A DNA stretch of 64,000 bases from Ramlibacter tataouinensis (lineage in GTDB: Bacteria > Pseudomonadota > Gammaproteobacteria > Burkholderiales > Burkholderiaceae_C). Both the position numbers and the translations under genes were made by a program. Numbering within the stretch: the stretch's first letter is position 1; the number at the start of each line of letters is the position of its first letter. The notes beneath the pieces are model-generated. The model made no database searches, had not been told where the DNA came from, and worked only from the letters and a program-made list of their open reading frames with translations. Shown one piece after another: positions 1 to 64,000 of the stretch. Location: contig NZ_CP116009.1 in the NCBI RefSeq assembly GCF_027941915.1, positions 3,720,001 to 3,784,000 on the forward strand, read 5' to 3'.

Positions 1-940
1 CGAACAGGGGCAGGTTGAAGGTCACGCCGAGCTGGCCCACGTTGCTGCGGTTGTCCAGCGCGCTGGTGGTGCTGCCGCCCAGGTTGCGCTGCACGCCGTA
101 GCTGGCGGTCAGGTCCAGCGTGGGCTTGTGGCCGGCCTTGGCCTTCTCGATCTCCCACTCGGCAATGTCGAGCGCGGTGCGGGCCTGCTGGATCACCGGG
201 CTGGCCCCTTCGGCCTGCGACACCCAGGCTTCCGCGCTGGCGGGCTCGGGGGCCGGCACGTTCAGCGGCGCGGCCAGCGGCGTCGGCTGCGCATCGGGCT
301 TGCCGGTCAGCGTCTCCAGCGCCAGCCGGCGCACCCGCAGGTCGTTCTCGGCCTGGATCTCCTGCGCGGTCACCAGGTCGTAGCGCGCCTGCGCCTCGCG
401 GGTGTCGGTGATGGTGGCGGTGCCGACCTCGAAGTTGCGCTTGGCCGAGGCGAGCTGCTCGCCCACCGCGGTCTTTTGCGCCCGCACGAAGGCCAGCGTG
501 TCCTGCGCGGCCAGTACGTCGAAGTAGGCCTGGCTCACGCGCACGATCAGGTCCTGCGCGGCGGCCGTCAGCTGCGACTGGGCCAGCTCGGCCTGCAGCT
601 TGCCCTGCTGCCAGGTGGCCCAGTTGGCCGGGCGGTACAGCGGTTGCGAGGCGGCGATGCTGGCCGTGCGGGTGCCGAAGCTGCGGTCGGTCGGGGGGGT
701 GTTGACGTCGAGGCTGGAGCGGCTCACGCCGGCCGACAGGTTGGCGCTGGGCAGGATGCCGGCGCGGGCCTGCTCGGCGCGCGCCAGGTTGGCGTCGTAC
801 TGCGCCTTGGCCGATTGCCAGGCGGCGTCGTGGGCGCGCGCCGACTCGTACAGCTCCAGCAGGCTTTGCGCACCCGCGGGTGCGGCCGCGAAGGCGGCGA
901 CCAGGGCCGCTGCCAGGGGGAGTCGCCGTGAAGCTGTCAT
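1..940 (-). CDS. TolC-family outer-membrane efflux protein (C-terminus beyond window)
   Basis: The gene reads from an ATG at 940 towards position 1 and leaves the window after about 313 residues. The first 25 residues form a signal peptide (charged start, Ala/Leu-rich core, cleavage near GAQ/S). The rest shows the repeated long-helix pattern of the TolC family: LLELYESARAHDAAWQSAK near the start and YFDVLAAQDTLAFVRAQK further on. Family role: trimeric outer-membrane channel that completes type I or RND export. It follows the rhodanese gene by about 48 bases on the same strand, an order common in Burkholderiales. It probably serves as the general TolC. It is not part of the RND operon proper, because two enzyme genes lie between. 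Confidence 0.9.
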   Translation of the reverse strand, partial: MTASRRLPLAAALVAAFAAAPAGAQSLLELYESARAHDAAWQSAKAQYDANLARAEQARAGILPSANLSAGVSRSSLDVNTPPTDRSFGTRTASIAASQPLYRPANWATWQQGKLQAELAQSQLTAAAQDLIVRVSQAYFDVLAAQDTLAFVRAQKTAVGEQLASAKRNFEVGTATITDTREAQARYDLVTAQEIQAENDLRVRRLALETLTGKPDAQPTPLAAPLNVPAPEPASAEAWVSQAEGASPVIQQARTALDIAEWEIEKAKAGHKPTLDLTASYGVQRNLGGSTTSALDNRSNVGQLGVTFNLPLF

Positions 941-988
941 TCGTCCGTCCTTGCTCGAGTTCTGTCGGTCGATTCGGTGGTGGGGGCT

Positions 989-1324
989 TCAGTAGCGCGG
1001 CACGGCGCAGTCGCGCTCGAGCGACCAGGCGTCGATGCCGCCCACGATGTTGGCCACGTGCTCGAAGCCGTTGTGCGCCAGGAACATCGCCACCCGCTGG
1101 CTGCGTGCGCCGTGGTGGCACAGGCAGGCCACCGGCCGGTCGGCATCCAGTTCGGCCAGCCGGGCCGGGATCTCGTTCATCGGGATGGCCACGACCTCGA
1201 AGCCGGCCGGCGCCACGCTGGCCGCGCGCAGCTCCGGCGCCTCGCGCACGTCCAGCACGAGGCCGTTGCCGCCCTGGGCGGCCAGCCAGGCGTCGAGGTC
1301 GGTGGGGCGGACCTGGTCGATCAT
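989..1324 (-). CDS. Rhodanese-like single-domain sulfurtransferase
   Basis: A 111-residue protein consisting of one rhodanese domain, with no signal peptide, so probably cytoplasmic. The active-site loop reads CLCHHGARS, and Cys69 occupies the catalytic position of the usual CxxGxR loop. GLVLDVREAPE at residues 21-31 is the conserved N-terminal rhodanese motif. Family members carry a persulfide sulfur on this Cys; the acceptor here is unknown. The ATG overlaps the stop of the upstream methyltransferase-like gene by one base (TGATG), so the two are probably translationally coupled. Confidence 0.88.
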   Translation of the reverse strand: MIDQVRPTDLDAWLAAQGGNGLVLDVREAPELRAASVAPAGFEVVAIPMNEIPARLAELDADRPVACLCHHGARSQRVAMFLAHNGFEHVANIVGGIDAWSLERDCAVPRY

Positions 1325-2013
1325 CAGAACTTGAAGCGCGAGGGCTCAGGGAAGTTCAGCAGGCGCGGCGCCAGCGTGTCCCAGGGCTGCGCCGTGGTGA
1401 AGGTGGCGTCGCCGGTGCGGGTGATGATGGTGGCGCGCATCACCGGCTCGTCGCCGGTGATGGTGGCGAGGCGGCCGCCCGGCTTGAGCTGCTGCAGCAG
1501 CGCCTGCGGCACCTCGGCCACCGAGCCGCTGAGCAGGATCACGTCGAACGGGCCTTCGGCGGCCAGGCCGCGCGAGCCGTCGGCCTCGCGCACTTCGCAG
1601 TTGCGCACGCCGGCGCGCTGCAGGTTCTCGCGCGCCATGCGGGCCAGCTCGGGCTCGATCTCCAGCGTGATCACGCGCTGGGCGCGCGCCGCCAGCAGCG
1701 CCGCCATGTAGCCGGAGCCGGCGCCGACTTCGAGCACCTTCTCGTGGCCCTGCAGCTTCACGTCCTGCACCAGGCGCGCTTCGACCTTGGGCTCCAGCAT
1801 CACCTGGCCCAGGCGCAGCGCCTCGTCGCGCTCGCCGCGCAGCGGCAGCATCATGTCCACGAAGGCCAGCGCCCGGTGCCGGGGCGGCACGAACTCCTCG
1901 CGCCGGATCTGCGCCAGCAGTTGCAGGATCGGCTCGTCCAGCACATCCCAGGGGCGGATCTGCTGCTCGATCATGTTGAAGCGGAGTTCGGCAAGGGTCG
2001 GTTCGGCGTTCAT
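1324..2013 (-). CDS. Protein-L-isoaspartate O-methyltransferase family protein
   Basis: A 229-residue class I SAM-dependent methyltransferase. The SAM-binding motif is VLEVGAGSGYMAALLA, followed by the acidic-residue strand ITLEIEPELA. The N-terminal segment NMIEQQIRPWDVLD is typical of the Pcm-like branch found beside rhodanese and tolC genes in Burkholderiales. This branch differs from classical Pcm, so repair of isoaspartyl residues is plausible but not certain. The gene lies 21 bases downstream of the RND permease stop and overlaps the rhodanese start by one base. Confidence 0.85.
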   Translation of the reverse strand: MNAEPTLAELRFNMIEQQIRPWDVLDEPILQLLAQIRREEFVPPRHRALAFVDMMLPLRGERDEALRLGQVMLEPKVEARLVQDVKLQGHEKVLEVGAGSGYMAALLAARAQRVITLEIEPELARMARENLQRAGVRNCEVREADGSRGLAAEGPFDVILLSGSVAEVPQALLQQLKPGGRLATITGDEPVMRATIITRTGDATFTTAQPWDTLAPRLLNFPEPSRFKF

Positions 2014-2034
2014 TTCTACTCGAGAGGCTGGGGA

Positions 2035-5000
2035 CTAGGGCAAACCCCGAATTTTAGAAGCGGGCACAGCAGCGGCCCCGCCGCCGGCGCCCGGGGCCGG
2101 ATTCCCGCCCCCGGCCAGCGCCGGGGAAGCCGCCGAAGCGCCATGGCCCGTGTCGTCATCCCCGCGCATGCGGGGATCCAGCGCAACGCGCCCGCCGCGC
2201 GAGCGGCGGCGCAGCCAGGCCGCGAAATCATCCAGGTAGCAGTACACCACCGGCACCACCACCAGCGTCAGCAGCGAGGAGGTGATCACGCCGCCGATCA
2301 CCGCCTGGCCCATGGGGGCGCGCTGCTCGGAGCCTTCGCTCAGCGCGAACGCCAGCGGCACCATGCCGAAGATCATCGCCAGCGTGGTCATCAGGATCGG
2401 GCGCAGCCGCACCCGGGCGGCCAGCAGCAGCGCCTCGGCGCGCTCCATGCCCTCTTCGCGCATCCGGATCGCGAAGTCCACCAGCAGGATCGCGTTCTTG
2501 GTCACCAGCCCCATCAGCATCACGATGCCGATGATGGAGAACATCGAGACGGTCGAGCCGAACAGCATCAGCGCCAGCACCACGCCGATCAGCGTCAGCG
2601 GCAGCGAGGTCATCAGCGCCAGCGGCTGCAGGAAGCTCTTGAACTGGCTGGCCAGGATCATGTAGATGAAGATCACCGCCATCGCCAGCGCCGACATCGC
2701 GTAGCCGAAGGACTCGGCCATGTTCTTGGCCGAGCCGCTGAACTGCCAGCGGTAGCCCGGCGGGAAGGCGATGCCCTCCAGTTGCTTGCGGATGTCGGCC
2801 GAGATCTCGCCGGCGGCGCGGTCGTGCGCGTTGGCGTTGATCGCCACTTCGCGCGTCAGGTCGCGCCGGTTCACCTGGTTGGGGCCGGTGCCTTCGCGCA
2901 CCTGCGCCACCTGGCCCAGGCGCACGATGCGGGCGCTGCCGTCGGCGTTCTGGCCGGTGGCGAAGGGCAAGCGATCGAGCTGCTGCGGCGCGACGCGGGC
3001 GTCGGGCGCCAGCCGCACGTTGACGTCGTAGGTCTGGTCGTCGGGCGCGCGCCAGTTGCCCACGGTCTGGCCGGCCACCAGGGTGCGCAGCGAGCCGGCG
3101 ATCTGGCCGACCGACAGGCCCAGGTCGGAGGCGGCGTCGCGCTGCACCTGCACCTCGATGGTGGGCTTGTCGGCCTTGACGCTGGAGTCCAGGTCCACCA
3201 GGCCGGGCGTGCCGCGGATGCGCTCCATCACCAGCCGGGCCAGCCGCTCCAGCTCCTGCTGGTCGGGCCCGAGGATGGAGAACTCGATCTGCTTGTTGCC
3301 GCCCACCGCATCGACCAGGCCGACGTGCGTGACGGTGATGCCGGGCACCTGCAGCAGGCGCTGGCGCAGCACGCCGGAGAGCTGGTCGACGCTGCGATGG
3401 CGCTGGTCGCGGTCGACCAGCCGCACGTACACCGAGGCGTAGATCTTGCCCTGCGCGGTGCCGGTGTTGATGGTCGACAGCGTGTACTGCACCTCCGGCA
3501 GCTCGCGCAGGATCGCCTCGACCTGGCGCGCCTTGGCCTCGGTCACCTCCAGCGACGAGCCCACCGGCGTGTGGAAGCTGACCGAGGTCTCGGAGTAGTC
3601 GGCCTTGGGCACGAACTCGGTGCCCAGCAGCGGCAGCATGAACACGCTGGCCACGAAGATGCCCAGCGCAAGACCCAGCGTGGCCAGCTTGTGGCCGAGC
3701 GACCAGCGCAGCAGCGACTGGTAGGTCTGCGCCAGCCATTCGGTGGCGCGGTCGAAGGCGCCGGTCACGCGGCCGATCGTGCGGTCGTACAGCGTGCGCG
3801 CCTCGCGCGGCTGGCCGTGGCGGTCGATCTCCGGGTCGTGCCAGATCGACGACAGCATCGGGTCCAGCGTGAAGCTGACGAACATCGAGATCAGCACCGC
3901 CGCCACGATGGTGATGCCGAACTCGTGGAAGAACTTGCCGATGATGCCGCCCATGAAGCCGATCGGCAGGAACACGGCGACGATGGAGAAGGTGGTGGCC
4001 AGCACCGCCAGCCCGATCTCCTGCGTGCCCTCCAGCGAGGCCTGGTAGGGCGGCTTGCCCATCTGCACGTGGCGCACGATGTTCTCGCGCACCACGATGG
4101 CGTCGTCGATCAGCAGGCCCACGCACAGCGACAGCGCCATCAGCGTGATCATGTTGATGGTGAAGCCGAAGGCGTGCATGAACAGGAAGGTGCCGATCAG
4201 CGCGATCGGCAGCGTCAGCCCGGTGATGACCGTCGAGCGCCACGAGTTCAGGAACAGGAAGACGATCAGCACCGTCAGCGCCGCGCCCTCGATCAGCGTC
4301 TGGCGCACGTTCTGCACGGCGACGCGGATCGGCCGCGAGGCGTCCTGGATCGGCTCCAGCCGCATGCCGGGGGGCAGCTCGGCCTTCATGTCGCGCAGCG
4401 TCTGCGCCAGGCCATCGGTGACCGCGATGGTGTTCTCGTCCTGCGATTTCTGCACCGACAGCAGCAGGGTGCGCTGGCCGTTGTAGAGGGCCAGGCTCTC
4501 CACTTCCTGGGCGCCGTCGGCCACGCGGGCCACCTGCTCCAGCCGCACGGGCGCGCCGCCCTTGCGCGCGACGATGATGCGGCCGAAGTCCTCGGGCCGC
4601 TGCATGCGCGCGTCGATCTGCACCACGCGCTCCTGTGCCAGCGAGCGGATGGCGCCGACCGGCAGGTCCTGGTTCTCGTTGCGCACCGCGGACACCACCT
4701 GGTCGGCGGTGATGCCGAAGGCCTCCAGCGCCTGCGGGTCGAGGTACAGGTTGATCTCGCGCTTGCTGCCGCCCACCAGCGTGACCGAGCCGACGCCGCG
4801 CACGTTCTCCAGCCGCTTCTTGAGCACCTGGTCGGCCCAGTTGGTCAGCTCCACCGAAGAGAACGCCTTGCCCTTGCTGTCGTCAGGCAGCACCGCCACC
4901 GACCAGATCGGCCGGCTGGCCGGGTCGAAGCGCAGCACGCGCGGCTCCTTGACCTCGGTGCGGAACAGCGGGCGGATGTTGGCCACCTTCTCGCGCACGT

Positions 5001-5319
5001 CGTCGGCCGCCTTGCGGCCGTCCAGGTGCAGCTGGAACTCGATGATGACCAGCGACTGGTTCTCGTAGCTGCGCGAGGTGAGGGCGTTGATGCCGGCGAT
5101 CGAGTTGACCGCCTCCTCGATCTTGCGCGTGACTTCGCTCTCGACCACCTCGGGCGAGGCGCCCGGGTACTCGGTCTGCACCACTACCACCGGGAAGTCG
5201 ATGTTGGGGAACTGGTCGACCTTGAGCCGCTGCAGCGAGAACAGCCCGAGCACCACCAGCGCCAGCATGAGCATGGTGGCGAAGACGGGATTCTTGAGGC
5301 TGACGCGGGTGAACCACAT
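2035..5319 (-). CDS. RND efflux pump inner-membrane permease (HAE1/AcrB-like)
   Basis: A 1094-residue proton-driven multidrug-type permease. It starts with MWFTRVSLKNPVFATMLML (TM1) and continues with the porter-domain hallmark VDQFPNIDFPVVVVQTEYPG. TM4 carries the proton-relay pair in GLLIDDAIVVREN. A second TM block near the C-terminus (GLVTKNAILLVDFAIRMREEG) completes the duplicated RND fold. The start lies 6 bases after the membrane-fusion gene, in one operon with the TetR gene. Unusual feature: after the last TM and the basic stretch FAAWLRRRSRGGR, a low-complexity tail of about 50 residues follows, part of it encoded by a palindromic repeat (residues about 1047-1054). The substrate cannot be told from sequence. 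Confidence 0.95.
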   Translation of the reverse strand: MWFTRVSLKNPVFATMLMLALVVLGLFSLQRLKVDQFPNIDFPVVVVQTEYPGASPEVVESEVTRKIEEAVNSIAGINALTSRSYENQSLVIIEFQLHLDGRKAADDVREKVANIRPLFRTEVKEPRVLRFDPASRPIWSVAVLPDDSKGKAFSSVELTNWADQVLKKRLENVRGVGSVTLVGGSKREINLYLDPQALEAFGITADQVVSAVRNENQDLPVGAIRSLAQERVVQIDARMQRPEDFGRIIVARKGGAPVRLEQVARVADGAQEVESLALYNGQRTLLLSVQKSQDENTIAVTDGLAQTLRDMKAELPPGMRLEPIQDASRPIRVAVQNVRQTLIEGAALTVLIVFLFLNSWRSTVITGLTLPIALIGTFLFMHAFGFTINMITLMALSLCVGLLIDDAIVVRENIVRHVQMGKPPYQASLEGTQEIGLAVLATTFSIVAVFLPIGFMGGIIGKFFHEFGITIVAAVLISMFVSFTLDPMLSSIWHDPEIDRHGQPREARTLYDRTIGRVTGAFDRATEWLAQTYQSLLRWSLGHKLATLGLALGIFVASVFMLPLLGTEFVPKADYSETSVSFHTPVGSSLEVTEAKARQVEAILRELPEVQYTLSTINTGTAQGKIYASVYVRLVDRDQRHRSVDQLSGVLRQRLLQVPGITVTHVGLVDAVGGNKQIEFSILGPDQQELERLARLVMERIRGTPGLVDLDSSVKADKPTIEVQVQRDAASDLGLSVGQIAGSLRTLVAGQTVGNWRAPDDQTYDVNVRLAPDARVAPQQLDRLPFATGQNADGSARIVRLGQVAQVREGTGPNQVNRRDLTREVAINANAHDRAAGEISADIRKQLEGIAFPPGYRWQFSGSAKNMAESFGYAMSALAMAVIFIYMILASQFKSFLQPLALMTSLPLTLIGVVLALMLFGSTVSMFSIIGIVMLMGLVTKNAILLVDFAIRMREEGMERAEALLLAARVRLRPILMTTLAMIFGMVPLAFALSEGSEQRAPMGQAVIGGVITSSLLTLVVVPVVYCYLDDFAAWLRRRSRGGRVALDPRMRGDDDTGHGASAASPALAGGGNPAPGAGGGAAAVPASKIRGLP
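2158..2177. repeat. Palindromic interspersed repeat core (ATCCCCGC-GCAT-GCGGGGAT)
   Basis: An 8-bp perfect inverted repeat (ATCCCCGC / GCGGGGAT) around a GCAT loop, flanked by GTCGTC on one side and CCAGCG on the other. This matches the common proteobacterial short palindromic repeat of the type CGTCATcCCCGC..GCGGGgATCCAG. Only one copy is seen in this window. It lies inside the reading frame of the RND permease, near its 3' end, where it encodes a run read as DPRMRGDD. It could also fold in RNA near the operon's 3' end. Confidence 0.75.
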
Positions 5320-5325
5320 GGGGTG

Positions 5326-6489
5326 TCAGGGGCTGGGGGTCTTGCCCGCGGCGGCGCGCGCCGCCGGCACGGGCGCTGCGGTGAACCGCACCGGCGTGCC
5401 TTCGCGCAGCTGCCCGACGGCGCCCTTGATGACCACGGTTCCGGCCGCGAGGCCGTCCACCGCGACCCAGCTCTCGCCTTCCACCTCGCCGCGCGCGCCC
5501 GGCGTCACCGCGCGGTGCGCCACGGCGCCGTTGTCCACCACCTGCACGTACGGCGCCGGTTTGTCGGTGCGCACCGCCGCCAGCGGCAGCGCCAGCGCAT
5601 CGGCGCGGCCGGTGGCCAGCCGGCCCTGCGCGAACAGGCCCTGGCGCAGCCCGGCTGCATCCTGCAGTGCCAGGTAGGCCGGCACGCTGCGGCTGCCGGC
5701 CTGGGCGCTCGGGTTGATGCGCACGACCTGCGCCGTGACCGGCCGCTCCAGGCCTTCCACCTGCAGCTGCGCGGTCTGGCCGACGCGCACCTGCACCGAA
5801 TCGGCCGCGCTCAGGGTCGCTTCCAGTTCCAGCCGCGACAGGTCGACGATCTCCACCACCCGCGCATCGACGCCGACCCGCTCGCCGGGCTGGGCCAGCC
5901 GCTGCGACACCACGCCCGCGATGGGCGCGCGCAGCACGGTGTCGTCCAGCGTCTTGCGCGCCATGTCGGCTGCCGCCACGGCGGCCTGGTGGGTCGAACG
6001 CGCCGCGTTCAGGTTGTTCAGCGAAGTGTCCAGCGCGGTCCTGGAGATGAAGCCCTGGTCCACCAGCGCCTTGTTGTTGTCCCACTGGCGCTGGGCGATG
6101 TCGATCTGCGCCTGGGCCGCGGCCGCCTGCTCGCTGGCCTGGCGCAGGCGCGCCTGGTATTCGGTGGCGTCGATGCGTGCGATCACCTGGCCGGCGCGCA
6201 CCGCATCGCCTTCGCGGACCGAAAGGCCTTGCAGTTCACCTGCCACGCGTGCCTTCACCTGGGCGGAGTTGACGGCGCGCAGCGAGCCCGACACCGGCAG
6301 GCCCTGCGACAGCGCCACCGACCGCACCTTCAGTACGTCGGATTCGGCCAGCTCCACCACGGCCTGCGCCTTGGCCACCGGCTCGGCGGCGGCGCGCTCC
6401 TTGCGCGCGGCGGCCAGCCGCAACGCGCCGACGGCGGCGAGCACCAGGACGAGGGCCGCGATGGCCCACTTCAATCGGCGGCGCGTCAT
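5326..6489 (-). CDS. RND efflux periplasmic adaptor (HlyD/AcrA-type membrane fusion protein)
   Basis: A 387-residue adaptor. An N-terminal membrane anchor (KWAIAALVLVLAAVGALRL, about residues 7-25) is followed by the first lipoyl half, VKARVAGELQGLSVREGD. A coiled-coil hairpin of about 70 residues comes next (EYQARLRQASEQAAAAQAQI onward), then the second lipoyl half (APIAGVVSQRLAQPGERV) and a beta-barrel domain. It links the permease to a TolC channel. I chose ATG 6489 because it overlaps the tetR stop (ATGA) and is followed directly by the Arg-rich anchor; an in-frame extension upstream would run through tetR. Cotranscribed with the permease. Confidence 0.92.
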   Translation of the reverse strand: MTRRRLKWAIAALVLVLAAVGALRLAAARKERAAAEPVAKAQAVVELAESDVLKVRSVALSQGLPVSGSLRAVNSAQVKARVAGELQGLSVREGDAVRAGQVIARIDATEYQARLRQASEQAAAAQAQIDIAQRQWDNNKALVDQGFISRTALDTSLNNLNAARSTHQAAVAAADMARKTLDDTVLRAPIAGVVSQRLAQPGERVGVDARVVEIVDLSRLELEATLSAADSVQVRVGQTAQLQVEGLERPVTAQVVRINPSAQAGSRSVPAYLALQDAAGLRQGLFAQGRLATGRADALALPLAAVRTDKPAPYVQVVDNGAVAHRAVTPGARGEVEGESWVAVDGLAAGTVVIKGAVGQLREGTPVRFTAAPVPAARAAAGKTPSP

Positions 6490-7181
6490 CGCTTGCCCGT
6501 CCGGTGGGCGGCCGGCGCGCAGATGCCGCCGAGCAGGATGTCGGCGACGTTCTGCAGGTAGCGCTGCGGGTCGAGGGCGTAGTCCTGCGGGGCGCAGGGC
6601 GCCAGCGAGTGCTTCATCATGATCAGGTGGACCATCGGCGCGATGATCGAGTAGACGGCGTAGTCCAGGTCGAGCGGCTTGAACTCGCCGCGGTCGATGC
6701 CGCGCTGCAGGATGCGCCGGATCAGCCGGTTGCCGGGGTTGATCACCTCCTGCTGGTAGAAGGCCGCCAGTTCGGGGAAGTTGCGTGCCTCGCTGATCAC
6801 CAGCTTGGTGATGCCCGAGGCGCGGGTGGCGCCCAGCCGGTCCCACCAGACCTGCAGGCAGTAGCGCACCATGTCGGGCGTGGAGCCCTGGAACGACTCG
6901 AACTCCTCGTACCACTCGGTGAAGCGGCCCGACACGTTCTCGCGCACCACCGCCTTGAACAGTTCCTCCTTGCTCGGGAAGTAGAGGAACAGCGTGCCCT
7001 TGGACACGCCGGCGCGGGCGGCCACTTCCTCCGAGCGGGTGGCGGCGAAGCCCTTTTCGACGAACAGGTCGAGCGCGGCATCCAGCAGCTCGCCGGGGCG
7101 GGCCTGCTTGCGGCGCTCGCGCTTGCCGGCCACTTCGTCGGCGGGCTCGGGCGGGGCGGCGAGGGGTTTGGCGGGGGACAT
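6486..7181 (-). CDS. TetR-family repressor of the RND efflux operon
   Basis: A 231-residue TetR regulator. The DNA-binding domain lies at about residues 25-75, with the recognition-helix signature VSKGTLFLYFPSKEELFKAV. The remaining helices form a ligand-binding domain with no recognisable specificity. It is the first gene of the tetR-adaptor-permease operon and its stop overlaps the adaptor start. A palindrome directly upstream (7184-7207) suggests autorepression together with the pump. As in other TetR-controlled pumps, a pump substrate is probably the inducer (inference). Confidence 0.92.
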   Translation of the reverse strand: MSPAKPLAAPPEPADEVAGKRERRKQARPGELLDAALDLFVEKGFAATRSEEVAARAGVSKGTLFLYFPSKEELFKAVVRENVSGRFTEWYEEFESFQGSTPDMVRYCLQVWWDRLGATRASGITKLVISEARNFPELAAFYQQEVINPGNRLIRRILQRGIDRGEFKPLDLDYAVYSIIAPMVHLIMMKHSLAPCAPQDYALDPQRYLQNVADILLGGICAPAAHRTGKR

Positions 7182-7183
7182 GA

Positions 7184-7207
7184 ATTACTGACTGACTGGT
7201 TAGTAAT
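7184..7207 (-). promoter_or_regulatory. Likely TetR operator upstream of the efflux operon
   Basis: ATTACT and AGTAAT form a perfect 6-bp inverted repeat around 12 bases. Inside it lies a second, imperfect dyad, ACTGACTGGTTAGT (11 of 14 positions symmetric). It ends two bases before the tetR start codon. The AT-rich site stands out in a region of about 70% GC, and its size and position suit TetR autoregulation. Confidence 0.7.
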
Positions 7208-7291
7208 GTAGCCGCGGGGGAGCCGGACCGTCAAGCCGGAGCCGCCGGCGCGAGCCTAAGTGCCGGGCGACCGCCATCCCCCTGAGCCAGA

Positions 7292-8056
7292 TCAAGGCCG
7301 GGCGACCCACAGGCCCAGTGCCTCGCGCAGCACCTGGCGCGACAAGGCCAGGCCGTCGGCCGACGGCAGCCAGGCCAGCAGCGGACGGGTCGGCGCGGCC
7401 GCAAAGCCGGTGGGCGCGGGCAGGACCGTGAAGCCGGCGCGCTCGAACTCCAGCACCGAGCGCGGCATGTGCCAGGCGTCGGTCACCAGCGCGATGCGGC
7501 TGATCTGCTCGCGCGCCAGCAGCTCGTGCATGCGGGCGGCGTTCTCGGCGGTGTCACGCGATTGCGCATCGGCCCAGCGCAGCTCGGCGCCGAACTCCGC
7601 CAGCGTGCGGCGCGCGGCCTCGGCTTCCGGCGGAAAGCCGTCGCCGGCCGCCCAGCCGATGCCGCCGGCAAAGGCCAACGGCTGGCCGGTCCGGCGCGCG
7701 AGCCAGGCGCCGTAGCGCAGCCGCGCCAGCGTGTAGCCGGTCGGTTGTGCCGCGCCGTACTCCGGCGCCTGCGGCACGATGCCGCCGCCGAGCACCACGA
7801 TGGCCTGCACCCGGGCCTGCGCGAGCTGGGCCGGCTGGGCCGCCGGTACCTGCGGCAGCACCGTGTGGGCCAGCGCGATCGCGACCGCGTGGCAACTGAG
7901 CAGCCACAGCCCCGCGATGCCGATGAAGGCGATCGTCAGGCCGGCCCGCACCCGCTTGCGGGCGGCGAGCAGCAGGCCGAGCAGGGCCAGCAGCAGCGGC
8001 GCGGTCGGCGGCATGACCAGCGCCGTGAGGATCGGTTTGAGTTCGCCAGGGAGCAT
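7292..8056 (-). CDS. DUF218/YdcF-ElyC family membrane protein
   Basis: A 254-residue protein with two N-terminal hydrophobic segments (about residues 10-31 and 38-60), followed by the DUF218 domain. IVVLGGGIVPQAPEY is the first conserved strand-loop; SRDTAENAARMHELL and ALVTDAWHMPRS are the other family motifs. Family members (ElyC, SanA, YdcF) affect envelope biogenesis, and some bind nucleotide-like ligands; the exact role is unknown. Transcribed alone, divergent from msrA with about 90 bases between. Confidence 0.85.
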   Translation of the reverse strand: MLPGELKPILTALVMPPTAPLLLALLGLLLAARKRVRAGLTIAFIGIAGLWLLSCHAVAIALAHTVLPQVPAAQPAQLAQARVQAIVVLGGGIVPQAPEYGAAQPTGYTLARLRYGAWLARRTGQPLAFAGGIGWAAGDGFPPEAEAARRTLAEFGAELRWADAQSRDTAENAARMHELLAREQISRIALVTDAWHMPRSVLEFERAGFTVLPAPTGFAAAPTRPLLAWLPSADGLALSRQVLREALGLWVARP

Positions 8057-8145
8057 GGGGTGAATGCTAGAGGCTGGCAGGACCGCGCAGACACGGCATT
8101 TCGGCCCCGGGCTACAGTGACCCTCTTTGCCCGGAGTCCCGCGCC

Positions 8146-8685
8146 ATGACCGATCCCCAAACCCTCGTCCTCGCCGGCGGCTGCTTCTGGTGCACCGAGG
8201 CGGTCTTCGTCAAGGTGCGCGGCATCACCGACGTCGAATCCGGCTACAGCAACGGCCACGTCCAGCGCCCCAGCTACGAGCAGGTCTGCACCGGCACCAC
8301 CGGCCATGCCGAGGTGGTCAAGCTGACCTACGACCCGGCGCAGATCAGCACGCGGCAGATCCTGGAGATCTTCTTCGTCGTGCACGACCCGACCCAGCTC
8401 AACCGCCAGGGCAACGACACCGGCACCCAGTACCGCAGCGGCATCTACTACACGACCGAAGAGCAGCGCCAGGTGGCCGAAGACCTGATCCGCGAAATGG
8501 GCCGGGACAAGCTGTTCGGCCAGCCCATCGTCACCGAGGTGCAGCCGCTGGCCAACTACTGGCCGGCCGAGGCCTACCACCAGGACTTCTTCGAGAAGAA
8601 CCCCTACCAGGGCTACTGCGTCGCCATCGCCGCGCCCAAGGTGGCCAAGTTCCGCAAGACCTTCGCGGCGCTGGCGAAGGATTGA
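8146..8685 (+). CDS. msrA: Peptide-methionine (S)-S-oxide reductase MsrA
   Basis: A 179-residue MsrA. The catalytic motif [11 protein letters not shown] begins at residue 11, with the nucleophile Cys13 and Cys16 beside it. Other family landmarks are [34 protein letters not shown] and [15 protein letters not shown], the last supplying a probable resolving Cys. It reduces methionine-S-sulfoxide in proteins using thioredoxin. There is no signal peptide, so it is cytoplasmic. Length and motifs are normal for the family. Confidence 0.96.
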
Positions 8686-8738
8686 CGGGCGCGGGTGCTA
8701 GCCTCGGCGCCTTCATTCATTCATCGAGGATGGCTGCA

Positions 8739-9056
8739 ATGGCCTGGTTGGTGCTGGTGGTTGCCGGCTTGTTCGAGGTGGGCTGGGCCATCGGCCTGAA
8801 GTACACCGAGGGATTCACGCGTCTCTGGCCGACGGTGGGCACGGTCGTCGCGATGACGATCAGCGTGGTGTTGCTGGGGCTGGCGATGCGCACGCTGCCC
8901 GTGGGCACCGCCTATGCCGTGTGGACCGGCATCGGCGCCATCGGCACCGTGATCCTGGGCATCGTGCTGTTCGGCGACCCGGCCACGATCGCGCGGTTGG
9001 TGTGCGTGGGGCTGATCCTGGCGGGGATCGTGGGGTTGAAGCTGACGCACGCGTGA
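8739..9056 (+). CDS. sugE: SMR-family exporter, Gdx/SugE type (guanidinium/quaternary ammonium)
   Basis: A 105-residue protein with four transmembrane helices. It closely follows the Gdx/SugE subtype pattern, including [17 protein letters not shown] with the essential membrane Glu13 and [19 protein letters not shown]. Gdx-type members export guanidinium in exchange for protons as antiparallel dimers; some also move quaternary ammonium compounds. I chose ATG 8739 because GAGGA at 8726-8730 is then 8 bases upstream. The ATG at 8730 would overlap that ribosome-binding site. No guanidine riboswitch is visible in the 53-base upstream gap. Confidence 0.92.
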
Positions 9057-9141
9057 GCGCGCATCCGGGTGCGTGAGGGGCCGCGCGGCGCGGCCGGTGT
9101 TCGCGCCCGCGCCGCGCTGCCTCAACTCACATCGACTTCTT

Positions 9142-9559
9142 TCAATGCCGGCACGCATGCCCGCCACTCTCGAGCTCGTCGAGGATCGGGCAGTCCGGCC
9201 GCTCGTCGCCATGGCAGCAGTCCACCAGGTGCTGCAGGGTGCGCCGCATGGTTTCCATCTCCTCCAGCTTGCGCGTGAGTTCCTCGACGTGCTTGCTGGC
9301 GATGCGGTGCACCTCGTGGCTGGAGCGGCGGCGGTTCTGCCACAGCTTGACCAGCTCGGCGATCTCGGCCATCGAGAAGCCGAGGTCGCGCGCGCGGCGG
9401 ATGAAGCGCAGCGTGTGCACCTCGCGCTCGCCGTACTGGCGGTAGCCCGAGTCGGTGCGGTGCACGGCCGGCAGCAGGCCGAGCGACTCGTAGTGGCGCA
9501 CCATCTTGGCCGACACGCCCGAGCGGCGCGCCGCCTCGCCGATGTTCCAGGGTCCGGCA

Positions 9560-9567
<8 letters not shown>
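9142..9567 (-). CDS. cueR: CueR, copper-responsive MerR-family activator
   Basis: A 141-residue MerR regulator. The N-terminal winged-helix begins [20 protein letters not shown], followed by a long dimerisation helix. The C-terminal metal loop reads [13 protein letters not shown]. Cys118 and Cys126 have the 8-residue spacing of the Cu(I)-binding Cys pair of CueR. The terminal GGHACRH adds a further Cys/His motif. Its start overlaps the end of copA by 8 bases, so it is cotranscribed with its main target. Four promoters with CueR geometry are present in this window. Confidence 0.93.
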
Positions 9568-11776
<2,209 letters not shown>

Positions 11777-11782
11777 GGCGGC

Positions 11783-11813
11783 AGTTTGAACCTTTCCATG
11801 ATGGTAAGGTCAA
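11783..11813 (-). promoter_or_regulatory. CueR-type promoter of copA
   Basis: On the minus strand: -35 TTGACC (11808-11813), 19-base spacer, -10 CAAACT (11783-11788). The overlong spacer contains a 21-bp dyad at 11790-11810 with arms ACCTTTCCAT and ATGGTAAGGT (9 of 10 pairs match). The 19-bp spacer and ACCTT/AAGGT ends are the hallmark of MerR/CueR-activated promoters. Confidence 0.88.
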
Positions 11814-11860
11814 GCGGGAAGCTTTCAATGATCCCGGTCAAGGGCGCGGCGGGCCTGCGC

Positions 11861-11891
11861 TTGACCTTGCCACGGGGGCAAGCTTCACAGT
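11861..11891 (+). promoter_or_regulatory. CueR-type promoter of copZ
   Basis: -35 TTGACC (11861-11866), 19-base spacer, -10 CACAGT (11886-11891). The dyad at 11864-11884 has arms ACCTTGCC and GGCAAGCT (7 of 8 pairs match). The register relative to -35 and -10 is identical to the copA promoter. It fires away from copA towards the small chaperone gene. Confidence 0.85.
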
Positions 11892-11921
11892 GGTGCCGTT
11901 CAACCCCACAGGAGAGATGCG

Positions 11922-12113
11922 ATGCATGAATTCAAGCTGCCCGACATGAGCTGCGGCCACTGCGTGAAGGCGGTGACCGAAGCGGCGCAGGAGGTCGATC
12001 CGCAGGCGAAGGTGCAGGTGGACCTGGGACGCAAGCAGGCGACGGTGGAATCGGCGCAGCCCAGGGAGAAGTTCGCCGCGGCGCTGGCCGAGGCGGGGTA
12101 TCCGCCGGCGTGA
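11922..12113 (+). CDS. copZ: Copper chaperone CopZ-like heavy-metal-associated protein
   Basis: A 63-residue single HMA domain. The metal site DMSCGHCVKAV (Cys11, Cys14) has the MxCxxC layout of soluble copper chaperones. Family role: carry Cu(I) in the cytoplasm to the ATPase or the regulator. A good ribosome-binding site (AGGAGAG) lies 6-12 bases before the ATG. It is transcribed alone from its own CueR-type promoter, divergent from copA-cueR, so sensing, chaperoning and export are co-induced. Confidence 0.92.
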   Translation: MHEFKLPDMSCGHCVKAVTEAAQEVDPQAKVQVDLGRKQATVESAQPREKFAAALAEAGYPPA

Positions 12114-12189
12114 GCGCCATTCCCGCGGGCGCGCGGACTGCGGCGCGCGTCGTGGCCGCTGACGGCTTCCATGGTGCAATTGCGCACCG

Positions 12190-13470
12190 ATGAGCAATCT
12201 CCCCGCCGACCTGATCCCCACCCTGCAATCCATCGGCGGTGCGCTCGCCACCGGGCTGCTGGTCGGCCTGCAGCGGGGCTGGCAGGCGCGCGAGCGGCCG
12301 GAGGGCGGGCGGGTCGCGGGCCTGCGCACGTTCACGCTGATCGGGCTGCTGGGCGGCCTGCTCGGCTGGGGCTGGCCCGGCTCGCCCTGGCCGATCGCGG
12401 CCGGCCTGCTGGCCACCGGCGCGCTGTTCGCCATCTCCTGGCGCCCGGCCGCCGATGCCGCCGGCACCCTCAGCATCACCAGCGCCATCGCGGGCCTGGT
12501 CACCTTCGTGCTGGGCGCCATCGCCGGCCAGGGCTACCCGCTCCACGCGGTCGGGGCCGCCGTGGGGGTGGCCCTGCTGCTGGACCTCAAGGGCCCGCTG
12601 CACCGGGGCCTGCGCCGCATGCAGGAGACCGAACTCGATGCGGTGCTGCAGCTGGGCGTGCTCAGCGCCGTCATCCTGCCGCTGCTGCCCAATCAGGGCT
12701 TCGGCCCCTACCAGGCGATCAACCCGTTCCAGCTCTGGCTGGCGGTGATCTTCATCGCCGCGCTGTCGCTGCTGGGGCACTGGGCCAGCCGCTGGCACGG
12801 CGCGCAGCACGGCCTGCTGTGGGTCGGTGTGCTGGGCGGGCTGGCTTCGTCCACCGCCGCCACGCTGTCGCTGTCGCGATCGGTGCGGGCCACGCCGGAA
12901 CTGGCCAGGCCGGCCGCCGCCGCGGTGGTGGCGGCCAACGGGATGATGTTCGTCCGCATGGCGGTGGTCGTGTCGCTGCTGCTGGCCGGCGCCGGCGTGC
13001 GGCTGGGCGCGCTGCTGGCGGCCATGGGCGCGGCCTGCTTCGCCGCCGCCGCGGTGCTGTGGCATCGGCGCGGCCAGCGGCAGCCGGCGTCGGTGGAGGG
13101 CGAAGCCAAGCTGTTCGACCTGGGCACCGCCTTCGGCTTCGCGCTGGCGCTGGGCATCGTCGCCGTGCTGGTGCGCGCGGCGCAGGACCTGCTGGGCACC
13201 GGCGGCGTGTTCGCGGTGGCCTTCGTCTCCGGCGCGGTCGACGTCGATGCGATCGTGCTGGCCAGCGTGCAGATGCTGGGTCGGGGCGAGCTGGCGGCCG
13301 GCGCGGCTGCCGCGGCCATCGTGCTGGCGGCGGTCGCCAACATGATCGTCAAGCTGGGGATGGCCAGCACGCTCGGCGGCCGTGCGCTCGGCTGGCGCGT
13401 GGCCGCCGGCTACGGCGCGGCGGCGGCCACCGGCGCGGCCCTCACGACCGTGGCGGCGTCGCTGGTCTGA
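12190..13470 (+). CDS. MgtC/DUF4010 family integral membrane protein
   Basis: A 426-residue, very hydrophobic protein with about a dozen predicted membrane segments. The N-terminal part (GGALATGLLVGLQRGWQARE) resembles the MgtC/SapB domain. The C-terminal half matches DUF4010, including GGLASSTAATLSLSRSV and VSGAVDVDAIVLASVQML. The function of this two-domain family is not established; ion transport is often suggested. The last 29 bases overlap the 3' end of the convergent PRPP-synthetase-like gene. No metal site is obvious, so I do not assign it to the copper genes. Confidence 0.82.
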   Translation: MSNLPADLIPTLQSIGGALATGLLVGLQRGWQARERPEGGRVAGLRTFTLIGLLGGLLGWGWPGSPWPIAAGLLATGALFAISWRPAADAAGTLSITSAIAGLVTFVLGAIAGQGYPLHAVGAAVGVALLLDLKGPLHRGLRRMQETELDAVLQLGVLSAVILPLLPNQGFGPYQAINPFQLWLAVIFIAALSLLGHWASRWHGAQHGLLWVGVLGGLASSTAATLSLSRSVRATPELARPAAAAVVAANGMMFVRMAVVVSLLLAGAGVRLGALLAAMGAACFAAAAVLWHRRGQRQPASVEGEAKLFDLGTAFGFALALGIVAVLVRAAQDLLGTGGVFAVAFVSGAVDVDAIVLASVQMLGRGELAAGAAAAAIVLAAVANMIVKLGMASTLGGRALGWRVAAGYGAAAATGAALTTVAASLV

Positions 13471-14374
13471 GTGCCGCCAGGGCGGCGGCGGCCTGGGCCA
13501 GTTCGCCGAGCACGTCGATCGAACCCGGGGCCATCGTCAGCGTGTTGCAGGTGACCACCTCGCCGGCCCCGGCTTCGCGCAGCACGTCCAGCGCATCGGG
13601 CGCCAGCACCGCGTGCACCCCGATGCACAGCGGCGCCTGCCCGAAGGCCGCGCGCACGTTCCGCACGGCGGTGGCCATGGTGCGGGCGCTGGAGATGATG
13701 TCGTCGATCAGCACCGGCTGGCGGTCGGCCAGCCCCTCGGCCTGCGGCAGCGAGATCTCCACCGCGCGATCACCCAGGCGCTGCTTGCTCAGCACCAGCA
13801 CCGGGCAGCCGACGCGGGCGGCGACGTCGCGCGCCCACTGCTCGCTTTCACCGTCGGGGCCGATCACCACCGGCCGCGGCAGCCGCTGCGAGATCCAGCG
13901 TGCGATGGCCGGCGCGCTCGGCGCCACGGCGGCGGGAATGCGGTACACCGCGTCCAGCGACGGGTAGCGGTGCAGGTGAGGATCGACCGTCACCAGCCGG
14001 TCGAACGCCTGCGACACCACGCGCGCGAAGGTGCGCGAGGTCACCGCCTCGCCGTCGCGGAAACGGATGTCCTGCCGCATGTAGGGCAGGTAGGGCGCCG
14101 CCAGGCCGACGCTGGCGGCGCCCAGCTCGCGCGCGGTGTCGGCCAGGAACAGCAGCGTGAGCGCCTGCGGATCGGGCTCGCGCAGGGTGGCGATCACCCA
14201 CACGTGCGCGTCGTGCACGCTGTCGAGCAGGCGGACATAGGCCTCGCCGTCGGGGAAGCGGCGGAACTCGACGCGGCCGACGCGAACGTCGCGGCCGGAG
14301 CCGGCGCGCAGGTGGCTGGCAAACAGCTCCGCGGCCGCTTCGGCGCCGGGCGCGGGGAGGATCACCGTGTTCAT
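13442..14374 (-). CDS. Ribose-phosphate pyrophosphokinase-like protein
   Basis: A 310-residue protein of the PRPP synthetase/phosphoribosyltransferase fold. The ribose-5-phosphate/PRPP loop is PVLIDDIISSARTMA, and TVDPHLHRYPSL corresponds to the flag/metal region. YLPYMRQDIRFRDGEAVTSR is the conserved ATP-binding stretch. Its ATG overlaps the stop of the phosphorylase gene (ATGA). It is shorter and more divergent than the housekeeping Prs. In this operon it probably acts in a nucleotide-salvage or ribose-phosphate recycling route, not general PRPP supply (inference). The 3' end overlaps the DUF4010 gene on the other strand. Confidence 0.85.
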   Translation of the reverse strand: MNTVILPAPGAEAAAELFASHLRAGSGRDVRVGRVEFRRFPDGEAYVRLLDSVHDAHVWVIATLREPDPQALTLLFLADTARELGAASVGLAAPYLPYMRQDIRFRDGEAVTSRTFARVVSQAFDRLVTVDPHLHRYPSLDAVYRIPAAVAPSAPAIARWISQRLPRPVVIGPDGESEQWARDVAARVGCPVLVLSKQRLGDRAVEISLPQAEGLADRQPVLIDDIISSARTMATAVRNVRAAFGQAPLCIGVHAVLAPDALDVLREAGAGEVVTCNTLTMAPGSIDVLGELAQAAAALAALRPATPPRS

Positions 14375-15897
14375 TCGCCTTCTCCGATCTCGACCAGGCC
14401 CGCTTGCGCATGCACGTAGTCGGTGGCGTAGTCCAGTTCGCCGGGGCTGTGGGCGTGCAGCATGAACAGCGGCTGGCCGCGCTCGACCCGATGGCCCAGC
14501 TTCACCTCCAGGCTGACGCCGGCCACGGCATCGCCGGGCGCGCCGGCCAGCTTGGCGGCCATGGCGATGCGGCGGTTGTCGATGGCCTGCACGACGCCGG
14601 CGCGCTCGGCCGTGACCGCGCGCACGTGCCGGGCCCGGCCGGGCTGGCGCAGGCCGCCCTGGGCTTCGCAGATGGCGGCGAACTGCTGCCAGGCGCGGCC
14701 GCTGTCCAGCGTCTGCGTCGCCAGCGCCAGGCCTTCGCCGGCCGGGGTGCGTCCGGCCATCTCCAGCAGGCGGCCGGCCAGCACCAGCGCCCGCTCGCGC
14801 AGGTCGGCCGGCGTCTGCGGCTGCCCCTGCAGCACCGCCAGCACGTCGTGCGCCTCCAGCGCCGGGCCGATGCCGCGGCCCACCGGCTGCGACCCGTCCG
14901 TCTGCAGCACCTGCACGTCCAGGCCGATGGCCGCGCCCACGTCCGTCAGCGCTGCCGACAACTGTGCCGCGGCGGCCTCGGTGCGCACCTTGGCGGTCGG
15001 TCCCACGGGGATGTCGATCAGCACCTGGCGCGAACCGGCCGCCGCCTTCTTGGACAGCACCGAGGCCACCAGCTGCGCCGTGCCGTCGAGGTCGAGCGGC
15101 CGCTCGACCCGGATCAGCACGTCGTCGGCCGGGCTGAGCTGCACCGCGCCGCCCCAGACGATGCAGCCGCTGTGGCGCTCGACCACCCGGCGCATGGCGG
15201 CCAGGTCCAGCGCCACCGGCGCCAGCGTTTCCATCGCATCGGCGGTGCCGGCCGGCGAGGTGATGGCGCGCGACGAGGTCTTGGGCATGGCGACGCCGCA
15301 GGCCGTGACGATGGGCACCACCAGCAGCGTGGTGCGGTTGCCGGGCAGGCCGCCGACGCAGTGCTTGTCGACCACGGTGTCGAACGGCCACTGCAGGCGC
15401 TCGCCGACATCGACCATCGCGTGGGTGAGGGCGATGGTTTCCTCGCGATCCATGCGGTCGCCCACGCAGGCCGTGACGAAGGAAGCGAGGTGCAGGTCCG
15501 ACAGCCGGCCCGCCGCCACGTCGCGCATGATCGCCAGCAACTGCGGGTAGTCGAGCCGATCGCCGTAGGTCTTGGCGCGGATGAAGCGCAGCGACTGCAG
15601 CACCGGCGGGTGGCGGATCTCCAGCGGCTCGCCGCCCTGCAGCCCCAGCAGCCGCCACGCGGCCTCGGACAGGCCGGCCTCGTGCACCTGCAGCCAGTCG
15701 GCCATCACGTGGTGCACGGTGGCCAGCACGCTGCGGCCGTCGTTGACCAGCTCGACCCGGGCCTGGGCCTCGAAGCCCTCGGCCAGGCAGACCGGGCAGT
15801 CCGGCCGCATGTAGACGATGGGCGCCTGGTAGGTGTCGATGCCGGCCCGGCGGGCGACCAGCGTCGCCGGCGCCGGCTTGGCACGCAGCGCCGTCAC
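14371..15897 (-). CDS. Thymidine phosphorylase-family protein, AMP-phosphorylase-like (long form)
   Basis: A 508-residue nucleoside/nucleotide phosphorylase family II protein. The N-terminal extension of about 80 residues (with YMRPDCPVCLAEGF) is the extra domain seen in archaeal AMP phosphorylase and absent from short DeoA. The catalytic block includes DKHCVGGLPGNRTTL and SSRAITSPAGTADAMETL, matching the family signature. The start is GTG 15897, overlapping the upstream nuclease stop (GTGA). Substrate could be AMP (giving ribose 1,5-bisphosphate) or a pyrimidine nucleoside; the extra domain favours a nucleotide. Coupled on both sides to its neighbours. Confidence 0.86.
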   Translation of the reverse strand: MTALRAKPAPATLVARRAGIDTYQAPIVYMRPDCPVCLAEGFEAQARVELVNDGRSVLATVHHVMADWLQVHEAGLSEAAWRLLGLQGGEPLEIRHPPVLQSLRFIRAKTYGDRLDYPQLLAIMRDVAAGRLSDLHLASFVTACVGDRMDREETIALTHAMVDVGERLQWPFDTVVDKHCVGGLPGNRTTLLVVPIVTACGVAMPKTSSRAITSPAGTADAMETLAPVALDLAAMRRVVERHSGCIVWGGAVQLSPADDVLIRVERPLDLDGTAQLVASVLSKKAAAGSRQVLIDIPVGPTAKVRTEAAAAQLSAALTDVGAAIGLDVQVLQTDGSQPVGRGIGPALEAHDVLAVLQGQPQTPADLRERALVLAGRLLEMAGRTPAGEGLALATQTLDSGRAWQQFAAICEAQGGLRQPGRARHVRAVTAERAGVVQAIDNRRIAMAAKLAGAPGDAVAGVSLEVKLGHRVERGQPLFMLHAHSPGELDYATDYVHAQAGLVEIGEGE

Positions 15898-17261
15898 AGC
15901 TCGACTTCCTGGCGCTGCTCGGGCACCGAGCAGGCGAAGCCGTGGGTGTCCTCGATCGCCAGCCGCAGGCTGTCGGAGGCGACCGGCTCGCCGTGGGTGA
16001 CGAACACCTGGCGCGGCGCCGACGGCAGCTTGCCCAGCCAGTTCAGCAGTTCGCTGCGGTCGGCGTGCGCCGACAGCGAACCCAGGCTCACCACCTCGGC
16101 GCGCACCTTGACGTACTCGCCGTGGATCTTGACCTCGGGCGCGCCGCCGGCCAGCGCCGCGCCGCGGGTGCCGGCCGCCTGGTAGCCGGCCAGCAGGATG
16201 GTGTTGCGCCGGTCCGGCGCGAAGGCCTTGAGGTGGTGCACCACGCGCCCGCCGGTGGCCATGCCGCTGGCGGCGATGATCACCGCCGGCACCCGCATCT
16301 CGTTGAGGCGCTGCGACTCCTCGACCGTGTTGACGATGCGCACGGCCTGGCACATGGCGCGGCACTGGGCCTCGTCCAGCCGGTGCTGCGCGCGGTAGCG
16401 GTGGTACAGCTCGGTCACGTTGGCGGCCATCGGGCTGTTGAGGAACACCGGCACGTCGGGCATGCGCCGCTGCTCCTTGAGCTGCGCGACCAGGTGCATC
16501 AGGGCCTGCGCCCGGCCGACCGCGAAGGCCGGGATCACCACCACGCCGCCGCGCGCGGCGGTGCGGCTGACCACCTCGGCCAGGGTCGTCGCCGGGTCTT
16601 CCTCCAGGTGCGCGCGCTCGCCGTAGGTGGACTCGATCAGCACCGTGTCGGCCGCCGGCGGCGTCTCGGGCGGCCGCATCAGGATGTCTTCGTCGCGCCC
16701 GAGGTCGCCCGAGAACAGCACCGAGCCGCCGTCCCACTGCACGTGGACGCTGGCCGCGCCGAGGATGTGGCCGGCCGGGATGAACTGCACGCGCACGCCC
16801 GGGATCGGTTCGAACACCGAGTGGAAGGGCGTGCGGCGCAACTGCCGGAGCACGCGGCGGGCGTCGTCCTCGGTGTAGAGCGGCAGCGCCGGGTGGTGCT
16901 TCGAGAAGCCGTGCCGGTTGGCGAACTCGGCCTCTTCCTCCTGCAGGTGGCCGGAGTCGGGCAGGAGGATGCCGGCCAGCTCGCAGGTCGCTTCGGTGGC
17001 ATGGACCGGCCCGCGGAACCCCTGCTTGGCCAGCGCCGGCAGGTAGCCGCTGTGGTCGATGTGGGCGTGGGTGAGCACCACCGCGTCGATGGCGTGCGGA
17101 TCGACGGGGAAGCGGTCCCAGTTGCGCAGGCGCAGTTGCTTGAGGCCCTGGAACAGGCCGCAATCGACCAGCAGGCGGCGGCCGCCGTGGGCCAGCAGGT
17201 AGCGCGAGCCGGTGACGGTGCCGGCGGCGCCCAGGAAGGTGAGTGTGGTTCGGGAACTCAT
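15894..17261 (-). CDS. Beta-CASP metallo-beta-lactamase RNA/DNA nuclease-like protein
   Basis: A 455-residue metallo-beta-lactamase with inserted beta-CASP domain. The zinc motif is LTHAHIDHSGYLPAL, with FSGDLGRDED further on. Beta-CASP motifs follow: IPAFAVGRAQALM, IIASGMATGGRVVHHL and the C-terminal SLSAHADRSELL. Relatives (YSH1/CPSF73 type) cut or degrade RNA. It is the first gene of a coupled operon with an AMP/thymidine phosphorylase-like and a PRPP-synthetase-like gene, which suggests conversion of RNA-derived nucleotides to sugar phosphates (inference). Start: ATG 17261, leading straight into the first strand LTFLGAAGTVTGS. Confidence 0.9.
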   Translation of the reverse strand: MSSRTTLTFLGAAGTVTGSRYLLAHGGRRLLVDCGLFQGLKQLRLRNWDRFPVDPHAIDAVVLTHAHIDHSGYLPALAKQGFRGPVHATEATCELAGILLPDSGHLQEEEAEFANRHGFSKHHPALPLYTEDDARRVLRQLRRTPFHSVFEPIPGVRVQFIPAGHILGAASVHVQWDGGSVLFSGDLGRDEDILMRPPETPPAADTVLIESTYGERAHLEEDPATTLAEVVSRTAARGGVVVIPAFAVGRAQALMHLVAQLKEQRRMPDVPVFLNSPMAANVTELYHRYRAQHRLDEAQCRAMCQAVRIVNTVEESQRLNEMRVPAVIIAASGMATGGRVVHHLKAFAPDRRNTILLAGYQAAGTRGAALAGGAPEVKIHGEYVKVRAEVVSLGSLSAHADRSELLNWLGKLPSAPRQVFVTHGEPVASDSLRLAIEDTHGFACSVPEQRQEVEL

Positions 17262-17317
17262 GCCGTGGAAGAGGATACCCGCGGCCGGGGCGGGAAACCC
17301 CGGGCGGCTGCACGGAA

Positions 17318-17369
17318 ATGGCTGAGCCATCGCATACTGCGCCCGTCCGGCCGCCTGGCTGGACGGGCG
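17318..17369 (+). other. Two dyads in the nuclease/DoxX divergent region
   Basis: The 177-base gap between the divergent nuclease and DoxX genes holds ATGGCT-G-AGCCAT (17318-17330, perfect). It also holds CGCCCGTCC / GGACGGGCG (17340-17348 and 17361-17369; 9-bp stem, 12-base loop). The first could be an operator, the second an RNA stem in the DoxX leader. No regulator is implicated. Confidence 0.35.
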
Positions 17370-17438
17370 AAGCAGGCTGTGCCCCCGGTGCGGCCGCTTC
17401 GTTCTCAACCACTTCACGATCACGACAGGAGACAACCG

Positions 17439-17900
17439 ATGAACACCACGACGACCTCTTTCCCGGCCGCCGGGCAGGGCGCCTTCGCGACGACAGGCGC
17501 CCAGGATGCCGCCACGCTGCTGGGCCGCGTGCTGCTGGCATGGCTGTTCATCCCCGCGGGCTGGGCCAAGATCGCCGGCTTCAGCGGCGTGGTGGGCTAC
17601 ATCTCGTCCAAGGGCATTCCCATGCCCGAGGTCTGCGCCGCGCTCGCCATCGCGATCGAGCTCGGACTGGGCCTGCTGCTGCTGGTGGGCTGGCAGGCGC
17701 GCTGGGCGGCGCTGGGCCTGGCGATCTTCGTGGCGGTGATCACGCCGATCTTCCACAACTACTGGGCCATGCCCGAGGCCCAGCAGATGATGCAGCGGCA
17801 GGCCTTCTGGAAGAACCTCGCCATCCTCGGCGGCCTGCTGGTGGCCTGGGCCTTCGGACCGGGCCGCTGGAGCCTGGACGGCAAGCGCGCGCGGGGCTGA
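17439..17900 (+). CDS. DoxX-family membrane protein
   Basis: A 153-residue protein with four hydrophobic helices. The DoxX pattern is visible in LLGRVLLAWLFIPAGWAKI, the glycine-rich region up to GIPMP, and IFHNYWAMPEAQQMM. DoxX proteins are quinone-linked or redox-associated membrane proteins, with roles that vary by subgroup. The ATG at 17439 has AGGAGA 6-11 bases upstream. It is monocistronic and ends at a strong rho-independent terminator. Function here is unassigned. Confidence 0.85.
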   Translation: MNTTTTSFPAAGQGAFATTGAQDAATLLGRVLLAWLFIPAGWAKIAGFSGVVGYISSKGIPMPEVCAALAIAIELGLGLLLLVGWQARWAALGLAIFVAVITPIFHNYWAMPEAQQMMQRQAFWKNLAILGGLLVAWAFGPGRWSLDGKRARG

Positions 17901-17923
17901 GGAACGGGGCCACTGCCTCTGTC

Positions 17924-17950
17924 ATGGCGGGCCCGGCCCGCCATTTTTTT
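17924..17950 (+). terminator. Rho-independent terminator of the DoxX gene
   Basis: A perfect 9-bp stem ATGGCGGGC / GCCCGCCAT with a 3-base loop, followed by a run of seven T. It lies 24 bases after the DoxX stop and before the convergent ATPase stop at 17973. Confidence 0.92.
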
Positions 17951-17972
17951 CTGCGGGACATCGCAAGCGCAG

Positions 17973-20198
<2,226 letters not shown>

Positions 20199-20225
20199 CG
20201 GGCGTTCCTGTGGTCGCAAGCAAGG

Positions 20226-20256
20226 ACTCTGAACCTTGTCCCGGTGGGAAGGTCAA
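20226..20256 (-). promoter_or_regulatory. CueR-type promoter of the second copper ATPase
   Basis: On the minus strand: -35 TTGACC (20251-20256), 19-base spacer, -10 CAGAGT (20226-20231). The dyad at 20233-20253 has outer arms ACCTT / AAGGT, with partial symmetry inside (7 of 10 pairs). It has the same register as the copA, copZ and copper-operon promoters. The cytochrome c gene diverges from the same gap. Confidence 0.82.
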
Positions 20257-20316
20257 GGGGAGGGCGCGCCGGGCTGGGCGAGCGCGGGCCAGCGCACGGC
20301 ACTACCATGGCAGGCG

Positions 20317-20787
20317 ATGACCGATGCGGACCGTTTCCACTCTACTGCCTTCGCGCTGGCCTGCTGCGCGGCCCTGGCGGGCTGCGATGCCGGCCCCCGG
20401 GCCGTCGAGCTCAGGCCGGCGGACCCGCAGGTGGTGCAACTCGGCCAGCAGGTCTATGCCGCCCATTGCGTCGCCTGCCACGGCGCCAGGCTCGAAGGCC
20501 AGCCGAACTGGCGCGACCGCGATGCATCGGGCCGGCTGCCGGCGCCGCCGCACGACGCCTCGGGCCACACCTGGCACCACCCGGACGAGCAGCTGTTCGC
20601 GCTCACCAAGTACGGCGTCGCGAAAGTGGCGGGGCTGAAGGACTACCAGACCAGCATGCCCGTGTACGAGGGCGTGCTGAGCGACGCCGAGATCGTGGCG
20701 GTGCTCTCGTGGATCAAGGCGCAGTGGCCGGCAGAGGTCCGGGCCAAGCACGACCGGATCAACCAGGCCGCGCGCGAGAATCGCTGA
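20317..20787 (+). CDS. Cytochrome c lipoprotein
   Basis: A 156-residue protein with an N-terminal hydrophobic stretch ending in the lipobox LAGC (Cys23), so probably a membrane-anchored periplasmic lipoprotein. One c-type haem site, CVACH (residues 51-55), and a later TSMPVYEG segment supply His/Met ligands. The central part GHTWHHPDEQLFALTKYG is typical of small cytochromes c next to copper genes. It starts 118 bases from the divergent ATPase start. I see no CueR box oriented towards it. A role in electron transfer linked to copper oxidation is possible but unproven. Confidence 0.85.
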   Translation: MTDADRFHSTAFALACCAALAGCDAGPRAVELRPADPQVVQLGQQVYAAHCVACHGARLEGQPNWRDRDASGRLPAPPHDASGHTWHHPDEQLFALTKYGVAKVAGLKDYQTSMPVYEGVLSDAEIVAVLSWIKAQWPAEVRAKHDRINQAARENR

Positions 20788-20901
20788 CGACGGGCCGGCA
20801 CGGGGCGAGGTCGCCGACCGCGCACGGCGAATCCCACCCGCTGCGTCCGCCATCGGCCGGCACGCCGATGAACTGCGCCACCGCCCCGTACAATCGCGTC
20901 C

Positions 20902-21049
20902 GTCACTGGGGAGTAGCCGTCCTTTCCGCACCGGAAAGGAGCCTGCGTCAACACACTTGGCCCTCCGGGCCATGGCGCAGGCGGTCCCGCACTTGGCAAG
21001 ACCTTTGACCATGCCGCCTTTCCCGGCCGGGGGGCGCCGTGGTCAATGG
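20902..21049 (+). promoter_or_regulatory. yybP-ykoY (Mn2+) riboswitch with start-codon-sequestering helix
   Basis: The leader carries the two conserved loops of this class: TGGGGAGTAGCC (20907-20918) and CGTCAACACAC (20946-20956). Stems: CCTTTCCG / CGGAAAGG (20920-20939 region) and CCTGCG / CGCAGG enclosing GGCCC / GGGCC. The closing P1 pairs GTCACTGG (20902-20909) with CCTTTGAC (21002-21009). The same 3' strand, CCTTTGACC (21002-21010), can instead pair with GGTCAATGG (21041-21049, one mismatch), which contains the ATG at 21046. Known class behaviour is gene activation by Mn2+; the alternative helix suggests translational control. Confidence 0.88.
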
Positions 21050-21672
21050 ATCGAAGCCCGGCCTGGAAAGCTCCTGTGGAAGCCCTCTTCGCTTCGTTCG
21101 GGCTGGTCGCCGTCGCCGAGATGGGCGACAAGACCCAGCTCCTCTCGTTCCTGCTCGCGGCCCGCTTCAAGGGCCGGCACTGGGCCCTGATCTGGGGCAT
21201 CCTGGCCGCGACCCTGGCCAACCACTTCCTGGCGGCGGCGGCCGGCGACTGGATCGCCGCCCATGTCGATCCGCAGGTCATGCGCTGGGTGCTGGGCGCG
21301 GCCTTCCTCGGCTTCGCGGCCTGGGCGCTGATCCCCGACAAGCTGGAAGACGATGCCGAATCGAGCCAGCGGCGCGCGCTCGGCCCCTTCCTCACCACCC
21401 TGGTCGCCTTCTTCATCGCCGAGATGGGCGACAAGACCCAGTTCGCCACCGTGGCCCTGGGCGCCAACTACGCCAGCCTGTCGATGGTGGTGGTCGGCAC
21501 CACGCTGGGCATGATGGCGGCCAACGTGCCGGCGGTGCTGCTGGGCGAGCGGCTGGCCCGGTACGTGCCGCTGTCGCGCATGCGCTTCGTCGCCGCCGCG
21601 CTGTTCGCCGTGTTCGGCGTGGTGGTGCTGATGGGGATCGACTTCGGGCTGGTCGCGGGCACCGGACGCTGA
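21046..21672 (+). CDS. GDT1/TMEM165 family (UPF0016) manganese exporter-like protein
   Basis: A 208-residue membrane protein with six predicted helices and the duplicated family motif EMGDKTQ (about residues 25-31 and 126-132). Members of this family export Mn2+ or exchange Ca2+/Mn2+ for protons; bacterial ones (MneA type) protect against excess manganese. The yybP-ykoY riboswitch directly upstream strongly supports a manganese role. The ATG at 21046 is preferred because it lies in the riboswitch's alternative helix; GTG 21076 is a possible later start that would remove 10 residues. Monocistronic. Confidence 0.9.
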   Translation: MDRSPAWKAPVEALFASFGLVAVAEMGDKTQLLSFLLAARFKGRHWALIWGILAATLANHFLAAAAGDWIAAHVDPQVMRWVLGAAFLGFAAWALIPDKLEDDAESSQRRALGPFLTTLVAFFIAEMGDKTQFATVALGANYASLSMVVVGTTLGMMAANVPAVLLGERLARYVPLSRMRFVAAALFAVFGVVVLMGIDFGLVAGTGR

Positions 21673-21762
21673 GCGGCCGTGCTGAAACGGGGGCGGGCTG
21701 CTACGACCTGAGGGCCTGACCTTTTTCCCGCGCACCCGCGCGGGGGTTCAGCCGGCCTGTTG

Positions 21763-22617
21763 TCACAGGCTCTCCTGGATGCGCCGCGCCAGCTTGAGGT
21801 GCGGAATGTCGATCATCTGCCCATCCAGCTGGAAGCTGCCGGCCGCCGGCTGCGCCTCGAACGCCGCGATGACGCGCCGCGACCACTCCACCTGCTCGGG
21901 CGCGTAGCGGAACGCCGCGTTGATGGGCGCCAACTGGCTGGGGTGGATCGCCATCTTGCCGACGAAGCCGTCGCGGAAGGCCTCGGCCGCTTCGGCCTGC
22001 ACCTCGCCGGGCGCGTTGATCGCCACGCTCACGGTGTCGATGGCGCGCACGCCCGCCGCACCGGCGGCGTACAGGCACATGGACCGTGCCAGGCGGTACG
22101 GCTCGGTGAAGCGCCCATCCGCGCGGTTGCCGAACGCACCGATGTCCGCAGCCAGGTCCTCGCCGCCCCAGGTGATGCCCCACAGGCGCGGCGTGGCCCC
22201 CGCGAATTCGCCCAGGTGGAACATGGAGCCGCCGGTCTCGGTGGCAATGGGCAGGATCTGCGTGTGCCCCAGCCCCACGCCGAAGGCTGTCTCCAGCGCG
22301 TCGAGCTGGTGGCACACCGGCATCAACGATTCCCGGCCGCTGCACTTGGGCAGCAGGATGCCGAACGGTTTTGCAGGTACCACGGCGGCCAGGTCCTTCA
22401 GAAGCAGGCCGGAAGACGCCGGATTCACGCGCACCCAGACCTGCTGGTGCCGGGGCTGCGCGGACAGCATCTGCGCCAGGTTGGCGCGCGCCTCTTCCTT
22501 CGCCGAAGGCGGTACCGAATCCTCCAGGTCGAGGATCAGCGCGCCGGCTTCCGACGCCTGCGCCTTCAGGTAGCGCTCCGGCCGGTTGGCCGGCACGAAC
22601 AGCATGGAGGCGTTCAT
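21763..22617 (-). CDS. HpcH/HpaI-citrate lyase beta family CoA-ester lyase
   Basis: A 284-residue protein of the CitE-like lyase family. MLFVPANRPERYLKAQ at the start and GALILDLEDSVPPSAKEEAR carry the barrel's first metal and substrate residues. ATETGGSMFHLGEF and WGGEDLAADIGAFG supply the Mg2+-binding Glu and Asp. Relatives cleave malyl-, citramalyl- or beta-methylmalyl-CoA to acetyl-CoA plus an oxo-acid. Its ATG overlaps the MaoC gene stop (ATGA). A MaoC hydratase next to a CitE-like lyase is the arrangement used for mesaconyl-/itaconyl-CoA type degradation; the exact substrate is not shown. Confidence 0.88.
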   Translation of the reverse strand: MNASMLFVPANRPERYLKAQASEAGALILDLEDSVPPSAKEEARANLAQMLSAQPRHQQVWVRVNPASSGLLLKDLAAVVPAKPFGILLPKCSGRESLMPVCHQLDALETAFGVGLGHTQILPIATETGGSMFHLGEFAGATPRLWGITWGGEDLAADIGAFGNRADGRFTEPYRLARSMCLYAAGAAGVRAIDTVSVAINAPGEVQAEAAEAFRDGFVGKMAIHPSQLAPINAAFRYAPEQVEWSRRVIAAFEAQPAAGSFQLDGQMIDIPHLKLARRIQESL

Positions 22618-23078
22618 GCGCTGACCGCCTGCGGGCGCTTGTGGATGAAGGCCGCACGCTTGCACAGGCAGACGACCTTGTCGTCCTGGTTCAGGCCCAC
22701 GTGCTCGAACTCCACGATGCCCGCGCTGGGCCGCGACTTGCTCTCGCGCTTGGAGAGCACTGTGGTCCGCACGTGAATGGTGTCGCCGGCGAACACCGGG
22801 GCCGGAAAGCTGATGTCGCTCATCCCCAGGTTGGCCACGGTCGTGCGAAAGGTCGTGTCGTTCACTGACATGCCAATGACAAGCCCCAGCGTGAACAGGC
22901 TGTTCACGATGGGTTTGCCGAACTCGGTCTGCGCCGAGAAGTGGCTGTCGATGTGCAGCGGCTGAACGTTCATGGTGAGCGTGCTGAATAGCACGTTGTC
23001 CATCTCGGTGACGGTGCGCGTCCACTCGTGGTCGAACCGGCGACCCACTTCAAATTCTTCGTAGTAGAGGCCTGGCAT
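22614..23078 (-). CDS. MaoC-family acyl-CoA hydratase
   Basis: A 154-residue hotdog-fold protein. The catalytic segment NVQPLHIDSHFSAQTEFGKP contains the Asp/His pair of R-specific hydratases. SLFTLGLVIGMSV and FPAPVFAGDTIHV are further MaoC landmarks. It probably adds water to an enoyl-CoA, giving the hydroxyacyl-CoA cleaved by the adjacent lyase. It overlaps that gene by 4 bases and lies 62 bases after the thiolase stop. Related mesaconyl-CoA or itaconyl-CoA hydratases are candidates; other unsaturated acyl-CoAs are possible. Confidence 0.86.
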   Translation of the reverse strand: MPGLYYEEFEVGRRFDHEWTRTVTEMDNVLFSTLTMNVQPLHIDSHFSAQTEFGKPIVNSLFTLGLVIGMSVNDTTFRTTVANLGMSDISFPAPVFAGDTIHVRTTVLSKRESKSRPSAGIVEFEHVGLNQDDKVVCLCKRAAFIHKRPQAVSA

Positions 23079-23140
23079 GTTGCAACTCCTTCATGACTCC
23101 TGTCTGCCGATATCGAGCCGGGCGGTCGCCCGCTCGCCTG

Positions 23141-24315
<1,175 letters not shown>

Positions 24316-24319
<4 letters not shown>

Positions 24320-26433
24320 TTACGAGCCCCTTCCAGGTGGTCCTTCAGGCCGCGACCCTCGGCGGCCAGGCGGTCGAGCAGCGGCGCGGGCGTCCAGGCC
24401 CGGGCGTCGGCGCCTGGCTCGGCGGCGATGCGCCTGAGCGCACGCACGACCTCCGACAGCCCGACCTCTTCGGCGTAGTGCATGGGGCCGCCGCGATGGC
24501 GCGGGAAGCCATAGCCGTTGAGGTAGACCACGTCGATGTCCGAGGCGCGCTGCGCGATGCCCTCGTCCAGGATGCGTGCGCCCTCGTTGGCCATCGCGAA
24601 GAGGCAACGCTCGACGATCTCGGCCTTGCCGACCGCGCGCGGCGTGACGCCCTTGTCGCGACGGTATTCGGCCAGCAGCGCGTCGACGGCCGGATCGGCA
24701 ATGGGGTCGCGCCGCCCCGGCTCGTAGCGGTACCAGCCCGCGCCGTTCTTCTGCCCGAAGCGACCCGCCTCGCAAAGGCGGTCGGCAGCGATGCTGAAAT
24801 CCACGCCGGGATTCTCGGCGGCGCGGCGCTTGCGGACCGCCCACGAGATGTCCAGGCCCGCCAGATCGCCGACCCGGAAAGGCCCCATGGCCAAGCCGAA
24901 TTCCTCGAGCGCCCGATCCACCTGCTGGGGCGACGCGCCCTGGAGCAGCAGGTCGTTGGCCGCGGAGACATAGCGCGCCAGGATCCGGTTGCCGATGAAG
25001 CCGTCGCAGACCCCGGCCACGACGGCGACCTTGCCGATCCGCCGGGCCAGTTGCATCACCGTGGCCAGCACTTCGGCCGAAGTGGCCGCGCCCCGCACGA
25101 CCTCGAGGAGCCGCATCACGTGGGCAGGGCTGAAGAAATGCAATCCGACGACGTCCTGCGGCCGACTCGTGAAGCTTGCAATCGTGTCGAGGTTCAAGGC
25201 CGAGGTGTTAGACGCGAGGATCGCCCCCGGCCGCAACACCCTGTCGAGCTGCTCGAACACCACGCGTTTGACTTCGAGGCTTTCGGACACGGCTTCGATG
25301 GCCAGATCGGCATCGACCAGTGCGTCGTAACTCAGAGTCGGCGCGATCAGGTTCATGCGCTGCTCGAGCGCGTCGGGCGTCAGCCGCCCCTTCTTCAATG
25401 CGCTCTCGTAGGTGCGGCGTATCGAGTCGATGCCGCGCTGCAGCGCTTCCTGCCCCGTCTCGAGCAAGCTCACCGCGATGCCGGCGTTGGCCAGGGTGAT
25501 CGCAATCCCGGTGCCCATCGTCCCTGCGCCGATGACGGCGACCTGGCGGATCGGTCGTGCCGCCGTCCCGTCCGGCACACCGGCAACCTTGGTCGACGCA
25601 CGTTCCGCGGCGAATGCATGGCGCAACCCCCGCGACTCGGGTGTGTTCATGAGCTGGAAGAAGAACTCGCGCTCCAGCTTCAGCGCCTCGTCGAAAGGCT
25701 TGCCAACGGAGGCGGCCAGTGCCTCCACGCACTTCTGCGGAGCCGGCATGTTCTTCGACGCGGCGCGCACAGTGTTGCGCGCGAACTGCAGGAACGGCTC
25801 TGCCGCCGGCGCATCCACCACCCGGTCGCGCACGCGGGATATCGGCATCGCCTGTGCGATCACCTTTTCCGCGAAGGCCAGCGCGCCAGGCATCAGTTCG
25901 CCGTCGATTAAGGCATCGATCAGCGGCGTTCCCTCGAAGGAGCGCGCGGCCTGGGGCGCTCCGGAGAGGATCATGTCCAGCGCGCGCTCCAGTCCGACGA
26001 GTCGGGGCAGTCGCTGCGTGCCGCCTGCACCGGGCAAGAGGCCGAGCTTGACTTCGGGAAGCCCCAGCGTGGCCTCCGAGCCGGCGACACGAAAGTGACA
26101 GCCCAGTGCAAGCTCCAGTCCGCCGCCGAGGCAGGTGCCTGCGATCGCCGCGACGACCGGCTTGGATGACATCTCGATCGCACGAATCACCGATGGCAGG
26201 ATCGGATCCCGGCTGGAGTTGGCCGTGCCGAACTCGCGGACATCGGCGCCCGCTGAAAAGATACGCTCGCCCCCGGTCAGGACGAGGGCGCGGATGGCCG
26301 GATTCGCCAGGGCGCGATCCAGCGCAGCGGCGATGCCCACCCGCAAGGAATGCCCCAAGCCGTTGACGGGCGGATGGTCGAGCGTGAGCACGGCGATGGA
26401 GCCGTGCACGGCATAGCCGACGGTAAAGGTCAT
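24316..26433 (-). CDS. FadB-like enoyl-CoA hydratase / 3-hydroxyacyl-CoA dehydrogenase
   Basis: A 705-residue two-domain enzyme. Residues about 1-190 are a crotonase domain, with oxyanion-hole motifs [11 protein letters not shown] and [17 protein letters not shown]. From about residue 295 a Rossmann fold starts with [20 protein letters not shown]. The dehydrogenase His lies in [18 protein letters not shown], and two C-terminal helical domains follow. It performs hydration and NAD-dependent oxidation of the same acyl-CoA. Smaller than E. coli FadB but typical of the beta-proteobacterial monomeric form. It lies 18 bases after an acyl-CoA dehydrogenase gene. Confidence 0.93.
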
Positions 26434-26451
26434 GAGTTTCTGCCCCGTTGA

Positions 26452-27615
26452 TTAGTAGGACTTGGGCAGCCCGAGCGCCTTTTCCGCGATGAAGCACAGG
26501 ATGAGCTGCGGGCTCACCGGCGCGATGCGGGGAATCCAGGCTTCGCGCATGTAGCGCTCGACGTGGTACTCCTTGGCATAGCCCATGCCGCCGTGCGTCA
26601 GGATGGCGTTCTCGCAGGCGTGGAAGCAAGCCTCGGCCGACAGGTACTTGGCCGCGTTGGCCTCTGCGGCGCAGGCTTTGCCCGCGTCGTACAACGACGC
26701 CGCCTTCATGACCATGAGGTTGGCCGCCTCCAGCTCGATCCACGACTTGGCCAGTGGGTGCTGGATCCCCTGGTTCTGGCCGATCGGGCGCTCGAACACG
26801 ACGCGCTCGTTCGCATACTGGGCGGCGCGCTGCAGGGCCACCCTGCCGAGGCCGACGGCTTCCGAAGCGATGAGGATGCGCTCCGGGTTCATCCCGTGCA
26901 GGATGTATTCGAAGCCGCGCCCCTCTTCGCCGATGCGGTCGGCCACGGGGATGCGGAGTCCGTCGATGAAGACCTGGTTCGAGTCGACGCACTTGCGGCC
27001 CAGCTTCTCGATCTCGCGCACCTCGACGTGCGTGCGATCGAGGTCGGTGTAGAAGAGCGAAAGCCCCGCGGTGCCACGTGCCTCCTCCACCGGCGTCGTG
27101 CGGGCCAGCAGCAGGATCTTGTTGGCGACCTGCGCGGTGGAGATCCACACCTTCTGGCCCGAGACCACGTAATGGTCGCCTTCGCGCACGGCGCGGGTCT
27201 TCAGCTTCAGCGTGTTCAGGCCGGCGTTGGGCTCGGTGACGCCGAAGCAGGCCTTGTCACGGCCCTCGATGAGCGGCGGCAGCCAGCGCCGCTTCTGCTC
27301 GTCCGTGCCGTACACCACGACGGGATGAAGGCCGAAGATGTTCATGTGGACGGCCGAGGCGCCGGAGAGGCCGGCGCCGGTAGCCGAGATGGTCTGCATC
27401 ATCAGCGCGGCCTCGGTGATGCCGAGGCCGGCCCCGCCATACTCCGGCGGCATCGCGATGCCCAGCCAGCCCGCGTCGGCCAGCGCACGGTGGAAGTCCA
27501 GCGGGAAATCGCCTTGGCGATCCTTGCGCAGCCAGTAGTCGGCGTCGAAAGGCTCGCACAGGCGCTGGATCGCCTCGCGGATCTGTTCCTGTTCCGGGGT
27601 GAGATCGAAGTTCAC
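26452..27615 (-). CDS. Acyl-CoA dehydrogenase (catalytic type)
   Basis: A 387-residue FAD enzyme. It begins with the usual VNFDLTPEQEQIREAIQR and has FGVTEPNAG for FAD/substrate contact and KVWISTA in the middle domain. The C-terminal helical domain includes VFERPIGQNQGIQHPLAK and ILTHGGMGYAKEYHVERYMR. The start is GTG 27615, with AGGAAA about 6 bases upstream; this gives the normal N-terminus, and no closer ATG exists. It introduces the double bond used by the FadB-like enzyme. A second, different acyl-CoA dehydrogenase gene lies directly upstream. Confidence 0.92.
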   Translation of the reverse strand: MNFDLTPEQEQIREAIQRLCEPFDADYWLRKDRQGDFPLDFHRALADAGWLGIAMPPEYGGAGLGITEAALMMQTISATGAGLSGASAVHMNIFGLHPVVVYGTDEQKRRWLPPLIEGRDKACFGVTEPNAGLNTLKLKTRAVREGDHYVVSGQKVWISTAQVANKILLLARTTPVEEARGTAGLSLFYTDLDRTHVEVREIEKLGRKCVDSNQVFIDGLRIPVADRIGEEGRGFEYILHGMNPERILIASEAVGLGRVALQRAAQYANERVVFERPIGQNQGIQHPLAKSWIELEAANLMVMKAASLYDAGKACAAEANAAKYLSAEACFHACENAILTHGGMGYAKEYHVERYMREAWIPRIAPVSPQLILCFIAEKALGLPKSY

Positions 27616-27629
27616 GTTGGTTTCCTCGC

Positions 27630-28850
27630 TTATGCCTGCGCCTGCTGCGAACCCGTGGCCAGGCTGACGCCGTTCTTCAGCACCTCCCGCGCCACGATCA
27701 TCTTCTGCACTTCGGTGGCGCCCTCGTAGATGCGCAGCGCGCGGATCTCGCGATACAGGCTTTCCATGACGCCGCCCACCTGGACGCCCCTGGCACCAAA
27801 CAACTGCAGGGCGGCATCGATCACTCGCTGCGCGCTTTCGGTGGCCGCCATCTTGGCCATGGCCGCTTCCCGGGTGGTGGGAAGTTGCAGCACATCGCGC
27901 CGCCATGCCGCGCGGTAGGTCAGCAATGCTGCAGCGTCGATGCGCGCCGCCATCGCGCCGATTCGGTCCTGGGTCACCGGCATGTCGCCCAGCAGCTCGT
28001 CGAACATCTGCCGCGAGCGGGCGTGCGCCAAGGCTTCGTCGAAAGCGCGCCGGGCAAAACCCAGCGCAGCCCCGGCCACCGACACGCGGAAAATGTCGAG
28101 CGTGCGCATCGCGAGCTTGAAGCCTTCGCCCGGCTTGCCCAGGAGGCGCGACGCCGGAAGCCGCATGTTCTCGAACCGCAGGGTCGCCAGCGGATGCGGA
28201 GCCATCACCTCGATGCGCTCCGCGATCGAGAAGCCCGGGTCGTCGGGGTACACGACGAAGGCGGAGATGCCACGCGTCTTCGGCCCCTCGCCGGTGCGCG
28301 CGAACAAGGTGTACACATCGGCGATGCCGCCGTTGGAAATCCAGGTCTTTTCGCCGTTCACCACATAGTGATCGCCGTCGCGTACGGCCGTACAGGTCAT
28401 GGCGCCGACGTTGGAGCCGGCTTCCTTCTCCGACAGCGCAAAGGCAGGGATCAGCTCGCCCCGCGCCACCTTGGGAAGGATGGCCTGCTTGAATTCCTCG
28501 CTGCCCTCCAGCGCAATGGGTCCGCTGCCCAGGCCTTGCATGGCCAGCGAAAAGTCCGCCAGCCCACAGCGGTAGGCCAGGCCTTCGCGTGCCAGCGTCA
28601 AGCGGCGCGATTCGATGGCCGGGGAGAAGCCGCCGTAGGCACTGCTCACGCAGGCGCGCAGCAGGCCGGCGCGGCCGAGTTCGGAGACCAGGCGCCGGCA
28701 CGAAGCATCGACATCGCGGTGATCGACGGCATCCAGTGCGCCCGAGTCGGCGAACTCGTCGACCGATTGCATGAACGCACTGTGTTCGGGGCCGAAGAAC
28801 GGCCAGTCAAGCGGCTCTCGCCGGCCAAGAGGAGTGAAGCTATGAGGCAT
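27630..28850 (-). CDS. Acyl-CoA dehydrogenase (second paralogue, first gene of operon)
   Basis: A 406-residue acyl-CoA dehydrogenase. PAFALSEKEAGSNVGAMT is the FAD-contact motif, and EKTWISNGGIADVYTLFA follows. The C-terminal IYEGATEVQKMIVAREVL has the classical catalytic-Glu region. It is intact, unlike the degraded copy in the divergent fusion gene. It is the first gene of the long minus-strand catabolic operon (two dehydrogenases, FadB-like, thiolase, MaoC, CoA lyase). Its promoter region carries a CTACC/GGTAG palindrome at 28883-28897. Confidence 0.92.
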   Translation of the reverse strand: MPHSFTPLGRREPLDWPFFGPEHSAFMQSVDEFADSGALDAVDHRDVDASCRRLVSELGRAGLLRACVSSAYGGFSPAIESRRLTLAREGLAYRCGLADFSLAMQGLGSGPIALEGSEEFKQAILPKVARGELIPAFALSEKEAGSNVGAMTCTAVRDGDHYVVNGEKTWISNGGIADVYTLFARTGEGPKTRGISAFVVYPDDPGFSIAERIEVMAPHPLATLRFENMRLPASRLLGKPGEGFKLAMRTLDIFRVSVAGAALGFARRAFDEALAHARSRQMFDELLGDMPVTQDRIGAMAARIDAAALLTYRAAWRRDVLQLPTTREAAMAKMAATESAQRVIDAALQLFGARGVQVGGVMESLYREIRALRIYEGATEVQKMIVAREVLKNGVSLATGSQQAQA

Positions 28851-28882
28851 CTGTGAGGTGACGGAACGTCTCGGAAGAATGG

Positions 28883-28897
28883 CTACCTACGCGGTAG
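28883..28897 (-). promoter_or_regulatory. Putative TetR operator 1 in the divergent catabolic promoter
   Basis: CTACC-TACGC-GGTAG dyad. On the minus strand it lies just downstream of a possible promoter (TTGCGC, 18 bases, CATACT) driving the dehydrogenase operon. Its right arm continues as GGTAGTATGT, the same 10 bases found at the second site (28984-28993). The two sites are therefore likely to be bound by one protein, most simply the TetR domain encoded divergently. Confidence 0.68.
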
Positions 28898-28951
28898 TAT
28901 GTACCTGACGTACCACCGAGCGCAAGCCTTCCGGGGGGCTTCACTTCCGGC

Positions 28952-28989
28952 TTGACTCTTGCCGAAAGGTCTCTAAACTACCTGGTAGT
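28952..28989 (+). promoter_or_regulatory. Putative leaderless promoter overlapped by TetR operator 2
   Basis: -35 TTGACT (28952-28957), 16-base spacer, -10 TAAACT (28974-28979). A start of transcription 7-11 bases on would fall at or just before the ATG at 28990, leaving no room for a ribosome-binding site. The perfect dyad ACTACC-T-GGTAGT (28977-28989) covers the -10 and +1 region, ideal for repression. Confidence 0.62.
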
Positions 28990-30837
28990 ATGTCGCCTAC
29001 GCTGATATGGTCCCCCAACCTCGAGTCCGGCGCGGCCCGTTGCCAGGTCCTGGCCGCACGCGTGCCTGGCGCGCTGGATCCGGCGGCGGCCCTGCAATCG
29101 ATGCGCGAAGCCGGGCTGCTAGTCAAGCTGCTGCCCTCCCGGTCGCACAAGAGGGGCGGCGGGGCTTCGTTCACCTCGCTGGTGGCAGCCCTGGAAGGTC
29201 TGGCCATGGGGGCCCCTCTGGCCGCAGCCGCGCTCGCGCAAGCCGTCATCGGCACGGTGCCCGTTGCGCAGCTGGGAAGCGCGCGCCAGAAGGCGGCCTC
29301 GCTCGATGCCCTGGTTCACGGCGACGGCGCGGCGCCTGTCCTGCTGCGCAACGCAGACGCGGGGGCGGACGAGGCGCCGATGAGGGTCGCCCTGCAGCAG
29401 GGCGACTGGCTCCTGGAAGGCGGCGGCCGCTGGGGCGCGGCGGGCGTCGAGGCACCCGCCTTCGTGGTTTTCGCAAGCCACCGTCAAGCCAATGGCGAGT
29501 CCGGGCAAGCGTCCGCGTTCATCATCCCGCGCTTTGCTGCCGGCGTATCGGTCCACGCGACGTCCGGGCCCGCGGGCATGGCCAGTGAAGGCACGCTCCA
29601 GATGCAAGTGCTCGCCGACGGCTCGCTGCTGCTGGGCCCGGCGGGACAGGCCGCCTCCGTCATGGCCGCGACGTTCGCGCTCGATCGCCTGGCCAGCGCG
29701 GCACAGGCCAGCGGCCTTGCAATCGCCGCGTACGAAGAGGCAAGCAAGACGCTCGGCCTGGCAGGGTCGGATGCGCAGGAGGCAGAGCGCAGTTCCCTCA
29801 AGCTCGCCCACTGCGCGACCGCCATCTCGGCTGCACGCATGATGCTCTATGAAGCCGCGCGCGCCGCCGATTCCGGCGAGGACATCCGGCTGGCCAGCGC
29901 GAAGGCGCTGCTCTGCGCCATGGAATGCGCCGAGCGCATGCTGAACCTGACAGTTCAGGTCGTAGGCGGCCATCCTTCGGTCGACGCGGCGCGCATGCAT
30001 CAGTTCCTGGCGGCCCGCCGCCTGCAGCAGTCCGTCGCGGGCCCCGCGGAGCGCCAGGCCGCGCGGATCGCACGCGCCATCGTGCAGCCATCCATCTCTT
30101 CCAGAGGAGACGAACCTCTTATGCCCAAGGCCACCACAGAACCGCGCACGCCGGAGATGCCGGACCGCGTGTCGGAAATCCTTGATGCAGCTGCCGACGC
30201 CTTCGACCAGCAAGGCTACGACGCCACCACCCTCGACCACATCGGCGATGCGCTGGGCGTCACGAAGGGGAGCATCTACTACCACTACCGGAGCAAGGTC
30301 GAGCTGTTCGTCGCCGTCTACCGGCGCGTGATGGAGATGAACCTGGAAACCATCTCGCCCATCGCCGAGGACGAGGCGCTGCTCCCGCTGGAGCGGCTGT
30401 ACCGCATGGCGCACGCCCATTCGCTGCAGGTCATGAAGCACCTTTCGTATCAACGGCTGGCGGTGCATGGCATCGAGGCGCAGCTGATGGGACGCGTCAA
30501 CGAGGATCAGCGCGCCAAGCTCAACGAGGTGATCGTCCTGCGGGACCGTTACCAGGAAATCTTCGTGCGCGCCATCTCGCAGGCCGTCGAGGCAGGCGAG
30601 TTGCCGCAGCAGGACGCACGGATGGCGGTCAAGCCGCTGTTCGGAGCCCTGAACTGCACCACCATGTGGTACCAACCCCGTCCCGGGGAAACAGCGGCGG
30701 ACCGCGAGCGCATCGGCGACCAGCTCGCAGGTTTTGCCATCTCCGGCCTGACGCAGTCCTATCGCAGCGACAACGTCCCCACTTCCCGCCCCACTGCCGC
30801 GCCACAGCGCGCACGCCGCAGCGCCAAGGCGCACTGA
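28990..30837 (+). CDS. Fusion of a degraded acyl-CoA-dehydrogenase-like domain and a TetR regulator
   Basis: One uninterrupted frame of 615 codons. Residues about 1-367 align in length and layout with an acyl-CoA dehydrogenase: SMREAGLL near the start, a beta middle part, then helices ending FLAARRLQQSVAGPAERQAA and RIARAI. The FAD-contact motif is unrecognisable and the YEGTSE-type catalytic-Glu segment is replaced by SVAGPAE. A linker of about 10 residues (PSISSRGDEPL) leads into a complete TetR protein (from Met378) with helix-turn-helix VTKGSIYYHYRSKVELF. An internal ribosome-binding site, AGAGGAG, precedes Met378 by about 11 bases, so a free TetR may also be made. The operator-overlapped promoter and divergent dehydrogenase operon suggest regulation of that operon. 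An acyl-CoA-sensing role is inference. Confidence 0.8.
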   Translation: MSPTLIWSPNLESGAARCQVLAARVPGALDPAAALQSMREAGLLVKLLPSRSHKRGGGASFTSLVAALEGLAMGAPLAAAALAQAVIGTVPVAQLGSARQKAASLDALVHGDGAAPVLLRNADAGADEAPMRVALQQGDWLLEGGGRWGAAGVEAPAFVVFASHRQANGESGQASAFIIPRFAAGVSVHATSGPAGMASEGTLQMQVLADGSLLLGPAGQAASVMAATFALDRLASAAQASGLAIAAYEEASKTLGLAGSDAQEAERSSLKLAHCATAISAARMMLYEAARAADSGEDIRLASAKALLCAMECAERMLNLTVQVVGGHPSVDAARMHQFLAARRLQQSVAGPAERQAARIARAIVQPSISSRGDEPLMPKATTEPRTPEMPDRVSEILDAAADAFDQQGYDATTLDHIGDALGVTKGSIYYHYRSKVELFVAVYRRVMEMNLETISPIAEDEALLPLERLYRMAHAHSLQVMKHLSYQRLAVHGIEAQLMGRVNEDQRAKLNEVIVLRDRYQEIFVRAISQAVEAGELPQQDARMAVKPLFGALNCTTMWYQPRPGETAADRERIGDQLAGFAISGLTQSYRSDNVPTSRPTAAPQRARRSAKAH

Positions 30838-30854
30838 CCGAGAAAAGATCCAGC

Positions 30855-31949
30855 ATGCAAGCAAGAACCTTCCAGGAAGCCCCGCCTCCAGGCACCGCCC
30901 AGTGGGCCGCCGTGGCCAACTGGTACCACGCCTACTTCACCGGCTTGTTGATGACCATGGTGTCGCGCAAGGGCGCGCGCGAGGCGGCCGAGCTGACCTA
31001 CCACATCTTCCGCCGCCAGCACCTCGAGCGCTTTCTCCCGGGGCTGGAGAAGCTGGGCCTCACGGGCCTGCCCCCGGCGGTGACGGCAGCGCGGTACCAC
31101 TACCTGTCCAATGCCATCGGCGGCGTGCGGGTGGAGTACCTCGAGGAAACGCCCCAGAAGGTCTGGGTGCGCTACCCGCCGCCGCGCTGGGCCTGGCACG
31201 GCACTGCCATCTGCGCCATCCCCGGCGAGGTGTCGCGCGCGGTGCTGCGCGGCTGGCACGCGCACAACGGGGTGACGCTCGGGTCGCGCAGGCTCGGCTT
31301 CGTCTGCACCAAGCAGACCGTCGACGGCCAGCCGGGGCTCGAAGGCTACTACTGCGAATACGACCGCGACATCGAGCCCGACGAGCGCCTGCGCTTCGAG
31401 CGCGGCGTCGAGATGCCCGACGTCGATCCGGCCAGCATGCCGGTGCTGCCGACGGCCGACTGGCCGCAGGAGCGGCTGCAGAAGGCTCGCCGCAACTATG
31501 CGATGGAGTACGTGCGCACCGCCCTGCCCGAGCTCATCGCGCTGCACGGCCCGCACGAAGCCGAATACCTCGGCGGCATCACGGCGCGCCTGATCGGCAT
31601 GCAGTTCTACAGCGAGACCGCCGCCGCATTCGGGGTTCCGGATCACGGCGATGCCGGCGACTTCGCCCGCTTCATGGTCATGCTGGCTCGAGCTCAGGGC
31701 GACAGCGCCGAGCTGGTCGAGAGCCCGCAGGGCGTCGGGGTGCGGCAGACGAGCTGGAAGCTGATGGCCGGCCTGCCTTCGCTGCACGGGGCGGCGTTCC
31801 AGATGTGGAACCAGCTCCTCGAAGGCGCGCTGTCGGCGCACAACCGCCGTCTCCAGCTCGAGCTGACGCGGCGGCGCGACCTGGGCGACGAGGCGTTCGA
31901 GTGGCGGATCGCGCGACGTCTGCGCGGCAGTCTCGCCTCCGCCAGCTGA
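30855..31949 (+). CDS. Conserved protein of unknown function (364 aa)
   Basis: I do not recognise this family. There is no signal peptide or clear membrane helix. Tyr, Trp and Arg are frequent, for example ANWYHAYFTGLLMTMVSRKG and VRYPPPRWAWHGTAICAIPG. Cys residues occur in TAICAIPG, FVCTKQ and YYCEYDRD. The alpha-helical C-terminus is rich in Arg/Leu. The gene follows the fused regulator by 17 bases and precedes the CoA-transferase by 11, so it is probably cotranscribed and belongs to the same catabolic pathway. A hydrolase or small-molecule-binding role is possible, but the sequence does not show it. Confidence 0.8.
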   Translation: MQARTFQEAPPPGTAQWAAVANWYHAYFTGLLMTMVSRKGAREAAELTYHIFRRQHLERFLPGLEKLGLTGLPPAVTAARYHYLSNAIGGVRVEYLEETPQKVWVRYPPPRWAWHGTAICAIPGEVSRAVLRGWHAHNGVTLGSRRLGFVCTKQTVDGQPGLEGYYCEYDRDIEPDERLRFERGVEMPDVDPASMPVLPTADWPQERLQKARRNYAMEYVRTALPELIALHGPHEAEYLGGITARLIGMQFYSETAAAFGVPDHGDAGDFARFMVMLARAQGDSAELVESPQGVGVRQTSWKLMAGLPSLHGAAFQMWNQLLEGALSAHNRRLQLELTRRRDLGDEAFEWRIARRLRGSLASAS

Positions 31950-31960
31950 AAGGTGCCGGC

Positions 31961-33154
31961 ATGACCCAAAGCCTCACCGGGCTGACCGTGATCGATGCGT
32001 CGCGTGTGCTGGCCGGCCCCTACTGCGGGCAGATGCTCGGAGACCATGGCGCCCAGGTCATCAAGGTCGAGTCGCCCGAAGGCGACGAGACCCGCACGTT
32101 CGGGCCACCGGTTCGCGACGGCAGCGCCGCGTACTTCCATGCCCTCAATCGCAACAAGCGGGGCATCACGCTCGACATGAGCGGTCCGCAGGGCCGCGAC
32201 GTCCTGTGGCGCCTTCTCGAAACAGCCGACGTGCTGATCGAGAATTTCAAGGCGAGCACCCTGCGCAACTGGGGCATCGAGGACCCATCGGAAATCTGCC
32301 GCCGCTTTCCGCGCCTCGTGCACTGCCGTATCACTGGCTTCGGGGACGATGGTCCGCTCGGCGGCCTGCCGGGCTATGACGCAGCGATCCAGGCCATGTC
32401 GGGCCTGATGAGCGTCAACGGCGCGAGCGAAGGCCCGCCGTTGCGCATGGGCGTCCCCGTCGTCGACCTTGCCACCGGCATGCAGGCGGCCATTGCGGTG
32501 CTCGCCGCTCTGCAGGAGCGCTCGCGGTCCGGCCTGGGCCAGATGTGCGACGTCGCGCTCTACGACTGCGCGCTCAGCGTGACGCATCCGCACCTGCCCA
32601 ACTACGCCTGGAGCGGCAAGGAACCGAGCCGCTCCGGCAACGCGCATCCCAACATCGCGCCGTACGACGCCTTCGAGACCGCCACCTGCCCGGTCTACAT
32701 CGCCGTCGGGAACGACCGCCAGTTCGCGATGCTCTGCACGCTGCTCGACTGCCCGGAAGTGGCTGCTGATCCACGCTTTCGCCGCAACGTCGACCGCATC
32801 GCCCATCGCGACGAGCTCCGGCAGGTGTTGAGCCGCCAGCTGACGCATCAGGATGGCCAGGCCGTGGCTTCGCGCCTGCACGAAGCGGGTGTGCCGGTCG
32901 CGCCCGTGCTCGGCATCGCGGACGTCGCCGCCTCGCCCCATGCCAAGCACCGCGAGATGTTTCTCGAACGCGATGGCTACAGGGGGACCGGCTTTCCCGT
33001 CAAGCTCAAGCGGACGCCGGCCACGCTGTCCAGGCTGCCGCCGGGCCGTGGCGAGCACACGCACGAAGTCCTGCGCGAGGCGGGCTTCAGCGGCGAGGAG
33101 ATCCGAGAACTCGCTCGTTGCGGCGCGCTGGGAGCCGCGGCCGGCGAGCCCTAG
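31961..33154 (+). CDS. CaiB/BaiF (family III) CoA-transferase
   Basis: A 397-residue family III CoA-transferase. It begins LTGLTVIDASRVLAGPYCGQ, the standard N-terminus. Other family motifs are IKVESPEGDETR, NKRGITLDM and GYDAAIQAMSGLMSVNG, the last with the Asp expected to carry the acyl-CoA intermediate. It moves CoA between carboxylic acids, giving entry of a free acid into the pathway encoded around it. Preceded by AAAGGTG about 7 bases before the ATG. Together with the MaoC hydratase and CitE-like lyase it would make a set comparable to itaconate or related C5-dicarboxylate degradation (inference). Confidence 0.92.
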   Translation: MTQSLTGLTVIDASRVLAGPYCGQMLGDHGAQVIKVESPEGDETRTFGPPVRDGSAAYFHALNRNKRGITLDMSGPQGRDVLWRLLETADVLIENFKASTLRNWGIEDPSEICRRFPRLVHCRITGFGDDGPLGGLPGYDAAIQAMSGLMSVNGASEGPPLRMGVPVVDLATGMQAAIAVLAALQERSRSGLGQMCDVALYDCALSVTHPHLPNYAWSGKEPSRSGNAHPNIAPYDAFETATCPVYIAVGNDRQFAMLCTLLDCPEVAADPRFRRNVDRIAHRDELRQVLSRQLTHQDGQAVASRLHEAGVPVAPVLGIADVAASPHAKHREMFLERDGYRGTGFPVKLKRTPATLSRLPPGRGEHTHEVLREAGFSGEEIRELARCGALGAAAGEP

Positions 33155-33237
33155 CCTGGCGGTGCCGCCGGGCAGTTCCAGGCATCCGTAGAAGCCGCGC
33201 CAAGCGGCATGTCCAACCTTCCAATCAGGAGACCTCC

Positions 33238-34212
33238 GTGAAATTCAAGTTCCTTCATGTGGCGGCCGTGATGGCCTTCGCCGCCGCGGCAAGCACCCCG
33301 TCGCACGCCAGCGATGCCTATCCCAGCAAGCCGATCCGCATCGTCTCGCCCCACACGGCGGGATCGACGACCGAGACGTTCGGGCGCATGCTCACGACCG
33401 AGATGTCGGAGCTGCTGGGGCAGCAGATCATCGTCGACGCCAAGGGGGGCGCGGCCGGAACCACGGGGGCGCGGGAAGTCGCGCTCAGCAAGCCCGACGG
33501 CTACACGGGCCTGATGAACGCCTCGATCCAGGTGATGTACACGGGCATGTTCAAGTCCTTGTCCTTCGACCCGATCAAGGACTTCACCCCGGTTGGCGTC
33601 TTCGGCTTCGCACCGATGGTGGTGCTCGTCAACAGCGAGTCCAAGATCAGCAGCTTCGGCGACATGATCAACCGGGCACGCGCGAATCCCGGGAAGCTGT
33701 CTTTCGCATCCGGTGGCCTGGGATCGCTCCCGCACCTCGTGGGCGAGCTGGTCAACTTGAGCACCAGCACCAAGATGTCCCACGTCCCCTACAACGGGAC
33801 CGGCCAGGCGCTCACCGACGTCGCCGGCGGCCACGTCGACGTGCTCTATGCGTCCGTCGCGAGTGCATTGCCCCTGGTCAAGAGCGGCAAGGTGCGCGCA
33901 CTTGCCGTGACCTCGGCGCGGCGCATTGACCTGCTGCCGGACGTGCCGACCGTGGCCGAGTCCGGCATTCCCGGTTTCGACGTGACGTCGTGGTACGCGA
34001 TGTGGGTGCCCAAGAACACGCCGCGCGACATCGTGGCCAAGCTGAACAAGGCGATGCGGGATGCGTCGAACCAACCGGCCGTCCAGCAGCGCATGAAGAG
34101 CAATGGCGTGATTGCCAGCAAGCTGACGGCCGACGAATTCGCGAAGTTCACGGCCAGCGAGAACGCCAAGTGGCTCGATGTCATGCGGCGCGCGAACGTC
34201 GAGCCGAACTGA
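33238..34212 (+). CDS. Bug/TctC-family periplasmic solute-binding receptor
   Basis: A 324-residue tripartite-tricarboxylate-type receptor. A signal peptide ends near SHASDAYPSKPIRIV. The Bug-family hallmark IVDAKGGAAGTTGAREVA binds the ligand carboxylate through the loop and water molecules. Domain 2 contains HVPYNGTGQALTDVAGGHVD and LPDVPTVAESGIPGFD, both typical. The start is GTG 33238, with AGGAGAC 5 bases upstream. No TctA/TctB partners are nearby, as is common for Bug proteins. As last gene of the plus-strand unit it probably captures the acid that the CoA-transferase activates. Confidence 0.93.
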   Translation: MKFKFLHVAAVMAFAAAASTPSHASDAYPSKPIRIVSPHTAGSTTETFGRMLTTEMSELLGQQIIVDAKGGAAGTTGAREVALSKPDGYTGLMNASIQVMYTGMFKSLSFDPIKDFTPVGVFGFAPMVVLVNSESKISSFGDMINRARANPGKLSFASGGLGSLPHLVGELVNLSTSTKMSHVPYNGTGQALTDVAGGHVDVLYASVASALPLVKSGKVRALAVTSARRIDLLPDVPTVAESGIPGFDVTSWYAMWVPKNTPRDIVAKLNKAMRDASNQPAVQQRMKSNGVIASKLTADEFAKFTASENAKWLDVMRRANVEPN

Positions 34213-34520
34213 CGTCCCGCCAGGCGGCTTCCTCGCTTCCAGGACTTGCTTGCCCCGCAGCCTCTGGCAGGCGGCCTGGCGACTGACACCGGCGGCTTCG
34301 GCCGCCGGTGTCGTATTCGTCCTGGATGATCTGGACGGGCACGGCCGTGGTGAAGAAACGCGGGGCGATGGGGCAATGCGCGGCCGGTCTTGGCGCCGCC
34401 TGCGGGGAACTGGGCAGCAGGGTCAGCGCAGCCTGGCCCCGTTGCAGGCACCGCCGAAGGGTGACCGCCAGAAGGAGGGCCGGCCGCTGGCTTGCACGTG
34501 TTCCAGGGGAGGCTTTCGGT
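34213..34520. other. Intergenic region between the Bug receptor and the copper operon
   Basis: This 308-base gap lies between convergent genes. Apart from the TTCG-loop hairpin at 34285-34312 I see no supported gene, repeat or promoter. Open frames crossing it run on into antisense of the Met-rich gene and have no family features. Confidence 0.6.
34285..34312 (+). terminator. Hairpin terminator with TTCG tetraloop
   Basis: A perfect 12-bp stem GACACCGGCGGC / GCCGCCGGTGTC closed by TTCG, an extra-stable tetraloop in RNA. It lies 72 bases after the Bug receptor stop. The T-tract after it is weak (GTATTCGT), so it may act mainly as a 3'-end stabiliser or a bidirectional stop for the convergent genes. 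Confidence 0.7.
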
Positions 34521-35054
34521 CTACCGGTCGGATGCGGCGGCCTCGCGGTCGACCATCATCTGCATCATCATTTCCATCATGGCCATGCGGCGTTCCATGG
34601 CGCCGTGCATGCCCATCATGCCCTGACCCATCATGCCGCCGCCCATGCCCGAGCCGCCGGGCGGCGAGGCGCTGTTGGCGGGCGGCATGCCGGGGGCAGC
34701 GGGCATGCCGGGGGCGGGTCCGCCCTGCATGCCCATGCCGCCGCCCATGCCCATGCCGCCCATCTGCGCCATCGTGTCCATGCCGGATTGCATCAACTTC
34801 AGGTGCTCGTCCATCAGGGCGCTGCGTTCGGCGGGCGTCTTAGCCGCCTGCAGGCGCGCGTGCATGTCCTGCATCTGCTTCATCTGCCCGGCGTAGCGGT
34901 CGGCCCCGGCCGGTCCGCCGGGCTGCGCGGGCGCTGCGGCGGACGGCGGCGCACCGCCGCCCGGATGGTGAGCGGAATGGTCGTCCTGGCCGACCTGGGC
35001 CGAGACGGCCGTGGCGGCGAAGGCCAGGACGAGGGGGAGAGCGCGGTACTTCAT
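34521..35054 (-). CDS. Methionine-rich periplasmic copper-binding protein
   Basis: A 177-residue protein with a signal peptide (about 19 residues, cleavage near VSAQ). The mature part has an early His cluster (DDHSAHH), then a helical charged region (GQMKQMQDMHARLQAAKTPA). A Met/Gly-rich segment follows, with many MxxM and GGMGMGG repeats, ending in MERRMAMMEMMMQMMVDREA. Met clusters of this type bind Cu(I) in the periplasm. It resembles Met-rich accessory proteins of cop/pco clusters without clear orthology. It is the last gene of the eight-gene copper operon, 67 bases after cusF. Confidence 0.8.
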   Translation of the reverse strand: MKYRALPLVLAFAATAVSAQVGQDDHSAHHPGGGAPPSAAAPAQPGGPAGADRYAGQMKQMQDMHARLQAAKTPAERSALMDEHLKLMQSGMDTMAQMGGMGMGGGMGMQGGPAPGMPAAPGMPPANSASPPGGSGMGGGMMGQGMMGMHGAMERRMAMMEMMMQMMVDREAAASDR

Positions 35055-35121
35055 GACGACTCCTGCAGTGAATGGGCAGCAGGATCAGGCGCTGCCCGGG
35101 CCCGAACGGGAACAGGCACTG

Positions 35122-35478
35122 TCACGGCGCCGGCTCGATCGCCTGAACCGTGAAGCCGCCGTTGTCGCCGCGGCCGGCTACGAACCGGACCTTGTCGCCG
35201 ACCTTGAGCTTGTCCAGCTGCTTCGGGTCGGTGGCCTTGAACACCATGGTCATGGGCGGCATGTCCAGGTTGCGGATCGGCCCGTGCTTGAGCGTGACCT
35301 TGCCGGCCGCCTTGTCGATCTTGCGGACCTCGCCCGCGCTCATGTCGGCCGCGGGCGCCGCCACGCTGCCGGCGGCCGCGTGCGCGTCATGGTTCGCGTG
35401 CGACGACGGCTGGGCGATCAGCGGGCCGGCCGCCAGACCGATGGCCGCCCCTGCGAGCAGGAGGTGGATGCGCTTCAT
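35122..35478 (-). CDS. CusF-like periplasmic copper-binding protein
   Basis: A 118-residue secreted protein. The signal peptide ends near LIAQPS. The small OB-fold domain shows the CusF layout: VRKIDKAAGKVTLKHGPI followed by NLDMPPMTMVF. The metal-binding His/Met set is recognisable (KHGPI, MPPMTM). CusF proteins take periplasmic Cu(I)/Ag(I) and pass it to efflux partners. No CusCBA pump lies next to it, though a TolC-type lipoprotein is in the operon. Its ATG overlaps the stop of the DUF411 gene (ATGA). Confidence 0.9.
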   Translation of the reverse strand: MKRIHLLLAGAAIGLAAGPLIAQPSSHANHDAHAAAGSVAAPAADMSAGEVRKIDKAAGKVTLKHGPIRNLDMPPMTMVFKATDPKQLDKLKVGDKVRFVAGRGDNGGFTVQAIEPAP

Positions 35479-35966
35479 GCCTTGTTCCCTTGGTAGTGCT
35501 GGTAGACCCTGGCGCCGCCGTCGCGGGTGAGCAGGACGACGTCGTAGGCATCGCGGCGGCCGCCGTAGGCCGGACCGTCCATGCCCGGCGAGCCGATCGG
35601 CATGCCGGGCACCGCCAGGCCGCGCGCCTGCGGCTTTTCCTTCAGCAGCCGGTGGACCTCGCGCGCCGGCACGTGGCCTTCGAGCGCATAGCCGCCGACC
35701 ACCGCCGTGTGGCAGGAGCCGTACTTCATGTCGATGCCGAGCTGGGCGCGCACGCCGGTGTTGCCGGTCTCGTGCACCTTGACCGCGAAGCCGTTGGCCT
35801 GCATGTGCTCGACCCAGTCCTTGCAGCAGCCGCAGCTCGGGTCCTTCCAGACCTCCAGCGGGATGCCGGTCTTCTTCGGCTGGGCCTGCACGCCCGTGGC
35901 GGCGGCCGCCAGCGCGAGTCCGCCGACCAGCAGGCGACGGCGGGTGAGGGGGGAACGATGGCTCAT
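35475..35966 (-). CDS. DUF411 metal-binding protein, Tat-exported
   Basis: A 163-residue protein. The N-terminus SPLTRRRLLVGGLALAAAA is a twin-arginine-type signal, so it is probably exported folded. The mature part matches DUF411, with VWKDPSCGCCKDWVEHMQA at the start and YGSCHTAVVGGYALEGHVPA in the middle. These Cys/His motifs probably bind copper. DUF411 genes regularly occur in copper-resistance clusters, but their biochemical role is not settled. It overlaps both neighbours by 4 bases (ATGA), indicating tight coupling. Confidence 0.88.
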   Translation of the reverse strand: MSHRSPLTRRRLLVGGLALAAAATGVQAQPKKTGIPLEVWKDPSCGCCKDWVEHMQANGFAVKVHETGNTGVRAQLGIDMKYGSCHTAVVGGYALEGHVPAREVHRLLKEKPQARGLAVPGMPIGSPGMDGPAYGGRRDAYDVVLLTRDGGARVYQHYQGNKA

Positions 35967-36472
35967 CTCTTGGACTCCTTGCGTGCAATGACCTTGATCT
36001 TGCCGACCATGCCGGCCTGGTAGTGGCCGGGGATCAGGCATGCGAAATCGAACTCGCCGGGACGGTTGAAGTTCCACACGATCTCGCCGGATGCGCCGGC
36101 ATTGACGTGGGTCATGTGCGGCTCGTCGTGCTCCATGCCGGGGTGCCTGGCCATCATTTCGGCGTGCGCGTCCAGGTCGGCCCGGGTGCCGATCACCAGC
36201 TCGTGCAGCACCTGGCCGTTGTTCTGCACCCGCAGCCGCACCGTCTCGCCCTCGCGCACCTCGATGCGTTCGGGCGTGAAGCGCATGGTGTCGGTCATGG
36301 CGATGTCGATGGTGCGACGCACCGCGGACGCAGCGCCGGCGATCCCCCAGGGCTTCTGCTCCTTGGCAACCGGCGCGTGATGCCGCGCGGCGTGGCCCGC
36401 GTTCCCGTGGGCCTGCGCACCCGCGGCCAGTGCCGCCAGCAACAAGGCCGCCATCCCGTTCGTGTACTTCAT
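35963..36472 (-). CDS. Periplasmic cupredoxin-domain protein
   Basis: A 169-residue secreted protein. The signal peptide ends near GAQAHGN, and the mature N-terminus is His-rich (AHGNAGHAARHH). The cupredoxin domain spans about residues 55-165. The type 1 copper ligands are a His in VLHELVIG and the Cys/His/Met set in FACLIPGHYQAGM. An inserted Met/His-rich loop (EMMARHPGMEHDEPHMTHV) is characteristic of plastocyanin-like proteins in copper operons. It probably passes electrons or copper between the neighbouring multicopper oxidase and other partners (inference). Confidence 0.9.
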   Translation of the reverse strand: MKYTNGMAALLLAALAAGAQAHGNAGHAARHHAPVAKEQKPWGIAGAASAVRRTIDIAMTDTMRFTPERIEVREGETVRLRVQNNGQVLHELVIGTRADLDAHAEMMARHPGMEHDEPHMTHVNAGASGEIVWNFNRPGEFDFACLIPGHYQAGMVGKIKVIARKESKR

Positions 36473-36491
36473 CGATCCGTCTTCCTTTCCA

Positions 36492-37922
36492 TCAGTGATC
36501 GTGTCCGCCGTGCGGGTTCGCCGCCCCCGGCTTGCGCACCCGCACCTCGACGTCCTGCTTCCCGGCCGGCCGGTGCGGCGGCGCCGCACCGTTGCCGGCA
36601 GCCGGCGCCCGCGGCGAGGCCGGCAGGCTGCCGGTGAACTCCCAGGCCACGGTGCCAGCCGGGTGCTTGTACCAGTCCGGGTTTCGATAGTCGCCCGGCG
36701 GCTGCTCGCGCCGCACCTTCAGCACCGTGAACATACCGCCCATCTCCAGCGACCCGAACGGTCCCTGGCCGGCCATCATGGGCGCGGTGTTGTCCGGCAG
36801 CGGCATCTCCATCTCGGCCATGTCCGACATGCCGCGCTCGCCCATCACCATGTAGTCGGGGATCAGGTCGGTGATCTCCTTGACGACCTTGCGATGGTCG
36901 ACGCCGATCATGGTGGGAACGCCGTGGCCCATGGCGTTCATGGTGTGGTGGCTTTTGTGGCAATGGAAGGCCCAGTCGCCTTCCTCGTCGGCGACGAACT
37001 CCAGCTGCCGCATCTGGCCGACCGCCACGTCGGTGGTCACCTCCGGCCAGCGCGCCGCCGGGGGCGTCGGGCCGCCATCGGTGCCGGTGACCGTGAACTC
37101 GTGTCCGTGCAGGTGCAGCGGGTGGTTGGTCATGGTCAGGTTGCCGGCGCGGATGCGCACCCGGTCGCCCTTGCGCACGTTCATCGAGGCGATCCCCGGA
37201 AAGATTCGGCTGTTGAAGGTGAACAGGTTGAAGTCCAGCATGGTCATCACCTTGGGTGTGTACGAGCCGGGCTCGATGTCGAAGGACGACATCAGGAACA
37301 CGAAGTCGCGGTCCACCGGCTCGATCAGCGGGTGCCGGCCCTTCGGGTGGGTGACCCAGAAGCCCATCATGCCCATGGCCATCTGCACCATCTCGTCGGC
37401 GTGCGGGTGGTACATGAAGGTGCCGGGCCGGCGCGCCGTGAATTCGTAGACGAAGGTCTTGCCGGGCGGGATGGGCTTCTGCGTCAGCCCGACGACGCCG
37501 TCCATGCCGTTGGGCAGGCGCTGGCCGTGCCAGTGGATGGTGGTGTGCTCGGGCAGCTTGTTGGTCACGAAGATGCGCACCCGGTCGCCCTCGACCACTT
37601 CGATGGTGGGGCCCGGCGACTGGCCGTTGTAGCCCCACAGGTGGGCCTTGAAGCCGGGCGCCATCTCGCGCACTACCGGCTCGGCCACGAGGTGGAATTC
37701 CTTGACGCCGGCGTTCATGCGCCAGGGCAGGGTCCAGCCGTTGAGGGTGACGACGGGGTCGTAGGGGCGGCCGTTGGGCGGCGCCAGCGGCGGTGCGGTG
37801 TCCGGCTGGTCCTGGATGACGGGCTCCGGCAGGGCGGCCATGGCCACGCGGCTGACGGAGGCGGCGGCGACGGCACCCGTGATCGCGCCGGCGCCGGTGA
37901 GGAAGTGGCGTCTGCTGTTCAT
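36492..37922 (-). CDS. Multicopper oxidase (CopA/CueO-like), Tat-exported
   Basis: A 476-residue multicopper oxidase with a Tat signal (NSRRHFLTGAGAITGAVAA). All four copper-binding blocks are present: TIHWHGQR, FMYHPHADE, HPLHLHGHEF and FHCHKSHHTMNAM. The last carries the type 1 Cys plus trinuclear-site His residues and the axial Met. It probably oxidises Cu(I) to the less toxic Cu(II) in the periplasm. ATG 37922 is chosen because it directly precedes the Tat motif. A TTG at 37937 overlapping the upstream stop (TTGA) could add five residues. The C-terminal tail GGHDH adds another metal site. Confidence 0.93.
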   Translation of the reverse strand: MNSRRHFLTGAGAITGAVAAASVSRVAMAALPEPVIQDQPDTAPPLAPPNGRPYDPVVTLNGWTLPWRMNAGVKEFHLVAEPVVREMAPGFKAHLWGYNGQSPGPTIEVVEGDRVRIFVTNKLPEHTTIHWHGQRLPNGMDGVVGLTQKPIPPGKTFVYEFTARRPGTFMYHPHADEMVQMAMGMMGFWVTHPKGRHPLIEPVDRDFVFLMSSFDIEPGSYTPKVMTMLDFNLFTFNSRIFPGIASMNVRKGDRVRIRAGNLTMTNHPLHLHGHEFTVTGTDGGPTPPAARWPEVTTDVAVGQMRQLEFVADEEGDWAFHCHKSHHTMNAMGHGVPTMIGVDHRKVVKEITDLIPDYMVMGERGMSDMAEMEMPLPDNTAPMMAGQGPFGSLEMGGMFTVLKVRREQPPGDYRNPDWYKHPAGTVAWEFTGSLPASPRAPAAGNGAAPPHRPAGKQDVEVRVRKPGAANPHGGHDH

Positions 37923-37933
37923 GGCGGGCGCGT

Positions 37934-39355
37934 TCAATGGGCGGCCGCTTCGCCGGTGGCGGCGGAGCGGAGGGGGGTGGCGGGCGCCGCGGCGAGCGGC
38001 TGGCCGATGAGGGAAGCCGACAGGGCGGCGTCGGCCAGCCAGAACGCCTGCTGGGCGTCGATGGCCGCCACGACGGCACCGACCTGCTCGCGGTGGTCGG
38101 CCAGCAGCTCGAACACGCCGATCAGCATGCCGTTGTAGCGCAGCACGTTCTCCTCGGAGATGGTCTTGCGCAGGGGCACGATCTCGTCGCGGTAGTGGCG
38201 GGCCCGGTCCCAGGCCGTGCGGTACGCCGAGTAGCCCTCGCGCAACTGCGAGGAGGCGGCCCGCACGGTGTCGTCGTGGCGGTGGGCGGCGGCCAGCGAC
38301 TGCGCGTCCATGGCCGCGCGCCGGGCACCGCCCCAGTCGAACAGCGGCAGCCGGATGTCGGCTTCCCAGCCGCGCGCCGTGCGGCGGGAGCCGTCGGCGT
38401 TGTCGAACTGGGTGTCGCGCCGGATGCCGACTTCGGTGTCGACCAGTGCGGTGAGCAGATCCAGGCCTTGCGACCGCCCCGCGGCATCCAGTTGCAGCCG
38501 GGCCATGCGCACGTCCAGCCGCTGGTCGACCGCGGCAGCACTCACTTCAGCCGGCGTGCGCGGCTGCGCCGGCAGCTCCGGCAGGCGATCGGGCAGTCGG
38601 AGCTGGGCGGCCTGCGCATCGCTCAATCCGAGCCGGCGCACCAGCTCCTCCCGCGCGGCGGTCGCCGCGTGCTGCGCCGTGGCCAGTTGCGCCGTCGCGT
38701 CGGCATGGAACGCCTGCTGGCGCGCGCGCTGCAGCTTGCTGAAGTTGCCCGCCGCCTGCATGCGCCGCGCCAGTTCGGCGCTGGCCTGCGCGCTGCGGTT
38801 GACCTGGCCGGCGTAGTCCAGTTGCTGCTGCGCGGCCACGGCCCGCACCCAGGCTTGCCGCATTTGGCTCACCTGGTCCACCACGTCGCGGGTGAGCTGC
38901 AGCTGCGCCTGCGCCGACTGGTTGCGCGCCAGCGATGCGCGCTGCGGCAGGGTCAGCAGGTCCAGCAGCCCGAAGGACAGCAGGCGGCCGATCTCCAGCT
39001 CGCTGCCGGAACGAACGCGCTCGAAGCTGAACACCGGGTTGGCGATGCGGCCGCCCTGGGCAGCGGTTGCCAGGTCGCTCCAGCCCTGGGCTACGAGGGC
39101 CTGCAGGGCGGGACTGTTGGCCAGCGCGAGCTGAACCGCCTCGGCCTGGCCCAGCGGCTCGGCCAGCAGTTGCTGGGCCAGCCGTTCGCGGCGCTCCTGC
39201 TGCTGCGCCGTGCGGCTCAGCTCCAGCCGGCCCTGGGTGAAGCCGGCGGCGGTCTCGTTGGTCTGGCCGACGGCCTGGTCGATATCGACGGTGGCGCATC
39301 CGGCCAGCAGCGCGGCTGCCGCGAGGGCCGTGATCCGAAGGGAAGGAATCGGCAT
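37934..39355 (-). CDS. TolC-family outer-membrane lipoprotein of the copper operon
   Basis: A 473-residue outer-membrane-factor protein with lipobox LLAGC (Cys19), so probably a triacylated lipoprotein of the CusC/OprM type. Two long helical repeats are visible; QAEAVQLALANSPALQALVA opens the first. The second half contains WEADIRLPLFDWGGARRAAM, the usual strand-to-helix signature. It lacks a matching RND pump in the operon, so it may serve another copper exporter, or the Cop-type role often filled by CopB. Its stop lies just before or overlaps the oxidase start. Confidence 0.88.
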   Translation of the reverse strand: MPIPSLRITALAAAALLAGCATVDIDQAVGQTNETAAGFTQGRLELSRTAQQQERRERLAQQLLAEPLGQAEAVQLALANSPALQALVAQGWSDLATAAQGGRIANPVFSFERVRSGSELEIGRLLSFGLLDLLTLPQRASLARNQSAQAQLQLTRDVVDQVSQMRQAWVRAVAAQQQLDYAGQVNRSAQASAELARRMQAAGNFSKLQRARQQAFHADATAQLATAQHAATAAREELVRRLGLSDAQAAQLRLPDRLPELPAQPRTPAEVSAAAVDQRLDVRMARLQLDAAGRSQGLDLLTALVDTEVGIRRDTQFDNADGSRRTARGWEADIRLPLFDWGGARRAAMDAQSLAAAHRHDDTVRAASSQLREGYSAYRTAWDRARHYRDEIVPLRKTISEENVLRYNGMLIGVFELLADHREQVGAVVAAIDAQQAFWLADAALSASLIGQPLAAAPATPLRSAATGEAAAH

Positions 39356-39365
39356 CGGCGGCGCC

Positions 39366-39704
39366 CTATCGATGGTGGCCGTGGCGGCCGTGCCCGCGCT
39401 CGTCCACCGGCGCGGGCTGCGCAGGCTTGCCGCCGGTATCGGCCGGGCCGGGCGCTGGCGCTGCGGCCGGCTGGGTTTCGCCACTCGCCTCCCGGGCGTA
39501 GGCCTTCCAGCCGCCGATGCGGCCGACCGTATCGTTGGCGGCCTTCCAGGACGCGACGGGTTGATCACCGAAGGGCTGGTAGCCCTCGAAGGCGGAGTGG
39601 TACGCCGGCGGCGGCGCCGGGGCGGGATCGGGCTGCGCGCCGGCGGGACCGGCGGCGCCGGCGGCCAGCAGGAGCGGCCACCAGGAAAAGACGGATGCGT
39701 GCAT
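39366..39704 (-). CDS. Small secreted protein of copper operons, function unknown
   Basis: A 112-residue protein with a signal peptide (about 24 residues, ending AGPAGAQ). The mature core YHSAFEGYQPFGDQPVASW and NDTVGRIGGWKAYAREA resembles a short protein frequently placed beside TolC-type genes in beta-proteobacterial copper clusters. The C-terminus is Pro/Ala-rich and ends in a His/Arg-rich GHGRHGHHR, a possible metal tag. ATG 39704 has GAGG upstream; an upstream GTG at 39776 would destroy the signal peptide. The gene lies 10 bases before the TolC-type lipoprotein gene. Confidence 0.75.
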   Translation of the reverse strand: MHASVFSWWPLLLAAGAAGPAGAQPDPAPAPPPAYHSAFEGYQPFGDQPVASWKAANDTVGRIGGWKAYAREASGETQPAAAPAPGPADTGGKPAQPAPVDERGHGRHGHHR

Positions 39705-39795
39705 GAAGCCTCGCGCGAACGATGGGGACGCGTCGCCTGCGGCGGCAGGCAACGGACGAGCCTGGGCGGCCCGCACGCGGCGGGCGCCGTGGAGC

Positions 39796-40212
39796 TCAGG
39801 CGCGAGGTGGTTTGTCGGGGACGGGTGCGGGCCGGCTGGCCAGGCGCTGGAACGCCTCGGTCAGCGGCACATGGGGCGCGCCGGTGGGCGCGACCTGGCT
39901 CGGCTGGCTGGCAATGCCGAGGCCATGGCAGGCGGCGGAACAGAGGTTGCAGCTGTGGCCGGTGCCGTTCGACGCCAGCGGTGCCGCATCGGTGCCGGCG
40001 GCACCGTGGTGCGCACCGGCCGCGGACGCATGGGCATGGCGATGGCCATCACCCTCGACCGCTGCCGGCTGCCGATCGGCCGGGCCGGCCGCTGCCGCGC
40101 TCGCCGCACCGTGGTGCGCCGGCCCGCACAGCAGCGTGGTGGCCGCCGCGAAGCCCTGCAGGGGCAGCGCGGCCAGCAGCAGCCAGGCGAGCAGGATGCG
40201 GATGGCGGACAT
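39796..40212 (-). CDS. DUF2946-like His/Cys-rich secreted protein (first gene of copper operon)
   Basis: A 138-residue protein with a hydrophobic N-terminal signal (RILLAWLLLAALPLQGFAAA). The mature part contains many His residues (GHRHAHASAAGAHHG) and a Cys motif, HSCNLCSAACHG. This organisation fits the DUF2946 / CopL-like group linked to copper tolerance in Xanthomonas and Burkholderiales. It is the first gene after a nearly ideal CueR-type promoter (40261-40291), about 50 bases upstream. Its role is probably copper binding in the periplasm or a regulatory leader function; the sequence does not decide. Confidence 0.75.
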   Translation of the reverse strand: MSAIRILLAWLLLAALPLQGFAAATTLLCGPAHHGAASAAAAGPADRQPAAVEGDGHRHAHASAAGAHHGAAGTDAAPLASNGTGHSCNLCSAACHGLGIASQPSQVAPTGAPHVPLTEAFQRLASRPAPVPDKPPRA

Positions 40213-40260
40213 TCGGCAACGATTCTAGGGGTTGGGGTCTTGCATTATCGGCAGGCGATA

Positions 40261-40291
40261 ACTTTGAACCTTGCCCCCGGGGCAAGGTCAA
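40261..40291 (-). promoter_or_regulatory. CueR-type promoter of the eight-gene copper operon
   Basis: On the minus strand: -35 TTGACC (40286-40291), 19-base spacer, -10 CAAAGT (40261-40266). The dyad at 40268-40288 is perfect, with 10-bp arms ACCTTGCCCC and GGGGCAAGGT around one base. It is the most symmetric of the four boxes in this window. It drives DUF2946 through the Met-rich gene, unless an internal promoter exists. Confidence 0.9.
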
Positions 40292-40334
40292 GTGGATTGC
40301 ACAAGCGGCGTTCTTCTTCCCGCTGGGCTGACCG

Positions 40335-43145
40335 ATGAGCCTGAGCTTCCGGGCCGCCATTTTCGACATGGATGGCGTCATCACGCGCACCGCCGGCCTG
40401 CATGCGGCGGCCTGGAAGGAGCTGTTCGACGACCTGCTGCGCCGCATGGCCCCGGATGGACAGGCCTGGCAGCCCTTCGACGAGCGCGCCGAATACCGCG
40501 CCCTTGTCGACGGCAAGCCCCGCCTGGAAGGCGTGCGGAGCTTCCTGCGGGCCCGCCAGCTCAGCCTGGCCGAAGCGGAGGTGGAGGAGCTGGCGCGGCG
40601 CAAGGACCTGCTTTTCTCGCGGCGCCTGCAGGAGCAGGGCGTCGAGACTTTCGACTCCACCATCGCCCTCGTGCGCGCACTGCGCGAGCGCGGCGTGAGG
40701 ACCGGGGTGGTCACGTCGAGCCGGCACGGGCGGGAGATCCTCGGCATCGCCGGCATCGGGTCGCTGTTCGATGCACGGCTGGACGGCATCGACATCGGCG
40801 AGCTCGGGCTGGCCGGCAAGCCCGATCCCGACATGTTCCTGAAGTGCGCCGAAGCGCTCGGCACGGCGCCCGGGCGCACGCTCGTCTTCGAGGACGCGGT
40901 CGCCGGCGTCCAGGCCGGTCGCCGCGGCGGCTTCGGGCTGGTGGTGGGGATCGATCGGGGCGGCAATGCGGCCGCACTGGCCCGCGCGGGGGCGGATGTC
41001 GTCGTCCAGGACCTGGCCGGGCTGGACGCGGATCGCCTGGAGGCGGCGCTGCGCGCGCGCCAGCAGGAGATCGCCTGGCGCATCGAGCAGGAGGGCTTCG
41101 ACGCCGCCCGCGAACGCCAGATGGAGAGCCTGTTCGCGGTGGGCAACGGCTACCTGGGCGTGCGCGGCGCGCTGGACATGCCGCCGCCCGGCTCGCAGTG
41201 CGACATGTTCATCGCGGGCATCTACGACCGCAAGCGTCCCGACCTGCCGTATTCGGAGACCGAGTTCCTGACGCCCGATCGCGACGACCTCTACGCGGAA
41301 CTGGTGTCGGTGCCGTTCCCGTTCACTCTGGCGGCCGAGCTCGAGGGCGAGCCGCTGGCCTTCGGCGGGCCGCACGGGCGGGAACTGCGCCGGACGCTGG
41401 ACCTGCGCACCGGCGTGCTGCACATCGAGGCGCTTTACGAGACGCCCGGCGGGCGCCGCACCGCCATCCGGACGCGCCGCTGCGCCTCGCTCGCCGATCC
41501 GCATTTGCTGCTGCAGGAAGCCGTCGCCAGCGGCGAGAACCACTGGGCCGCGGTGGCACTGGAGCCGGCGCTCGAGCCCCCGCAGACGGCAGCCCGCCAT
41601 CCGCACGTGGAACGCATCGAGACAGCCAGCCTGCCGGATGCCCCGCTCGTGCGCTACCGGACCCTGGCGTCGGGCTTCGAGATCTGCCTGGCGTCGCGCA
41701 CCTCGCGCGAGCCCCAGGGGCTGCGCCGGCGCATCGTCGTGTACACCAGCCGCGACACAGCGGATCCACGGGCGGCGGCGCTCGCGCACCTGCAGTCGCT
41801 GGAGGGGCAGGACTTCGAGGCGCTGTTCGACGCCCATGCGCAGGCCTGGGCGGAGTTCTGGCGCCGGGCCGACATCCGCGTGCCGGGCCGTCCATCCGTC
41901 GAGCAGGCGCTGCGCTTCGGCAGCTACCACCTGCGCCTGCCCGCCGGCGACGACCCGCGCGTGTCGATCGGCGCGCGCACGCTCACCGGCCGCGGCTACG
42001 AGGGGCACGTGTTCTGGGACACGGAGATCTTCATGCTGCCCTTCTTCCTGCACACCGAGCCCGGGCGGGCCCGCACGCTGCTGATGTACCGCCACCACAC
42101 GCTCGAAGGGGCACGGCGGCGCGCACGCGAGCTCGGCTACCGCGGTGCCTGCTACGCCTGGGAGTCGACCGTCACGGGCGACGACGTCACGCCCAGCAAG
42201 ATCGTGCTCAGGAGCAGCGGCAAGGAGATCCCGATCTTCACCGGCAGCCAGCAGGTGCATGTCACCGCCGACGTCGCCTACGCGGTGTGGCGCTACTGGG
42301 AAGCGACGCGGGACGAGGATTTCCTCAGCGGCCCCGGAGCGCAGATCCTGTTCGAGACGGCGCGCTTCTGGGCCAGCCGCATGGTGCCGGGCGAGCACCA
42401 CCACCACATCCGCGGCGTGGTCGGGCCGGACGAATACCACCATGGCGTGAACGACAACGCGTACACCAACTGGATGGCCCGCTTCAACCTCGAGCAGGCC
42501 GCATGGGCCGCCCGGCGTTTCGGCCTGCACGAGGCCGAAGCGCAGGAGTGGAGCGGATTGGCCGGCTCCCTGTACTGCCCGGGCCCCGGCGCGGACGGCG
42601 TGATCGAGCAGTTCGAGGGCTTCTTTGCACTCGGGGACTATCCGCTGCCGAAGGAAGAGCGCCTGAAGGCGCCGATCAGCCGGTTGTTCGACTGGGAGGC
42701 GATCAACCGGCTCAAGCTGGTCAAGCAGGCCGACGTGCTGATGCTCCCGCTGCTGTTCCCCGACGCCTTCCCGCACGAGGTCGTGGCGGCGAACTACCGC
42801 TACTACGAGCCGTTGACGGACCACGGCAGCAGCCTGTCGCCCGGGGTCCATGCCGCCATCGCGGCGCGCATCGGCCTGCTGGAGGATGCGCAGCGCTACT
42901 GGGAGCAGAGCCTCTGGCTCGACCTGTCCAATGCGATGGACAACAGCATGCTGGGCGTGCACGCGGCCGCCATCGGCGGCACCTGGCAGGCCCTGGTGTT
43001 CGGTTTCCTGGGCGTGCGCTTCGCCGACGACGGCCCCCGGGTCGACCCGCTCGCCGGGCAGAGGCTGCCGGCGGGGTGGGACGGCGTGGAGGCGACGCTG
43101 GCCTGGCGCGGGCGCTCGCATCCTGTGAAGGTGGTACGACCATGA
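40335..43145 (+). CDS. HAD phosphatase/beta-phosphoglucomutase fused to GH65 glycoside phosphorylase
   Basis: A 936-residue fusion. Residues about 1-235 are a HAD-type beta-phosphoglucomutase domain (FDMDGVITRTAGLHAAAW, VVTSSRHG, GKPDPDMFLKCAEALG, FEDAVAGVQAG). Residues about 245-930 form a GH65 enzyme. Family landmarks are FAVGNGYLGVRGALD and GHVFWDTEIFMLPF, and the catalytic acid Glu700 lies in VVGPDEYHHGVNDNAYTNW. GH65 enzymes split trehalose, maltose or kojibiose with phosphate, giving beta-glucose 1-phosphate; the HAD domain would convert that to glucose 6-phosphate in one polypeptide. It overlaps the Usp gene by 4 bases. Trehalose is the likeliest substrate but is not proven. Confidence 0.9.
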   Translation: MSLSFRAAIFDMDGVITRTAGLHAAAWKELFDDLLRRMAPDGQAWQPFDERAEYRALVDGKPRLEGVRSFLRARQLSLAEAEVEELARRKDLLFSRRLQEQGVETFDSTIALVRALRERGVRTGVVTSSRHGREILGIAGIGSLFDARLDGIDIGELGLAGKPDPDMFLKCAEALGTAPGRTLVFEDAVAGVQAGRRGGFGLVVGIDRGGNAAALARAGADVVVQDLAGLDADRLEAALRARQQEIAWRIEQEGFDAARERQMESLFAVGNGYLGVRGALDMPPPGSQCDMFIAGIYDRKRPDLPYSETEFLTPDRDDLYAELVSVPFPFTLAAELEGEPLAFGGPHGRELRRTLDLRTGVLHIEALYETPGGRRTAIRTRRCASLADPHLLLQEAVASGENHWAAVALEPALEPPQTAARHPHVERIETASLPDAPLVRYRTLASGFEICLASRTSREPQGLRRRIVVYTSRDTADPRAAALAHLQSLEGQDFEALFDAHAQAWAEFWRRADIRVPGRPSVEQALRFGSYHLRLPAGDDPRVSIGARTLTGRGYEGHVFWDTEIFMLPFFLHTEPGRARTLLMYRHHTLEGARRRARELGYRGACYAWESTVTGDDVTPSKIVLRSSGKEIPIFTGSQQVHVTADVAYAVWRYWEATRDEDFLSGPGAQILFETARFWASRMVPGEHHHHIRGVVGPDEYHHGVNDNAYTNWMARFNLEQAAWAARRFGLHEAEAQEWSGLAGSLYCPGPGADGVIEQFEGFFALGDYPLPKEERLKAPISRLFDWEAINRLKLVKQADVLMLPLLFPDAFPHEVVAANYRYYEPLTDHGSSLSPGVHAAIAARIGLLEDAQRYWEQSLWLDLSNAMDNSMLGVHAAAIGGTWQALVFGFLGVRFADDGPRVDPLAGQRLPAGWDGVEATLAWRGRSHPVKVVRP

Positions 43146-44023
43146 GAGGCTTCGACTCCGTCCTCCTGGCGCTCGATGGCTCGCCCGAGGCGGCCCGGGG
43201 CGCATCCTGTGCGCTGTGGCTCGCGGACGCGCTCGGCGCGACGCTGCACGTCGTGCATGCGACGCGGCATCCGCTGGCCGCGGCCGACGAACTCGCGCGC
43301 CTGCGCGTGCCCCATGCACGGGGCAGCCAGGTCGTCGTGCACCAGCTCCAGGGGGAGGCCGAACCGGCCATCCTCGAGGAGATCGAGGCCCATCGCATCG
43401 ACCTGGTCGTGATGACCGCCCGGGGCGAGTCGGCCTCCGCGGATGCGCAGCCCGCCCGCGCGCTGGGCAGCGTCGTCCGGGCGGTCATCGAGCGCACCCG
43501 GGCGCCCGTCGTGCTGCTGCCGGCGCGCTATCGCGAACGCCTGCCCTGGACCTCGATGCTCGCGGCCGCCAGCGGCGAGGCCGCGGCGGACCAGGCCCTG
43601 GACACGGCGACGCGGCTGGCGGCGGCACTGCGCATCCGCGTCACGGTCGTGCATTCCGAGGATGGGCCGTCGGGGGCAGCGGGGGCGGCCCTGGGCTCGG
43701 CCTACGCGGATGCCCCGCACCACGAATACCCCCGGCGCCTGGACCAGCTCGTGGCGCGCGGCCTGGCGCGCTGCTCGGAGCAGGAAGCGGCTTGCGTCGA
43801 TGACGTCCTGCTGTGCCGGGGCGAGCCGGCCGCCGTGCTGCTCGAGCAGGCCGCACGCCTGGACAGCAGCGTGCTGGCGCTCGGATGGCACGGCGCGCTG
43901 GGCGCCGGGCGCGCACCGGTCTTCAAGCGCCTGCTGGAGACATCGCAGCGCGCGCTGCTCCTCGTGCGCGGGAGCGAAGCGTCGGGCGCACGGCTGAAGG
44001 TCGGGAGCGAAATCGATGCCTGA
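43142..44023 (+). CDS. Tandem universal stress protein
   Basis: A 293-residue protein with two Usp domains. The first begins RGFDSVLLALDGSPEAARGA; its later strand IDLVVMTARGESA and end TRAPVVLLPARY are standard. The second begins near PWTSMLAAASGEAAADQALD and ends SQRALLLVRGSEA. The ATP-binding glycine loop (GxxGS) is only partly kept, so nucleotide binding is uncertain. The ATG overlaps the stop of the HAD-GH65 gene (ATGA), linking a sugar phosphorylase and a stress protein in one unit, probably for starvation or low-oxygen survival (inference). Confidence 0.87.
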   Translation: MRGFDSVLLALDGSPEAARGASCALWLADALGATLHVVHATRHPLAAADELARLRVPHARGSQVVVHQLQGEAEPAILEEIEAHRIDLVVMTARGESASADAQPARALGSVVRAVIERTRAPVVLLPARYRERLPWTSMLAAASGEAAADQALDTATRLAAALRIRVTVVHSEDGPSGAAGAALGSAYADAPHHEYPRRLDQLVARGLARCSEQEAACVDDVLLCRGEPAAVLLEQAARLDSSVLALGWHGALGAGRAPVFKRLLETSQRALLLVRGSEASGARLKVGSEIDA

Positions 44024-44113
44024 GTGGGGCCTCCGGCACGACCCGGATCGACGTGCCGGGGTCCGGCTTGATCGCCGTCGTCGCAGCGGGATCGGGTGAA
44101 GCGGCCGGGCCGC

Positions 44114-44761
44114 TCAGGGCGCCAGCCGCTCGCGCAGCCAGCCGGGGCCGTCGGGGGTGTAGCGCAGCCGGTCGTGCAGCCGGCTCTTGCGGCCCTGCCA
44201 GAACTGCCATTCGTGCGGCACCAGCCGATAGCCGCCCCAGTGCGGCGGTCGCGGCGGGTTCAGCAGGAACTGGGCGCTGTACTTCGCGGCGTTGGCGACC
44301 AGCACGGCGCGGCTGGGAATCACCTCGCTTTGCGGGCTGGCCCAGGCGCCGATGCGCGAGTCGAGCGGCCGGCTGGCGAAATAGGCGTCGCTCTCGCCGG
44401 CGCTGGTCTTTTCCACCGTGCCTTCGATGCGCACCACGCGCTCGAGCTCGACCCAGTGGAACTGCAGCGCGGCGTAGGGGTTGCCGGCCAGCTCACGGCC
44501 CTTGCGGCTGTCGTAGTTCGTGTACCAGACGATGCCGCGCTCGTCGTAGCCCTTGATCAGCACGATGCGCGTGCTGGGCCGCAGGTCGCTGCCGACGGTG
44601 GCCAGCGTCATCGCGTTGGGCTCCGGGATCTCGGCGGCGATCGCCTCGTTCAGCCACTGCTCGAACTGGCGCAGCGGGTCGGCGTGGCTGGCTTCCTCGC
44701 TCAGCTCGGCGCGCTCGTAGCTCTTGCGCAGGTCGGCGAGGCGGCTGGAAGTGGTGCTCAT
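44114..44761 (-). CDS. pdxH: Pyridoxamine 5'-phosphate oxidase
   Basis: A 215-residue FMN enzyme of vitamin B6 synthesis and salvage. [20 protein letters not shown] has the family sequence RxVLLKxxD...[25 protein letters not shown] and [23 protein letters not shown] continue the FMN and dimer contacts. The C-terminal [14 protein letters not shown] and WLRERLAP are the classical PdxH ending. It oxidises pyridoxine or pyridoxamine 5'-phosphate to PLP. It stands alone, convergent with the Usp gene. Confidence 0.96.
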
Positions 44762-44845
44762 GGGTGGATTGTCGCAGCGGCGGCGTGCCCGCATGGCCGA
44801 TCGGAGCGCGTGATCGGACGGACAATGGGCGGCAAGGAGTTTTCC

Positions 44846-45073
44846 ATGTGGCATTCGATGTGGGGCTGGGACGGCGGCTGGGGATTCTTCGGCCTGATGC
44901 ACGTCCTGTGGTGGGTGCTGCTGATCGCCGCCGCCGTGGTCGTGGTGCGGGCACTGGCGGGCAGCGGCAGGCCCAGGCACGACAGCGCCCTGCAGATCCT
45001 GCGGGAACGCTTCGCCCGCGGCGAGATCGACGCGGCCGAGTTCGAGCAGCGCAGCAAGCAGTTGAAGGGTTAG
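44846..45073 (+). CDS. Small SHOCT-domain membrane protein
   Basis: A 75-residue protein. The Trp-rich start ([20 protein letters not shown]) leads into one membrane helix ([18 protein letters not shown]). The C-terminal SHOCT motif is [26 protein letters not shown] about 8 bases before ATG supports the start. SHOCT proteins are short, of unknown function, and often act with larger membrane proteins; here no partner is adjacent. It is divergent from pdxH, with 84 bases between. Confidence 0.85.
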
Positions 45074-45196
45074 CGCCAACGCCGGCAGCGCCTCCCACTG
45101 TTGCTGAAACAGCAATGCCGCATGGCGGGCCCGGCGGTTTTTCGCCGGATGGGCGGCGCCCAGAATGGAGCAACAAATCAAGAAGGAGCCCGCCCC

Positions 45197-46015
45197 ATGA
45201 CCACGATGCCCGCCCTGTTCGTTTCCCACGGCGCGCCCACCTTCGCGCTGGAGCCGGGTCTGGCCGGCGCGCAGCTGGGCGCGCTCGGGCGTGCCCTCGG
45301 CAAGCCGCGCGGCATCGTCATCGTCTCGCCGCACTGGATGACGCGCGGCGTCGAGGTCGGCGCCGCGCCGCAGCCCGCAACGATCCATGACTTCGGCGGA
45401 TTCCCGCGGGCGCTCTACCAGCTGAGCTACCCGGCGCCGGGCAGCCCGGCCCTGGCTGCCCGCACGGCGGAGTTGCTCGGGGCGGCCGGCATGGGCCTGA
45501 CCCTGGACCCTGAGCGCGGCCTGGACCACGGCGCCTGGGTGCCGCTGATGCACCTGTACCCGGAGGCCGACGTGCCGGTGCTGCAGGTGTCGCTGCCGCT
45601 CGGCGCCGGCAGCGCCGGCGCGTTCGCGCTCGGCCGCGCCCTCGCGCCGCTGGCGGACGAAGGCGTGCTGGTGGTCGGCTCCGGCAGCCTGACGCACAAC
45701 CTGTACGAGTTCCGCATGGGCAGCGACCAGGGGGCGCCGTACGCGCGCGAGTTCGCGCTGTGGATCCGGCAGGCGGTGCGGGCCGGCGACCGCGACCGGC
45801 TGCTGCACGCGCTGCAGCAGGCACCCCACGCCGACCGCGCGCATCCGACCGACGAACATTTCCTGCCCCTGCTGGTGGCCCTGGGCGCTTCGCCCGAGGG
45901 TGCGCCGGCCACCGTGCTGGACGGCGGCATCCGCGACGGCGTGCTGGTGATGGAGTCGTACCTGTTCGGGCGCGAGGTCGAGCTCGCCCTGGCGGCGCCG
46001 GAGGTGGCGGCATGA
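45197..46015 (+). CDS. LigB/DODA-type extradiol ring-cleavage dioxygenase
   Basis: A 272-residue class III dioxygenase of the YgiD/DODA group. His ligands are seen in [39 protein letters not shown] and [34 protein letters not shown] is the conserved middle region. Members open catechol-like rings (for example 4,5-DOPA); the natural bacterial substrate is often unknown. AAGGAG lies about 8 bases before the ATG. It overlaps the following esterase gene by 4 bases, so the two enzymes may act together. Confidence 0.9.
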
Positions 46016-46632
46016 ACGACGCTTCCATCGTTGCCGCCCGGCCTCAGGGCCCCGCCACCGAACTGGTGCTGCTGTTCCATGGCGTCGGCGCCTCGGCCGC
46101 CAACCTGCTGCCGCTGGCCGAGTGGATCGCGGCGGCCCGGCCCGGGGCCTTCGTGGTCAGTGTCGATGCGCCGCAACCGTCCGGGCTGGGCGGCGGGCGC
46201 GAGTGGTTCTCGGTGCTGGGCGTGACCGAGGACAACCGCATGCCGCGGATCGACGCCGCCATGCCGCTGTTCCGCCAGGCGGTCGCCCACTGGCAGCGGG
46301 AAAGCGGCGCCGGGGCGGAGCGCACGACGCTGATCGGCTTCTCGCAGGGCTCGATCATGTCGCTGGAATCCACCCAGGACGGCGACCCGCTGGCCGCCCG
46401 CGTGGTCGCGCTGTCGGGCCGCTTCGCGCAGCCGCCGCGCCGCGCGCCGGCCGCCGTGCGCTTCCACTTCATCCACGGCGCCGACGACCCGGTGATCGCC
46501 GCGCGCTTCAGCGTGGAGGCGGCGCAGGCGCTGGAACGCCTGGGCGGCCGCGCCACCGTCGACGTGTTGCCCGGTCTGGCCCATGGCATCGATGCCCGCG
46601 CCGCCCAGCTCGCGGCCGGCTACCTGGCGTGA
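46012..46632 (+). CDS. Alpha/beta-hydrolase of the carboxylesterase/phospholipase family (YpfH-like)
   Basis: A 206-residue alpha/beta hydrolase. The nucleophile elbow is IGFSQGS; the later [10 protein letters not shown] gives the catalytic Asp and LPGLAHGID the His. [18 protein letters not shown] forms the oxyanion region. It resembles cytosolic carboxylesterases of the YpfH group, which hydrolyse short-chain esters; the physiological substrate is unknown. Coupled to the dioxygenase upstream (ATGA) and to a small unknown gene downstream (GTGA). Confidence 0.9.
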
Positions 46633-47072
46633 CTGCGCGGCTGCTCATCGCCGGGAACGGCTACGTCCTGGCGCGCCGGGCCGATGGCGGCGGCTGGACC
46701 GAGCTGGCGCGCCTGGCCGGCGGCGCCGCGGCGCTGCTGCCCGCCGCCGGCCGCATCGGCGAGGCGCAGCTGGAAGCCGCCATCGAGCGGGCCGAGGACT
46801 GGCTGATGCCGCATGCCGCAGCGCTGCAAGGCCAGATCCTGGACGTGCACGACGAGACCGGGCGGCTGGCCGAGGGCTTGCAGTCGGCGGACTTGGCGGG
46901 CGCCCGCGAATGGAACACCGAGGCGTTGGAGGCCCTGTTCCTGCGCCTCGTCGATCGCACGCTCGGCCGCTTCGCCAGCCAGGCCGACGAGCCGGCCTTC
47001 ATCGCGCACGTGCTGCTGCTGCGCGAGCTGGCGCACCACGGCAAGTTGGCCCGCGTGCGGCTGGCGGGCTGA
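46629..47072 (+). CDS. Conserved hypothetical protein (147 aa)
   Basis: I do not recognise a family. The start is GTG 46629, overlapping the esterase stop (GTGA). There is no signal peptide or membrane helix. The protein begins with beta-like strands (RLLIAGNGYVLARRADGGGW) and continues as mostly helical sequence rich in Ala, Leu, Glu and Arg (ALEALFLRLVDRTLGRFASQ). It is the third gene of the dioxygenase-esterase unit. The tight coupling suggests it is a real gene, but no function can be given. Confidence 0.7.
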   Translation: MTARLLIAGNGYVLARRADGGGWTELARLAGGAAALLPAAGRIGEAQLEAAIERAEDWLMPHAAALQGQILDVHDETGRLAEGLQSADLAGAREWNTEALEALFLRLVDRTLGRFASQADEPAFIAHVLLLRELAHHGKLARVRLAG

Positions 47073-47106
47073 AGCAGGAGCCCACCTTCGAAGCGCCAGC
47101 GGCGCC

Positions 47107-47457
47107 TCAGAGCAGCTCGATGCCGAAGCGGCGCAGCACCAGCACCGTCACGCCGAAGCTCGCCACCGTCACGACGGCCGATCCGCCGAGCGCACCCCAG
47201 AAGCCGAGGCGCCCGAGCAGGAACGGGAACAGCAGGAACATCGGCAAGGTCGGCAGCACGTACCAGAACGTGAACCAGGCGTGGTTGGCGATGGTGGAGC
47301 GGGGCTGGTCCTCGACGTGCAGCCAGATCAGGGTGAGCGTCGTCACCAGCGGCAGCGCGGCCAGCAGGGCGCCCAGCCGGTCGCTGCGCTTGGCCAGTTC
47401 GGACACGGCCACCACCAGGGCGGCCGTCACCAGGTACTTGAAGGTGAGCCAGAGCAT
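47107..47457 (-). CDS. DUF3147 family membrane protein
   Basis: A 116-residue membrane protein with four predicted helices. FKYLVTAALVVAVSELAKRS, LLAALPLVTTLTLIWLHVE and FTFWYVLPTLPMFLLFPFLL match the DUF3147 layout. Function is unknown; it may be an accessory transporter subunit. It lies 30 bases after the chromate transporter stop on the same strand and so is possibly cotranscribed. Confidence 0.82.
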   Translation of the reverse strand: MLWLTFKYLVTAALVVAVSELAKRSDRLGALLAALPLVTTLTLIWLHVEDQPRSTIANHAWFTFWYVLPTLPMFLLFPFLLGRLGFWGALGGSAVVTVASFGVTVLVLRRFGIELL

Positions 47458-47487
47458 TGTTGGCAGTCCGCTGGTGCAACCCCCCGA

Positions 47488-48723
47488 TCAGCCCGGCAAG
47501 GCCCAGCCCGCCAGCGCGGCGAGCAGCACCACCAGCACCGGCGACAGCCGCGCGACCACCAGCAGCGCGAACGCCGCCAGCGCGATGGCGAAATCGGCCC
47601 GGGTGTGGATGGCGCTGGTCCACACCGGGTCGTACAGGGCCGCCAGCAGGATGCCGACCACGCCGGCGTTCACGCCCGCCATGGCCGCCTGCACCGCGTC
47701 GCGCTGGCGCAGGCGGTCCCAGAACGGCAGCGCGCCCACCAGCAGCAGGAAGGCCGGCACGAAGATCACGACCAGGAACACCAGCCCGCCCAGCCAGCCC
47801 GGCAATGGACCCGGCGTGACCGCGCCCAGGTAGGCCGCGAAGCTGAACAGCGGGCCGGGCACCGCCTGGGCGGCGCCGTAGCCGGCCAGGAAGTCCGACG
47901 ACGAGACGGCACCGGTCGGCACCACCACCTCCTGCAGCAGCGGCAGCACCACGTGGCCGCCGCCGAACACCAGCGCGCCGGTGCGGTGGAAGCCGTCCAC
48001 CAGCTGCCAGAACGGCGAGCCGGTGGCGGCGGCCAGCAGCGGCAGCCCGGCCAGCAGCAGCAACAGGGTCGCCAGCGCGGCGAAGCCGGCGGCGCGCGAC
48101 ACACCGAAGACGAGGTGCGCCGCGGGCGGCTGCTGCGGCAGCTTCAGCCACCACCCGCCCACCAGCCCGGCCAGGGCGATGGCGGCCAGCTGGCTCAACG
48201 CCGAAGGCAGCGCCAGCACCAGCAAGGCGGTGCCGACCGCCAGCCCGGCGCGCAGCCGGTCCGGGCACAGCGCCCGGGCCATCCCCCAGACCGCTTGCGC
48301 CACCACCGCGACCGCCGCCACCTTGAGGCCATGGACCCAGCCGCTTTCAGCCAGCTGCTGCCAGCGGGCGATGCCGTAGGCGAACGCGATCAGGGCCAGC
48401 GCCGACGGCAGCGTGAAACCGATCCACGCCATCAGTGCGCCCGCCCAGCCGGCGCGCGCCAGCCCCAGCGCCATGCCGACCTGGCTGCTGGCCGGCCCGG
48501 GCAGGAACTGGCACAGGGCCACCAGGTCGGAAAAGCCCCGGTCGTCCAGCCAGCGGCGGCGCTCGACGAACTCGGTGCGGAAGTAGCCCAGGTGCGCCAC
48601 CGGCCCGCCGAACGAGGTCAGGCCCAGGCGGGTGAAGGCGCGCAGCACTTCGACGGCGCTGCCGCGAGCAACCGATGCCAGGGCGGGATCCGGCCCGCGC
48701 AGCTGGGCCTGGGGTGCTTCCAT
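47488..48723 (-). CDS. chrA: Chromate transporter ChrA (long-chain form)
   Basis: A 411-residue CHR-family protein made of two homologous halves, each with about six helices. The first half contains FTRLGLTSFGGPVAHLGYFR and LVALCQFLPGPASSQVGMAL, the CHR signatures. The second half repeats them in weaker form as HRTGALVFGGGHVVLPLLQE and YGAAQAVPGPLFSFAAYLGA. Family role: export of chromate from the cytoplasm. No ChrB or ChrR genes are adjacent. The start ATG 48723 lies 6 bases from the stop of the SDR gene upstream, on the same strand. Confidence 0.93.
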   Translation of the reverse strand: MEAPQAQLRGPDPALASVARGSAVEVLRAFTRLGLTSFGGPVAHLGYFRTEFVERRRWLDDRGFSDLVALCQFLPGPASSQVGMALGLARAGWAGALMAWIGFTLPSALALIAFAYGIARWQQLAESGWVHGLKVAAVAVVAQAVWGMARALCPDRLRAGLAVGTALLVLALPSALSQLAAIALAGLVGGWWLKLPQQPPAAHLVFGVSRAAGFAALATLLLLLAGLPLLAAATGSPFWQLVDGFHRTGALVFGGGHVVLPLLQEVVVPTGAVSSSDFLAGYGAAQAVPGPLFSFAAYLGAVTPGPLPGWLGGLVFLVVIFVPAFLLLVGALPFWDRLRQRDAVQAAMAGVNAGVVGILLAALYDPVWTSAIHTRADFAIALAAFALLVVARLSPVLVVLLAALAGWALPG

Positions 48724-48729
48724 CCTGCG

Positions 48730-49539
48730 CTACTGCGCCGTCCAGCCGCCGTCCACCGGGATGGAGGCGCCGGTGAGGTTGTGCGCCGCCGGTTCGCACA
48801 GCCAGCAGACCACGCGCGCGATCTCCTGCGGCAGCGAGGTGCGCCCGCTGGGCTGCTTTTCGCGCAGCAGGTCGCGGATGGCGTCGTCGCGCGACGCTCC
48901 CAGCGCGGCGGCGCGCGCGTCGATCTGCGGCTGGATGATGGCGGTCTCGGTCCAGCCGGGGCAGACGCAGTTGACGGTGACGCCGCCGCTGGCGCGCAGG
49001 CCGGCGGCGGCGTACTCCAGCGCGGCGACCCGGCTCAGGCCGACCAGGCCGAACTTGGCGGCCACGTAGGGGGCCTTCTGCACGGAAGCGACGAGGCCGT
49101 GCACCGACGCGATGTTCACCACCCGGCCGTAGCCGGCTTCGGCCATGCGCGGCAGCAGCAGGCGCATGGTGTCGAACGCGGCCGACAGGTTGACGGCCAG
49201 GATGTCGTCCCACTTGGCGCGCGGCATCTGCGCCAGGGCGGCGGTGTGCTGGATGCCGGCGTTGTTGACCAGGATGTCGACGGCGCCGCCGGCCAGCGCG
49301 GCGTTGACCAGCGCCTCGACCTGGTCGGGCTGGCGCAGGTCGTGCGCGAAGGCATCGACCTGCGGCGCGCCGGCCTGCCGCAGCGCCGCGCGGGCCGCCT
49401 CCAGTTCGCCGGGCCGGGCCAGTCCGTGCAGCACGACGGCGGCGCCCTGCGCGGCCAGCGCCTCGGCGATGGCCAGGCCGATGCCCTGCACCGAACCGGT
49501 GACCAGGGCGCGACGGCCCTGCAAGTCGCTGGTGCTCAT
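48730..49539 (-). CDS. SDR, 3-hydroxybutyrate dehydrogenase-like
   Basis: A 269-residue short-chain dehydrogenase. The nucleotide-binding motif ALVTGSVQGIGLAIAEALA and LVNNAGIQHTAAL are followed by the catalytic Ser (NIASVHGLVASVQ) and YVAAKFGLVGL (Tyr-xxx-Lys). CPGWTETAIIQPQID and the C-terminal LTGASIPVDGGWTAQ match D-3-hydroxybutyrate dehydrogenases, which link PHB and ketone-body use to acetoacetate. It overlaps the acyl-CoA ligase gene by 4 bases (ATGA). The substrate assignment is by family resemblance only. Confidence 0.86.
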   Translation of the reverse strand: MSTSDLQGRRALVTGSVQGIGLAIAEALAAQGAAVVLHGLARPGELEAARAALRQAGAPQVDAFAHDLRQPDQVEALVNAALAGGAVDILVNNAGIQHTAALAQMPRAKWDDILAVNLSAAFDTMRLLLPRMAEAGYGRVVNIASVHGLVASVQKAPYVAAKFGLVGLSRVAALEYAAAGLRASGGVTVNCVCPGWTETAIIQPQIDARAAALGASRDDAIRDLLREKQPSGRTSLPQEIARVVCWLCEPAAHNLTGASIPVDGGWTAQ

Positions 49540-51044
49540 GCCGATTCCTCCTTCAGTTGCCGGCGCAGCTCGGTCTTGAGCACCTTGCCGTAGTTGTTCT
49601 TGGGCAGCGCGTCGGTGAACACGTAGCGCTTGGGCCGCTTGAAGCGGGCGATGTGCTGCAGGCAGACCGCGTCGAGCGCGGCCTCGTCCAGCGGGGTGCC
49701 GGGCTGCGGCACCACGAAGGCCACCACGATCTCGCCCCATTCGGGATCGGGCGCGCCGACCACCGAGGCCTCGGCCACGCCGGGCGCCGTCAGCAGCACT
49801 TCCTCGACCTCGCGCGGGTAGATGTTGGAGCCGCCGCTGATGATCATGTCCTTGCTGCGGTCGCGCAGGGTCAGGAAGCCGTCCTCGTCCAGGCTGCCCA
49901 TGTCGCCGGTGAACAGCCAGCCGTCGCGGATGGCCGCTTCGGTCGCCTGCGGGTCGCGCCAGTAGCCGGCCATCACGGTGTCGCCGCGCACCAGCACCTC
50001 GCCGACCTCGCCGGCCGGCAGCGGCCCGCCCTCGGGGTCGGCCACGCGCACCTCCACCGGGGTCTGGGCGACGCCGACGGAAGCCACGCGCGCGGCATGG
50101 CGCGGGTGCGTTGTGTTCAGCAGGTGCCGCCGCGACAGCGCGGTGATCACCATCGGGCTTTCGCCCTGGCCGTAGATCTGCACGAAGCGCGGGCCCAGCA
50201 CGCGCAGCGCGCGCTGCAGGTCCTGCACGTACATCGGCGCGCCGCCATACACGATGGTCTTGAATCCCTCGCCGGACAGGCCGTGGGCCTCGGCGTGGTC
50301 GACCAGGCGCTTGACCACCGTCGGCGCGGCGAACATCGTGAGGCGGCCGATGCGGCGCGCCAGCTCGAAGATCTCTTCCGGCTCGAAGCCGCCCGAGGCC
50401 GGCACCACGTGGCGCGCGCCGGCCACCATGTGCGGCAGCGCGTACAGGCCGGCGCCGTGCGACATCGGCGGCCCATAGACGATGGCGTCCTCCGGTTCGA
50501 TCGGGTCGACGTCGCAGAAGTAGCCCATCGCCATGCACTGCAGGTTGCGGTGCGTGAGCATCACGCCCTTGGGCTTGCCGGTGGTGCCGCTGGTGTAGAA
50601 CAGCCAGGCCAGGTCGGTCGGCGCGCAGCTGGCCAGCGGCAGGCCGACCGGGGCGGGCAGGGCGGCGTAGCCGGCGCCGTCGACGTCGATGCAGCGCTCG
50701 GCCTGCAGCCCGGCGCCGACATCGGCGGTGACGAAGGCCCAGCGCACGCCGGCGTGGTCGGCGATCCACTGCGCCTCGCGCAGGTGCAGCTTGGCGTTCA
50801 TCGGCACCACGGCCAGCCCGGCCCACCAGCAGGCGTACAGCAGCTCCAGGTAAGCCGGGTGGTTGTGCATGAACAGGGCGACGCGGTCGCCGGGCACCAG
50901 GCCCTGCTCGAGCAGCCCGGCTGCGAGCCGCGCCACGTGGTCCGCCAGCGCGCCGTAGTCGCGGTGCAGGCGGTCACCCACGAAGACGGCGGGCCGGCGG
51001 GGATCCTGGCGCGCGATGCGGGCCAGCGCGTGGGCGAGGTTCAT
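49536..51044 (-). CDS. AMP-dependent acyl-CoA synthetase/ligase
   Basis: A 502-residue adenylate-forming enzyme. The phosphate loop is WLFYTSGTTGKPKGVMLTHR. Later motifs are QIYGQGESPMVI, GWLFTGDMGSLDEDGFL and DRSKDMIISGGSNIYPREVE, and the C-terminal Lys is in PKNNYGKVLKTELR. It activates a carboxylic acid to its CoA thioester by way of an acyl-AMP. The partner gene encodes a 3-hydroxybutyrate dehydrogenase-like enzyme, so a short or medium acid (acetoacetate-like, or an aromatic acid) is plausible. Specificity cannot be read from sequence. Confidence 0.92.
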   Translation of the reverse strand: MNLAHALARIARQDPRRPAVFVGDRLHRDYGALADHVARLAAGLLEQGLVPGDRVALFMHNHPAYLELLYACWWAGLAVVPMNAKLHLREAQWIADHAGVRWAFVTADVGAGLQAERCIDVDGAGYAALPAPVGLPLASCAPTDLAWLFYTSGTTGKPKGVMLTHRNLQCMAMGYFCDVDPIEPEDAIVYGPPMSHGAGLYALPHMVAGARHVVPASGGFEPEEIFELARRIGRLTMFAAPTVVKRLVDHAEAHGLSGEGFKTIVYGGAPMYVQDLQRALRVLGPRFVQIYGQGESPMVITALSRRHLLNTTHPRHAARVASVGVAQTPVEVRVADPEGGPLPAGEVGEVLVRGDTVMAGYWRDPQATEAAIRDGWLFTGDMGSLDEDGFLTLRDRSKDMIISGGSNIYPREVEEVLLTAPGVAEASVVGAPDPEWGEIVVAFVVPQPGTPLDEAALDAVCLQHIARFKRPKRYVFTDALPKNNYGKVLKTELRRQLKEESA

Positions 51045-51127
51045 GGCGCGAACGATAGCCGCGCGGGCGCCGCAAGGCCATAGCGTAGAAACACTTCAGC
51101 CCGCCCGGCCGGGGTCGGCGGGCCGCT

Positions 51128-51703
51128 TCAGGAGGGCGCGGAACCCAGCAGGCGAGCCACCAGTTCGCGCTGGCTTCCAGCCGCCAGCTTCTTCATCAGG
51201 CGCGCGCGGTGCGCCTCGACCGTGCGCGGGCTGATGCCGAGCGAGCGCCCGATCTGCTTGCTGGTGGCGCCGGTGACGATCTGCCGGGCGATCTCGCGCT
51301 CGCGCGAGGTCAGCGGGCCGGCGACCGGGCGGAGCGGCGACAGGTCCTCGAACATCCACACCGCGCGGGCGAAGGGCTGCGCGCGATCGACGGCCTTGCC
51401 GGCCACGTGGCACCAGAACAGCGACCCGTCGCGCCGGCGCATGATCCGGTCGTCGCTGTAGGTGCCGCAGGCCTCCATCACCGGCCGGCCGATGCTGCCG
51501 ATGTGCTCGAACTCCGCGTGCGACGGATAGAGCGGCTCCAGCGGCTGGCCCAGCAGCTCGCCCGGCGCATAGCCGAACATCGTGCCGAAGGCCGGGTTGC
51601 ACAGCACCACGCTGCGGTGCTCGGTGACGCAGATGCCCACCGGGGACAGGTCGAAGGCCAGTTGCAGGGCGTCGGCCTGGCCGACCGGGGAGAGCTTGTC
51701 CAT
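51128..51703 (-). CDS. PAS-LuxR transcriptional regulator
   Basis: A 191-residue regulator. Residues about 12-125 form a PAS domain (LAFDLSPVGICVTEHRSVV, NPAFGTMFGYAPGELLGQPL, RRDGSLFWCHVAGKAV). Residues about 130-188 form a LuxR/FixJ-type helix-turn-helix (LTSREREIARQIVTGATSKQ, ISPRTVEAHRARLMKKL). No receiver or kinase domain is present, so it probably senses a small ligand or redox state directly through PAS. It is separated from the acyl-CoA ligase gene by about 80 bases on the same strand and may regulate it (inference). Confidence 0.88.
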   Translation of the reverse strand: MDKLSPVGQADALQLAFDLSPVGICVTEHRSVVLCNPAFGTMFGYAPGELLGQPLEPLYPSHAEFEHIGSIGRPVMEACGTYSDDRIMRRRDGSLFWCHVAGKAVDRAQPFARAVWMFEDLSPLRPVAGPLTSREREIARQIVTGATSKQIGRSLGISPRTVEAHRARLMKKLAAGSQRELVARLLGSAPS

Positions 51704-51769
51704 GGCGCTGCGGATTGTGCCGGCGCGGCCGGTTGTCGCACGGTGCGCGGGCCCGCTACAGTGGCCCGG

Positions 51770-52339
51770 ATGAACCAAGCCGCCGCCGATCCCGTGGTGC
51801 TGGTGCTCGCCTCCGGACGCGGCGAGCGCTTCCTGGCCTCCGGCGGCTCGGGCAACAAGCTGCAGGCCTTGCTGGCCGGCAAGCCGGTGCTGCAGTGGAC
51901 GATGGAGGCGGTGCGCGCCAGCGGGCTGCCGTTCCATGTCGAGGACGCCGGGCATCCGGGCATGGGCGATTCGATCGCGGCGGCGGTGCGCGCCACGCGC
52001 GCGGCGCGGGGAGGCTGGCTGGTGCTGCCGGGCGACCTGCCGCTGGTGCGGCCGCAGACGCTGCGCGCGGTGGCGCAGGCGCTGGCCGGCGGCGCCGAGG
52101 TCGTGGTGCCGACGTTCCGCGGCGAACGCGGGCACCCGGTCGGGTTTGCCGGCGCCTGCGGCGACGCGCTCGCCGCCCTGTCGGGGCCGAAAGGCGCGGC
52201 CGCCGTCGTGCAGGCTCACCGCGTCACGGAACTGCCGGTGGACGACCGCGGCATCGTGGTGGACATCGACACCGTGCAGGCGCTGGCCGAGGCGCAGCGG
52301 AAACTGGAATCCGGCCCCGATTTCAGGCGGGCCGGATGA
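51770..52339 (+). CDS. MobA/MocA-like nucleotidyltransferase
   Basis: A 189-residue protein of the molybdenum-cofactor nucleotidyltransferase type. LVLASGRGERFLASGGSGNK is the nucleotide-binding loop, a variant of LAGGxSxRxG. VLPGDLPLVRPQTLRAV gives the metal-binding Asp, and RGERGHPVGFAG and VVDIDTVQAL follow. This pattern fits MocA, which attaches CMP to molybdopterin for xanthine-dehydrogenase-type enzymes. No such enzyme is adjacent. It overlaps the 3' end of convergent sodC by 17 bases. Confidence 0.82.
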   Translation: MNQAAADPVVLVLASGRGERFLASGGSGNKLQALLAGKPVLQWTMEAVRASGLPFHVEDAGHPGMGDSIAAAVRATRAARGGWLVLPGDLPLVRPQTLRAVAQALAGGAEVVVPTFRGERGHPVGFAGACGDALAALSGPKGAAAVVQAHRVTELPVDDRGIVVDIDTVQALAEAQRKLESGPDFRRAG

Positions 52340-52844
52340 CGGCGCAGGCCAGCCGCGGCCCGGCGTTGCCGGTCGGCTGGGTGGTGTAGTCGTCGGGATC
52401 GCGGTGCACGATCAGGCCCTTGCCGACGATGTCGGCGGGGCCGCTGCCGAGGGCGATGCTGCGGCTCTCGAAGCTGATGCGGGCCACGCCGGCGGCGTCG
52501 GCGCGCAGGCTGGGCAGGTCGCCCACGTGGTGGGCGCCGCTGCCGTGGCGGCCGTGCGGCGCGCCCGCCGGGTTGAAGTGGCCGCCGGCACTCATGCCGT
52601 CGCCGCTGGAGCAGTCGCCCTTCTCGTGCACGTGGAAGCCGTGCTCGGTGTTGGGCTTGAGGCCGCGCACTTCGCCGCTGACCCGCACCAGGTCGCCCGC
52701 GCGCGCGAAGCGCACCTGGCCGCTGGCGGTGTTGCCGGTGGTCGGCGCCAGGTTGGCGACGGCCGGGGGGCCCGGCGCCATCGTGCTGCACGCCGCCAGG
52801 GCGAGCGCGGCGGCCGCAGCCGCCAGGGTGTGGGGTTTGCGCAT
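52323..52844 (-). CDS. sodC: Cu/Zn superoxide dismutase, lipoprotein
   Basis: A 173-residue SodC. The lipobox LALAACS (Cys19) predicts a membrane-anchored periplasmic protein. Copper and zinc ligands are in HGFHVHEKGDCSSGDGM, SAGGHFNPAG and PHGRHGSGAHHVGDLPSL, and the last copper His is in GKGLIVHRDPDDY. The second disulfide Cys is in RLACAVI. It converts periplasmic superoxide to peroxide. It also consumes copper supplied by the copper-handling genes elsewhere in the window. Confidence 0.95.
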   Translation of the reverse strand: MRKPHTLAAAAAALALAACSTMAPGPPAVANLAPTTGNTASGQVRFARAGDLVRVSGEVRGLKPNTEHGFHVHEKGDCSSGDGMSAGGHFNPAGAPHGRHGSGAHHVGDLPSLRADAAGVARISFESRSIALGSGPADIVGKGLIVHRDPDDYTTQPTGNAGPRLACAVIRPA

Positions 52845-52962
52845 GGGCGGTCTCCTGAAAGCCTGGCCCACTGTACGTCGGCGGCGGCGCGCTCGTCCAA
52901 CGCGACAAGGCAGTTGGCGCAGGCCGGCGCCGGCCAGCGGCCGGGCTGGACGCGAGCCCGCC

Positions 52963-54327
52963 TCAGAGCACCGGCGCCAGCCAGGCGGTGGCGTGCTCGC
53001 GCAGCTTTTCCCGCACCGGCCGGCGCTGCCAGTCGGCCAGCGTGATGCGCTGGCTGTGTTGCAGGTCGGCCTCGAACACCTCGGTCATGCGCCGGGCGAA
53101 GTCGCGGTCGTAGACGTTGAGGTTGGCCTCGTCGTTGAGGTGGAACGAACGCGGGTCGAAGTTGGTCGAGCCGACCGAGGCCAGCAGGCCGTCGACGATC
53201 ATCAGCTTGCAGTGGTACATGGTCGGCTGGTATTCGTGCATCTGCACGCCGGCCTCCAGCAGCGGGCCCCACAGGCCGCGCGAGGCGCGCCGCACCGTGT
53301 CCTGGTCGGTGTGCGGGCCGGGCGTGATGACGCGCACGCGCACGCCGCGCCCGGCGGCCGCCTGCAGCGCCGCCAGCGCGACGTCGCCCGGCACGAAGTA
53401 GGCGCTGGCGATGTCGATGCTGCGCACCGCCGCGGTGATGGCCAGCAGCATCATCTGCAGCATCGACTCGCTGCCGCCGCTGGGCGAGCTGGCGAACATC
53501 TGCGCCGGCATGCCGCCGGCCGGCTCCAGGTCCGGGAAGTAGGCGCGGCCGTGCAGCACGCGGCCGGTGGTCTTGTTCCAGTTGGACAGCATCACGCTCT
53601 GCATCTGCGCGACTACCGGGCCTTCGACCCGGAAGTGGCAGTCGCGCCAGTGCTGCGGGTCCTGCGCGTCGCCGCACCATTGCGGCGCGATGCCGACGCC
53701 GCCGGTGAAGCCGATGCGCCCATCCACGATCAGCAGCTTGCGATGCGTGCGGTCGTTCATGCGGCCGAGGTTGTACCAGCGCAGCGGGTGGAACATGCGC
53801 ACCTCCACGCCGGCGGCGCGCATGCGGCGCACCAGCTCGCGATCGACCCGGGTGCTGCCCACCCAGTCCAGCAGCACGTGCACCTTCAGCCCGGCGCGGG
53901 CGCGATCCGACAGCGCCTCGGCAAAGGCCTCGCCGATCGCGCCCGACCAGTAGATGAAGGTCTCGAACAGCACGGTGCGGCGCGCGCCCCGGATCGCCTC
54001 CAGCATGGCCGGGAAGATGCGGTCGCCGTTGATCAGCGCTTCGACCCGGTTGCCCTCGACGATGGTGGGTCCCAGCATCAGCGCCATGGAGCGGTGGAAC
54101 TGCGGGTCGTCCACCGGATACAGGTGCTCGATCGGGTGATCGACCCGGCGCTCGCCGCCGCCGAAGTTGACGACGACCAGGGCGACCAGCAGGGCGGCGA
54201 GGAAGGCAAGCAGGACCAGCACGGCCGCAGGATGGCAGCGCCGTGGCCGGATGAGCGTCGGACCGCTTCCCGAATGCGGCGCAGTCGCTGTCGTCGCCGC
54301 CCGGCCGGCAGCCGTTGAGCAGGCCAT
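52963..54327 (-). CDS. Phospholipase D/cardiolipin synthase-like protein
   Basis: A protein of up to 454 residues. A membrane helix lies at about residues 35-52 (VLVLLAFLAALLVALVVV), followed by two PLD domains. The HKD motifs are THRKLLIVDGRIGFTGGVGI and YHCKLMIVDGLLASVGSTNF, spaced as in cardiolipin synthases. YFVPGDVALAALQAAAGRGV and FDPRSFHLNDEANLNVYDR are typical of ClsB/ClsC relatives. The start is uncertain: ATG 54327 shares its CATG with the divergent comEC start, and a GTG about 36 codons on would begin just at the membrane helix. Activity: phosphatidyl transfer between lipids (family knowledge). Confidence 0.88.
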   Translation of the reverse strand: MACSTAAGRAATTATAPHSGSGPTLIRPRRCHPAAVLVLLAFLAALLVALVVVNFGGGERRVDHPIEHLYPVDDPQFHRSMALMLGPTIVEGNRVEALINGDRIFPAMLEAIRGARRTVLFETFIYWSGAIGEAFAEALSDRARAGLKVHVLLDWVGSTRVDRELVRRMRAAGVEVRMFHPLRWYNLGRMNDRTHRKLLIVDGRIGFTGGVGIAPQWCGDAQDPQHWRDCHFRVEGPVVAQMQSVMLSNWNKTTGRVLHGRAYFPDLEPAGGMPAQMFASSPSGGSESMLQMMLLAITAAVRSIDIASAYFVPGDVALAALQAAAGRGVRVRVITPGPHTDQDTVRRASRGLWGPLLEAGVQMHEYQPTMYHCKLMIVDGLLASVGSTNFDPRSFHLNDEANLNVYDRDFARRMTEVFEADLQHSQRITLADWQRRPVREKLREHATAWLAPVL

Positions 54328-56812
54328 GCACGACCGACACGCCGCGCCCGCCCGTGCCTGGCTCCCCCTGCTGGCCGGCGCGGTGCTGGGGCCGGCGTTG
54401 CAGTTGCAGCAGGCCCGGCTGGGCTCGGCGGCAGCCTATGCGGGCTTGCTGGCCTTGTCCCTGCTGGCGCTGGCGGCTGTGCTGCGGCAGCCGCGCTGGC
54501 GCCACCCGGCGCTGGTGCTGGCGCTGGCCGCCGCGGCGGGCTTCGCCGGGTGCGGCGCGCGCGCGGCGGTGTTCGCCTCGCAGGCGCTGGACCCGGCGCT
54601 GGAGGGGCGCGACCTGGTGGTCACCGGGCGCATCGCGGCCTTGCCGCAGCGGCACGAGTGGGGCCAGGGCCTCCGCTTCGCGGTGGAGGATGCGCAGCGT
54701 GACGGGGTGCCGCTGCGCATCCCCGACCGGCTGGCGCTCGGCTGGTATGCGGCCGGCGCCTTTGCCGACGAAGGCCTGGTCGAGCCGCAGCGCGCCCTGC
54801 CCGACGTGCGCGCCGGCGACCGCTGGCGCTTCACGGTGCGCCTGCGCGCGCCGCACGGCAACGTCAACCCGCATGGCTTCGACTACGAGCTGTGGCTGTG
54901 GGAGCAGGGCGTGCAGGCCACCGGCTACGTGCGCACCGGCCGCGACGATCCGGCGCCGCAGCGCATCGGCACCAGCTGGCGCCACCCCGTGGAGCGGGCC
55001 CGCCAGTCGGTGCGCGACGCCATCCAGGCCCGCATCGCCGATCCGCAGGCGGCCGGCATCGTGGCGGCGCTGGTGGCGGGCGACCAGAACGCGATCGCGC
55101 GCGACGACTGGGACGTGTTCCGCGCCACCGGCGTGGCCCACCTGATGTCGATCTCCGGCCTGCACGTGACCATGTTCGCGTGGCTGGCCGGCATCGCGGT
55201 CGGCTGGGGCTGGCGCCGCAGCACGCGCCTGTGCCTGGCCTGGCCGGCGCAGCACGCCGCGTTGTTCGGCGGGCTGCTGCTGGCGGCGGCCTACGCGCTG
55301 TTCAGCGGCTGGGGCGTGCCCGCCCAGCGCACGCTGCTGATGCTGGCCAGCGTCGCCTGGCTGCGCCTGTCCGGGCGGCGTTGGCCCGGGCCGGCGACCT
55401 GGCTGTTCGCCTGCGCCGTGGTGGTGACGGCGGATCCGTGGGCGCTGATGCAGCCGGGCTTCTGGCTGAGCTTCGTGGCGGTGGGCGTGCTGTTCGCCAC
55501 CGCCGTCGGCGGCCGGGAGACCCGCGAGGAGGGCCGCCATGACGCCGAGGTCCGCGCCGATCCCCGCCCGGAATTCGGCGCCTGGCCCCGCCGCGCGGCC
55601 CGTGCCGGGGCGGGCCGCCTGCTCGCCCTGCTGCGCGAGCAGGGCGTCGTCACCCTCGCCTTGTCGCCGCTCACCCTGCTGCTGTTCGGGCAGGTGTCGC
55701 TGGTCGGCCTGGTCGCCAACCTGGCGGCGATCCCCTGGGTGACGCTGGTCGTCACGCCGCTGGCGATGCTGGGGGTGGCGTTCCCGCCCGCCTGGGATGC
55801 GGCGGCGCTGGCGGTGCAGGGCCTGGCCGGCCTGCTGCAGCTGCTGGCGGCGCTGCCGTTCGCCGTCTGGAACAGCGCGGCGCCGCCGGGGTGGGCCGGG
55901 GCGGCGGGCGTGCTGGGCGGCCTGCTGCTGGCGATGCGCTGGCCCGCGCCGGTGCGCGCGCTGGGTGTTCCGCTGCTGCTGCCGGTGCTGCTGTGGCAGG
56001 CCCCGCGGCCGGCGCCGGGCGAGTTCGAAGTGCTGGCCGCCGACGTTGGCCAGGGCAACGCGGTGCTGGTGCGCACCGCCACGCACGCGCTGCTGTACGA
56101 CGCCGGGCCGCGTTTCGGCAGCGACAGCGATGCCGGCCAGCGCACGCTGGTGCCCCTGCTGCGGGCGCTGGGCGAACGGCTGGATGCGATCGTGCTCAGC
56201 CACCGCGACAGCGACCACACCGGCGGCGCCGGATCGGTGCTGGCGATGCAGCCGCAGGCGCGCCTGCTGGCGTCGCTGGAGCCGGCGCACCCGCTGGCGG
56301 TGCGGCACGCGGCCGCGCCGTGCCTGGACGGCCAGCAATGGGACTGGGACGGCGTGCAGTTCCAGTTCGTGCATCCGCCCGCGGCCGATGCGGGCCGGGC
56401 GGCCAAGCCCAACGCACTCAGTTGCGTGCTGCGCATCGCCAACGGGCGGCAGGCCGCGCTGCTGGCCGGCGACATCGAGCAGCCGCAGGAGGCGGCGCTG
56501 CTGGCGCGCAGCGCGCCGCTGCGCGCGCAACTGCTGCTGGTGCCGCACCACGGCAGCCGCACCTCGTCGAGCGACGGCTTTCTCGATGCGGTGCAGCCGC
56601 GCTGGGCGCTGGTCCAGGCCGGCTACCGCAACCGCTTCGGCCATCCGGCAGCGTCGGTGGTCGACCGCTACCTGCAGCGCAACGTGGCGCTGGTCGAGTC
56701 GGCGCGCTGCGGCGCGGCCTGGTGGTCCTCGGCCCGCCCCGAGGCCCTGCGCTGCGAGCGCGCGGCGGGTCCCAGGTACTGGCAGCACCGGTTGCCCGAG
56801 GCGGGCCCCTGA
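54326..56812 (+). CDS. comEC: ComEC-type DNA uptake channel
   Basis: An 828-residue ComEC/Rec2 protein. The N-terminal soluble OB-like part includes RDLVVTGRIAALPQRHEWGQ. The Competence domain begins near HLMSISGLHVTMFAWLAGIA, the family hallmark, with VPAQRTLLMLASVAWLRL following. The C-terminal metallo-beta-lactamase-like domain has VLAADVGQGNAVLVR, IVLSHRDSDHTGGAGSVL and LVPHHGSRTSSSDGFLDAV. Proteins of this family carry single-stranded DNA across the inner membrane during natural transformation. An Arg/Glu-rich loop (RETREEGRHDAEVRADPRPE) splits the membrane part. Confidence 0.94.
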   Translation: MHDRHAAPARAWLPLLAGAVLGPALQLQQARLGSAAAYAGLLALSLLALAAVLRQPRWRHPALVLALAAAAGFAGCGARAAVFASQALDPALEGRDLVVTGRIAALPQRHEWGQGLRFAVEDAQRDGVPLRIPDRLALGWYAAGAFADEGLVEPQRALPDVRAGDRWRFTVRLRAPHGNVNPHGFDYELWLWEQGVQATGYVRTGRDDPAPQRIGTSWRHPVERARQSVRDAIQARIADPQAAGIVAALVAGDQNAIARDDWDVFRATGVAHLMSISGLHVTMFAWLAGIAVGWGWRRSTRLCLAWPAQHAALFGGLLLAAAYALFSGWGVPAQRTLLMLASVAWLRLSGRRWPGPATWLFACAVVVTADPWALMQPGFWLSFVAVGVLFATAVGGRETREEGRHDAEVRADPRPEFGAWPRRAARAGAGRLLALLREQGVVTLALSPLTLLLFGQVSLVGLVANLAAIPWVTLVVTPLAMLGVAFPPAWDAAALAVQGLAGLLQLLAALPFAVWNSAAPPGWAGAAGVLGGLLLAMRWPAPVRALGVPLLLPVLLWQAPRPAPGEFEVLAADVGQGNAVLVRTATHALLYDAGPRFGSDSDAGQRTLVPLLRALGERLDAIVLSHRDSDHTGGAGSVLAMQPQARLLASLEPAHPLAVRHAAAPCLDGQQWDWDGVQFQFVHPPAADAGRAAKPNALSCVLRIANGRQAALLAGDIEQPQEAALLARSAPLRAQLLLVPHHGSRTSSSDGFLDAVQPRWALVQAGYRNRFGHPAASVVDRYLQRNVALVESARCGAAWWSSARPEALRCERAAGPRYWQHRLPEAGP

Positions 56813-56881
56813 GGAGCGCGGCACGGGGGCTGGCCTGCGCGTGACCGCCGCCAAGCAGCCTGCCGCCGCGGAGCGCGAGCC

Positions 56882-57490
56882 TCAAGCGCGGGCCAGGTTC
56901 CCGCGGGCGCGCGCTTCCAGCGCGTCGTGGAAGGCGTCGGTGAGGTAGATGCGCGGGCGGGCCAGGAAGCCGCGCAGGACCTGCGCGCGGCGCTCGCGGT
57001 ACAGCGGCTCGGGCACGTGGGCGTATTCGGCGCGGATCTGGCGCTGGTAGTCGTCGAAGCGGGCCGGCGCGGCGCCAAGGATGGACAGGTCGATGTCCAG
57101 CAGCAGGCGCGTGTCGGGGTCGTCGCCGGCGTAGGCGTGCGTGCGCGTGGCCATCACCAGCGCGTGCACGCGATCGGCCACCTCGGGTGCGCAGCCGGCG
57201 GCCCGCACGCCGGCCCGGGCCCAGTCGGCGCTGCGCTGCTCGTTGTCGTCGCGCCGCGGGTCGTACACCGCGTCGTGGAACCACAGCGCCAGTTCCACTT
57301 CGGCCGGCCGCCGCGCCAGCATCGAGGCCGCTTCGAGGTACGACAGGCATTCGCGCAGGTGCTGCAGCGTGTGGTAGTGGCGCTGGGGCTCGCCCCAGGC
57401 CGCCACCAGCTGGTTGAGCAGGCCGCCGTTGACCGTGGCGGCGCCCAGCTCGCCCCACAGCCGCTGCCAGGATGCCAGGCCGATGGTCAT
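56882..57490 (-). CDS. HD-domain metal-dependent phosphohydrolase-like protein
   Basis: A 202-residue HD-type protein. The metal-binding set is HYHTLQHLRECL, ALWFHDAVYDPRRDDNE and a later LDIDLSILGA. The layout (predicted HD phosphohydrolase, about 200 residues) is common in proteobacteria, but substrates are unknown; nucleotides are likely. Its ATG overlaps the stop of the mltB gene (ATGA), so it is the last gene of the MoxR-DUF58-TgpA-MltB operon. Confidence 0.85.
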   Translation of the reverse strand: MTIGLASWQRLWGELGAATVNGGLLNQLVAAWGEPQRHYHTLQHLRECLSYLEAASMLARRPAEVELALWFHDAVYDPRRDDNEQRSADWARAGVRAAGCAPEVADRVHALVMATRTHAYAGDDPDTRLLLDIDLSILGAAPARFDDYQRQIRAEYAHVPEPLYRERRAQVLRGFLARPRIYLTDAFHDALEARARGNLARA

Positions 57491-58575
57491 GAGCCGCCGC
57501 GCGGCAGCGCCGCCTTCACTTCGCGCCCCAGCTCGATCACCGCCATCGCGTAGTAGCTGGACCAGTTGTAGCGCGTGATCACGTAGAAGTTCTCGGTGCC
57601 GGCCACGTAGGTCGGCGGGTCGCTGCCGTTCTGCAGTTCCACCAGCGCCAGCGGCCCCTCGTGCTGCACCGCCTCGCCCTCCAGGTGCGCGCCCTTGGCC
57701 AGGAAACTGGGCACGCTGAAGGTGGGCAGGATGTCGGGCGCCAGCAGCGCGTCCAGGTCGAGCCGGTCGGTGTCGAAGCTCACCGGGTAGTGGGTCGGCA
57801 TGCCGGGGTGCCAGCCGAACGCCCTGAAGTAGTTGGCCACCGAGCCGATCGCGTCGGCCGGGCTGCCCCACAGGTCGATGCGGCCATCGCCGTCGAAGTC
57901 GACCGCCCAGCGGATCCAGCTGCTGGGCATGAACTGCGGCATGCCCATCGCACCCGCATAGCTGCCCAGCGGCCGGGCGGGGTCGCCGCCCAGCCGGCTT
58001 TGCAGCGCCAGGAACGCTTCCAGCTCGCCGCGAAAGAACGTGCTGCGTTCGACTGCGCGCGGGTGGGCGGCCGGGAAGTCGAAGGCCAGCGTGGCCAGCG
58101 CATCGAGCACCCGGAAATTGCCCATCTGCTGGCCGTAGATCGTCTCCACCCCGAGGATGCCGACCACGATCTCGGGCGGCACGCCGAAGTCCTGCTCGGC
58201 GCGGGCCAGCGTCTCGCGGTTGTCCTGCCAGAAGCGCACGCCGGCCTGGATGCGGACCGGGTCGATGAAGCGGCTGCGGTACACCGCCCAGTTCTTGGGC
58301 GTGCCGGCCGGTGCCGGCTGCATCAGCCGCTCGACCACCGCCAGGCGCTGCGCCTGGGCCACGACCCGGCGGGTCCAGTCGGGATCCAGCCCGCGCCGCT
58401 CGGCCACCTGCTCGGCAAAGGCCATCGCCTCCTCGCGGCCGGCATAGGGCGGGCCCTGGCGCGCCGGCGCCTGCACCTTCACCTTCTTGGGCGAGGACGG
58501 CTTGGCCACAACGCCGGGCGCGGGCAGCGCCAGGGCCATGGCCGCCAGCGCGGCGGCCAGTCGGGATGCATTCAT
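57487..58575 (-). CDS. mltB: Membrane-bound lytic murein transglycosylase B family protein
   Basis: A 362-residue secreted lytic transglycosylase. The signal peptide (about residues 1-24) ends near GVVAKP and lacks a lipobox, so it is soluble periplasmic. The catalytic Glu is in VVGILGVETIYGQQMGNFRV. GSYAGAMGMPQFMPSSWIRW and the EF-hand-like loop DFDGDGRIDLWGSPADAIGS are MltB-family features. YNWSSYYAMAVIELG closes the domain. It cleaves glycan strands of peptidoglycan, forming anhydro-muropeptides. Coupled with tgpA upstream and the HD gene downstream. Confidence 0.93.
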   Translation of the reverse strand: MNASRLAAALAAMALALPAPGVVAKPSSPKKVKVQAPARQGPPYAGREEAMAFAEQVAERRGLDPDWTRRVVAQAQRLAVVERLMQPAPAGTPKNWAVYRSRFIDPVRIQAGVRFWQDNRETLARAEQDFGVPPEIVVGILGVETIYGQQMGNFRVLDALATLAFDFPAAHPRAVERSTFFRGELEAFLALQSRLGGDPARPLGSYAGAMGMPQFMPSSWIRWAVDFDGDGRIDLWGSPADAIGSVANYFRAFGWHPGMPTHYPVSFDTDRLDLDALLAPDILPTFSVPSFLAKGAHLEGEAVQHEGPLALVELQNGSDPPTYVAGTENFYVITRYNWSSYYAMAVIELGREVKAALPRGGS

Positions 58576-60647
58576 CGGGAAAGGGGCCAGGGCAATCGGT
58601 TGAACTCGCGCTGCAGCGCCGGCAGCGGGGCGGGTGCCTGCGCCGCGTAGCGCTGCGCTTCCAGCCGCAACAGCCAGTCTGCCAGCGGCTGTCCTTCGCT
58701 GCCGAAACGGTTGGTGACGGCAGCGGCCATCCGGCGCGGGCCGGCCGCCGCGGGCAGCGCCACGCCGGCCTGCTGCAGCTTGCCGCGCACCCGGGCCAGC
58801 AGGCGCAGCCACGGGTCCTGCCGTCTGCGATCCCAGCGCGCCCAGGCCGCGCCGGCCACCGCCACCGCGGTCACGATGGCGATCAGCACATAGCTGAGGT
58901 CCTCCCAGCGCGGCGACTGGAACCCGAGCTTGCGCAGCAGGTCCAGCTGCTTGCTCTGGGTGTAGTTGAGCACCCACTGGTTCCAGCGGTTGTTGACCGC
59001 CTCCCAGGCCTGGCGCAACCCGGCCAGCAGGGTCGGGTCGACGGTGCCCAGCGCCGTGGCGAAGGCGCCTTGCGGGGCGCGCAGCCGCTGCAGCGACCCG
59101 GTGCGCGAGGGCGCCACCATGGAGGTCGGATCGACCCGCACCCAGCCCCGGCCCGCGAGCCAGACTTCGGTCCAGGCGTGGGCGTCGCTCTGGCGCAGGG
59201 TCCAGTAGCCGTCGACCGCGTTCAGCTCGCCGCCCTGGTAGCCGGTGACGATGCGCGCCGGGATGTCCATGGCGCGCATCAGCACCGCGAAGGCCGAGGC
59301 GATGTGCTCGCAAAAGCCCTCCTTGCGGTCGAACCAGAATTCGTCGGCGGTGTGCTCGCCGTAGACGCCGGGCTCGAGCGTGTAGACGTAGCCGCCGGTG
59401 CGCAGCCGCTCCAGCGCCGCGCGCACCAGCGCCGGCTTGTCGGCGCCGCCGCCGGGGGCGGCGCGCATCATCTCGGCGGCCATCTGCAGCGTGCGCGGGT
59501 TGTACGAGGCCGGCAGCTCGCGGTACTGCGGCGGCAGCCCGGCCGAACGGCCCTGCGCGTTGGCCCGCCAGTCGAGGTGGCTTTCCACCTGGTAGCGCAG
59601 CAGGTCGGTGACCGGGCGGGTCGAGATCCATTGCAGCTCGCCGCCGCTGAGGGCTTCCAGCCCCGGCCCCGAGGGCGCCTGGGTGGCGGCATCGAGCACC
59701 AGCAGCCAGGGCCGGTTGCTCGGCTCCAGGGTCACGGTGTAGCGCACCGGCGCGCCGAAGCCCTGCAGGTTCACCGGCGGCAGCAGCGACGCGGCATAGG
59801 CGCCCAACCGCGGCAGCAGCGGCTTCCATTCGCGCCCGTCGAAGCTGGACAGCACCGGTCCGCGGAAATACAGCTCGTGCGCCGGCGGCACCGCCCCCTC
59901 GAACCGGACCCGCATGGCGATGCCTTCCTCCAGCGCGAGCTGGGCCACGTTGCCCACGCGCATGGTGGACGACAGGCCGCTGCGCCCGGTCATGCCGTCG
60001 TTGGGGATGCCCCACAGCGGCGCGAAGCGCGGGAACAGCATGAACAGCACGGCCATGATGGGCGCGCCCAGCAGCGCCATGCTGCCGGCGGTGCGCGCGG
60101 CCTGCATCAGCGGCGGCCGGCCGACCGGCATGTGGGCGTTGACCAGGGCCGTCAGCAGCCCCAGCAGGCCGACCAGCATCGCCGCCGCGGTCAGCAGCGA
60201 TTGCGAGAAGAAGAAGTTGGTCAGCAGGGTGAAGAAGCCGAGGAAGAACACCACGAAGGCGTCGCGCCGGGCGCGCAGCTCCAGCGTCTTGAGCGCCAGC
60301 AGCACCACGATCAGCGTCACGCCGGCATCGCGGCCCAGCAGGGTGCGGTGCGACAGCAGGGTGGCGGCGATGGTCGCCGCCAGCAGCCCCAGCACCCAGG
60401 CGCTGCGCGGCAGCGGCGCCCCGCGCACCGCCAGCACGCCGCGCCAGCCCAGGATGGCCGCCGCCAGCGCGATGCACCATGCAGGCAGGCGGCCGGCCTG
60501 CGGCAGGATCAGCCAGCCGATCACCGCCAGCAGGAACAGTGTGTCGCGCGCCTCGCGCGGCAGCGCGGCCAGCGTTTGCCAGGGGCGCCGCGCCGCGGCC
60601 AGCGCCTGCCGGCCCGGCGGGGCAGAGGCGGGTTGCGCGGTCAGCAC
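58572..60647 (-). CDS. tgpA: TgpA-like transglutaminase-domain membrane protein (DUF3488)
   Basis: A 691-residue protein. About five N-terminal membrane helices (DUF3488, to about residue 195) precede a periplasmic transglutaminase-like domain. Its catalytic triad is Cys in KEGFCEHIASAFAVLMRAM, His in SDAHAWTEVWLAG and Asp in WVRVDPTSMV. A further membrane helix (VLIAIVTAVAVAGAAW) precedes a C-terminal DUF4129-like region. Essential for viability in Pseudomonas as TgpA; the role is uncertain. The start is GTG 60647, just inside the DUF58 gene end. It overlaps the mltB start (ATGA). Confidence 0.91.
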   Translation of the reverse strand: MLTAQPASAPPGRQALAAARRPWQTLAALPREARDTLFLLAVIGWLILPQAGRLPAWCIALAAAILGWRGVLAVRGAPLPRSAWVLGLLAATIAATLLSHRTLLGRDAGVTLIVVLLALKTLELRARRDAFVVFFLGFFTLLTNFFFSQSLLTAAAMLVGLLGLLTALVNAHMPVGRPPLMQAARTAGSMALLGAPIMAVLFMLFPRFAPLWGIPNDGMTGRSGLSSTMRVGNVAQLALEEGIAMRVRFEGAVPPAHELYFRGPVLSSFDGREWKPLLPRLGAYAASLLPPVNLQGFGAPVRYTVTLEPSNRPWLLVLDAATQAPSGPGLEALSGGELQWISTRPVTDLLRYQVESHLDWRANAQGRSAGLPPQYRELPASYNPRTLQMAAEMMRAAPGGGADKPALVRAALERLRTGGYVYTLEPGVYGEHTADEFWFDRKEGFCEHIASAFAVLMRAMDIPARIVTGYQGGELNAVDGYWTLRQSDAHAWTEVWLAGRGWVRVDPTSMVAPSRTGSLQRLRAPQGAFATALGTVDPTLLAGLRQAWEAVNNRWNQWVLNYTQSKQLDLLRKLGFQSPRWEDLSYVLIAIVTAVAVAGAAWARWDRRRQDPWLRLLARVRGKLQQAGVALPAAAGPRRMAAAVTNRFGSEGQPLADWLLRLEAQRYAAQAPAPLPALQREFNRLPWPLSR

Positions 60648-61692
60648 AGCGCCAGCGCCTCCAGGCAGCGCCGCCGGTGGCCCTCGCCGCTGTCGGGCGC
60701 GATCTCCAGGCCGGGCAGCCGCAGCCCGTAGTCCACCCCCAGCTTGTCGGCCTGCATCACCCAGGCCGCCAGCCGCGACAGGCGGGCCTCGCCGTCGGCG
60801 GCGCCGGCGCGGGCGAAGTCCAGCCAGAGTTCGCGGCGCTGCGCCTGCTGGGTGTCGCGGCTGACCAGCTCGTCGGACTTGGCGGCCTTCTTCCAGACCA
60901 CCAGCTTGAGCGGGTCGCCGCGGCGGTAGGCGCGCACGCCGTCGAACTCGCCGGCGGTCTGAACCCTCGTCGGGCCGGCGGTGCCGGCGCGCGGCTCGCC
61001 CTCGGGCAGGGGCGGCGGCAGCGGCTCGGGCGCCGGCCAGACCAGCACCTGGGCGGCCGGCCGCCACACGGTCCAGACGCGGAAGGTGCCGAGCGGAAAG
61101 CGCGTCTCGGCGGTCAGCGGCGGCACCCGGTGCAGGCCGCGCCGCGGCGGCTGGAACGCGACCGAGACGGCGGCGGTGCCCAGGCCGGGCACGTCGGTCC
61201 AGGCCCAGTGGTCCTCGTGGCCGTCGTCCAGCACGGCCAGGCCGATGCCGTAGCGCGCGGCCTTGCGCCCGTTGGTCAGCGTCACGCGCAGCGGCGCGCT
61301 GCTGCCGGCGAACACCGGCTCGGGCGGCGCCAGCACCAGCGTCAGGCCGCGCAGCGTGGCATGGCACACGTGCATGCCGGCCACGGCGCTGCCGGCCAGC
61401 AGGAAAGTCAGCAGGTAGCCCAGGTTGAGCTGGTAGTTGATCGAGGCGACCAGCAGCACCAGCAGCGTGGCCGCCAGCATCAGGCCGGGGCGGGTGGGCA
61501 GGATGTAGACGTTGCGCTGGGTGAGCACCAGCGTGTCCGCGAGCGGCAGGCGCGCCTGCCACCAGGCGCGGAAGCGCCCGCGCACCAGGGCCGCCGGATT
61601 CCATTCGCGAGCCCCCGAGGAACCGGCTTTGCCGGGCCACAGGCGGCGACCCCTTGGAGCGGGAGCGCCGAAGGCGCTTCGGGGCTGGGTCA

Positions 61693-61693
<1 letters not shown>
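60641..61693 (-). CDS. DUF58 protein of the MoxR operon
   Basis: A 350-residue protein with two membrane helices (about residues 70-110: GLMLAATLLVLLVASINYQ and YLLTFLLAGSAVAGMHV). The DUF58 core is at RVQTAGEFDGVRAYRRGDPL followed by KLVVWKKAAKSDELVSRDT. DUF58 proteins are VWA-like partners of MoxR ATPases. It starts one base inside the MoxR stop (TGATG). It is probably a membrane adaptor between MoxR and TgpA. Confidence 0.9.
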
Positions 61694-62613
<920 letters not shown>

Positions 62614-62652
62614 CAGGGCCTGACGTTATCCGAAATTTGCGTGCCGCCAGCC

Positions 62653-63612
62653 ATGAGTGCGAACAAGACCGGGTATTTCACGCATGGGTCGTGCCGGTTG
62701 CACGAGATGGGCGAGGGCCACCCCGAGTGCCCGCAACGGCTGGCCGCCATCGAAGACCGCCTGCTGATCACCGGTGTCCTGGATGCGCTCGACCAGCGCG
62801 AGGCGCCCGAGGCCTCGCTGGCCGACCTGGAACTGGCCCACGACCGGATGCACGTGGCGGCGATGCGCGGACTGCGCGAGCAGCTGCGCGAGCAGATCGC
62901 CGCCGGCGGCAGCCCCTACGCGCACATCGACCCGGATACCGCCCTCAACCCCCACACCTGGGACGCCGCCCTGCATGCGGCCGGCGCCGTGCTGGCGGCC
63001 ACCGACGCGGTGCTGGCCGGCGAGCTGCGCAACGCCTTCTGCGCCGTGCGCCCGCCCGGGCACCATGCGTGCCGCGACCGGGCGATGGGCTTTTGCATCT
63101 TCAACAACGTCGCGATCGCGGCGCGCTACGCGCTGGAGCGGCACGGCCTGAAGCGGGTGGCGATCGTCGACTTCGACGTGCACCACGGCAACGGCACCGA
63201 GGACATCCTGGCCGGCGACCCGCGGGTGCTGATGGTCGGCATCTTCCAGCACCCGTTCTATCCCTACAGCGGCGACCCGCCGGCGGCCGACAACATGGTC
63301 AACGTGCCGGTGCCGGCGTACACCCGCGGCATGGACGTGCGCGAGCTGGTCGAGATGCTGTGGATCCCGCGGCTGGAGCAGTTCCGCCCGCAGATGATCT
63401 TCATCAGCGCCGGCTTCGACGCCCACCGCGAGGATGAACTGGGCCAGCTCGGGCTGACCGAGAACGACTACGCCTGGATCACCCACCGCATCCGGCAGAT
63501 TGCCGACCGCTTCGCCGACGGCCGGATCGTCTCCAGCCTGGAGGGCGGCTACAACCTCGGCGCGCTGGGCCGCAGCGTCGAGGCGCATGTGCGCGTGCTG
63601 GCGGACCTCTGA
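62653..63612 (+). CDS. Histone-deacetylase-family amidohydrolase
   Basis: A 319-residue zinc-dependent deacetylase of the arginase/deacetylase fold. Active-site elements are FCAVRPPGHHACRDRAMGF (His pair), IVDFDVHHGNGTEDI (Asp/His zinc ligands), FISAGFDAHREDELG (Asp) and SLEGGYNLGALG. GYFTHGSCRLHEMGEGHPEC is the conserved N-terminus. Bacterial members act on acetylated polyamines or similar small amides as well as proteins. ATG 62653 is chosen; a GTG 12 bases earlier is possible. It precedes the enoyl-CoA hydratase gene by 27 bases. Confidence 0.92.
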   Translation: MSANKTGYFTHGSCRLHEMGEGHPECPQRLAAIEDRLLITGVLDALDQREAPEASLADLELAHDRMHVAAMRGLREQLREQIAAGGSPYAHIDPDTALNPHTWDAALHAAGAVLAATDAVLAGELRNAFCAVRPPGHHACRDRAMGFCIFNNVAIAARYALERHGLKRVAIVDFDVHHGNGTEDILAGDPRVLMVGIFQHPFYPYSGDPPAADNMVNVPVPAYTRGMDVRELVEMLWIPRLEQFRPQMIFISAGFDAHREDELGQLGLTENDYAWITHRIRQIADRFADGRIVSSLEGGYNLGALGRSVEAHVRVLADL

Positions 63613-63639
63613 ACGAACGTACCGGACAAGGAGACCGAC

Positions 63640-64000
63640 ATGGACAACGACAACCCGCCGATCCTGCAGACCCGCGACGCGCGCGGCGTCGCCACCCTGA
63701 CCCTGAACCGGCCGGGCAACTTCAACGCGCTGGGCGAGGAGATGCTGGGCGCGCTGCAGGCCGCGCTGGACCAGCTGGCCGGCGACGAGTCGGTGCGGGT
63801 GGTGGTGATTGCCGCCGAGGGCAAGGCTTTCTGCCCGGGGCACAACCTCAAGGAGATGATCGCGACGCCCGAGCTGGACTACTACCAGCAGCTGTTCTCG
63901 CAGTGCAGCCGCGTGATGCTGTCGATCCAGAAGCTGCCGGTGCCGGTCATCGCCCGGGTACACGGCATCGCCACGGCCGCCGGCTGCCAGCTGGTCGCCC
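63640..64000 (+). CDS. Enoyl-CoA hydratase/isomerase (C-terminus beyond window)
   Basis: The ATG at 63640 has AAGGAGA 6-12 bases upstream; about 120 residues are visible before the window ends. It begins MDNDNPPILQTRDARGVATL and has LNRPGNFNALGEEMLGALQA. The first oxyanion loop reads AEGKAFCPGHNLKEM. The second begins ARVHGIATAAGCQLVA, where the A-A-G-C-Q pattern of crotonase relatives is complete. It is the usual short crotonase type. Probably cotranscribed with the deacetylase-like gene. Confidence 0.9.
   Translation, partial: MDNDNPPILQTRDARGVATLTLNRPGNFNALGEEMLGALQAALDQLAGDESVRVVVIAAEGKAFCPGHNLKEMIATPELDYYQQLFSQCSRVMLSIQKLPVPVIARVHGIATAAGCQLVA

Follow-up and report, generated by a model that had tools for sequence, protein, structure and literature searches.

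What can an acyl-CoA dehydrogenase (ACAD) do when it is joined in one chain to a TetR repressor, and how did it come to be there? The question is raised by a single gene of the window, that is, the whole 64,000-nucleotide stretch of DNA analysed here. One uninterrupted reading frame of 615 codons was found, which can be divided as follows.

28990..30837, + strand: gene for a fusion of a pseudo-acyl-CoA dehydrogenase and a TetR regulator, 615 aa
28990..30120, + strand: ACAD-like domain and part of the linker, residues 1-377; catalytic Glu absent, most FAD-contact positions lost
30121..30837, + strand: TetR regulator (TetR_N + TetR_C_24), a possible separate product from Met378

The ACAD fold occupies residues about 7-366 and is kept over its full length, in the order N helical, middle beta and C helical domain, while the TetR repressor, including a ligand domain of its own, occupies residues about 392-590. 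In Pfam the ACAD C domain, TetR_N and TetR_C_24 all came out above cut-off, and the N and middle domains of the ACAD part below it. The helix-turn-helix of TetR_N scored 62 bits (cut-off 24) and the C-terminal ligand/dimer domain TetR_C_24 48.3 bits (cut-off 26.4), which agrees with the complete TetR with intact helix-turn-helix described in an earlier note on this DNA. The best solved sequence match of the TetR part was DarR (E 9.3e-31), and the heterotetrameric ACAD structures 4x28, 6wy8 and 6wy9 were among the fold matches of the ACAD part.

Eight aligned TetR parts were used to scan species genomes; 392 stretches matched, 355 relatives were obtained and the best 80 were kept. The top 12 of these 80 are 64-73% identical to the window's TetR. 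Ten of them (L041-L050) carry an ACAD-like part and TetR in one frame of 584-623 codons, and the remaining two (L039, Cupriavidus numazuensis; L040, C. yeoncheonensis) a lone TetR. With the window's ACAD part as query, tblastn at 1e-8 found the ACAD part in nine of the ten fused loci L041-L050; it missed L044, whose ACAD part rests on alignment with the other Achromobacter rows. The twelfth fusion, the window counted, is L148 from Achromobacter, in a genome outside those used for model building. Among the other 68 of the best 80, a separate ACAD gene lies just upstream of TetR on the same strand in nine, six times in another frame and three times in frame with an intervening stop. The earlier note had claimed a true in-frame ACAD-TetR fusion, and this is borne out by the ten fused loci among the twelve closest; orthologues always encoded as two genes, which it had named as evidence to the contrary, were not what we found, and the same two-domain order was met in 12 genomes, the window's included. 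It may be argued that a sequencing or assembly artefact joined two genes, the more so as the genes overlap in the closest relative with an unfused pair. However, the fusion is present in 12 independent genomes, which by their record titles come from several sequencing projects, and an artefact or frameshift, whose chance we regard as practically nil, was rejected.

The distribution of the fused gene was then followed by rank. Seven matches at 1e-100 or better, all fused and with no stop, were found in 43 genomes of Achromobacter (genus of L043), and 12 matches at 1e-45 or better in 60 genomes of Cupriavidus (genus of L041), of which one is fused and two are lone TetRs of the fusion's type. In 60 genomes of the window's own genus there were two matches at E 1e-24 or better and no fusion besides the window's; in G026, of the same genus, ACAD and TetR are separate genes. 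The fused gene is thus seen in 1/60 genomes of the window's genus, 1/60 of Cupriavidus and 7/43 of Achromobacter. At 1e-26 or better, 399 genomes of the family gave eight matches, the window's being the only fused one (G115 was called unfused from its 221-residue open frame), and 399 genomes of the order gave six, with no further fusion (G798 was called unfused from a stop inside the match). The window's was the sole match at 1e-45 or better in 274 genomes of the class, and of three matches in plasmid records the only one to span both parts is annotated as two genes. Since the fused gene, in the locus 28990-34212, is patchy among genera, horizontal transfer is suggested. Separately, the fused locus L042 is binned in a Desulfovibrionaceae metagenome-assembled genome, and its sequence groups with betaproteobacteria; its placement is probably a binning error or a transfer.

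The genes on both sides of the fusion are the following.

23141..24319, - strand: thiolase
24316..26433, - strand: enoyl-CoA hydratase / 3-hydroxyacyl-CoA dehydrogenase fusion
26452..27606, - strand: ACAD2, a second acyl-CoA dehydrogenase behind ACAD1
27630..28850, - strand: ACAD1, divergent acyl-CoA dehydrogenase with a YEGAT Glu, 70-80% identical in 12/12 related loci
30855..31949, + strand: conserved protein (DUF), 364 aa, 74-80% identical in 12/12 related loci
31961..33154, + strand: CaiB-type CoA-transferase (CoA_transf_3), with a relative in 8/12 related loci
33193..34212, + strand: TctC/Bug substrate-binding protein, 66-70% identical in 12/12 related loci

In all 12 related loci ACAD1 is divergent from the regulator, and DUF and Bug lie downstream of it. 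Because ACAD1 is followed by ACAD2, the hydratase/hydroxyacyl-CoA dehydrogenase and the thiolase, the regulated pathway is probably the activation and beta-oxidation of an imported acid. The 364-aa DUF protein gave no Pfam or NCBIfam match, and PDB matches at chance level only; it occurs also in ACAD-DUF-CaiB operons elsewhere (55-60% identical) and probably acts in the pathway, as an enzyme or as a partner. In ACAD2 the alignment shows no Glu at the usual catalytic position, and a Glu-Arg at an alternative one, presumably that used by isovaleryl-CoA dehydrogenase.

The ACAD domain of the fusion is apparently a dead enzyme, as judged from its residues. The catalytic Glu of the YEGT segment is replaced by Ala in 10 and by Val in 1 of the 11 fusions of the alignment, and by Ala in L148, and is thus lost in 12/12; the degraded active site described in the earlier note was in this respect confirmed. 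An alternative catalytic position lies beside a conserved Arg and is, we assume, of the isovaleryl-CoA-dehydrogenase type; there, before R233, the window has D and the other 10 fusions H, C, R or Y. When the 11 fusions were aligned with 16 active ACADs, SERxAGSD, RxTFG..Q and GGxGY, which we take to be the FAD-contact stretches, were found largely gone, in line with the earlier statement that no FAD-contact motif can be recognised; single positions survive, for example reference W159 and G161 in 8/11 fusions. About 10-13 residues are deleted from the N domain of the fused ACADs. Among the 111 positions invariant in the 16 active ACADs, 26 survive in 9/11 fusions or more and 62, including much of the FAD site, in no more than 2/11; the window keeps 48 of the 111 and the other fusions 33-44. 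W7, E69, R233, Q239 and G242 are invariant across the 11 fusions.

To what extent this domain is still under selection was analyzed by pairwise dN/dS. In the 15 pairs of six Achromobacter rows the ACAD part gave 0.24-0.40 against 0.06-0.12 for TetR, and in the pair L042/L050 0.29 against 0.07; values of the ACAD part against the window were 0.43-0.68, but at dS above 1. Five of the 55 pairs, four from Achromobacter and L042/L050, were also compared by sub-domain, with 100 bootstraps. In these five pairs dN/dS was 0.23-0.52 for the N domain, 0.29-0.44 for the middle domain, 0.46-0.98 for the linker and 0.04-0.06 for TetR, whose value was 0.04-0.05 in the Achromobacter pairs. For the C-terminal helical domain the four Achromobacter pairs gave 0.16-0.19 and L042/L050 gave 0.33, no tighter than the 0.23 of its N domain. 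The upper bootstrap limits of the three ACAD sub-domains were all below 1 in the five pairs, one reaching 0.93, and the controls gave 0.05-0.07 (three intact-ACAD pairs) and 0.08-0.11 (three ACAD1 pairs). Therefore, judging from the sub-domain values beside those of the controls, the ACAD domain is maintained by purifying selection, more loosely than a working enzyme. Simulated neutral evolution of the window's ACAD part gave about 7 stops on average once 0.4 changes per site had accumulated, with a minimum of 1 in 200 draws, and the real fusion frames have no stops; a chance ORF or a pseudogene was ruled out by this simulation together with dN/dS.

A different possibility is that the ACAD domain is a relic which is tolerated as the TetR frame follows it, only translation through it being of importance. 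The near-neutral linker, a constraint looser than that of working ACADs (0.05-0.11), the two relatives that manage without the domain, and the long stem and long branches of the fused ACADs in the tree given below are what such a relic would lead one to expect. However, the sub-domain values of 0.16-0.52 with all upper limits below 1, the five residues invariant in 11 fusions and the number of stops that a neutral frame would have gained all speak against it, and we consider a relic very unlikely.

The origin of the fusion was approached by two trees and by the unfused gene pair. In a tree of 48 TetR parts (the window, 39 of the 80 loci and 8 taken from searches of genomes), one clade (100/100) is made up of the 11 fused and two lone TetRs; inside it the window groups with the two lone TetRs, with a support of 90/84 that does not reach the program's star. 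The second tree, of 33 ACADs, unites the 11 fused ones in a single clade (100/100) with a long stem (1.52) and long branches; the program warns of long branches, and the letter make-up of the six Achromobacter rows is unusual. The fused clade sits within ACADs that adjoin TetR genes or stand in ACAD-DUF-CaiB operons, apart from ACAD1, and the window's ACAD2 falls in the same region on a very long branch. An intact ACAD, TetR, DUF and CaiB in the gene order of the window were found in G855 (probably Cupriavidus), where TetR is 51%, DUF 60% and CaiB 59% identical to the window's and the ACAD stop and TetR start overlap by four bases, ATGA. By its gene order and overlap this arrangement looks like the pre-fusion state. 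In the genomes of L039 and L040 no ACAD of the fusion's type was found elsewhere, the best matches of the ACAD part being 28-29% (E 1.6e-25, 3.2e-24); the same query gave 42% and 36% (3.3e-61, 3.3e-50) in two fusion-bearing genomes. The simplest reading would be one fusion followed by one loss of the domain in two Cupriavidus species; by the trees alone, there may have been two independent gains of the ACAD domain.

The divergent promoter region of the window contains two 16-bp operator-like palindromes, 91 bp apart.

28886..28901, + strand: operator-like site 1, CCTACGCGGTAGTATG, an imperfect palindrome
28977..28992, + strand: operator-like site 2, ACTACCTGGTAGTATG, containing the ATG start codon of the fusion

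An imperfect palindrome, mostly C(A/C)TAC-N6-GTATG, lies between ACAD1 and the regulator in all 13 loci (the window and L039-L050). With a relaxed pattern, paired sites 80-93 bp apart were seen in 11/13 loci and a single site in L043 and L045; with the stricter CMTACN6GTATG, two sites were seen in 7/13 loci, and the 64-kb window has one only. L148 has two sites 93 bp apart. The patterns were written after inspection of the sites, and MCTACN6GTATG, made to fit the window's pair, has two matches in the 4.47 Mb genome, both at this locus; its reversed control has one. Such sites are not general to the wider group, because among 20 other loci, scanned on one strand, they were found in L068 only. 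We infer that the palindromes are putative TetR operators near the repressor's own gene. The spacing is 91 bp in the window and likewise in both unfused loci (L039, L040), and the idea that it is a product of the fusion was dropped for that identity. Since lone TetRs of the same clade retain both sites, the ACAD domain is an accessory, dispensable for the basic switch.

Two further signals concern the products of the gene.

28952..28979, + strand: promoter-like TTGACT-16-TAAACT; the leader ahead of the fusion start would be just a few bases long
30103..30109, + strand: Shine-Dalgarno-like AGAGGAG with a spacing of 11 nt to the internal start and a duplex energy of -9.1

Between residues 365 and 392 the alignment of the 11 fusions has one strictly invariant column, Met378; this Met is present also in L148, behind GGGAG (-6.8), and both lone TetRs begin at the ATG corresponding to it. 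The energy of -9.1 is reached at 2.4% of the in-frame positions of the window's gene, another in-frame ATG of which scores -9.2, and a spacing of 11 nt exceeds the usual. Pairing with the anti-Shine-Dalgarno before the junction Met has a mean of -5.8 against -2.7 at 158 other in-frame ATGs, with p = 3.5e-4, a value too strong as related rows were counted as independent. In the earlier note an internal ribosome-binding site before Met378 had been proposed. Its Met stands in 12/12 fusions; the ribosome-binding signal stands in 8/12 (7/11 and L148, at -5.8 or better), is weak (-3.5 to -4.3) in L046, L047 and L049 and is absent in L043, which weakens the role of such a site in all members. A second, free TetR product from Met378 is plausible on these grounds. 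As no Shine-Dalgarno signal precedes the full-length start in the window (-2.4) and the transcript would start a few bases ahead of it, free TetR might be the main product in this genome. The fusion start codon of the window lies inside operator-like site 2, and the likely starts of the relatives lie further downstream, so that the window's gene, in contrast to theirs, may be read from a message with almost no leader.

How might the pieces act together? We propose, at slightly less than an even chance, that a TetR repressor took over the ACAD of its operon, which became an N-terminal pseudoenzyme domain and serves most likely as an assembly core, free TetR being made from Met378. TetR dimers at the two sites would repress ACAD1 in one direction and the fusion-DUF-CaiB-Bug operon in the other; a CoA thioester of the pathway, on binding to the C-terminal domain of TetR, would release them. 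ACADs normally form tetramers through their C-terminal helices. The ACAD fold would join two TetR dimers in one particle, matching the two sites; translation from Met378 would give an ordinary, free TetR as well, and the ratio of the two forms would tune repression. The capture is supported by the unfused pair of G855, the single clade of fused ACADs, the lost Glu, the frame kept under selection and the invariant Met. DarR binds DNA as two interacting dimers (PMC10636190). The C-terminal helical domain being the most constrained in the four Achromobacter pairs points rather to assembly than to sensing; against assembly count the pair L042/L050, in which this domain is not more constrained than N, and the 91 bp spacing of the two relatives without an ACAD domain, which shows that the spacing needs no ACAD. 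The single clear operator-like site of L043 and L045, the weak or missing Shine-Dalgarno signal at some internal starts and the comparison of the window's own ACAD part at dS above 1 only also weigh against the proposal. From the comparisons at hand the domain is an accessory, probably with a role in assembly.

The earlier note had suggested that the ACAD domain could be an acyl-CoA sensor; in such a sensor the degraded site would still bind a CoA thioester of the pathway, without FAD or catalysis, and would signal to TetR. A fold retained over its length, dN/dS below 1 in three sub-domains of five pairs and neighbours that encode CoA enzymes would all fit such a sensor, and MocR/GabR provide the case of an enzyme fold that senses for a DNA-binding domain (PMC6917764). 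Nevertheless, TetR has an intact and strongly conserved C-terminal domain of its own, the ACAD part is missing in relatives that have the same sites, and 62/111 positions, much of the FAD site among them, are kept in at most 2/11 fusions. We consider a sensor unlikely. It is also conceivable that the dead ACAD enters a mixed tetramer with ACAD1, the repressor thereby feeling the amount or occupancy of the enzyme. ACAD1 is divergent from the regulator in 12/12 related loci, the three heterotetrameric structures (4x28, 6wy8, 6wy9) are among the fold matches, and heterotetrameric ACADs with the catalytic Glu in only one subunit per pair exist (PMC8399759). However, ACAD1 is equally present at the two loci with unfused TetR, and ACAD1-like genes are divergent from unfused TetRs elsewhere (L056, L061, L067); we regard such coupling as distinctly unlikely. 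The ACAD fold as an assembly core is the preferred reading, with the sensor and the mixed tetramer as serious rivals.

Compared with SCAD/MCAD-type ACADs, the fusion is without the catalytic Glu, most FAD contacts and 10-13 residues of the N domain, and its ACAD is joined to a DNA-binding protein. Both TetR domains are intact as in the DarR / TetR_C_24 group of the TetR family; unlike DarR, whose ligands are c-di-AMP and cAMP, the fusion bears a 370-residue N-terminal extension. MocR/GabR likewise hold an enzyme fold and a DNA-binding module in one chain (PMC6917764), but with a different enzyme fold, DNA-binding family and the opposite domain order, and GabR binds PLP. Their GntR winged helix and PLP aminotransferase fold were not found in the fusion, for which Pfam gives TetR and ACAD, and the resemblance is one of analogy only. 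Glu-less ACAD subunits also serve in the heterotetrameric steroid ACADs ChsE1/2 and ChsE4/5 (PMC8399759), which are enzyme subunits and not regulator parts. In PA3973/PA3972 TetR and ACAD are separate genes and the TetR represses the neighbouring ACAD gene (PMC9736018); these are two proteins, not one, and PA3973 has many other binding sites. No ACAD-TetR fusion was described in the titles and abstract openings of the papers listed, mostly without subscription papers; the one relevant passage found concerned neighbouring genes. Enzyme folds recruited as regulator domains are already known from MocR/GabR; the combination of ACAD with TetR would be the new part.

As a whole it is doubtful, but conceivable, that the pseudo-ACAD-TetR proteins form a new regulator class of the one-component type. 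Two TetR dimers would be coupled over two operators by a scaffold, the dead tetrameric enzyme, an internal start would supply a scaffold-free repressor, and the scaffold would later have been lost in one lineage. From these sequence comparisons a former enzyme apparently now serves within a regulator, because selection keeps the same fused gene in several related bacteria. Related bacteria still carry the intact unfused pair, the fused form and TetRs that lack the domain. With such natural variants one can test directly by which steps the enzyme became a piece of a regulator, and how a second form of the protein was gained or lost.
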